Below are positions 1 to 34,884 of a DNA stretch of 34,884 bases, one piece after another. Under the pieces are notes generated by a model that did not search any database, had not been told where the DNA came from, and was given only the letters and a program-made list of their open reading frames with translations. Every line of letters starts with the position of its first letter. Position 1 is the first letter of the stretch. This stretch comes from Planctomycetaceae bacterium. Lineage in GTDB: Bacteria; Planctomycetota; Planctomycetia; Planctomycetales; Planctomycetaceae. The translations under genes were made by a program, and so were the position numbers. The stretch lies in contig CANJQC010000052.1 in NCBI GenBank assembly GCA_947476295.1, forward strand, positions 1-34,884, in the 5' to 3' direction.

Positions 1-535
1 AGGTTCCAGCCCGGCGACCTTCGAGTTGCGCACCAGGAGCCTGGCAGGCATCCTCAATCACGGCAACTCCCCGATCGGCAGCCATGCGGCAAACTTCCCG
101 CATCGGAACCAGATTCCCGTGAAGGTGGGATACAATGATGGCTCGAGTTTGATCAGTGATCGCGTCCGCAAGCTGATTGAGATCCGGGATGGGATAGTCG
201 GCCACGGTGTCGATCAGCACGGGTTTGCATCCGGTTGTCAACACGTTGACGAAATTTGCTTTAAAATCATACGCCGCCAGAATCACCTCATCTCCGGCCG
301 CGACCGGGATCGCCCTCAAAGCCAGTTCAATCGCACTTGTGCCGCTGCTGCAGAGGATCGAATGATCCACGCCGTGATATTCACACAGCGCTGCGCCCAG
401 TGTTTCACAGTGCGGCCCGTGGTAGCGCCCCCAAGAACCGTCTTCGAGCATCCGCGCAAAGACTTCTCGCGTGGCATCGTCAATGATCGGCCATGAGGGA
501 ATACTCAGAATGTGCGATGGTTCTGTCACAAGCAA
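1..535 (-). CDS. DegT/DnrJ/EryC1/StrS-type PLP aminotransferase, N-terminal part
   Basis: Reading the minus strand from about 535 to the window edge gives an open frame of about 178 residues. It contains a cofactor-phosphate region (LCSSGTSAIELAL) followed by GDEVILAAYDFKANFVNV and IVSHLHGN...VIEDACQAPGA, the usual order of DegT-family sugar aminotransferases. These fold-type I PLP enzymes aminate keto-sugars or related compounds in the cytosol. The catalytic lysine would lie beyond position 1, so activity cannot be judged. No ATG lies between the upstream in-frame stop and the conserved region. TTG at 535 (after AAGAGA) or GTG at 529 are the likely starts. The gene follows the double-propeller gene by about 47 bp on the same strand, so co-transcription is possible. 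The plus-strand frame over 26-496 is its shadow. Confidence 0.85.
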   Translation of the reverse strand, partial: MLVTEPSHILSIPSWPIIDDATREVFARMLEDGSWGRYHGPHCETLGAALCEYHGVDHSILCSSGTSAIELALRAIPVAAGDEVILAAYDFKANFVNVLTTGCKPVLIDTVADYPIPDLNQLADAITDQTRAIIVSHLHGNLVPMREVCRMAADRGVAVIEDACQAPGAQLEGRRAGT

Positions 536-581
536 TTTCGGTCTCTTGATTTCAATTCAGCACAGGCTTCAAATTCAGAGA

Positions 582-3500
582 CTATTGTTTGTCTGAAAAA
601 TCCAGCGTAAAGATATGCGACTCAAAGCTCAATTCAAGCTGATGCTTTGGCTCATCGATTCGCAGCCAGAAATCATTGAGCCCAAATCCAACGTCGTCCT
701 GATTTAACAATTCCCTCCCGGTTCTTACATCGATCACTTTCGCTCCAATCCGCACTCGGCGAATACCCGTTTCACGATCAGCAGCGCCGCCGCGACTGAG
801 CAGCACCAGGATCGGAGCATTCGGCAGGATTACGCGGTTCTGTGCGGATGCTCGACGAATGAAACGATGATCGAGTGGTTCGTCCCAGCGCAGTTCCATT
901 GTCCGACCGTCAACGCAGTACATCCGACCGTACACATGCATCGCTTCCATCACCGGATCCAGATCAATCGATGGATCATCAACCGCCTCAGGCAATACGA
1001 CATAATTCCCCATCGACTGCACCAGGAACAGATCGCGAGGTTCCGGCACAGGCGTGACGTCGTGGCTGGCCAGAACATGCCCAGTATCGATGCAAACCAG
1101 CTTCAGTTCACTCCCGCCGCCCAGCGTCGCGACCACATCGTTTGCGACGTTTGAAAAAACTGAATGGTTCGGCAGATCTATTGACCATGTCACTGAGTCC
1201 GTCATCAGATCCCGACATTCGAGCGAGGACTTTGTCGTTCCCAGTTGAAACAGTACGCACGACTGACCGTGCACGGCGATTCGCCAAACAAGATTTTCTC
1301 CAGGCTCGATTTCGAAATCAGACACTGACGAGCCGACATTGGTGATCGCTTCGCCCCACCAATCCGGCATCGGCGAAACCTGCAGCTGAGTACCGTCAAT
1401 TAAGCTGCGGGCATCAATCTGGCGGGAACTTTCTGACAGCACCAGCACCGCATCGCGGGTTGTCAACAGTGCAGCATCGCGGGCGATTCCGTCCAGTTGC
1501 CACAATGTGCGACCGGTCACACTGTCATAAACCAGCAGCCGACGACCGGCGATGAGGGCGACTGAAGATGGTGTCACAGGCGCGACAGGATAGTAGCCGG
1601 ACAACTGCGGCGCGAATTGTGTAACTCGCTCCGCGGCTTCCTGAAAGCTGCGATAGTCATCGGCATCCGGATCTGCCGCCAGTAAACTGAATTCCTGCGT
1701 CCATAACATCCTTGGTTCAATAACCTGTTTGTTCCCGTCCATCCGTTCAACCAGATGACTGGTATCCAGCGAGAACACGGAGCCGTGCAGATTCAGGAGC
1801 AGTATGTGTCCGCAAGTGGTGATATACGAATCCGCCTGTGGGTTGTCGCTCAGGTCTTCACCCGCACCTGCAACCGGAAACGTCCAGCGAATGCGACCTT
1901 CAGCGTCGTATGCCGCGACCGCTTGTTCGTTCATCAGCACCACAAAAGACCAGCCGCAAAAAATGCCCGGAGAACCGTACAAAGGAATCGCCTCATCCGG
2001 AATGTTGTTCGGCAGTTTCCGAGGCGACATCACCGTGCGATGATCAGACTGATTGATAGTTGCCGTCATGCCCCATGCAGAATCTTCTGGTGCGATCGCC
2101 TCCGGATGGGCGTCGAACCACTTTTTAAACACGGCCTGGTGTGCCATTGCTTCGGTCGTCACCAACCTGAGACTGTTGAACGGACTGGCGGCATCGGGCG
2201 CTGAAAATTCAGCGTGGATTGTCCTGATCATCGCCAGATTACCCGTCGCCAGCCAACCGTCCAGCAACGCTGTCAATGATGAGCCATCGTCCATCCCGGT
2301 ACGCATGACTTCAATGGAAATCTGATCTCGCACAAGTTCGCGACTATGGTCGTTGTCTTCCGATACAACGGATTGCAGCACATGCAGAGCCAATTGCGGC
2401 ATTCCGCAGGCGGCGAGATCCCGCACAAACTGCAACTGGCTGCTTCGATCAAACGTCAACGCCTCAACACCCGCTTCGCCTAATTGCGACTGAATGGCCA
2501 TGCGATCATCCAGAGTACGGCGTTTCAGCGCATTGTGAATTCCGGAAACAATCGTCAGCGATTTCAATCGTCGCAGTGAACCAATCGCCGTGGCTTCTGT
2601 CTGACCTGCAATCATTTCCGGCAGCATTGATCGCAGAGCGTCGGCAAGATCCTGAACGCTGATCGAGTCGCTTTCGCTCAACCCCTGAGCAATCAGCCGA
2701 CTCAGTTCCGACAATTGATTTTGCGAACGATGATTCAGTTGATCAGGCAGCAACGCGGCATCGGGGAGACTCATTCCCAGCATCAAATGCAGCACCGTTT
2801 CGATCGGACGCTCTTCGTCCGCCTCACTGATAAGTTCCCGAATGCGCCCGATCGAAGACCGATTGACCGCAAATTCGGTGCGAAGAGACTCCATCAGGAC
2901 TTCGATGAGCAGATCACGCGAAGCCGTACGAATTGGTGCGTCATTCAATCCCTGCTCCAGCAGCGCGATCGCGGCAGGTGAATCTTTCTGAAGCAATCGC
3001 TCCGTTGCCTGATCCGTTAGCCGCAGATCACCTGAACCCTGTGAGTACGCTCGGATCGAATCCAGATTCTGCGACAGCACCTGATCGCCAATGATCAGCA
3101 GATTACCCGGAGCTTTGATGCTGGAAAGTTCTGCTTGATCGTAGGTGGTATCCGGGAATCGCTGCGTCACCAGTCTGCGTCCTGTCTGAACATCAAAGCT
3201 GATGATCGATGGTTCGGACGTCGGTATCTGCAGCAACGCACCATCCGTTGCCGGAAGTCCGCACACAATTCCGTCCACAATCAGCTGACTCCAAAGCGGC
3301 TGACCGCTGTCCAGTCGAAACGCCTGAACAACGCGGTTACCGCACAGGATGATTTTGTCATCGACAATCGCGGCAATACTGTGAAACTGACTACGTCCCA
3401 GCTTCCAGCGTTCCTGTCCCGTCTGCAGATCCAGACAGAACAACTCATCCGAATCGCGAGGCGTGACGATCACGTTATTTCCGGCGATGCGAGGCAGCGA

Positions 3501-5453
3501 GTCCGTCCAGCGAGAATCCAGATCCACACGGCCAGAATCCCATGGATCGCGCCCGCCAAACAACACGGGAGCGTCACCGCCCAGTTCCTGCCGGCGAATG
3601 TTTCCGGCATAACGAAACACCCAGCGCACCGCGTTATCTTCAGCGGTGACCGCGACGATACGTTCGTCGCAAGTCGGACAGATCAGCAATCCATGAGCGT
3701 ATGATGGCACAAGCCCTGCGTGTTTTCTCACAGGATGATCACTCAAACTGAACTGCGGCTGTGTCAGCAACTGAGATCGCACCACGCGAGGATTGGCTGG
3801 GGCGGCACCGGTCAATGCAGGTTCAGCAATCTGCAGCAGAAAAATGCCTTCGCTGCTTTCCGCCAGCACGTACGTTCGATTTCCCACGACCAGCGGTGCG
3901 CCCAGAAAATAGAACCCCGCCAGCAGATTGCCTTTCCCTTTGGGCTGGGCGACAGATTGCGTCTGGCCACCAACTTCCCATTTGAAAAGTCCGGTCTTCA
4001 GATCGTAGGCGCGAATAAAATTGTTCGGCGGAATGTCCCTCGGGGCTGTTCGAAACATCATCTGGTGCGTATCGTCTGCTGTCGCGCCGGATGCGTCCTC
4101 GCACACAAACAGCGTCGTGGCGGATGCGGAAAGCTGAGCCGTTGTGTTTGTACGCACCAGCTGATTGCGCAGATTGGTCGCCATAATCAAAGACAACGTG
4201 ATCGTCTGCATTTCCGCACTGCGCTGCATCGCGGCCGGAGCCTCGGGATTATTCGGGTCAGCAGGTTCAGGCTGTTCGCGTGCCTGATCTTCAACGGCCT
4301 GAATCACATCGCGGATGCGACCGTCCGGATGAGTCACCTCCCAGATGATTTCTCCATCGGTCGCACGGACGGCACGAATACCGCAGGGAGTCCGAAAGAT
4401 TACCAGTTCGCCAATGCGCAACGGCGTCGCGGCAGGTACCACGATACTGTTTTGCTCTTCCTGCAATTCACAAAAACTTATCAGGGGATCGCGGAGGGAC
4501 CGCAGAATGGGATTGAGACGATCCGAATACAGCACATCGTTGACCTTAAGTGAATCCGAGACCCATGTCTGCTCCAGCCGTGCCGGACCGCGAGATCGGG
4601 ATGCGAAACGGCGATAGTTGCCGCCCGGCTGAGTCCATTCAGAACTCTCCACAGCGGGAACACCCGTCAGCGCTGTAAACCAATTCTGCAAGTCAGTCGG
4701 AGAAGTCGATGCCGGGACCGGCAGTTTCTGCAGTGCCACCGGTTGTGGGTCAATGGCCAGCAAGGCCGTCAGGCATTCTATTGCGTCGGTGTTCAGTCCC
4801 GCGCGCCAGTTGCAAACGGAAATCTGAAGCGACACGTCCGCTGAGTCCGGACTGTTCGCTCTCCTGCCGGTGACGCGCAGCATACGATTCAGCAGCAGCG
4901 CTGCCTCGAGATCATCGCCGCGATCGATCAACTGTCTCGCCAGAATCCGCAGACCCTCCTGAGCCGCCGGACAAAACGCATATCGTTGCGTCAGGCGGCG
5001 AAGCGCCACAAAATCAGCGGAGGAGATCGCTTCGGAAATTCTGGACTCCGCGACCTGTTCGAACTGACCGCGAAACTCCCTCGTGAATTCCTGCGGTGCT
5101 GTAAGAAACAGGTCCTCCAGTCGCGCGCGCCCTCCCGCCAGTCGCTGCGTTTGTCCGGGCGCCAGTTGATTGACATCTGTCCCGGATGCAGTCAGCAGCG
5201 GATCTTCCCGTTCACACGCCTGCTCCCATGCGGCATCAAACTGTTCGACAGCCTGCAGCCACTGCTTGCCAGCGAGTGACTGCTCCGCGTCCGAAATCAT
5301 CTTCAGCAACTCACGCTGTCGAACATCATCACCATTCTGGACGGCGAGGACTGTTGGACCCGCCATGAAAGGGATCATGCAAAACGTGATGATCACCACC
5401 CGCAACAATTGCGGAGAGCTCCTGAAAAACGATTGCCCGAAAATCAATTCCAT
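582..5453 (-). CDS. Very large PQQ-like double beta-propeller protein with N-terminal membrane/signal segment
   Basis: The product is about 1,623 residues. An N-terminal hydrophobic stretch (LLRVVIITFCMIPFMAGPTV) marks export or membrane anchoring. Residues about 45-240 are alpha-helical and TPR-like. Residues about 340-800 hold PQQ-enzyme-type blades, recognised by repeated D-x-x-TG-x-x-x-W units such as DGEIIWEV, TGLFKWEV, TGQERWKL and SGQPLWSQ. A helical linker of about 300 residues follows, then a second propeller (about 1150-1620) with EGRIRWTF, TGRTLWQL, DSVTWSI and TMELRWDE. No quinone-binding or catalytic residues of true PQQ dehydrogenases were recognised, so a structural or binding role is more likely than dehydrogenase activity; this is inference. 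The frame also opens at TTG 5459, but ATG 5453 is preferred. Very large exported propeller proteins are common in planctomycetes. The substrate or partner is unknown. Confidence 0.85.
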   Translation of the reverse strand: MELIFGQSFFRSSPQLLRVVIITFCMIPFMAGPTVLAVQNGDDVRQRELLKMISDAEQSLAGKQWLQAVEQFDAAWEQACEREDPLLTASGTDVNQLAPGQTQRLAGGRARLEDLFLTAPQEFTREFRGQFEQVAESRISEAISSADFVALRRLTQRYAFCPAAQEGLRILARQLIDRGDDLEAALLLNRMLRVTGRRANSPDSADVSLQISVCNWRAGLNTDAIECLTALLAIDPQPVALQKLPVPASTSPTDLQNWFTALTGVPAVESSEWTQPGGNYRRFASRSRGPARLEQTWVSDSLKVNDVLYSDRLNPILRSLRDPLISFCELQEEQNSIVVPAATPLRIGELVIFRTPCGIRAVRATDGEIIWEVTHPDGRIRDVIQAVEDQAREQPEPADPNNPEAPAAMQRSAEMQTITLSLIMATNLRNQLVRTNTTAQLSASATTLFVCEDASGATADDTHQMMFRTAPRDIPPNNFIRAYDLKTGLFKWEVGGQTQSVAQPKGKGNLLAGFYFLGAPLVVGNRTYVLAESSEGIFLLQIAEPALTGAAPANPRVVRSQLLTQPQFSLSDHPVRKHAGLVPSYAHGLLICPTCDERIVAVTAEDNAVRWVFRYAGNIRRQELGGDAPVLFGGRDPWDSGRVDLDSRWTDSLPRIAGNNVIVTPRDSDELFCLDLQTGQERWKLGRSQFHSIAAIVDDKIILCGNRVVQAFRLDSGQPLWSQLIVDGIVCGLPATDGALLQIPTSEPSIISFDVQTGRRLVTQRFPDTTYDQAELSSIKAPGNLLIIGDQVLSQNLDSIRAYSQGSGDLRLTDQATERLLQKDSPAAIALLEQGLNDAPIRTASRDLLIEVLMESLRTEFAVNRSSIGRIRELISEADEERPIETVLHLMLGMSLPDAALLPDQLNHRSQNQLSELSRLIAQGLSESDSISVQDLADALRSMLPEMIAGQTEATAIGSLRRLKSLTIVSGIHNALKRRTLDDRMAIQSQLGEAGVEALTFDRSSQLQFVRDLAACGMPQLALHVLQSVVSEDNDHSRELVRDQISIEVMRTGMDDGSSLTALLDGWLATGNLAMIRTIHAEFSAPDAASPFNSLRLVTTEAMAHQAVFKKWFDAHPEAIAPEDSAWGMTATINQSDHRTVMSPRKLPNNIPDEAIPLYGSPGIFCGWSFVVLMNEQAVAAYDAEGRIRWTFPVAGAGEDLSDNPQADSYITTCGHILLLNLHGSVFSLDTSHLVERMDGNKQVIEPRMLWTQEFSLLAADPDADDYRSFQEAAERVTQFAPQLSGYYPVAPVTPSSVALIAGRRLLVYDSVTGRTLWQLDGIARDAALLTTRDAVLVLSESSRQIDARSLIDGTQLQVSPMPDWWGEAITNVGSSVSDFEIEPGENLVWRIAVHGQSCVLFQLGTTKSSLECRDLMTDSVTWSIDLPNHSVFSNVANDVVATLGGGSELKLVCIDTGHVLASHDVTPVPEPRDLFLVQSMGNYVVLPEAVDDPSIDLDPVMEAMHVYGRMYCVDGRTMELRWDEPLDHRFIRRASAQNRVILPNAPILVLLSRGGAADRETGIRRVRIGAKVIDVRTGRELLNQDDVGFGLNDFWLRIDEPKHQLELSFESHIFTLDFSDKQ

Positions 5454-5667
5454 AATCAACAGCCGAATTTGCGAGACTTTTTGCGACCATCGTCAAACAG
5501 ACGACGCCTTTATCGTCAGTGTCTCAAATTCAGCAGCGCCCGTCTATTTGGACAGCTCGACTTTATTTCGACAGAAACAGCGAGGCTCAAAACGAGTCGC
5601 GAAACACAGGAATCGCATTGTACCGGCAAGCTGACGCATACCGCTCGCCGGGGACGTGTGGCGTCCG

Positions 5668-6759
5668 CTACTGTTTCAACATCACCTGCGCCGGATTGAT
5701 GGCCTTAAACTTCCCTTTGTTCGCCGTGATTTCAAACGCCTGCGGGACGGATTCGAGGCCGTCGAGCTGATGGGTGATCGTCGATTGCAATTGAACGCGG
5801 CCTGATGCCACAAGTCGCACGGTGTGCTCCAGATGAGCCTGCGTGCTGATGTCCGGAAACAGATATCGCAGACTTCGTTCGCGCAGAAGATCGATGTTCA
5901 CTTCGAACGGCGAACCAAACCACGAAACGCCGATGAGTTTGCCGCCTGATCGAACAGCGTCAATGGCCTGTCGCACAGTTTCCGTCCCTGCCATGCCCTG
6001 TTTCGGACTTCCTCCCGCACATTCAAATACAATGTCGGCACCATTGCCTTCGGTCAGATCATGAATCGCTGCGACGACGTCGCACTCGCGCGCATTCAGC
6101 GCATGATCGGCTCCAAGTGCTTTTGAGATTCGACACGATTCGTCTCGCACGTCCACTGTAATGATTCTTCCGGCTCCGCTGATACGCGCTATCTGAAGGC
6201 ATTCCAGTCCCATACTGCCTTGGCCAAAAATCACGACAGAATCACCCATGCACAACTGAGCAGTTTCGACGGCAGCCACGCTGTCGCTCAGAGACTGCAG
6301 GCACGCTCCTTCGCTGTCAGAAATACTGTCATCGACCTTGACCAGTGAGATTTCCGGCAGGATCGCGATGTCACTAAAACATCCCGGCAGGTCGAACCCT
6401 ATCACCGGACCTTTGCGGCAGAGATAACTTCGTTCCGAGAGACACAGCGGGCATTTTTCGCATGGTAACTTCGCTCTTGCGGCAATGCGATCACCGACTT
6501 TGAATCCACGGACGCCCTCACCCACCTCCACAATTCTGGCACAGAACTCGTGCCCAAAAAGCTGCACAGGAGCTTCAGTCTCAAGCCTTCGTTTGACTCG
6601 ATCATAGGCCAGAGTCGGAATCCCGAACGCCAACTGAGCTTCTGTCACGCTGGGCTGAACACACAGCGGTTCCACCAGAACATGGCGCGGCTTGAGGTCG
6701 GGGACAGGTACTTCATCCAGGCGGAAATCGCCGAATCCATAGAATCGCCAGGCTCGCAT
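5668..6759 (-). CDS. Zinc-type alcohol dehydrogenase (MDR superfamily)
   Basis: The 363-residue product has the medium-chain dehydrogenase layout: GroES-like N-domain with the GHE motif (69-71), a four-cysteine structural-zinc lobe (C100, C103, C106, C114), a Rossmann glycine motif GQGSMG (179-184), and D203 at the end of beta-2, which suggests NAD rather than NADP. It would oxidise a secondary alcohol, polyol or sugar in the cytosol. Where relatives carry the first catalytic zinc ligand (CGxD), this protein reads VQPSVTEA at about 34-41, with no cysteine at the expected position. The chemistry may therefore differ from classical zinc alcohol dehydrogenases. It starts 12 bp after the NHL-propeller gene stop, so the two are probably co-transcribed. 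The neighbouring lactonase and aldolase suggest a carbohydrate-acid pathway. Substrate unknown. Confidence 0.9.
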   Translation of the reverse strand: MRAWRFYGFGDFRLDEVPVPDLKPRHVLVEPLCVQPSVTEAQLAFGIPTLAYDRVKRRLETEAPVQLFGHEFCARIVEVGEGVRGFKVGDRIAARAKLPCEKCPLCLSERSYLCRKGPVIGFDLPGCFSDIAILPEISLVKVDDSISDSEGACLQSLSDSVAAVETAQLCMGDSVVIFGQGSMGLECLQIARISGAGRIITVDVRDESCRISKALGADHALNARECDVVAAIHDLTEGNGADIVFECAGGSPKQGMAGTETVRQAIDAVRSGGKLIGVSWFGSPFEVNIDLLRERSLRYLFPDISTQAHLEHTVRLVASGRVQLQSTITHQLDGLESVPQAFEITANKGKFKAINPAQVMLKQ

Positions 6760-6771
6760 GAGACGCTTTCT

Positions 6772-7779
6772 TCAGGAGGATTGCAGAACGAACTTTTGCA
6801 GCGTGTGACAGTCCGGCGAAACGTGACCCCGGTTGGCTCCTGCGGACCAAACCACTTCCGAAACATACACGTCACCGTGCGAATCAATCCGAATATCATG
6901 CGGTGCAAAGAAGTCGCCCGGAGCGGTTGGATTGTCGCCGCCACCCCAGCGTGCAAGCAAATCACCATCGGGAGAAAAGATACTGATTCTTCCTCCGGTT
7001 GCGTCAGGAGTTGGCGGAAATGTTCCCGGCCACATCCCGGAACGATAACCAAGTTCCGCAACGAATAGGTTTCCGACCGCATCGAATGCGACCTGACAGG
7101 GACGAACAACGTCGGTGCGTTCACTGAGAAATTTACCGTCGGGAGCGAAGCATTGAATCCTGCTGTTCTCTCGATCGGCGACATAGACAGTACCGTTTCG
7201 ATCGACGGCGATCCCGTGCGGAACCTGAAACTGTCCGGGGTCTGATCCCGGTTCGCCCCAAGAAAACAGCAACTTGCCATCTGCAGAAAACTTGTGAATG
7301 CGCGCGTTTCCATATCCATCTGCCACGTAGAGATCACCCTCCGGAGACAGCGCCACGTTGGTCGGAAAATAGAACGGTGGCCCAGAGTGAGTGATCGTGC
7401 GGTAATCGATGCTCGTGGCACCGGTATCCGATGGCTGTCCACTGGTTCCCAGTTTCCAGATCAGCGTTCCATCCGGCGTGAACTTGCGAATCGTATGATC
7501 CAGATCATCTGTGCAATAAACCGCATCGTCGGGGCCGATCGTAATGCCGTGAGCCCTTGTGAACACGCCTTCGCCCCAGGACCGAATGAAACGCCCCTCC
7601 CGATCAAACACCGCGACCGGATGATCGCCGCGATTAAAGACGAAAACGTTGTCGCATGAATCGACTGCGACCGCGGAAACTTCCTGCCACGAATATCCGG
7701 CCGGTCGCTGAACCCAGTCGGCACATGCGCGATAGGTGAAGCGACCAGAGCCGACGAAAACAGGTGCATTGAGAGACAT
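6772..7779 (-). CDS. NHL-repeat six-bladed beta-propeller protein
   Basis: The preferred start at 7779 gives 335 residues beginning MSLNAPVFVGSGRF. The frame extends to 7875, but ATG 7779 has AGGA about 12 bases upstream and precedes the conserved region. The protein is made of NHL blades, seen as repeated G-x-L-Y-V-A-D...R-I-x-x-F-x-x-D-G-K units (DNVFVFNRGDHPVAVFDREG, GDLYVADGYGNARIHKF, GTVYVADRENSRIQCF, GDVYVSEVVW). It resembles the propeller of peptidylglycine alpha-hydroxyglycine amidating lyase and related planctomycete proteins, but catalytic identity is not shown. No signal peptide is seen from the preferred start. The gene precedes the alcohol dehydrogenase by 12 bp. A role as binding scaffold or hydrolase/lyase in the same pathway is inference. 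Confidence 0.85.
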   Translation of the reverse strand: MSLNAPVFVGSGRFTYRACADWVQRPAGYSWQEVSAVAVDSCDNVFVFNRGDHPVAVFDREGRFIRSWGEGVFTRAHGITIGPDDAVYCTDDLDHTIRKFTPDGTLIWKLGTSGQPSDTGATSIDYRTITHSGPPFYFPTNVALSPEGDLYVADGYGNARIHKFSADGKLLFSWGEPGSDPGQFQVPHGIAVDRNGTVYVADRENSRIQCFAPDGKFLSERTDVVRPCQVAFDAVGNLFVAELGYRSGMWPGTFPPTPDATGGRISIFSPDGDLLARWGGGDNPTAPGDFFAPHDIRIDSHGDVYVSEVVWSAGANRGHVSPDCHTLQKFVLQSS

Positions 7780-7966
7780 ATTGGAACGATTTCCTGTCGG
7801 ATGGACATTCATGTCCGTGGCATGGCCATGAAACTCTGTTGAAGCGAACGTCGTTGTACCTTGACTGTTGTTCAAAAATGCGACGGCGTCTGGCCAAAAT
7901 CTCGGACATGAATGTTCAAGCTACAGGAATTGCGGCTTTGGATCGAATTTAGTCAGATATTCGATT

Positions 7967-9046
7967 TCATTCAGGCAGCGGCGACAAATGATAGCCGCTT
8001 CGATTCACACGAATGCGATACAAACTGGCACCAGCGGTGATGTAGAGCAGATTGGCGTCTTTACCGCGACCGAAACCGACGTTGGTGGGAACTTCGGTTG
8101 GAATATATGCCAGCTCTTTTCCTTCCGGCGAATACACGCAAATCCCCGGACGATTTTCCGCTCGTACGGCAACATACAGGTTGCCATCCTTATCGACGAT
8201 TAACCCATCCGGTCCGGCGAACGGCGCATAATCCACAAGGACCTTCCGAAACTTTGCCGTACCGTCGGCGGCAAGATCATACGCCAACAACGCCATCAAG
8301 CCTTTCGTTAGTGGCAGGCTCACTTTTTTAGCTTCTTTGGCGTTGGGGTCAGTAAGTCGATCAATGGCGGTTCCGCCGTTTTCGTTGCTGACAACGTAGA
8401 GCGTCTTCTGGTCCGGTGAGACGCACACGCCGTTGGCCTTGCCTGCATCCGTGATGATGCGGTGCAGCGAGCCGTCCGTATCAATCCGGTACACTCCGAC
8501 GACAGGCTGATCGATGGGCTCGTGACCAAGATATCGCGGATCGCTGAAATAGATGCGGCCCTTCTTGTCGATCGTGATGTCATTTGGTGAATTGAGTGGT
8601 CGTCCTTCAAACAGACCGGCAATGATTTGTGTCTTGCCCGTCTTCATGTCTGTCCGAGTGATTCGACGCCCACCGTAGTCCGCACCTTCGGCGACGATCA
8701 TGTTTCCCGCTGCATCGAATTTGATTCCGTTCGACATACCACTCGGAGATCGAAAAATTGACGTTTCCTTTGTCGCCGGATCAAACCTCCAGATGAATCC
8801 CGCATCAATGGCGCCATTCTTATCACGAGAAAGGTGTGAGAACGTGATTTCGCTGAAGTACACCATGCCGTCAGGGGCAACACTCACACCTTCGGTCAGC
8901 ACCTTTGACTCGAACAGTTTTTCGAGTTTTGCATCCGGCGGAACGATCGGCTCCTGTGCAGGCAATGCGTTGCAAGTGTACAGCAATCCTAGGAGGATGA
9001 GCGAGCACCGGCAGAGCGAACGGACTGGCCAAGAACAGTTCAGCAT
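7967..9046 (-). CDS. SMP-30/gluconolactonase-like secreted beta-propeller hydrolase
   Basis: From ATG 9046 the product has 359 residues with a signal peptide (basic start, hydrophobic SLILLGLLY, cleavage near ALPAQEP). GAAGGG-type purine bases about 8 nt upstream support this start, whereas the longer frame to 9115 would overlap the neighbouring dehydrogenase gene and mask the signal. SMP-30 features include the early VLTEGVSVAPDGMVYFSEI segment (metal-ligand Glu region), NSPNDITIDKKGRIYFSDP (Asn and Asp ligand region) and KANGVCVSPDQKTLYV. The family hydrolyses sugar lactones or related esters with a divalent metal. Here it would act outside the cytoplasm. Neighbouring dehydrogenases and an aldolase fit a lactone intermediate. 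Exact substrate unknown. Confidence 0.88.
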   Translation of the reverse strand: MLNCSWPVRSLCRCSLILLGLLYTCNALPAQEPIVPPDAKLEKLFESKVLTEGVSVAPDGMVYFSEITFSHLSRDKNGAIDAGFIWRFDPATKETSIFRSPSGMSNGIKFDAAGNMIVAEGADYGGRRITRTDMKTGKTQIIAGLFEGRPLNSPNDITIDKKGRIYFSDPRYLGHEPIDQPVVGVYRIDTDGSLHRIITDAGKANGVCVSPDQKTLYVVSNENGGTAIDRLTDPNAKEAKKVSLPLTKGLMALLAYDLAADGTAKFRKVLVDYAPFAGPDGLIVDKDGNLYVAVRAENRPGICVYSPEGKELAYIPTEVPTNVGFGRGKDANLLYITAGASLYRIRVNRSGYHLSPLPE

Positions 9047-9084
9047 GATAAACCCTTCGAACAGTAGTGGGGGGAGGACGGAGA

Positions 9085-10140
9085 CTATCCTGTAACATTG
9101 CACAATCGCTTCCATTTTTCAACGAAGCCGGGGCGATTGAGTACATCGGGATTCACGATTCCCCGCGGGCGCTGGCCAGATGCAAGATCGATCATGCCCT
9201 GACAGGCAGCCCGACCGATGTCTCGAAACATCTCATCCGTCCACGCGATGCAGTGCGGAGCAAGCAGTACGTTGTCGAACCCGGAAAATACAGGCGGTGC
9301 AGTGAGCGGTTCGACTTGAAAACAGTCCAGTGCAGCTCCCGCGATTTGGCGTGACGTCAGGGCGTCGAACAATGCGGCTTCATCAATGATTCCGCCGCGA
9401 GCCGTGTTGATCAGATACGCAGTCGGTTTCATCAGGCCAAGCTGGCGCGCCCCGATCAGGTTGCGAGTGTGTTCATTCAGCGGACAATGGAGAGAAACGA
9501 AGTCCGCCTGCTCAAGCAATTCATCGAGCGTCACGGACCGAACACCGAGTTCACTGATGACGGCCGAATTCGCGAAAGGATCGAACACAACCGGTTGTTT
9601 CATCCCGAAGCCTGATAGCAGCCGCACCAGTCCCTGGCCGATCCCGCCAAATCCGATCACACCCAGCGTCCGATCACGCAGCTCAGTCCCCATGTACTGG
9701 CTTCGCTCGTCCCATCTGGCTTCACGGACAAGTCGATCTTTCATACGAAGATGATGCGTCAGAGCCAGCATCCAGCCGACGGTTGCTTCTGCCACAGGGC
9801 GGTCTACCGCTCCGGCCGTAATGAAGAGCAACACATCCGCCGCCGTGCAGGCTTTCACATCAACGCTGTCGAAGCCAACGCCAAAGCGACCAACCGCGAG
9901 CAGATCTTCGCTCTGAATCAGGCTGTGAACCGTCACACGCGGAGTCAGCACAATGACCCCATTGACCCCCGCCAGTTGCTGTGGATCTATCTCCGCACGG
10001 TGATTAGTAAATGGACTCGCCACGATGCGATCATACCCGTCGAACAGGCTTAAACCAATGTCGCGATATTTTGTCGCACCGCTGGCGTCATAGAAGTCCG
10101 CAGTCAGAGCGACTCGGAAGGAAGTTGGAGGTTGTGTCAT
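9085..10140 (-). CDS. D-isomer-specific 2-hydroxyacid dehydrogenase
   Basis: The 351-residue product matches the family in order and length: substrate-domain segment VGRFGVGFDSVD (about 83-94), Rossmann motif GFGGIG (163-168) with D187 at the end of the second strand suggesting NAD(H), then the catalytic set R248 (NTARGGIIDE), E277 (CFQVEPL) and H296 (APHCIAW). It reversibly reduces a 2-keto acid to a D-2-hydroxy acid in the cytosol. It resembles phosphoglycerate-dehydrogenase-like and glyoxylate-reductase-like members, but no ACT domain is present, so SerA is unlikely. It lies between the aldolase-bicupin gene upstream and the SMP-30 gene downstream (38 bp away). The start is an ATG; the ribosome-binding site is weak. 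Confidence 0.93.
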   Translation of the reverse strand: MTQPPTSFRVALTADFYDASGATKYRDIGLSLFDGYDRIVASPFTNHRAEIDPQQLAGVNGVIVLTPRVTVHSLIQSEDLLAVGRFGVGFDSVDVKACTAADVLLFITAGAVDRPVAEATVGWMLALTHHLRMKDRLVREARWDERSQYMGTELRDRTLGVIGFGGIGQGLVRLLSGFGMKQPVVFDPFANSAVISELGVRSVTLDELLEQADFVSLHCPLNEHTRNLIGARQLGLMKPTAYLINTARGGIIDEAALFDALTSRQIAGAALDCFQVEPLTAPPVFSGFDNVLLAPHCIAWTDEMFRDIGRAACQGMIDLASGQRPRGIVNPDVLNRPGFVEKWKRLCNVTG

Positions 10141-10518
10141 TTGTAACCAGTTCCATGAGTGACAGGGGCCAGTGCCTTGTTGCCCTGCTGTATACTTTCT
10201 TCATTCAACCAACCGACGCCGGTGATTTTTGAAGTTGCGAGATTCAGGCCCGGAGGGCCGACATATCCTATGCCGGTGGCGTGAGCCACCGGTCAACAAG
10301 AATGAAAAATCTCAGGCCTGAAGGGCCGACACACTGGCGCTTGTGTCGGCCCTTCAGGCCTGCATCACTGTATGTTCCGTATTCCGGTGGCTCACGCCAC
10401 CGGCTAACGATGCGCCGGGCTTCCAGCCCTAAGAAAATGCGCAACTTCAAAAACGGACGGCTATCGCCGTACCGCTGACCACGCAGGTTCTACTGGTGCT
10501 CAGACTGCGTTGATTCTA
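10141..10518. other. Intergenic stretch occupied by an inverted-repeat element
   Basis: This gap between two minus-strand genes holds no convincing gene. Most of it is the 228-bp inverted-repeat element described separately. Short frames of 60-65 codons are open on both strands inside it, which follows from its symmetry and not from coding. The remaining bases next to the dehydrogenase start would contain its leader, but no clear promoter was found. Confidence 0.7.
10226..10453. mobile_element. MITE/REP-like 228-bp element with nested inverted repeats
   Basis: The outer boundaries are perfect 14-bp inverted repeats, TTTTTGAAGTTGCG at 10226-10239 and its complement at 10440-10453. Inside, a perfect 21-bp arm at 10272-10292 pairs with 10384-10404. 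Each copy of this arm is itself a hairpin (CCGGTGGC / GTGA / GCCACCGG). In the centre, a perfect 21-bp arm at 10313-10333 pairs with 10342-10362 around an 8-base loop. GCCCGGAGGGC and GGGCTTCCAGCCC form further small dyads near the two ends. There is no transposase and no obvious target-site duplication. The layout suits a non-autonomous element moved in trans or a structured bacterial interspersed repeat. Copy number cannot be seen here. Confidence 0.7.
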
Positions 10519-12177
10519 TCATCGCCACGGGTTTCCTTCCACCGTCGCGCAGCGTTCATCGACCATGATGCGTTCGGGCCGTGGGCCGGCGTAAACCCAC
10601 AACATCTCCATCGTCGCATTTGATTCATTGATAAAGTAGTGAACTCGACCCCGCGGCTGCAAAGCGGTCGCACAGTCGCTCATGGAGTACCTTCGCCCTT
10701 CAACAATGCAAATCGCCGTTCCTGAGACAATGCAAATTGATTCATCAAAGTCATGCACATGCGCCGGCAGTCTGCCGCCTGGATGAAACAAGCCGTAACC
10801 GCCACTCATTTCAAGTCCCGGCATCAGATCAGCGTTGAAGCAGTCGATAAATTCTGTATTTGGTCCTGCCGCACTGCGTTTCGCAGTGGCAAAACGGTTG
10901 ATTCGTTCGGCACCGGGAACTCCGGTTGAATCATCCGGCATCGATCTTTTCGAGAAGAATTTATCCACCAGAGTACGACTGGGTGTATCTACGGCCATCG
11001 CGATGTGCAGGACAGCATTTTTTGTCGTCGAAACGTTGCGTGATGTATGAGCCTGACCGGCACGGATCACTGCATTGTCAAGTTTTTTAAGCGAGTAGCT
11101 TCTCCCTTCAATATCCAGCGTCATCGTTCCGCTCAGCAGCGTCACGGACTCCGTAAACGCATGCAAGTGATAAGGCAGGACCGCGCCGGGAGCGAACGTG
11201 ACGAGTCCCGTCGTGAGTTGTTTGGCCTGATTGTGACTTCCCACCAGACATTCAAAATGGACTCCGGGAGCGATCTCCTTCATTGCGCCGTGACCGACAG
11301 AAGTCATGACTTCATTACGATCCGGCCGCATCGATTCCGGTGGTCGTGGCAGCGGTGCTTGTGTTGATGTTTTTGTAGAATCCGGTGTCAGCGACGCGCG
11401 TATTGGTCGGTCTCTGCCAACGGCGGCAAGCGACGCTTTGAGTGAGCGAAGCAAAAATCCAGTATCCGTGCCGACGCCGATGGCTCGGAATCCCTGCGTC
11501 TGCCGTTCGTGAATGTTGTCGATACTGGTGGCCAGCAAACCGCAATGTTTGCCCGCTCCTCGAATGGTGTCCTTGAGTCTCAGAATCTGCTCAGCGACCC
11601 CCGGACCTTCCCACTGTCCCCGAAAACCGGCCGTGGAAGAAAAGTCGGCAGGGCCAAACCACATCAGTTCAACACCATCGACCTGACACATCATTGGCAC
11701 CTGTCGAACCGCCTGAACAGATTCGATAATCGGCACGACAAGCACATGATCGTTGGCTTCTTCGGTATGTTCAGCAATGCATTGTCCCCAGCCTGTTGCA
11801 CGTTCCGCACCGATACCTCGAAGGCCCTCTGTTGGATACCGTGAATAAGCCACCGCCTGCTTGAGTTGTTCCGCCGTCTCAATCCACGGGATCACAATCC
11901 CATCGGCTCCGATGTCGAGAGCACGCTTGATCAGCCCACCGTTGAGTTCCGCAATTCGCACCAACGCCACCGTGTCACTCCGCACGGTGGCCCGAATGTG
12001 CTCGGTGATTTCTTTCCAGTCCAGATGCCCGTGCTCCGCATCGATCACCACCCAATCGAGCCCCAGTGCGACCGCCATTTCTGTGATACTGGGCGATTCC
12101 AGTGTCACCCAAAGTCCAAACACCGATTCATCGCGCGCCAGCTTTTGTCGGAGACTGCGAATAGCAGATGTTTTCAT
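10519..12177 (-). CDS. HpcH/HpaI-family aldolase fused to two cupin domains
   Basis: The 552-residue product combines three domains. Residues 1-255 are a class II pyruvate aldolase of the HpcH/HpaI family: H49 (DAEHGH, base), R74 (pyruvate binding), D88, metal ligands E152 (PIIES) and D178 (FGPADF), with spacing like E. coli HpcH. Residues about 295-400 are a cupin with H337, H339, E343 and H377. Residues about 440-540 are a second cupin with H473, H475, E479 and H513. A proline/threonine-rich linker (about 262-290) separates aldolase and cupins. The aldolase half would cleave or form 4-hydroxy-2-oxo acids to pyruvate plus aldehyde. The bicupin half could bind metal and isomerise, hydrolyse or sense a related acid. 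AGGGA 8 bases before ATG 12177 supports the start. Family aldolases are usually about 250-260 residues, so the fusion is unusual. The pathway is inferred from neighbours. Confidence 0.9.
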   Translation of the reverse strand: MKTSAIRSLRQKLARDESVFGLWVTLESPSITEMAVALGLDWVVIDAEHGHLDWKEITEHIRATVRSDTVALVRIAELNGGLIKRALDIGADGIVIPWIETAEQLKQAVAYSRYPTEGLRGIGAERATGWGQCIAEHTEEANDHVLVVPIIESVQAVRQVPMMCQVDGVELMWFGPADFSSTAGFRGQWEGPGVAEQILRLKDTIRGAGKHCGLLATSIDNIHERQTQGFRAIGVGTDTGFLLRSLKASLAAVGRDRPIRASLTPDSTKTSTQAPLPRPPESMRPDRNEVMTSVGHGAMKEIAPGVHFECLVGSHNQAKQLTTGLVTFAPGAVLPYHLHAFTESVTLLSGTMTLDIEGRSYSLKKLDNAVIRAGQAHTSRNVSTTKNAVLHIAMAVDTPSRTLVDKFFSKRSMPDDSTGVPGAERINRFATAKRSAAGPNTEFIDCFNADLMPGLEMSGGYGLFHPGGRLPAHVHDFDESICIVSGTAICIVEGRRYSMSDCATALQPRGRVHYFINESNATMEMLWVYAGPRPERIMVDERCATVEGNPWR

Positions 12178-12721
12178 GGAAATCCCTGGTGACCGGAAAG
12201 TGGTAATCGTTCAGTTGATCCGTGATGTAGTCCGGCCCCGAAGTTGTGTCAAGAGGGCAGTTCGGCATCTGCTGGTTGTCTCACAATCGTTTAATCTATC
12301 ATGAGGTGACTGCCCGACGGCGTGGCTTTCCGTTCCGCCCACACGTGACGTGGAATGTGAGTCTGCGGAGCGAAATCGCCTGCATAGCTCAGTCGCTCCG
12401 CCTACTGCGACTCACTTGACACAGCGTGGTCATGTGATCATCGGCAATTTGAAGAAGGCAGAGGAAGTATCGACTCCGGCTGCTCAGGACAATCGCATCG
12501 AACATGGCGAGCGTATACCTTAACCAACTATGAGGGGCGTCCTTTCCTGCGGTGTTAGTGTGACAACCAGCATTCTGCAGCAGCCCACCTCTTATCACGA
12601 ACACCAATTCACCTTCGTTTCAATGCGCAATAGGCAGATCGCCCCGCTGAGGCCAACAGGCTTGGTACTCGCTTTTGGATGGTCGCACTAGGACTGTTTC
12701 GCTCATTTTTTTCAGAAGAAA
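12178..12721. other. Intergenic stretch, no confident gene
   Basis: This region separates divergent genes and would contain the promoter of the aldolase-bicupin gene, though no clear -35/-10 pair was found. It holds an imperfect inverted repeat: 12357-12373 (GTGAGTC...CGGAGCGA) against 12393-12415, with six extra bases in the second arm. Short frames on both strands here lack recognisable protein character. Confidence 0.5.
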
Positions 12722-13076
12722 GTGAATGCCATGACCAATCCTGCTCGCTCTGTTCGTTCCATCCTGTTCCAGTTGGAGTTGTGGTATTCGGCTGTACTGC
12801 TTACGTTCATGATGGGACGGTCCGTTCTTCATGCTGGTGACGTGCCGTGGCTGAAGGACGTCACAACCGCTCCGACAATTGAAGTTGAAAAGGAAGAATC
12901 GGTCGGCTCGATTCGTTGGTGATCGCAGTTGGCCGGTCATGCAAGCCGCGTTGCCTGCATGGCGGCTTTATGGTCAGCCAATGCGTCTGGGATTGCTGAA
13001 TCATCATCAGGGCCATTGTGTGTCACCCGAATCCTTTGAATGCATGGCGGAATGGTTGCAATCGTATCTGGAATAA
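12722..13076 (+). pseudogene. Internally deleted alpha/beta hydrolase (acetylxylan-esterase-like) remnant
   Basis: Two protein fragments lie in adjacent frames. The first, from ATG 12731 (or GTG 12722), reads as a signal peptide (LELWYSAVLLTFMMGRSVLHA) followed by DVPWLKDVTTAPTIEVEKEE, then a stop at 12920-12922. The second, in the next frame from about 12915 to the stop at 13076, reads SWPVMQAALPAWRLYG, then LGLLNHHQGHCVSPESFE and a final amphipathic helix. That is the C-terminal end of planctomycete secreted alpha/beta hydrolases, with the catalytic His in NHHQGH. The core with the nucleophile serine is missing, so several hundred codons were lost and the join is out of frame. No function is expected. 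The assignment rests on recognising the C-terminal pattern by eye. Confidence 0.7.
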
Positions 13077-13142
13077 TGCGTAATCCGTTCGCACCTGTTG
13101 CAATCCACTCTCCAGATTCATTATTAACCGGGCAGAATCGAC

Positions 13143-14858
13143 ATGATGCAGCTTCGACGAATCAAGAACTTCTATTTCGGCCTACTCCTCGGTGCAGCCT
13201 GTTTCTTTGGCACCAATCTGGTCGCTCAGGAAAAGGGCGACGCGACGACGCGGTTTGTTGATTGCTCGCTGCTTGTCGCGCCCGAGTACCCTGCGTCGTG
13301 GCCGGCACATCCGTTTCCTCGATTTAAACTGGTCCATGAACAAGTGGTCGGGCCGAATAGTCCGTACAACATTGACGTGTTGCTCATCGATGGAAACACG
13401 GGGACGCAATTGGATGTGCCGCCGCATTCCGTCGTGCGACCGGAGTTGAACCGTGAGAAGTCAGGTCCGTTCGGCCTGGCCTACACCGATAAGATTGAAG
13501 CGTGGCAGTTTGGAGGTGAAGCCTGCATTGTCGATGTACGCGATCTGCTTGATAAGGCTCCAAATGGTGTCAGCCCGCTCGTCCTGCCATCCCACGTCGA
13601 ACGCTTTGAACAGCAGCATCGGCGTTTGAAATTTGGCGACGTCGTCCTGTTCCGCAGCGATTACACCGATGCGTATTATCGTCCGTTTCCGGCAGGCCAT
13701 CGCTATATTGCAGATGTCGTGGATCGTAAAGCACCGGGCTATCCGGATCCTAATCCGGATACGATGGAATTCCTGGCAACTCGCGGCGTGATGACACTCG
13801 GCACTGACAGCGCGAGTATGGGGCCGATGCCGAATCTGGCTGAGCCGACTCACTATGCCGGCCTGCGGCATGGAATGATCTGGACCGAGGGAGCGACAAA
13901 TCTTGGCCAACTGCCTGCGACCGGTGCGTTTTACTGCATGTTGGGTCCGAAACATGCGAATGGCCCGTATTCTGAAACACGAGCCTTCGCTGTGGTCGGC
14001 GGAGATCTTCCGGCGAGACTGATTGAGTCCGCTCGCAACAAGCGAGCCATCGATTTGTCGCCAACGCTGGCGATGAATCTGCCGGTGACGCATCTTGGTT
14101 CGCTCGCCGGACGTCATCGACAGGTTTATGTGAAGGTCGATTTTCTGTATTCTCCCGACCTCGACATGTGGCATCACACTCATTTGATGGATGCGACGGC
14201 GGGGACTCATTTGATTACGCCATCGTTTGCTCTTCCACCGGAAGGTGCCGCAGTCGAGTATTCCCCTGAAGTTCGAGGCTGGCTGGCTGACTATGAATCC
14301 AAATACGGCAAGCGGGGTTTCAGTTCCCGAACGACCGATAAAGTGCCCCTCGACTGGACCTGCGGCGATGCGCGAGTGGTCGATGTGCGAAATCTTGTCG
14401 GCACGACACAACCGTCCACATGGCCAGCATCACCAGAGATTACCATCGATCTGCTGAAGGCTGATGAAAAGGCTCACGGAGAATTCGTCCGTGGCCAGAT
14501 CGTTCTGTTCCACACCGGACACATCGACCAACACTTCAAGCCGGCACCGGATGACAAAGGCGTCTGGCAGGATCCACTCACCGGAAAATCTGAGGGCTGG
14601 CCCGCGCCAGGCCCGGAGGCAATCCACTATCTGCACAGCAAAGGTATCCGCTGCATCGCCACCGATGCACCAGATCTCGGTGGAGTCGATCCACGCCGCG
14701 CTTTGATGACGTATTGGGCTCTCGGTGGCAGCGACATGGTAGGAGTCGAATTCCTCAATAACGTCGGCAGCGTTCCAAAGAAGGCTTACTTCCTGTTCGC
14801 TCCAACTCGCATTCGCGATTGTCACGCCAGCCCGGGCCGCGCGATTGTTTTGTATTGA
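13143..14858 (+). CDS. Secreted tandem cyclase-family protein (kynurenine-formamidase-like fold)
   Basis: The 571-residue product has a signal peptide (basic RRIKN, hydrophobic FYFGLLLGAACFFG, cleavage near LVAQEKG). It contains two cyclase-family halves of about 270 residues, each beginning with a DCSLLV/DLSPTL-type strand and ending with a GTDSASMG / TDAPDLGG segment followed by a gated C-terminal strand. The family hydrolyses cyclic amides, formamides or lactones using a metal bound by HxGTHxDxPxH. Both copies depart from this motif: the first reads NTGTQLDVPPH and the second TAGTHLITPSF. Metal binding may therefore be split between halves, altered or lost. Two in-frame ATGs occur at 13143 and 13146, and the ribosome-binding site is weak. 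The protein would act in the periplasm or outside. Substrate unknown. Confidence 0.82.
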   Translation: MMQLRRIKNFYFGLLLGAACFFGTNLVAQEKGDATTRFVDCSLLVAPEYPASWPAHPFPRFKLVHEQVVGPNSPYNIDVLLIDGNTGTQLDVPPHSVVRPELNREKSGPFGLAYTDKIEAWQFGGEACIVDVRDLLDKAPNGVSPLVLPSHVERFEQQHRRLKFGDVVLFRSDYTDAYYRPFPAGHRYIADVVDRKAPGYPDPNPDTMEFLATRGVMTLGTDSASMGPMPNLAEPTHYAGLRHGMIWTEGATNLGQLPATGAFYCMLGPKHANGPYSETRAFAVVGGDLPARLIESARNKRAIDLSPTLAMNLPVTHLGSLAGRHRQVYVKVDFLYSPDLDMWHHTHLMDATAGTHLITPSFALPPEGAAVEYSPEVRGWLADYESKYGKRGFSSRTTDKVPLDWTCGDARVVDVRNLVGTTQPSTWPASPEITIDLLKADEKAHGEFVRGQIVLFHTGHIDQHFKPAPDDKGVWQDPLTGKSEGWPAPGPEAIHYLHSKGIRCIATDAPDLGGVDPRRALMTYWALGGSDMVGVEFLNNVGSVPKKAYFLFAPTRIRDCHASPGRAIVLY

Positions 14859-14978
14859 GGCTAGTCCTGAGAGTTGTGAACCAGAGACGATGGCTAAACA
14901 TTTAGCGCAGCGGATACTATAAAGCAGTCAGGCGTACTACGACTACTTGCGTCGCGGGCTGGTTGCTTGGGGACTGAC

Positions 14979-15839
14979 ATGGCTGGTGCTTCACTTCAGC
15001 GCTCTATGGTGGCTGAGTTTGTTGGGACGTTTTTGTTGATTTTCTTCGGCTGCGGGGCGGTTCATGCGGCCGTATTGACGGGAGCGCAGAGCGGGCTGTG
15101 GCAGGTGGCAATTGTCTGGGGTGTGGCCATCATGCTGGCGATCTATACGGTGGGTGCTGTCAGCGGAGCGCACATCAATCCGGCCATGACCATCGCCAGT
15201 GCGGTGTGGCGTGAGTTTCCAAAATCGCATGTTCTGCCCTACATCGGGGCTCAACTGGCTGGTGCATTCATCGCTGCGGCGGCTTTGTTTATCCTGTTCG
15301 AACCGCACATCACAGCGAAGGAAGCATCCAAAGGTGTGGTGCGCGGGCAGCCGGGAAGTGAAATGACGGCGATGTGCTACGGCGAATACTATCCGGCACC
15401 AGGTGTGCTTGGAGCTGGCGATGGACCGTACTCGCCGGAAGTTCACGTGGAACTCAAATCGCGAATGTCTCAAGGCCGCGCGTTTCTGGCAGAAGTTCTT
15501 GGAACGATGATTCTGGCTTTCGTCGTGTTCGCCGTCACTGACGGACGCAACGTCGGATCGCCCGCCAGCGGAACGGCTCCTGTGTTTATTGGTCTCACGG
15601 TCAGCGCGCTTATCTCGGTCATCGCACCGTTGACTCAGGCATGCTTCAATCCTGCCCGTGATTTCGGGCCACGCATATTTGCCAGCCTCGCAGGTTGGGG
15701 GGCGATCGCCTGGCCAGGATTCAGCGATCTCGGATGGCTGACAGTCTATATTATCGCACCGATCGTGGGGGCGGTGCTGGGTGGCGGCCTGTACGATCTG
15801 GCCATTCGACCGGCTCATCCTGAAGCGGTGCCGGAATGA
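14979..15839 (+). CDS. glpF: Aquaglyceroporin (MIP family, glycerol-facilitator type)
   Basis: From ATG 14979 the product has 286 residues with six membrane helices and the two half-helix pore motifs, NPA at 67-69 (SGAHINPAMT) and NPA at 224-226. Aspartate 228 directly after NPAR is the classical marker of glycerol facilitators as opposed to strict water channels. The extended loop between helices 3 and 4 (about 112-165) also fits GlpF. GGGGA about 5 bases upstream supports ATG 14979 over the in-frame TTG at 14967. It would conduct glycerol or similar small polyols through the inner membrane. No glycerol kinase or glycerol-phosphate dehydrogenase lies next to it, so the physiological solute is open. 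The acyltransferase downstream could be linked through lipid metabolism, but the gap is about 195 bp. Confidence 0.92.
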   Translation: MAGASLQRSMVAEFVGTFLLIFFGCGAVHAAVLTGAQSGLWQVAIVWGVAIMLAIYTVGAVSGAHINPAMTIASAVWREFPKSHVLPYIGAQLAGAFIAAAALFILFEPHITAKEASKGVVRGQPGSEMTAMCYGEYYPAPGVLGAGDGPYSPEVHVELKSRMSQGRAFLAEVLGTMILAFVVFAVTDGRNVGSPASGTAPVFIGLTVSALISVIAPLTQACFNPARDFGPRIFASLAGWGAIAWPGFSDLGWLTVYIIAPIVGAVLGGGLYDLAIRPAHPEAVPE

Positions 15840-16035
15840 TGATCTGTTGGTGCAGGAATCAAGCCCGCAGCGGCTCCCATGATTTTCAGGGATCTCCGAG
15901 TCTTTGGAAACCTCGTTTTCGTCGAGAGGCAACTCAACTGCAAGTTTAGCAGTCACCATTGTTTGCCAGACTTGTCTTTCTGCATCCGGATGATTACAAC
16001 CACGCTTTTCAGCCTTGAAAGATGACTCCCGCGCG

Positions 16036-17271
16036 ATGCATAAAGTTGTTGTTGAAGAGCCGTATAAATTTGTACCGCCGTATCGCGGACGATGGTTTTC
16101 GTGGATGTTTCGGCTTTGGCTGCGACCGTATCTGCGAAAAACCCACGGAATTGTCAAATGTACGTATGAAGGTCTGGAACATGTTCGCGAATCAATAAAG
16201 GCAGGGCACGGAATTCTGCTGTGTCCTAATCATTCACGCGATTCCGACCCGATGCTCATCGGGATGCTGTGTCGAGCCATCCCCAGCCATGTCTTTTCGA
16301 TGGCCAGTTGGCATATCTTCAAACAGAGCCGCCTAGAAGCCTTTGTGGTTCGGCGCCTGGGTGGATTCAGCGTGTATCGCGAAGGAATGGACCGACAGGC
16401 TCTGGATACGTCGGTTCGTATCGTCACGAATGCCGAACGACCGCTTGTTGTGTTTCCGGAAGGCGTGATCTCACGCACGAACGATCGCCTGAATTCGCTG
16501 ATGGACGGTGTTTCTTTCATAGCCCGAGTGGCTGCGAAGAAGCGGGCCGAAGCGCATCCCGACAAGAAGGTCGTCATCCATCCCATCGGGATTCGCTATC
16601 GATTGCAGGCGGATCTGGCGCAGTTGACTGATCCAGTGCTGGAGAAGCTGGAGCAACGCACGTTCTGGAAGACCCAGGAGCATCTGTCAACGATCGATCG
16701 CATCGGACGACTGGCGATGGCGTTGCTTGCTGCGCGGGAAATTGAAGTACTGGGGGCGACTCAATCCGGCACAGTCCGTGCTAGGATCGCCAACTTAATC
16801 AATGCAATGCTGCATCCCATTGAAAAGCAATGGCTGGGCGGTGCCCGCGTTGGCGATGTGATCGTACGTGTGAAAGATCTGCGATCGGTTATCTTGGCCG
16901 ACCTGCTCAAGGGCACGCTGACACCCGAAGAGCGGACGTCTCGATGGAGACAGCTCACCGACTGCTACTACGGTCAGACGCTGTCGATGTATCCGGATGG
17001 TTATTTGGACGACGGAGTCAAAGGCCCCCTGACGCCGGAACGCATCGTCGAAACTGTCCAAAGGCTGGAAGAAGATCTCACGGACCACGTCACTGTGTAT
17101 CCGGCGTGGCAGGTCGAGTTCCGGATCGGCGAAGCGATCATGATCGATCCGACTCAAAAGAAATCACGCGGTGGGGATGCGATTATGCAGACCCTGCGTG
17201 AACGCATATTGGGTTTGCTCAAAATTGATGACTGGTGGCCACCCCAACCCGTTTCGCCGTTCGAAGAGTAA
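16036..17271 (+). CDS. PlsC-like lysophospholipid/glycerophosphate acyltransferase
   Basis: From ATG 16036 the product has 411 residues. The LPLAT signature is clear: NHSRDSD with the catalytic HX4D pair H66/D71, then GFSVYRE (110-116), the glycerophosphate-binding motif VVFPEGVISR (PEG at 141-143), and a following VHPIGIRYR strand. Such enzymes transfer an acyl chain from acyl-ACP or acyl-CoA to lysophosphatidate or a related acceptor at the inner membrane. Relatives such as PlsC are about 240 residues. The extra C-terminal region of about 170 residues (after about 240) is not recognised and may bind an acceptor or partner. An in-frame TTG at 16015 would add seven residues. No ribosome-binding site is strong. 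It stands alone between glpF and the two-component system. Confidence 0.88.
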   Translation: MHKVVVEEPYKFVPPYRGRWFSWMFRLWLRPYLRKTHGIVKCTYEGLEHVRESIKAGHGILLCPNHSRDSDPMLIGMLCRAIPSHVFSMASWHIFKQSRLEAFVVRRLGGFSVYREGMDRQALDTSVRIVTNAERPLVVFPEGVISRTNDRLNSLMDGVSFIARVAAKKRAEAHPDKKVVIHPIGIRYRLQADLAQLTDPVLEKLEQRTFWKTQEHLSTIDRIGRLAMALLAAREIEVLGATQSGTVRARIANLINAMLHPIEKQWLGGARVGDVIVRVKDLRSVILADLLKGTLTPEERTSRWRQLTDCYYGQTLSMYPDGYLDDGVKGPLTPERIVETVQRLEEDLTDHVTVYPAWQVEFRIGEAIMIDPTQKKSRGGDAIMQTLRERILGLLKIDDWWPPQPVSPFEE

Positions 17272-17467
17272 GCTGAACAGCGTCCTATTCACGCAGCCCG
17301 GTGTCGCTCCGTAAATCGGAGAAAGCTTGAGCATACGATTCGCGGCGATTACTGGTACAATACTGCCTGTGAGCAGCGCGGCGTCAGCTGCCGGTATTTT
17401 GCTGCGTGTTCGGGATCAGTGACCGGTGGCTAGCCATCCCGCTCACGAACTCAACACCATTTAGGGC

Positions 17468-18457
17468 ATGAACGTGGCCAACTTTCGACGCAAACGCCGA
17501 CATCTCAGTCTGCCCATCTGGAGCAGTGCGGTCCTGATGACCACCAACATTGCGCTCATGGTCGTGTTGATTGTGCTGCTGGGTCGGGAAAAACTGTGGG
17601 TGGCGTTGACCCTGGGATCGGTGGCATTGGGAATCAGTCTGTTTGGCATGTCACTGTATTCATTTCTGACGATCAAGGAAATTCAGCTCAATCGACGCCA
17701 GTCCAACTTCGTGGACAGCGTCACGCATGAACTCAAAACACCTATTGCAGCCCTGCGTTTGTACCTAGACACGTTGATTCTGCGCGAACCAGAACCCAAA
17801 GACCGCCAAGAATTCTATGTCACCATGAATTCCGAACTGGCCCGCTTGGATGGACTCATCAATCAGTTGCTGGAAGTGGCACGTCTCGATGCAATCGGGC
17901 ATCAGAAGGAACCTGAAACCGTGCAGCTGGAGGATCTGCTGCGATCCTGTGCCGAAGCCGCATGCCTGCACCACAAGCGGGAGATCTCCGAAGTTTTTCA
18001 CTTTGAGATCTCGCCGTTGGCACTCACGTCACGTCGCATGCTGTTGGAGATGATTTTCGGCAACCTGCTGGACAACGCAGTCAAATACGGCGGTAATCCG
18101 CCCCGAGTCACGGTCCATGCGTTTGCCCGTGGCCGTGATCGCGTTGTGGTCCGAGTGCGTGACAACGGACCGGGCGTCGCTGCCGAAAACCGCCGCAGAA
18201 TTTTTCAGCTGTTTTTTCGGGGAAGTGACGAACTACAAAGAACAAAGACCGGCACCGGACTTGGACTCTACATTGTGCGGACGCTGGTTGGTTTCTTAAA
18301 AGGCAGCGTTGCGGTCATGGACGTGGAATCGGGAGCTGGCAGTGTGTTTGAAGTCACATTGCCGGGTCGTCAATTAGAAATCCCGGAGTCGGAAAATCGG
18401 GAAGGTCGACAACGTGTCTCTGAGCTGGCTTTGTCAGGAAAGGAGAATTCTTCGTGA
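17468..18457 (+). CDS. Membrane sensor histidine kinase without periplasmic sensor domain
   Basis: The 329-residue product has two adjacent hydrophobic helices (about 18-38 and 45-66), separated by only a few residues, so there is almost no external domain. The phosphoacceptor box FVDSVTHELKTP places H87 as the autophosphorylated histidine. The ATPase part has N203 (NLLDNAVKY), DNGPG (232-236), an F-box (FQLFFRGSD) and GTGLGL (262-267). No HAMP or PAS domain is evident. It would phosphorylate the response regulator encoded next, with which it shares a 4-bp overlap. The signal is probably sensed in or at the membrane (inference from the missing sensor domain). ATG 17468 is used. Confidence 0.94.
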   Translation: MNVANFRRKRRHLSLPIWSSAVLMTTNIALMVVLIVLLGREKLWVALTLGSVALGISLFGMSLYSFLTIKEIQLNRRQSNFVDSVTHELKTPIAALRLYLDTLILREPEPKDRQEFYVTMNSELARLDGLINQLLEVARLDAIGHQKEPETVQLEDLLRSCAEAACLHHKREISEVFHFEISPLALTSRRMLLEMIFGNLLDNAVKYGGNPPRVTVHAFARGRDRVVVRVRDNGPGVAAENRRRIFQLFFRGSDELQRTKTGTGLGLYIVRTLVGFLKGSVAVMDVESGAGSVFEVTLPGRQLEIPESENREGRQRVSELALSGKENSS

Positions 18458-19209
18458 GAATCATGGTTGTGGAGGACGAAGATTCCATCGCCCGCGGCCT
18501 GCGTTTCAACTTCGAACGCGAAGGTCATCAGGTCGATGTCGCCGGTGATGGGCCAACAGCCCTCGAAATCTATGAATCCGCTCAGCCGCCGATTGATCTG
18601 GTCGTCCTTGATCTGATGCTGCCGCAGATGAGTGGCTACGAAATCTGCCGCACGCTGCGACGGCTGGACACGGAGATTCCGATCATGGCCCTGACCGCGC
18701 GGACATTATCAGAAGACAAAGTGCAGGCGTTTGATGTCGGTGTTGATCAGTATATGACGAAGCCGTTTTCGCTGCCGGAACTGTTGAGTCGCGTCAACAA
18801 TCTGCTCAACAGGCGACGGCGGACTCTTGAGCGCCGTGCCGTGCGACCGACGGAAGACATCGTGCGGTTCAGTGATGTGACGGTGGATTTTGGCCGGTTT
18901 GAACTGCGTCGCAACAATGAAGTCCACTCGCTGACAACGCGAGAGCAGGAGCTCTTGCGATATTTTCTGGAACACGATGGTGTCGTCCTGTCTCGAGCAC
19001 GGCTGCAGTCGGACGTGTGGAAAGACTCCGCCGATATTTCCAGTCGTTCGATCGACAATTTTGTGATGCGTCTGCGGCGGATGATTGAACAGGATCCAAG
19101 CTCGCCCAAACATCTGCTTTCGATTCGCGGCACCGGCTATCGCTTCGTACGCGAGCCCACGCCGGAAAGTGCGGATGAATCAGCTAGGCCAGGTTCTCCT
19201 GATTTATGA
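18454..19209 (+). CDS. OmpR/PhoB-family response regulator
   Basis: The 251-residue product has a receiver domain with acidic residues near E7-D10, phosphoacceptor D53 (VLDLMLP), T81 and K103 (MTKPF), followed from about 145 by a winged-helix DNA-binding domain ending with SRSIDNFVMRLRRM and IRGTGYRF, typical of OmpR-class regulators. It is activated by phosphotransfer from the kinase gene just upstream; start GTG and kinase stop overlap as GTGA, with AGGAG about 9 bases before the GTG. Target genes cannot be read from the window. The last 15 or so residues are a short acidic tail of no known role. Confidence 0.95.
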   Translation: MRIMVVEDEDSIARGLRFNFEREGHQVDVAGDGPTALEIYESAQPPIDLVVLDLMLPQMSGYEICRTLRRLDTEIPIMALTARTLSEDKVQAFDVGVDQYMTKPFSLPELLSRVNNLLNRRRRTLERRAVRPTEDIVRFSDVTVDFGRFELRRNNEVHSLTTREQELLRYFLEHDGVVLSRARLQSDVWKDSADISSRSIDNFVMRLRRMIEQDPSSPKHLLSIRGTGYRFVREPTPESADESARPGSPDL

Positions 19210-19951
19210 AGATCCGGGAGCTGAGCCTCATCATTTCTTAAGATAGGTGCGTTAGCCCAGAGTTCGTTTGTAATTCAATCGACTCACGAAACCACGACCC
19301 CGGCAAGATTCGTTCGGTGACGGCCGCTGTTGGCGAGTCAGTCGCAACGCCTGCATCCGACGCGGCTGCCACGCAGTTCCAGACTGCAACAGGATATACC
19401 GGTGCGGATCTTCTGCAGCCTTTGTCTGCGACAGCGGTGTCTGCAGATGCGAACACGCTGATTCTCGGGCAGATAGGCATCCTAGGTACGGTTGTTCCTC
19501 TTCTGAAACGCAAAAGCCTTAACGACCGCACTGAAACCAGCGGCATGGAGTTGTTTGAGGGCATGATCACGGCGACGGAACGGTCTGGGCAGCGTCGCTG
19601 GTGAGTCTGGACAGCAAGCCGCTGAAATTCGAAGCACACAATGCACCTGTCGACAGCACCTGTCGCCGGGCTTGCCATGTCTCCGAATGGTCGCTACCTT
19701 CAGACTGCCGTTGCAGGGCGTTTTTATTCTGTGGGCGGATGGGCGTGCCAGTTTCCGAGTCGTTCCAAAATTTGTCATGGAAGACTGGGTGATTGAAATT
19801 CCGAAGGAGCGGATCTGGTGAGAGCAATCGAGAACAGGGTCGAACCCTCGGCACAAATCCGGTACAGTCCCGCCCCGCAGATTTTTTGATCTGTGGCACT
19901 TAGACAAAAAACGTCCCGATTCACCACACAAACATAAGCAAGAAACAGACG
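19210..19951. other. Long intergenic stretch, no confident gene
   Basis: About 740 bases follow the response regulator. Frames of about 95 codons (plus, from GTG 19317) and about 110-150 codons (minus) are open, but none has a good start signal or recognisable protein pattern. A small hairpin with an 8-bp stem lies at 19875-19896 (arms CCGCAGAT and ATCTGTGG, including one G-T pair), about 55 bases before the next gene, and could influence its leader. The region might contain decayed coding sequence or an unrecognised RNA. Confidence 0.5.
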
Positions 19952-20242
19952 ATGGCTAAGAAGAGCACGAGTAGTCGAAAACCAACTGAAGAATCAGGCA
20001 TCTCAGTTGATGAAGTCTCCAGCGAATTGAGTGCAGCACCTGAATCTGAAATGACAGCAGCACCTGCAAGCGAAACGCCGCCGTCGAAACCAAGCAAGGC
20101 AAAGGCTGTTGAAGATCCGGCAACTGGCAGTGTGGGACTGGGTGACATTCGCAAAGCTGTTGCGTTTGCCAACTCGGTCGGCGGACTGGATAAGGCGATT
20201 GCACTGCTCCAAATCGTGAAAGTGGCAAAAGAGGTTCAGTAA
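19952..20242 (+). CDS. Small acidic/Ala-Pro-rich protein with conserved-looking C-terminal helix
   Basis: The 96-residue product starts with a lysine/serine-rich head (MAKKSTSSRKP), has a low-complexity Glu/Ala/Pro/Ser middle (about 12-55) that should be disordered, and ends with an amphipathic helical segment, GLGDIRKAVAFANSVGGLDKA followed by IALLQIVKVAKEVQ in one run. A purine-rich AAGCAAGAAACAG precedes the ATG. A clear terminator hairpin about 20 bases after the stop supports a real transcription unit. The C-terminal pattern resembles small planctomycete proteins with a helix-loop-helix end, but no function is known. It may bind a partner through the helix while the tail acts as a tether (inference). 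Confidence 0.65.
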   Translation: MAKKSTSSRKPTEESGISVDEVSSELSAAPESEMTAAPASETPPSKPSKAKAVEDPATGSVGLGDIRKAVAFANSVGGLDKAIALLQIVKVAKEVQ

Positions 20243-20261
20243 GAAATTACCAAAGTGCCCT

Positions 20262-20291
20262 GAAAGCCGTTCCTGATGGGGGGCGGCTTTC
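20262..20291 (+). terminator. Rho-independent-type terminator hairpin
   Basis: GAAAGCCG (20262-20269) pairs with CGGCTTTC (20284-20291) around a 14-base loop and is followed by TTCATTG. The stem is perfect over 8 bp; the T tract is weak. It lies about 20 bases after the small acidic protein gene. Confidence 0.65.
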
Positions 20292-20356
20292 TTCATTGCA
20301 AAACCGCTTGATTAATTGTCGTTCAGAACTTCAGGCTGCATCGTTATCGCCCCCGG

Positions 20357-20836
20357 TCAATCAGCCAATCTCATCAACCCACACCCTCGAAGTTCAAGCC
20401 ATTCATCAGGCCGATCTCCCAAGTCACCTCGCAGCGGATAGTTGTTCTGATAGTCATCCAGCAGGCTGACGATTGCACGATTCTTGAGTGCCGTCATATT
20501 CACAAACAACGATCTGAAGGGCACGCCTGCGTAGGCGACACCCGGCTCCGGCCATGTATTGTCGATGGCGTTGCCATTTCCGTCTGTGCCCCAAGCGTGA
20601 ATCACTGGCAAGCTTGCTTCTTTGAAGAGAGCGTAGCTTTCACAGTAAATCAACGAGTCGTCATCAACGGCCAAGGTGACGGCATTCGTATGACACTGCT
20701 CTGGAGTTCCGATGGCAAGATGTTTAGGAAGCTGGACCGGCTCACGCCCAATGGCAGAGGATGTGTCGCCCCGCCGGGCCTGAAACGCAGGGCTGACGCC
20801 CAGCCGCTCGCCTTGAGAAGTTTTTGCAGGAGTCAT
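20357..20836 (-). CDS. Uncharacterised protein with possible Cys-His-Asp (transglutaminase/papain-like) triad
   Basis: From ATG 20836 the product has 159 residues; GAGGAGA about 8 bases upstream is a strong Shine-Dalgarno and favours this over the frame start at 20866. The first 35 residues look disordered. A compact domain follows: EQCHTNAVTLA (C48 at the start of a helix), YCESYAL, VIHAWGTDGNGNAIDNTW (H80-A-W, D92) and YAGVPFRSLFV. The order Cys, His-Ala-Trp, Asp-x-Thr-Trp is that of transglutaminase-core and papain-like proteins, so a thiol enzyme is possible; this is inference from pattern only. Similar short proteins in other bacteria are annotated as hypothetical. No signal peptide. The neighbours (small acidic protein, helical protein) give no functional hint. 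Confidence 0.72.
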   Translation of the reverse strand: MTPAKTSQGERLGVSPAFQARRGDTSSAIGREPVQLPKHLAIGTPEQCHTNAVTLAVDDDSLIYCESYALFKEASLPVIHAWGTDGNGNAIDNTWPEPGVAYAGVPFRSLFVNMTALKNRAIVSLLDDYQNNYPLRGDLGDRPDEWLELRGCGLMRLAD

Positions 20837-21108
20837 GGAGTGATCTCCTCGGGTTCGTCGGCTCATCCCGTGGCGGTGCAGTCGCTCTCAACATTAGCTC
20901 CAGAGACACCCCAGTCGTGCTGCTGTGTCCAGCATGGAAGAATTGGGGGAACAGGAAAATGGAAGTAGCGGGATCCAGGAGAGCTGTGAGAATCGTCATA
21001 ATACACAAAACAGGAAGAATGCGAAAAATCATCATTGCGTCTGATGTGGTGTGGCGCTAGGCTTTCCGTTCTCCCGTCAAATCTCGCTGACGAATAAAGC
21101 ACGTCGAG

Positions 21109-22047
21109 TTGTCCATTGGCAATCGTCTACCACGAAACGGTGACCTGCCTGACTCTGGAAAACCGAAAAGTGCAGTCGTGAAAACAAGAAACTTTGCTGC
21201 CACTAAACTTGCGCCGAAGGCACAGGTTTCAGGCCGTCGGCTTCTGTGTAAGAACCTCCGATCCCCGGCGGAAGTATCGTTTTTCACTCCGGTGCCCGAG
21301 CTTGCGGCATTCTGGAGACCAGTTCGAGCACTCTGGGAACAGAATCAGCGAGTGGAAGCACTCGCCCTGTTGGACGATACGGCTCGGCGACCGGGACAGT
21401 ATTCAAGCGTCAGCATCCCGACATTCCTGCTGTTGGTTCATTTACGGATGGAAGATGGTGACGGCGTCGGTGCTGAGCGATGTCTTCAGACGGCATCGAA
21501 AGAGCTGGGACAACAGACAGGAATGACAGCGAAGGCGCACTTTTCAAGACGATCTCGCACTTCTGCTGGCGGACGAATTCAGCCGTATGCACTCTGCGGC
21601 CGCGAATGGCTGATTCTAGCAATTCAGTCGCTCTTGAAGAACGATATGGCGTCTTGCCTGGTGTGGATTCATCAGGCAGATCGCCGTGTGTTTGAACCTG
21701 CTGCTGCATCAGAATCGCCCCAACGACTGCGGCTGATCGGCGATCTTCACGCGGTGCTGGCCTGTGTTGCCGCGCAGACCGACGAAATGGATCAAGCGGA
21801 GAAATTTCTGGCGACGGCGTATCAAAGACATATGCAGGCCGAAGCATTTCAGTCAGCCTGTCGCGACCTGATCCTGACGTCACGTTTGGCCATGCGTCAG
21901 GGCCAGGCGGAGCGAGCTCAATCGCTGCTGGACGCAGCTGAATGTCAGCTTGTGATTTCTTTGACACCAACTGAAACCGACCGCAGCCCACTGATGGACA
22001 TCATCCACAGCGACCGAATGCAGGAGGCTGTACCGTTCGAGGAATAA
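21109..22047 (+). CDS. Uncharacterised alpha-helical (TPR-like) protein
   Basis: The 312-codon frame has no ATG near its beginning. TTG 21109 is the widest start, and GTG 21178 (giving MKTRNFAATKL, 289 residues) is another candidate; neither has a strong ribosome-binding site. From about residue 60 on, the sequence is rich in paired amphipathic helices (PVRALWEQNQRVEALALLDD, MEDGDGVGAERCLQTASKEL, EMDQAEKFLATAYQRHMQAE, MRQGQAERAQSLLDAAECQL), typical of TPR-like scaffolds that bind other proteins. No catalytic motif is seen. It ends 18 bp from the stop of the convergent phosphofructokinase gene. Coding is likely from its length and helical periodicity, but the function is unknown. Confidence 0.65.
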   Translation: MSIGNRLPRNGDLPDSGKPKSAVVKTRNFAATKLAPKAQVSGRRLLCKNLRSPAEVSFFTPVPELAAFWRPVRALWEQNQRVEALALLDDTARRPGQYSSVSIPTFLLLVHLRMEDGDGVGAERCLQTASKELGQQTGMTAKAHFSRRSRTSAGGRIQPYALCGREWLILAIQSLLKNDMASCLVWIHQADRRVFEPAAASESPQRLRLIGDLHAVLACVAAQTDEMDQAEKFLATAYQRHMQAEAFQSACRDLILTSRLAMRQGQAERAQSLLDAAECQLVISLTPTETDRSPLMDIIHSDRMQEAVPFEE

Positions 22048-22065
22048 CGGTCACCCAGTTTCGCG

Positions 22066-23325
22066 TTACTCGTTGGCGCTGGACTCCAAGAACCTAGCAA
22101 GCTTATGGAAATCGCCGCCGGGTGGAATGAAGCGCACAACGGTGATCAGGGTTTTGGGATCTACCAGCTTTTCGAACGGTACATAATGCAGATCCAACTG
22201 ACCCGACACGGACACCATTACCCCGTTGTGCTGTTTTTCGCACAAGGCTCTGTAGGCTCCGACCCCCAACTGACTTCCGAGCATCACGTCGAAGGCATGT
22301 GGGCGAGCGCAGCGGCATTCGTAGCCCAGTTGCAATCCGGTCACTTTGCGCTTGACGCCGGTCTGCCGCTGGAATTCCGCTGAAACCTTTTTTGCAAACA
22401 TTTTTCCCAAATCCACGCTTGCGACAGAGATATGTCCGTGGTCGTCACGAGGGATATCTTTCAGAATATCATCGGAGAGAAACTCGGCCAGGCCTTCTGC
22501 TAGGACGACAACACCGTACTCCTTGCCTTCCTTCTCCTGACGATGTCGCATCATCTTCACAATTCTCTGGATCACTTTTTCGGTGTCCATCACTTTGCGT
22601 TTCGGCGTCGATTCAGACGACAGGTATCTTTCGTCGATGTCTTCGATACTCAACACCATATTCGCTTCGCCAGCGATCGCGGCACCATAAGCCAGCCAGC
22701 CTGCACTGCGGCCCATACTTTCGACAATGAAGTAGGCTCGAGCGGCTTCAGCATCGGCGTGCAGATTGCGGATCTCCGTACCAAGCGTTTCAACCGCAGT
22801 AAAGTATCCGAACGTAAAGTCGATACCCATGTAGTCGTTGTCGATCGTCTTCGGCACATGCACGATCGGCATCCGTTTGAGTTCGCTCGGTAATCGGTCC
22901 TGGTACATCTTGAGCTTGTTCGCGGTCTTGAGTGTGTCGTCCCCGCCGATAGACACCAGCGCATCGACATCAATGGATCGCAGGGCCTCGTAGACGCGCT
23001 TCATCGGAGCGGCCTTCTCCGGATCTTCCAGATGCTCCGGAGCCGTAATATGCTTGCCCGGATTGGCGCGAGCCGTGCCGATGATGATCCCTTCTTTGCT
23101 GCGAGTTCGTCGCAGTGACATCTCCGTCAAATTTTTGTAATGCACGCCTTCCACCAGCGGACTCGCCGGTGAATATTCCATCAGGTTCGAATAGCCGTAC
23201 CGAATGCCGACGACCTCGATTCCTTGGCGAATAAAAGAAATCGCACACGTAGATATGACCGCATTTGCTCCTGGAGCCGGACCGCCTGCGAACAACAGTG
23301 CAACGCGTTTAATGCCGTGGGACAT
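22066..23325 (-). CDS. pfp: Pyrophosphate-dependent 6-phosphofructokinase
   Basis: From ATG 23325 the product has 419 residues. AAGGA about 11 bases upstream and the conserved beginning (GIKRVALLFAGGPAPGANAV) favour this over the longer frame to 23427. The phosphate-donor site reads GGDDT (127-131), where the Asp replacing Gly is the established marker of PPi-dependent enzymes. PKTIDND (158-164) supplies the catalytic Asp and Lys, and MGRSAGWLA (204-212) contacts fructose 6-phosphate. The enzyme reversibly phosphorylates fructose 6-phosphate with PPi in the cytosol and can serve glycolysis or gluconeogenesis. It lies downstream of accC on the same strand after about 110 bp containing a short tandem repeat. 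An alternative substrate such as sedoheptulose 7-phosphate is possible in this family. Confidence 0.92.
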   Translation of the reverse strand: MSHGIKRVALLFAGGPAPGANAVISTCAISFIRQGIEVVGIRYGYSNLMEYSPASPLVEGVHYKNLTEMSLRRTRSKEGIIIGTARANPGKHITAPEHLEDPEKAAPMKRVYEALRSIDVDALVSIGGDDTLKTANKLKMYQDRLPSELKRMPIVHVPKTIDNDYMGIDFTFGYFTAVETLGTEIRNLHADAEAARAYFIVESMGRSAGWLAYGAAIAGEANMVLSIEDIDERYLSSESTPKRKVMDTEKVIQRIVKMMRHRQEKEGKEYGVVVLAEGLAEFLSDDILKDIPRDDHGHISVASVDLGKMFAKKVSAEFQRQTGVKRKVTGLQLGYECRCARPHAFDVMLGSQLGVGAYRALCEKQHNGVMVSVSGQLDLHYVPFEKLVDPKTLITVVRFIPPGGDFHKLARFLESSANE

Positions 23326-23400
23326 GAGGACGATTCCTTGAGGACTTGAAATATGAGATTTGAGATATGAATTGTTGAACCCATGGTCACCGAAAAGGCC

Positions 23401-23434
23401 GATCGCTTTCAAGTCGATCGCTTTCAAGTCGATC
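23401..23434. repeat. 15-bp tandem repeat, two copies plus four bases
   Basis: The unit GATCGCTTTCAAGTC occurs at 23401-23415 and 23416-23430, with GATC following. It lies in the gap between the accC stop and the phosphofructokinase start, and is also read through in the longer in-frame N-terminal extension of that gene. Its likely origin is slippage. Confidence 0.8.
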
Positions 23435-23435
23435 C

Positions 23436-24773
<1,338 letters not shown>

Positions 24774-24787
24774 GTGATAACCGTTAA

Positions 24788-25291
24788 TTAAACAGGTTCG
24801 ATCCGGAACAGTGGCTGACCAAAACCAACAGCGTCCCCGTTCTCCACAAGGATCTCAACAATGCGACCGGACTTCTCTGCCTGAATCTGATTGAACACCT
24901 TCATCGCCTCAATCATGCAGATGACGGTGTCTGATTTGACCACCGTGCCGACGGAAACAAACGGAGGGTCTTCCGGGCTGGCCGCTGAATAGAACGTTCC
25001 CACTGTTGGCGCGTTGATCGTGACGCCAGCCGGAACTGCCGCAGGCGTTGCCGGTGCTGCTGTTGCTGCGACAGCGGCAGGCGCAGGCGCTGCCATCGGC
25101 ATCGCAAATCCCTGTGATACCGCAGGCTGAGCGTACGCTACGCGCGGGCCACGACGGATTTTCCATGACTCGTCATCGTTCTGAAGATTGATCTCAGAGA
25201 CGTCAAAAGTTTTCATCAACTGGAGAAGCTTTCGAATTCGGTCCAGATCGAAAGAGTCACCTTTTTCTTCATTTTCCACAGGTTTCGCCAT
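24788..25291 (-). CDS. accB: Acetyl-CoA carboxylase biotin carboxyl carrier protein
   Basis: From ATG 25291 the product has 167 residues; GAGGGAA 7-9 bases upstream supports this start over the longer frame to 25342. It has the usual order: N-terminal helical region ([21 protein letters not shown]), an Ala/Pro-rich flexible linker (about 55-90), and the biotinyl domain. The biotin attachment site is K131 in IEAMKV; the residue after Lys is Val instead of the common Met. The thumb-like insertion [16 protein letters not shown] of bacterial AccB is present. It carries CO2 between AccC and the carboxyltransferase. Gene order is peptidase, accB, accC, on one strand. Confidence 0.97.
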
Positions 25292-25373
25292 TTCAAAATT
25301 CCCTCTGAACGTTTCCTGCAACGTCCTGCACGGGTCAAACAAGAGTCAGCACAGGATCGTAAAATGCTCTGAT

Positions 25374-26480
25374 TTATGCAAGGATTGGAACAATTGCCTG
25401 ATCGAATTCCCGCTCAAGATTCGACAAAACCTCGTTTCCATCACTTGTGACCAGAACATCATCCTCGATTCGCACGCCGAATTTCCCCGGCAAATAGATG
25501 CCCGGTTCCACGGTCACGACCATTCCGGTTTCAAATTCACGCTCAGAAATAGGGTTCACGCGCACCGCTTCGTGGATCTCCAGACCGAAACCGTGACCAA
25601 GGCCATGGCCGAAATACTTTCCAAAGCCAGCACGCTCGATCAGGCCACGGGCAATTCTATCGACATCCACACACTTGACGCCGGGGCGAATGGCCTTGAT
25701 CGCGGCCTGCTGAGCCGCGAGCACCGTTTTGTAAACCAGTTCCATCTGCTTCGTCGGCTTACCTGTGATGAACACCCGCGTCAGGTCACTGCGGTATCCC
25801 GATTCCGTGGACGCGCCCCAATCAACCAGCAGCACGGCATGTTCGGCCACGCACCGCGTGCCAGCATGAGCGTGCGGCAGGGCAGCAGTCGGACCAACAC
25901 CCACAATCGGTTCAAATCCCGGGCCGGTCGCTCCAAAACTTCGCATCGCGGCTTCGAGCAGATATCGGATCTCAGTTTCTGTCTGATCCGAACGCAGCGA
26001 ACTTCGAACAACGCCGATGCCGCGCTGAGCGTACTCAATCGCAGCGCGAATCTGTTCCAGTTCCCATTTGTCTTTCACCTCACGCAGACGTTCCACAAGT
26101 CCGCTTGTGGCAACCAGAACGGCGGCAGTGATTTTTTCACCCAACGAGCCATGCTGAGCGACCGTTGTGTGATGCGCTTCGAAGCCAACTCGCTTCGATT
26201 TGGCCTTAGCGACGACCTTTGCTGTCAGCTCATTGATCGTGCTGCCCGAGTCGCGAATTTCTACGTCTAAATTCGGGCATTCGTCAGCCAACTGCGTTTC
26301 GTACCGCGTGTCGCTCAGCAGAATACAGTTGGCTGAATTCAAAAATAACCACGACGAATCCCCCGTGAACCCCGTAAGATAGCGCACGTTCGCTAAGCCA
26401 CTGATGAGCAGGCCATCGACATTGGCCTTTCTCATTTCTCTCAGCAACTTCGTACGGCGTGCCTGATAGCTGGGGCTCAT
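25374..26480 (-). CDS. M24B Xaa-Pro peptidase
   Basis: From ATG 26480 the product has 368 residues, with AGGA 8 bases upstream. The N-terminal creatinase-like domain (about 1-135) precedes the pita-bread catalytic domain. The five metal ligands are visible: D220, D232 (SDLTRVF), H296 (GHGLGHGFGLEIHE), E325 (VEPGIY) and E339 (RIEDDV). H203 in LPHAHAGT is the usual catalytic histidine. It would cleave the residue before proline in peptides, using two Mn or Co ions, in the cytosol. In many bacteria the paralogue at this place sits in a peptidase-efp-accB-accC cluster; here efp is missing. It starts 24 bp after the thiol peroxidase stop. Aminopeptidase (PepP-like) versus prolidase (PepQ-like) activity cannot be settled by eye. 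Confidence 0.93.
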   Translation of the reverse strand: MSPSYQARRTKLLREMRKANVDGLLISGLANVRYLTGFTGDSSWLFLNSANCILLSDTRYETQLADECPNLDVEIRDSGSTINELTAKVVAKAKSKRVGFEAHHTTVAQHGSLGEKITAAVLVATSGLVERLREVKDKWELEQIRAAIEYAQRGIGVVRSSLRSDQTETEIRYLLEAAMRSFGATGPGFEPIVGVGPTAALPHAHAGTRCVAEHAVLLVDWGASTESGYRSDLTRVFITGKPTKQMELVYKTVLAAQQAAIKAIRPGVKCVDVDRIARGLIERAGFGKYFGHGLGHGFGLEIHEAVRVNPISEREFETGMVVTVEPGIYLPGKFGVRIEDDVLVTSDGNEVLSNLEREFDQAIVPILA

Positions 26481-26504
26481 AGGATTCCTGCGGCGTATAT
26501 GCAA

Positions 26505-27020
26505 CTATTTCGCAGCCGCAAGCACAGCCTCATAGTTCGGATGCTCAGCGATTTCCTTGCAGTACTCTGCGTACTTCACAGTTCCATCGGCATCGATTAC
26601 GAACACAGCGCGGCAGAGACACCGATCGAGCTTGCCGCCTTTGATCAGTACGCCGTAGTCTTCGCCAAACTTTGTGCAGCGATGAGCGCTCAGTGTCTTC
26701 ACTTTGTCAACGTTCTCCGCACCACACCAGCGTTTCTGTCCAAACGGCAAGTCCATGCTGACAACAAGGATTTCTACGTTCGAAAGCGCAGCCGCCTGTT
26801 CGTTAAACTTCCTGGTTTCCGCGTGACAGACAGGTGTGTCGAGCGACGGGATGGTTGCGATGATGCGAATCCTGCCTTTACTGCTGGCCAGAGTCACTTC
26901 TTCCAGTCCATTGTCCTGAAGCGAAAACTCTGGTGCTTTCGCGCCTGCGGCAAGCGCGCTGCCAGCAAGGTCCACAGGATTTCCCTTCAACGTTACGGCA
27001 CCTTTTCGAACGTCCGACAT
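26505..27020 (-). CDS. tpx: Thiol peroxidase (atypical 2-Cys peroxiredoxin)
   Basis: The 171-residue product matches Tpx in length and motifs: the start VTLKGNPVDL, the peroxidatic site SLDTPVCHAETRKF with T62 and C65, and resolving C99 in KRWCGAENV. It reduces hydrogen peroxide and alkyl hydroperoxides, recycled by thioredoxin, in the cytosol or periplasm. No signal peptide is seen, so cytosolic here. AAGGA about 10 bases upstream of ATG 27020 supports the start. It heads the run of same-strand genes tpx, Xaa-Pro peptidase, accB, accC, which may be one transcript. Extra cysteines near 135-155 (RCLC, YCKE) are not part of the known mechanism. Confidence 0.96.
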   Translation of the reverse strand: MSDVRKGAVTLKGNPVDLAGSALAAGAKAPEFSLQDNGLEEVTLASSKGRIRIIATIPSLDTPVCHAETRKFNEQAAALSNVEILVVSMDLPFGQKRWCGAENVDKVKTLSAHRCTKFGEDYGVLIKGGKLDRCLCRAVFVIDADGTVKYAEYCKEIAEHPNYEAVLAAAK

Positions 27021-27192
27021 ATATCCAAATCCTTCCCATAATAGCCTGATGACAATAGTTCAAACAACAATCCACACAGGATATCGACCGCAGCAACCGA
27101 CTTGCAACCCACCCGGACCGCGATCTGGATTCCATGCAATATCCGGTGATACAACTTGCAACCTGTTTGACGCGAGGTAAGCAAAACTAAAA

Positions 27193-28704
27193 TCAGACTT
27201 TATCTGCCGCAGGGCAGACATAAGGTTCGCGATACTCTCGCGTCAACTGTGCATTTGCCGCATCGTTGTTTGTGAACAATTCTTTCTCGGTATCAAATTC
27301 CAGGAACGCCCCGAGCGACATTCGGTACTTGCCCAGATCGACGCCGTTCTTTTCCAGATGTTTGACAGTTCGATCCAGCGTCGCCTGATTGTCGTCCAGA
27401 CTCTTAATGCCGCTGAGATACGCAGAAACCTCAGACACCGGCAAACGATTTTCTTCGCCCATGTAGTATGAGATATTGCCAAGATGGCTGATCGCGGCGG
27501 AAAGGTGTCCCTCGCGAACGTCGGCATTTAGTTCCTCCACTTTGCGTGACTTCACAGCAGAGACAAAATTCTTAAAGTGATCGCCACCACCGCTGAATTC
27601 GCGAATCAGGTTCTTGTCCTTGTCGAAAACCGAACAGTGGCTGTATTGGTCCTGTACCAGATAGCCTTCAGATCCGTAGAATACTACCCCGATCTTGTTG
27701 TCCTTTGTGCTGCGGAATAAGATGTTTAACTCTTCATCATCACTGTCATCGGCACTCAGGCCGCGCGTTTCAAAGACGATGCACTTGGTGCCGTAGTCGT
27801 AAATTGAAACTTCCGTATTGCCCGTATCGCCCGCATCGACATAGTTTGGATCGTTATGTTCGGCCTGATATCCTAGGCGTCCGCCGTAGGTGAAGATCGT
27901 GGATGGATGCGTGTCGATCCCAAGTCCCCAGCGTGCGACGTCGGTTTGATGAGGCCCCTGGTTGCCGAGGTCGCCATTTCCGTAGTGCCGCTGCCAGTGC
28001 CAGTCGTAGTGAAATCGCTCACGTGTGCATTTCGGATCGGTAAGCGACGCCGGGCCGCTCCACAGGTCAAAATTCACGTTCGCAGGAATCGCGTAGTCGC
28101 CTTTTACTCCGATGCTCTTGCGGCGTTTGTAGCACAGGCCTCGGGCGAAATTGACTTCACCGATTCCGCCTGCACGGATGAAGGCAAATGCCTCAATGAT
28201 CGCTTTACTGGATCGGCATTGCGTTCCCACCTGGCACATTCGGCCGTATTTGCGAGCGGCTGCGATCAGGGCCGTGCCTTCATGGACATTGTGACAGACG
28301 GGCTTTTCAATGTAGGCATCTTTGCCTGCCTGCATGGCCCAGACACCGGTGAGTGCGTGCCAGTGATTCGGAGTGGCGGTGCTGATGAAATCGATGGACT
28401 TGTCGTCGAACGCCCGACGCATATCGATCACAGCCTGGGGCCGCATTCCCTGCTTCTTTTCGATGTCATCACAACGGCGATTGGCAACCGCTTCGTCCGC
28501 ATCGACGATGATGCGAATTTCTGTGCGTTCGTCTTGCAGATATTCATCAATGTGCGAACCGCCACGACCGTTCGCACCGATAACCGCGACTCCCAGCTTT
28601 TCATTTGCCGACGTCCCGGCGCGGCCAATTGCAGGAGCGACCATAAAAGTGGATGCAGCGACAGCGGATGACTTAAGGAATCGGCGACGATTAAACTGAC
28701 TCAT
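27193..28704 (-). CDS. Tat-exported Gfo/Idh/MocA-family oxidoreductase
   Basis: The 503-residue product starts with a twin-arginine signal (NRRRFLKSSAVAAS, residues 5-18) followed by a hydrophobic stretch ending near GRAG. The Rossmann domain begins with VAVIGANGRGG (39-49), and the family signature EKPVCHN has catalytic-region Lys134. The C-terminal part is the usual dehydrogenase-specific beta-sheet domain. Members oxidise or reduce sugars and inositols with NAD(P). Tat export implies that it folds with cofactor before leaving the cytoplasm. Exported paralogues of this kind are abundant in planctomycetes, and their substrates are mostly unknown. GAGG about 8 bases before ATG 28704 supports the start. 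It is about 170 bp upstream of tpx. Confidence 0.93.
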   Translation of the reverse strand: MSQFNRRRFLKSSAVAASTFMVAPAIGRAGTSANEKLGVAVIGANGRGGSHIDEYLQDERTEIRIIVDADEAVANRRCDDIEKKQGMRPQAVIDMRRAFDDKSIDFISTATPNHWHALTGVWAMQAGKDAYIEKPVCHNVHEGTALIAAARKYGRMCQVGTQCRSSKAIIEAFAFIRAGGIGEVNFARGLCYKRRKSIGVKGDYAIPANVNFDLWSGPASLTDPKCTRERFHYDWHWQRHYGNGDLGNQGPHQTDVARWGLGIDTHPSTIFTYGGRLGYQAEHNDPNYVDAGDTGNTEVSIYDYGTKCIVFETRGLSADDSDDEELNILFRSTKDNKIGVVFYGSEGYLVQDQYSHCSVFDKDKNLIREFSGGGDHFKNFVSAVKSRKVEELNADVREGHLSAAISHLGNISYYMGEENRLPVSEVSAYLSGIKSLDDNQATLDRTVKHLEKNGVDLGKYRMSLGAFLEFDTEKELFTNNDAANAQLTREYREPYVCPAADKV

Positions 28705-29101
28705 AGCGGAACCTCAGCGGGGTGGGAAGTTAAGTAATGGGTGTGCTCAAAGTGTCAAAGACAGACGTCGTCTGTTACAACCATCGATACTCTGGACCGC
28801 ATGGAACTCGATTCTCGCAACGGATGCAAGTGAACGCGGCATTTTCACTGTGGGTCAGTTATAGATCATGGGCAGGCTGTAGGGTGTGACAAGCAACGCG
28901 CAGGCACACCGAAACACGGTCATGGTGTGCCTGCGCTGCCGCTTGTCACACCGAAACACGGTCATGGTGTGCCTGCGCTGCCGCTTGTCACACCCTACTA
29001 ATTCACAAACTGGCCAGCCGTGGCATTTTCACTGTGGCTCATAAGTCCGGCGTTAACGAAATCCATCCCGTCATGCTCCAGGAAGAAAAACGAGGCTTGC
29101 G
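28705..29101. other. Intergenic stretch with repeat cluster
   Basis: The gap lies between divergent genes. About 200 bases of it are the repeat structure listed separately. The bases next to each gene would contain the two promoters, but none is clear. A GAGG ribosome-binding site lies just before the plus-strand gene at 29102. No coding frame is supported. Confidence 0.6.
28838..29037. repeat. Tandem and inverted repeat block bracketed by 16-bp direct repeats
   Basis: A 42-bp unit occurs twice in tandem (28905-28946 and 28947-28988) and a third copy is begun by six bases. The left flank 28881-28910 is the imperfect reverse complement of 28966-28996 (AGGGTGTGACAAGC...GGCACACC), so the block folds into a long hairpin. 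Outside it, the 16-mer GGCATTTTCACTGTGG occurs at 28838-28853 and again at 29022-29037; two bases beyond one mismatch also agree. The direct repeats could mark an insertion or a duplication. There is no transposase. Confidence 0.8.
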
Positions 29102-30088
29102 ATGACCGGTCGAATCTTGATTGGAACAGATGAGGCTGGATATGGGCCGAATCTTGGGCCACTCACGGTCGTGGCGACTGCATGGCATCTGCCCGATGGC
29201 GTCGAACCGCTGGACCTATGGGACGAACTGACGTCCGTCCTCACGTGTACGCCCGAACGTGGTGATCAACGATTGTTTGTGGCGGATTCGAAGAAAGTTT
29301 TCTCACCAGGTAAAGGTCTGGAAGCGCTGGAAGTCGCGGTTTTGGCGTTCTTAAATCTCATCAAGGTCAACACTTCGTCTATCGATCAATTGTGTTGTGG
29401 CATCAGTATGGTATCACAGACTGTTCCGTTTTCAGACGCTTATCTGGCCGAACCGTGGAACACCATGCCCGGCCTGAGGCTGCCGGTTGATTCGAGCGGC
29501 GATCACATCAGCGAATGGGTTACGACGCTGAATACTGAATTACAGGCTCGCGGGATTCAGTTACTTGGCATCCGGGCGAGAATTATGTTTCCGGAAGAAT
29601 TCAACCAGTTGGTGACGCTGGCAGATTCCAAAGGAGTGGTTCTGTCGAATGCCACGCTGCAATTGGTGCGCGATCTTGCGGATTCGTGTGCCGCAGATGC
29701 AGATTTAAGCGACAGACCGACCCTCGTGGTCTGTGATAAGCACGGTGGGCGAAATCGGTACGACGAATTGATCTCGCAGCACTTTGACGATCAGTTTGTG
29801 TTTCGCTTGGAAGAATCACGTGAAAAATCCCGATACCGCATGGGTTCGATGGATTTTTGTTTTCGCACGAAGGCTGAAGAATTTCTCCCGGTGGCTCTCG
29901 CGTCGATGGTTGCCAAGTACACGCGAGAGGTCCTGATGCACCAGTTCAATCACTTTTGGGCACAACACATCCCCGGACTCAAGCCGACTCAAGGCTACCC
30001 GCTCGATGCCAAACGCTTCCGCGAAGACATCGCTGCTTCAGTTGAGTCGCTGAACGTCCCCATAAATCAGCTTTGGCGGAGCCGATAG
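29102..30088 (+). CDS. Divergent RNase HII-like (RNase H fold) protein
   Basis: The 328-residue product begins like RNase HII: GTDEAGYGPNLGPL (D10, E11, G13; type 2 enzymes have G-x-DEAGRGP-x-x-GP). It continues with VADSKKVF (62-65, compare DSKKL), an acidic residue D212 at the end of a strand (LVVCDKHGG), and KAEEFLPVALASMVAKYTRE (257-276), close to the KAD...ASI-AK-TRD segment of RNase HII with E259 at about the place of the fourth metal ligand. RNase HII removes ribonucleotides and RNA primers from DNA and is normally 200-260 residues. This protein has an inserted region of about 100 residues (about 95-205) and Tyr in place of the conserved Arg after DEAG. Start supported by GAGG before ATG 29102. 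It could be a nuclease with altered specificity or a non-catalytic paralogue; the assignment is by pattern only. Confidence 0.72.
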   Translation: MTGRILIGTDEAGYGPNLGPLTVVATAWHLPDGVEPLDLWDELTSVLTCTPERGDQRLFVADSKKVFSPGKGLEALEVAVLAFLNLIKVNTSSIDQLCCGISMVSQTVPFSDAYLAEPWNTMPGLRLPVDSSGDHISEWVTTLNTELQARGIQLLGIRARIMFPEEFNQLVTLADSKGVVLSNATLQLVRDLADSCAADADLSDRPTLVVCDKHGGRNRYDELISQHFDDQFVFRLEESREKSRYRMGSMDFCFRTKAEEFLPVALASMVAKYTREVLMHQFNHFWAQHIPGLKPTQGYPLDAKRFREDIAASVESLNVPINQLWRSR

Positions 30089-30861
30089 GCGGATCACAGA
30101 ATTGTTGCTCGTGTCTCCGACGCGAGTCTTCCCGCCACGGAGTGACGGGCAACTATGGGTTGCGGGCGAAGACCGCGTTAGGGCTGCCACATTTGATATT
30201 GGCGTTTCCTAGGGCCATGCCCTAGGCTCTCACATTGTGCCACGTTGCGGCAAACCGTTGCGGCAACAACCACCCCATTTATTCGTTTGTCATCGTCGTT
30301 GCTGACGGGGACATCTTTCGTCCCTGACGGGACTTTCGGATTTCAGCTCGCGCAAACCCACCGTTAAAACGGTGGGCTATTGTCGATTGTCCCTGGCGGG
30401 ACCAACGCTGCGGAACAAGCACCTCCACACGCGCCAATCGTGCCGTGACAAACCAGATTTCCACAACAAATCAAGGATTTCCAGCTCACAGCCTGCGTGA
30501 ATTCTGTCAACTGTCGCCACCACGTCAACAAAGTGCGGGTTCAGGCTTCTTTGACTACGAATTGGCAATTCGTGCGGCAATAGTTTTGTTTTTCAAGGAG
30601 CAATACCATATGCGCGGACAGAGTGCCGTCCATCTCAGGACTTGTCCATATTCAACTCCGCGTTTTGCCGTTGGGAAATCTCCAACACTGCAGAATCCCG
30701 TCGGAGAAGCGACGGGTGTACGGCACTCCCGGAGGGGGCAAAAACGGTCGGGTCTCATTGATTTGAGACTTGTCCCTTTTCTGCCTTCTTCGAGAGATCA
30801 CGTTGCGCGCTTACAATATCTTGACAGTGCCATTCGTTCCTGACACCTCTTTGTCCTTCAA
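30089..30861. other. Long intergenic stretch rich in dyads, no confident gene
   Basis: About 770 bases between convergent genes. Dyads include CCTAGGGC/GCCCTAGG (30208-30226), a 10-bp direct repeat GTTGCGGCAA (30244-30253, 30257-30266), CCCGTCG/CGACGGG (30697-30716) and GTCTCA/TGAGAC (30752-30769). The repeat at 30320-30402 is listed separately. Frames of 60-130 codons are open on both strands but none resembles a protein. Downstream ends of the RNase HII-like gene and of mazF fall here. Confidence 0.6.
30320..30402. repeat. Three-hairpin repeat (GTCCCTGACGGGAC type)
   Basis: GTCCCTGACGGGAC at 30320-30333 and GTCCCTGGCGGGAC at 30389-30402 are near-identical small hairpins. Between them CCCACCGTT (30357-30365) pairs with AACGGTGGG (30368-30376). 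The arrangement is orderly and unlikely by chance. It looks like a dispersed palindromic repeat unit; copy number in the genome is unknown. Confidence 0.7.
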
Positions 30862-31206
30862 TCAGCGTCCGAGAACGACATCGATTCCATTGAGAATGGC
30901 TTCCAATTGCTGGCTCGAAAGCTTGCCGCTGCGTTCAGTGAGCAGCTGTTTGTCCAATGCCACTATCAGAGAGACATTGGCAACCGAATCTTTTGGCAGC
31001 CCAGTTACCCCCGTCTTCAAAAGTACATTTCCAGGAGCTGTCGCCCATTTGAGATTGCTCGTCAACGGAACGCAAACGACCGTTCCGATCCGACTTCGAT
31101 TCATCGCATCGCATTGGACGACGACGACAGGCCGTCTGAAACCGGGTGCCGAACCAATCGGCTCGCCGATGTCAGCCCACCAGACTTCGCCCTGAGCGAT
31201 TACCAT
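30862..31206 (-). CDS. mazF: MazF/PemK-type mRNA interferase toxin
   Basis: The 114-residue product has the PemK/MazF beta-barrel pattern: QGEVWWADIGEP...GFRRPVVVVQ (Arg of the active site), VVCVPLTSN (the usual threonine), and a late LIVALDKQLL...G segment. Such toxins cut RNA at short sequence motifs as ribosome-independent endonucleases. The gene overlaps the end of the antitoxin gene by 7 bp, so the two are translationally coupled. It is probably repressed and neutralised by that partner. It lies next to dyad-rich sequence, the kind of place toxin-antitoxin modules often occupy. Cleavage specificity unknown. Confidence 0.92.
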   Translation of the reverse strand: MVIAQGEVWWADIGEPIGSAPGFRRPVVVVQCDAMNRSRIGTVVCVPLTSNLKWATAPGNVLLKTGVTGLPKDSVANVSLIVALDKQLLTERSGKLSSQQLEAILNGIDVVLGR

Positions 31207-31436
31207 TCCACTCGCCGCAGCGTTTGTCGCGCGGCCTCACGGGTGAAGTCATTCAGCGCAGGCCCCACCTCATCAACCACCGTGTTCATCGCCGCCGCGA
31301 CCTGGTCGTCGTCGTGCCGGGCAACGAATTCGGCCAGAGCTCTGGTGTAGAGCTGACTGCGCGAAGTCTGTAATCGCTCCGCCAATCGCTCTGCTTCCTC
31401 AAAGACCTTATCTGGGATGGAAATGGCAGTCTTCAT
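31200..31436 (-). CDS. mazE: Ribbon-helix-helix antitoxin
   Basis: The 78-residue product starts with the ribbon-helix-helix pattern MKTAISIPDKVFEEAERLAE followed by a serine/arginine turn and second helix (TSRSQLYTRALAEFVARH), as in CopG/MazE-like antitoxins. The C-terminal part (about 45-78) is polar and should wrap the toxin. It would dimerise, bind its own promoter and neutralise MazF; Lon or Clp degradation frees the toxin in the family. The symbol is given by partner and is tentative because the DNA-binding fold is ribbon-helix-helix and not the AbrB fold of E. coli MazE. A near-consensus promoter ends six bases before the ATG. Confidence 0.88.
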   Translation of the reverse strand: MKTAISIPDKVFEEAERLAERLQTSRSQLYTRALAEFVARHDDDQVAAAMNTVVDEVGPALNDFTREAARQTLRRVEW

Positions 31437-31442
31437 ACCAAG

Positions 31443-31470
31443 AGTATAACCGAATTGGCCCGCACGTCAA
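31443..31470 (-). promoter_or_regulatory. Sigma-70-type promoter of the toxin-antitoxin pair
   Basis: On the minus strand TTGACG (31470-31465) and TATACT (31448-31443) are separated by 16 bases, close to the TTGACA/TATAAT consensus. The A of the antitoxin ATG lies seven bases after the -10 box, at the expected transcription start. The transcript would be leaderless or nearly so. No Shine-Dalgarno is present. Confidence 0.6.
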
Positions 31471-31522
31471 GAAGACGATATTTCCCAAGGACTCAAAAAA
31501 GTGTCAGACTCGAATGTCACTT

Positions 31523-34069
31523 TCAGCGATTGAACAGAAATCCGGGGCTGTTGATGAGTGCCCAGGTCAGATCTTCAGTGGCCTCTTTCGGTGTGGCGAC
31601 CGTGCTGAAGTACTCGACCGTGCGACTCAACTCTTCCGCCGATGGCTTTCTGCAGAGCGTGGAAAGATAAATCGTTTCGATCAATTGCTCGTTCGTCGCT
31701 CCCGCCGCGATCGTTTTCGCAATAATGCCATCCGGATGAGCGATCGCATCTCCGATCGTCGGGCCGTTGACCATGTTCAACGTCTGCCCCAGACTAACGT
31801 CACTCGTGCGTTCGCATTCACAGGGTGACTCACGTGGAGCGCGTCCGAACATATCCAAGAAAGCGACCTCTACCTGCGAGTCCGGCAATTCTGAGGCCCG
31901 AAACCCAGCTGGAACTCCTGGAAGAGCGCGCGGGGCGCCAGTGGCCTGAATGATGGCGTCATACAACTGTTCCGCTGACAACCGTCGCGGCACAGCGTGC
32001 GAGTAGTTCATCGTGTCGTCGTCATTCCACTTGTTGCTTTCTAGGCTGCGTTGATATGTGGCAGACGTGCAGATAAGACGGATGAGGCGCTTCAGATTAT
32101 AGCCATTGTCGGTAAAGTCTTTTGTCAGCGCATCAAGCAGTTCTGAATTGGAAGCCGGATTGCTGGCACGGATATCATCGACAGGATCGATGATGCCGCG
32201 GCCAAGGAAGTAGCTCCAGTACCGATTGACAATGCTGCGAGCGAAGTATGGGTTTTCTTTGGCCGTCAGCCATTGAGACAACTGCTCACGTCGGTGCGCA
32301 CCCGCATTGACTGCACCGGCATGTGAAAACGGAAACTTTGGCGATGCTGCCTGATTGGTTGATGGATTGACCACAGCTTCCGGTGATGCGTTCGTGAACA
32401 CGAATTCGTCACCATCCGGCAGAGCCCGGCGACCGACATCGGCAAAGTAGGCGGCAAGTTCGTAGTACTGGTTCTGAGTCCAGCGTTCAAAAGGATGGTC
32501 GTGGCACTGATTGCAACTGAAACGTGTACCAAGGAAGACTTGCGTCATGTTTTCCATGACCAGCTTTGGTTCCCGGGCAATGCGGAAGTAATTGGCTGCC
32601 GGATTTTCCAGCGCGCTGCCTCCGGCAGTCATCAGTTCAGCAGCAAATTGATCGTAAGGCGTGTTGGTGGCAACGGCCTGGCGAATCCAGTTGCGAAACG
32701 CCCAGACGCCACGTTCGGTGACCGTCTTGCGACGATTGAGCAGCAGATCACTCCATTTGAGCGTCCAGTGTTCCACGTATTCCGGACGTGACAGCAATTG
32801 ATCTATCATCGCAGCACGTTTGGCGACTGGCTCCGCGGTGTCTGCCAGAAATGCATTGACTTCTGCAATTGTCGGCGGCACACCGGCAATATCCAGCGAT
32901 ACGCGACGGAAAAACTCGGCATCGTCGGCAGGGCCGGACGGAAGAAGTTTCATCCGCTGTAGTTTTGAGTTCACTAGGCCATCGATAAAATTCTGTTCCG
33001 GCGACGGCGTCCATTCGTATCCATCCCGGTTGCCCAGAATGGAGACAGGTGCCGCAGCGTAGTTGCCTTCAAACCGAACCAAGGCCGCCGCTTCGCCTCG
33101 TTGCACAGCCTTGATCAGTCCCTGCCTAGAAACAGTGGCGACTTCGAAATTGCTCGTTTCGAACACAGCTTCCCGAGTCACATCGCGCGTCGTGCCGTCA
33201 GCATAGGTTGCGATCACAATCAACTGCTGCTGATCATGGCGAAGTTGCAGCAGGGGAGTCGGCGGATAAATCGCGATGTTCGCGACTCGTGCGGCATCAG
33301 GTTTGTACTGACAACCTTCTGCGATCCATTGCTCCAGTACCTTGTAATAACGCGACTGCTCGTCGAACAGGAATCCGCCTTCATGTGGTACGCCCTGCGT
33401 TGGCTTCAGCAGCATCAGACTCTGGGATGGCTCAGAACGATTAAAGCGGCGGCCGGAGATATCATCCACGAAGGCTCGATAGTCGTAAACGGAGTCGTAT
33501 CCTCGCAGCGAAAGTTTGAATCCGTTCTTGCCTGCCTGCGAACCGTGACATGTGCCCTGATTACAGCCGACTTTGCTCAGAATCGGATTCACATCGCGAA
33601 TAAAGTCGACAGGAACAGCGTCCACTGCCGTCACATGAATCGGGATTTCCAGTTTTTGCCCCACGGCTTCAACAACGATTGACCCTTCACCTGCCATGAG
33701 GGGAGCAACATAACCATCCGCATCGACGCTGCACACCGGCGACACAGTTGTGACGGTTGCTATGCTGCTGACATCGATCTTCTGGCCGTCCGATGTGATG
33801 CCCGTGACGATCACGCGGCGTGAATCGCGGATTGACGAAAGCGTGACTTCAGGCGGGTAAGCTTCCAGTCGCACATAAGTTCGCACTGCCGCATTGGCCG
33901 TCTCAGCTGGCGCGTTTTCTTTGGCGAGCGGGGCGGCGTCAGCCCCCTGGTCCGTCGCCGCTGCGTTGCCAGGCACAGGTTGCGGTTCGTCTGCGGAAGC
34001 CATGGTGACCAGCAGACCGGTTGCTGCAAACAAGGCCAGGCGGCAAGTTTGATTGACGAGTATCATCAT
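31523..34069 (-). CDS. Secreted DUF1549/DUF1553 protein with Big-2-like domains
   Basis: The 848-residue product has a signal peptide (hydrophobic ALFAATGLLVTMASA, residues 12-26). An Ig-like Big-2 domain at about 65-150 is followed by a cytochrome-like segment with VGCNQGTCHGS (C169, C174, H175; spacing C-x4-CH instead of C-x2-CH). A second Big-2-like region spans about 265-345, then DUF1549 (about 365-570, including CNQCHDHPFERW) and DUF1553 (about 600-835, including RSIVNRYWSYFLGRG). These multidomain proteins are expanded in planctomycetes and are thought to act outside the cytoplasm, possibly in polysaccharide breakdown or redox steps; the biochemical role is not established. Two ATGs occur at 34069 and 34066. 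The WD40 gene ends 56 bp upstream on the same strand. Confidence 0.93.
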   Translation of the reverse strand: MMILVNQTCRLALFAATGLLVTMASADEPQPVPGNAAATDQGADAAPLAKENAPAETANAAVRTYVRLEAYPPEVTLSSIRDSRRVIVTGITSDGQKIDVSSIATVTTVSPVCSVDADGYVAPLMAGEGSIVVEAVGQKLEIPIHVTAVDAVPVDFIRDVNPILSKVGCNQGTCHGSQAGKNGFKLSLRGYDSVYDYRAFVDDISGRRFNRSEPSQSLMLLKPTQGVPHEGGFLFDEQSRYYKVLEQWIAEGCQYKPDAARVANIAIYPPTPLLQLRHDQQQLIVIATYADGTTRDVTREAVFETSNFEVATVSRQGLIKAVQRGEAAALVRFEGNYAAAPVSILGNRDGYEWTPSPEQNFIDGLVNSKLQRMKLLPSGPADDAEFFRRVSLDIAGVPPTIAEVNAFLADTAEPVAKRAAMIDQLLSRPEYVEHWTLKWSDLLLNRRKTVTERGVWAFRNWIRQAVATNTPYDQFAAELMTAGGSALENPAANYFRIAREPKLVMENMTQVFLGTRFSCNQCHDHPFERWTQNQYYELAAYFADVGRRALPDGDEFVFTNASPEAVVNPSTNQAASPKFPFSHAGAVNAGAHRREQLSQWLTAKENPYFARSIVNRYWSYFLGRGIIDPVDDIRASNPASNSELLDALTKDFTDNGYNLKRLIRLICTSATYQRSLESNKWNDDDTMNYSHAVPRRLSAEQLYDAIIQATGAPRALPGVPAGFRASELPDSQVEVAFLDMFGRAPRESPCECERTSDVSLGQTLNMVNGPTIGDAIAHPDGIIAKTIAAGATNEQLIETIYLSTLCRKPSAEELSRTVEYFSTVATPKEATEDLTWALINSPGFLFNR

Positions 34070-34125
34070 GAGTGGTCTCGTTGGGAATTGAATGGTCTGG
34101 TTGGGAAGTAGTCAGGTGAAACGAT

Positions 34126-34884
34126 TTATTCGCCCACCGTCGCGACGGACGGTGGTGCGGTAGTCAAAGGGGCCGCCGGGAAAGTCTTTTCAACGGCACC
34201 GGTTTCGGCATTGCACAATTTGATCATGCCATCGAATCCGGACACGGCAACCTGCATTTCATCGGGACGAAAGCTAACGGAAAAAACAGGAGCTGTCACA
34301 TCAGGGATGTCCACAAATTTCGCCGCATCTTCCGTCATATAGATTCTTGCCGCACCGGAAACTGCAGTACTGGATCCGACGACAAACTTGTTTCCGGAAG
34401 GACTTAAATCTAGGTCGCACAGTCGTCCGGGCAGTTTTGAGTACGCTCGGATGAGATTGAAGTCGTCGCCGATCTGGCGAGCCTTCTCACGGAAAATCTT
34501 GTACAAACGTGGTTCGCCGTCGGAACCGACGGCGAGCACCTGTTCAAGCGTCGGATGGCGAATCACATCCACAAGTCCACCCTTCAATGCTCCCGGCGTG
34601 ATGCTCGTGATGTTGTCCACAAACTGCCCGGTAGCCACGATTGTCAGTTTCATCGACATGTCTCGACTGACGCTGATCACATGGTCGTTTGCCAGAGAAA
34701 ACGTCGTCCCCTGAACCCAGTCAGAATGAGCATCCATGCGCATCGTCACTTCCGCATTTTCAACTTTGACAACGCGCACTCGATTGTCCGCTGCACCAAA
34801 GGAGACCAATGTTCCGTCATTATTGAAAGACAATCCGAACAACGTATCAAGAGCCAGCGTCACGGAATGCAACAGCTTACCATC
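34126..34884 (-). CDS. WD40-repeat beta-propeller protein, C-terminal part
   Basis: The frame is open to the window edge; 253 residues are visible and the N-terminus lies beyond 34884. WD40-like blades are seen as TLFGLSFNNDGTLVSFGAAD, SDWVQGTTFSLANDHVISVS, RDMSMKLTIVATG, LCDLDLSPSGNKFVVGSS and FSVSFRPDEMQVAVSGFDG with final strand IKLCNAETG. The frame includes a TTG at 34872, but codons before it continue the repeat, so it is not the start. In planctomycetes such proteins often combine a cytochrome c region with WD40 blades and pair with a DUF1549/DUF1553 gene, as here with a 56-bp gap. The pair probably works together outside the cytoplasm (inference). Confidence 0.88.
   Translation of the reverse strand, partial: DGKLLHSVTLALDTLFGLSFNNDGTLVSFGAADNRVRVVKVENAEVTMRMDAHSDWVQGTTFSLANDHVISVSRDMSMKLTIVATGQFVDNITSITPGALKGGLVDVIRHPTLEQVLAVGSDGEPRLYKIFREKARQIGDDFNLIRAYSKLPGRLCDLDLSPSGNKFVVGSSTAVSGAARIYMTEDAAKFVDIPDVTAPVFSVSFRPDEMQVAVSGFDGMIKLCNAETGAVEKTFPAAPLTTAPPSVATVGE

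Follow-up and report, generated by a model that had tools for sequence, protein, structure and literature searches.

A gene in the window, the whole stretch of 34,884 nucleotides of Planctomycetaceae DNA that was analysed, encodes a protein that resembles ribonuclease HII and yet departs from it, and it raises the question of whether this is the ordinary RNase HII of its host or a relative put to some other use. A first-pass annotation had described an enlarged, divergent RNase HII-like protein with altered active-site residues, possibly a paralogue with a different substrate beside a housekeeping RNase HII encoded elsewhere. The description of the protein largely stood, the paralogue did not. 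With a probability of roughly 0.77, we read the query protein as an active metal-dependent type-2 RNase H doing RNase HII work in Planctomycetota.

Translation of the open reading frame confirmed a genuine gene for a protein of 328 amino acids (Table 1). The series of motifs had been read correctly at first pass and runs, as in RNase HII, from GTDEAGYGPNLGPL over VADSKK (D62-S63-K64) and D212 to KAE259E...ASMVAKYTRE. The likeness to RNase HII goes beyond chance: RNase_HII was the single Pfam family above cut-off (39.2 bits, cut-off 25.8, E 8.8e-10), and relatives of the query protein were present in 52 of the 59 genomes searched. In five of these 52 genomes two closely spaced matches on a single contig were read as one gene in pieces. 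PF01351 was matched at E 0.01 by all 81 sequences, namely the query protein and its relatives. The best NCBIfam equivalog models for RNase HII reached only 25.3 and 25.1 bits against cut-offs of 123.3 and 167, and the protein was also far below the cut-offs of the RNase HIII equivalog models. Our own profiles scored it with 34.1 bits (HII) and 26.6 bits (HIII), and the best sequence match in the PDB was the RNase HIII 4py5 (4.9e-8; best HII 3.3e-6). By fold and profile the gene product is a type-2 RNase H. We do not class it as RNase HII proper, since the basic residue of the GR(K)G loop is absent and the equivalog score is too low, or as RNase HIII, since the N-terminal domain is missing and the junction Tyr is present.

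A structural model was predicted from the query protein aligned with 80 relatives (mean pLDDT 96.3, pTM 0.95). Rows 1 to 34 of a Foldseek search against the PDB were RNase HII, RNase HIII or RNase H2 complex entries only. VIA-align placed type-2 RNases H at ranks 1 to 25, with Z scores of at least 10.7, and the first protein of another kind at Z 6.2. The closest RNase HII (1eke, Z 17.8, rmsd 3.0, 205 residues aligned) and RNase HIII (4py5, Z 17.5, rmsd 2.4, 186 residues aligned) were tied. Residues 4 to 328 of the model superpose on residues 1 to 212 of 1eke, over the RNase H fold together with the C-terminal helices of type-2 enzymes. Thus, the predicted structure agrees with the enlarged RNase HII-like protein proposed from the sequence. 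The N-terminal TBP-like domain of RNase HIII is absent: the conserved part begins at residue 3-6, the model starts with strand 3-12, and 4py5 is matched only from its residue 72 on (query residue 4). Endonuclease V (4nsp, Z 5.5) and PhoExo I (4yot, Z 6.2) share the RNase H-like core, but both scores are far below 17.8, and an identity with either was set aside.

Residues were compared in an alignment of 72 family members with nine canonical RNases HII and 52 RNases HIII from the same phylum sample. The 72 members comprise the query protein, 11 of its 80 relatives and 60 of the 180 phylum matches described below, hand-picked for spread. The first pass had put the enlargement at about 100 inserted residues; about 120 extra residues are spread over three places and do not form a single block. 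D10 and D62 are 52 residues apart, compared with 33 in the RNases HII; D62 and D212 are 150 apart, compared with medians of 65 (nine HII) and 69 (52 HIII); and D212 and E259 are 47 apart, compared with a median of 31 in the RNases HII. Within the third increase the model forms a hairpin of strands 234-238 and 242-247, which carries E238 (63/72), S243 (66/72) and Y245 (72/72). That this hairpin sits beside the substrate is a guess.

Table 1. Features of the gene and its product; positions refer to the window, fractions to aligned family members unless stated otherwise.
Feature	Position	Strand	Basis
Whole gene, divergent type-2 RNase H, 328 aa	29102..30088	+	ORF, Pfam, model, structural alignment
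G8-P16 (GTDEAGYGP): putative metal ligands D10 and E11; G13-Y14-G15 loop, equivalent to GR(K)G in HII	29123..29149	+	D10, E11 and G13 72/72
D62-S63-K64, DSK motif, by its reported role near the scissile phosphate	29285..29293	+	72/72 at each position; role from PMC3025331
Main insertion, approximately residues 84-150, between DSK and third carboxylate	29351..29551	+	Limits by eye from alignment
D212, third carboxylate, ends strand 207-212	29735..29737	+	81/81 (query and relatives); 70/72, Gly in two
Lineage-specific hairpin, residues ~228-250	29783..29851	+	Gaps in 9/9 HII and 52/52 HIII
E259, fourth carboxylate, loop before helix 262-289	29876..29878	+	E in 40, D in 32 of 72; model
K272-Y273-T274-R275	29915..29926	+	K272 and R275 72/72 each; as in HII
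Y299, counterpart of the HII junction-sensing Tyr (GYP-D motif)	29996..29998	+	Y in 71/72 family members and 8/9 HII
R326, invariant C-terminal Arg	30077..30079	+	72/72

The carboxylates of the presumed metal site are well conserved. D10, E11 and D212 are invariant in the 81 sequences, E259 is kept by 90% or more of them, and all four carboxylates are present in 70 of the 72 aligned members. In the model D10 and E11 end strand 1, and the four residues occupy the places of D18/E19, D107 and D124 of Thermotoga RNase H2 (PMC3025331); judged from topology and superposition, they would cluster. The first-pass placing of E259 at about the position of the last Asp ligand is borne out by the model, with Glu and Asp both common at this position in the wider set (Table 1). 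Glu is the usual fourth carboxylate of RNase HIII (DEDE; PMC9719913), so that the query protein holds the DEDE quartet, with Asp in its place in 32 of the 72 members. Hence, the talk of altered active-site residues was overstated for the metal ligands and holds for the Tyr at the Arg position. In two members, L252 (G141) and L285 (G239), Gly takes the place of D212 (IGKQGGR and VGKQGGR), with the other motifs kept.

The residues that would read the RNA-DNA junction are those of RNase HII with one exception. G13, G15, K272, R275 and Y299 are all present in 70 of the 72 family members and in eight of the nine RNases HII, but in none of the 52 RNases HIII. All 52 of the latter have Arg and Phe at the positions of K272 and R275, and Tyr is not among their four commonest residues at the position of Y299, which our model places in the loop that joins helices 262-289 and 300-309. 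The exception is position 14, where all nine RNases HII and all 52 RNases HIII carry Arg or Lys and not one of the 72 family members does; Tyr is found in 61 of them, confirming the GYG for GRG seen at first pass. Residue 168 is Asn in 71 of the 72 members and in 49 of the 52 RNases HIII, but Asp in all nine RNases HII. Residue 257, equivalent to the phosphate contact K122 of the Thermotoga enzyme, is Lys or Arg in 39 of the 72 members. R326 is possibly a second Arg bracing the 2'-OH loop; its pairing is uncertain, as hhalign matches it to the Arg at the C-terminus of HII, whereas MAFFT sets that Arg at column 322.

According to the account of Thermotoga RNase H2 in PMC3025331, the 2'-OH is held by the GRG backbone and Y163, the loop is braced by R141 and R182, and R22 lies in the minor groove. 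The R22A mutant described there left most activities unchanged, with cleavage at a single embedded ribonucleotide slightly lower and one hybrid substrate also cleaved less, whereas Y163F was strongly impaired. Measured against these mutants, the query family has retained the most important contacts and given up the one whose loss does least harm. The effect of R22A on the single ribonucleotide does mean that the missing Arg may weaken the proposed role itself. The family also offers a natural test of the loop that reads the 2'-OH, as Tyr, both glycines and the Arg that braces the loop were retained and the conserved basic side chain was lost.

The distribution of the family was determined with a profile of 29 members in 199 genomes, a sample of Planctomycetota only. 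The family was found in 180 of the 199 genomes (179 after removal of one cross-hit) and, on the count of 180, in 111 of the 114 genomes with a completeness of 90% or more and a contamination of 5% or less. In the same sample PF01351 marked 68 stretches in 67 genomes, classified as nine RNases HII, 56 RNases HIII and three of another divergent type; this classification leaves out G216, a fragment at a contig end, and PF01351 matches below 42 bits. L180, L183, L200 and L210 were assigned to HIII and L232 to the other divergent type by HMM score. Four members (L041, L048, L050 and L067) come from bins titled Candidatus Kuenenia or Nealsonbacteria; they are typical of the family, L041 being 86% identical to the query protein, and the titles are probably wrong. 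An origin as a plasmid or viral gene was considered and rejected, as the plasmid collection gave no match and viral contigs gave 19 pattern matches and no relative.

The query family occurs alongside RNase HIII in 52 of 56 genomes and alongside RNase HI in 117 of 131, so that the slot for degrading hybrids is usually occupied already. This co-occurrence, together with Tyr299, K272 and R275, which are as in HII and missing from HIII, makes it improbable that the protein is an RNase HIII-like cutter of RNA/DNA hybrids, a reading to which the best PDB sequence match, the Glu259 of a DEDE quartet, the Asn168 common to HIII and the structural tie between the two classes all lend some weight. A true RNase HIII was set aside, as the protein has no N-terminal domain and does have the junction Tyr.

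RNase HII work, the reading that we prefer, is also what the distribution of RNase HII itself suggests. The family was present in none of the nine genomes with RNase HII and in 179 of the 190 others (Fisher p 1.5e-10, relatedness ignored; the nine genomes span eight families and are partly dependent). A match in G194 (5.0e-4) was scored as absent because it is the RNase HII of that genome, with 272.7 bits for the HII profile against 40.1 for the family profile; if it were scored as present, one of the nine genomes would hold the family. Eleven genomes, several of them incomplete, have neither RNase HII nor the query family. RNase HI and RNase HIII likewise avoid each other, RNase HI being present in 13 of the 56 genomes with HIII and in 118 of the 143 others. 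The simple reading is one of two slots, with HI or HIII for hybrids and HII or the query family for junctions, and the query family seems to fill the slot of RNase HII. The distribution adds a further case to the idea that a genome does not retain redundant RNase H genes side by side, here HI and HIII on the one side, HII and the query family on the other.

Three genomes (G211, G173 and G193) hold the query family together with a further divergent type-2 RNase H (L231, L232 and L233, group f50), to which the HII profile gives 42 to 64 bits. If this type were counted as HII, three of 12 genomes would hold both. L231 and L233 have a DETGTGE loop, KAD, Asn for the junction Tyr and about 160 residues past AAS. 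As RNase HI gave no match and no HIII was found in these three genomes, the f50 type may fill the slot of HI and HIII there.

A housekeeping RNase HII encoded elsewhere, as supposed at first pass, was sought in the genome of the window and in its class. PF01351 gave no match in the own genome at E 1e-3, a threshold that misses the query protein too, with 14 of 14 controls positive. Canonical RNase HII or HIII was seen in none of 98 class genomes (the own genome and 97 others): 49 of them had a PF01351 match, ten a match above cut-off, the best with 30.1 bits, and all matches lay in frames of 315 to 499 amino acids. Ten matches were classified, and all of them belonged to the query family, scoring 231 to 336 bits where HII reached no more than 53.4 and HIII no more than 40.3. 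Of 59 class genomes, 58 have an RNase HI, that of the window included; in genomes of group f3 its matches (8e-7 to 1e-14, against mostly about 1e-40) are weak, which points to a divergent RNase HI in that group.

The query protein is hence the sole type-2 RNase H found in its own genome and fits a housekeeping role better than that of a paralogue. A basic residue lost from a conserved position, and insertions of this size, would suit a specialised paralogue acting on a different substrate beside a normal RNase HII, but with no canonical copy found in the own genome or the class genomes, and with the family missing from all nine genomes that do have RNase HII, we regard that as very unlikely. 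Hardly credible is a catalytically dead relative retained for nucleic-acid binding, to which the Gly for D212 in two of 72 members might point, given the complete carboxylates of the other 70 and a DSK motif that is intact in all 72.

Little can be read from the surroundings of the gene. Among 53 places, the loci of 52 of the 80 relatives and the window, the commonest neighbour families occurred at no more than 14, and none of the 14 families listed includes the window; two of them resemble what we take, from their sequences, to be a SixA-type phosphatase and a SufS-type aminotransferase. A scan for promoters and terminators gave 1 and 0 sites, against 1.1 and 1.7 in shuffled sequence. The window also contains a PemK/MazF-like toxin gene (30862-31436, minus strand, Pfam 2.2e-24), with an open reading frame of 78 amino acids directly upstream that overlaps it by 7 bases and may encode the antitoxin.

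As a type-2 RNase H doing the work of RNase HII, the query protein would nick DNA where ribonucleotides are embedded in it and where RNA meets DNA, as at Okazaki primers. D10, E11, D212 and E259 would hold two metal ions. Readout of the 2'-OH would fall to Tyr299 and the main chain of the G-Y-G loop. R275, and perhaps R326, would brace that loop, and K64 and K272 would hold on to phosphates; where RNase HII has the Arg of GRG, the family has Tyr or some other non-basic residue, which would point into the minor groove. The most likely cellular role is ribonucleotide repair and primer removal, and the protein most likely works like RNase HII. The data show the fold, the conservation of residues and the distribution, whereas catalytic activity, substrate preference and role in the cell are inferred.

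A 2025 study reports that Planctomycetota are largely without rnhB (PMC11929135). Such scarcity would leave the phylum without the standard enzyme of ribonucleotide excision. The query family probably accounts for the scarcity as reported there; it probably fills the gap, and it makes the gap testable. The one planctomycete included by Kochiwa 2007 (PMC1950709) was placed in Group E, which, judged by elimination from the other groups named there, has RNase HI only. A search of titles and abstract openings in the open-licence PMC literature found no description of the family.

The relationship of the family to the two known classes was analysed with a tree built from 200 core columns (SH-aLRT support). 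The query family, HIII and HII formed branches with supports of 100, 93 and 91, respectively; a grouping of the query family with HII received a support of only 48, so that the tree does not place HII nearest. Profile comparison with hhalign gave E 2.4e-22 for the query family and HII, 4.3e-15 for the query family and HIII, and 4.7e-28 for HII and HIII, the latter two being nearer to each other than either is to the query family. On hhalign and profile scores HII is slightly favoured as the nearer relative, against which stand the best PDB match, an HIII, and the tree support of 48.

Set beside the known systems, the family shares with RNase HII (rnhB; archaeal 1eke, Thermotoga 3o3f) the carboxylate quartet, the DSK motif, the Lys and Arg of AK..R, the Tyr of GY(P).D and the fold. 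It differs from it in the absence of the GR(K)G Arg or Lys in all 72 members, in the extra residues and hairpin, and in its separate branch. With RNase HIII (rnhC; 4py5, 2d0a) it has in common the fold, Asn168 and, in the query protein, the Glu as fourth carboxylate. Unlike RNase HIII, the query protein is without the N-terminal domain, has the Tyr and AK..R, and shows GYG where all 52 RNases HIII show a GKG loop, lacking its Lys; where true RNase HIII is present, the family usually accompanies it. One may tentatively go further, in a proposal that we would sooner doubt than adopt as a whole: the family might form a third class within the type-2 RNases H, standing as far apart from HII as HIII does, which would read the junction without a minor-groove Arg or Lys by means of Tyr14 and the hairpin residues E238, S243 and Y245, and which, with a metal or substrate preference of its own, would have taken the place of RNase HII across most of one phylum.
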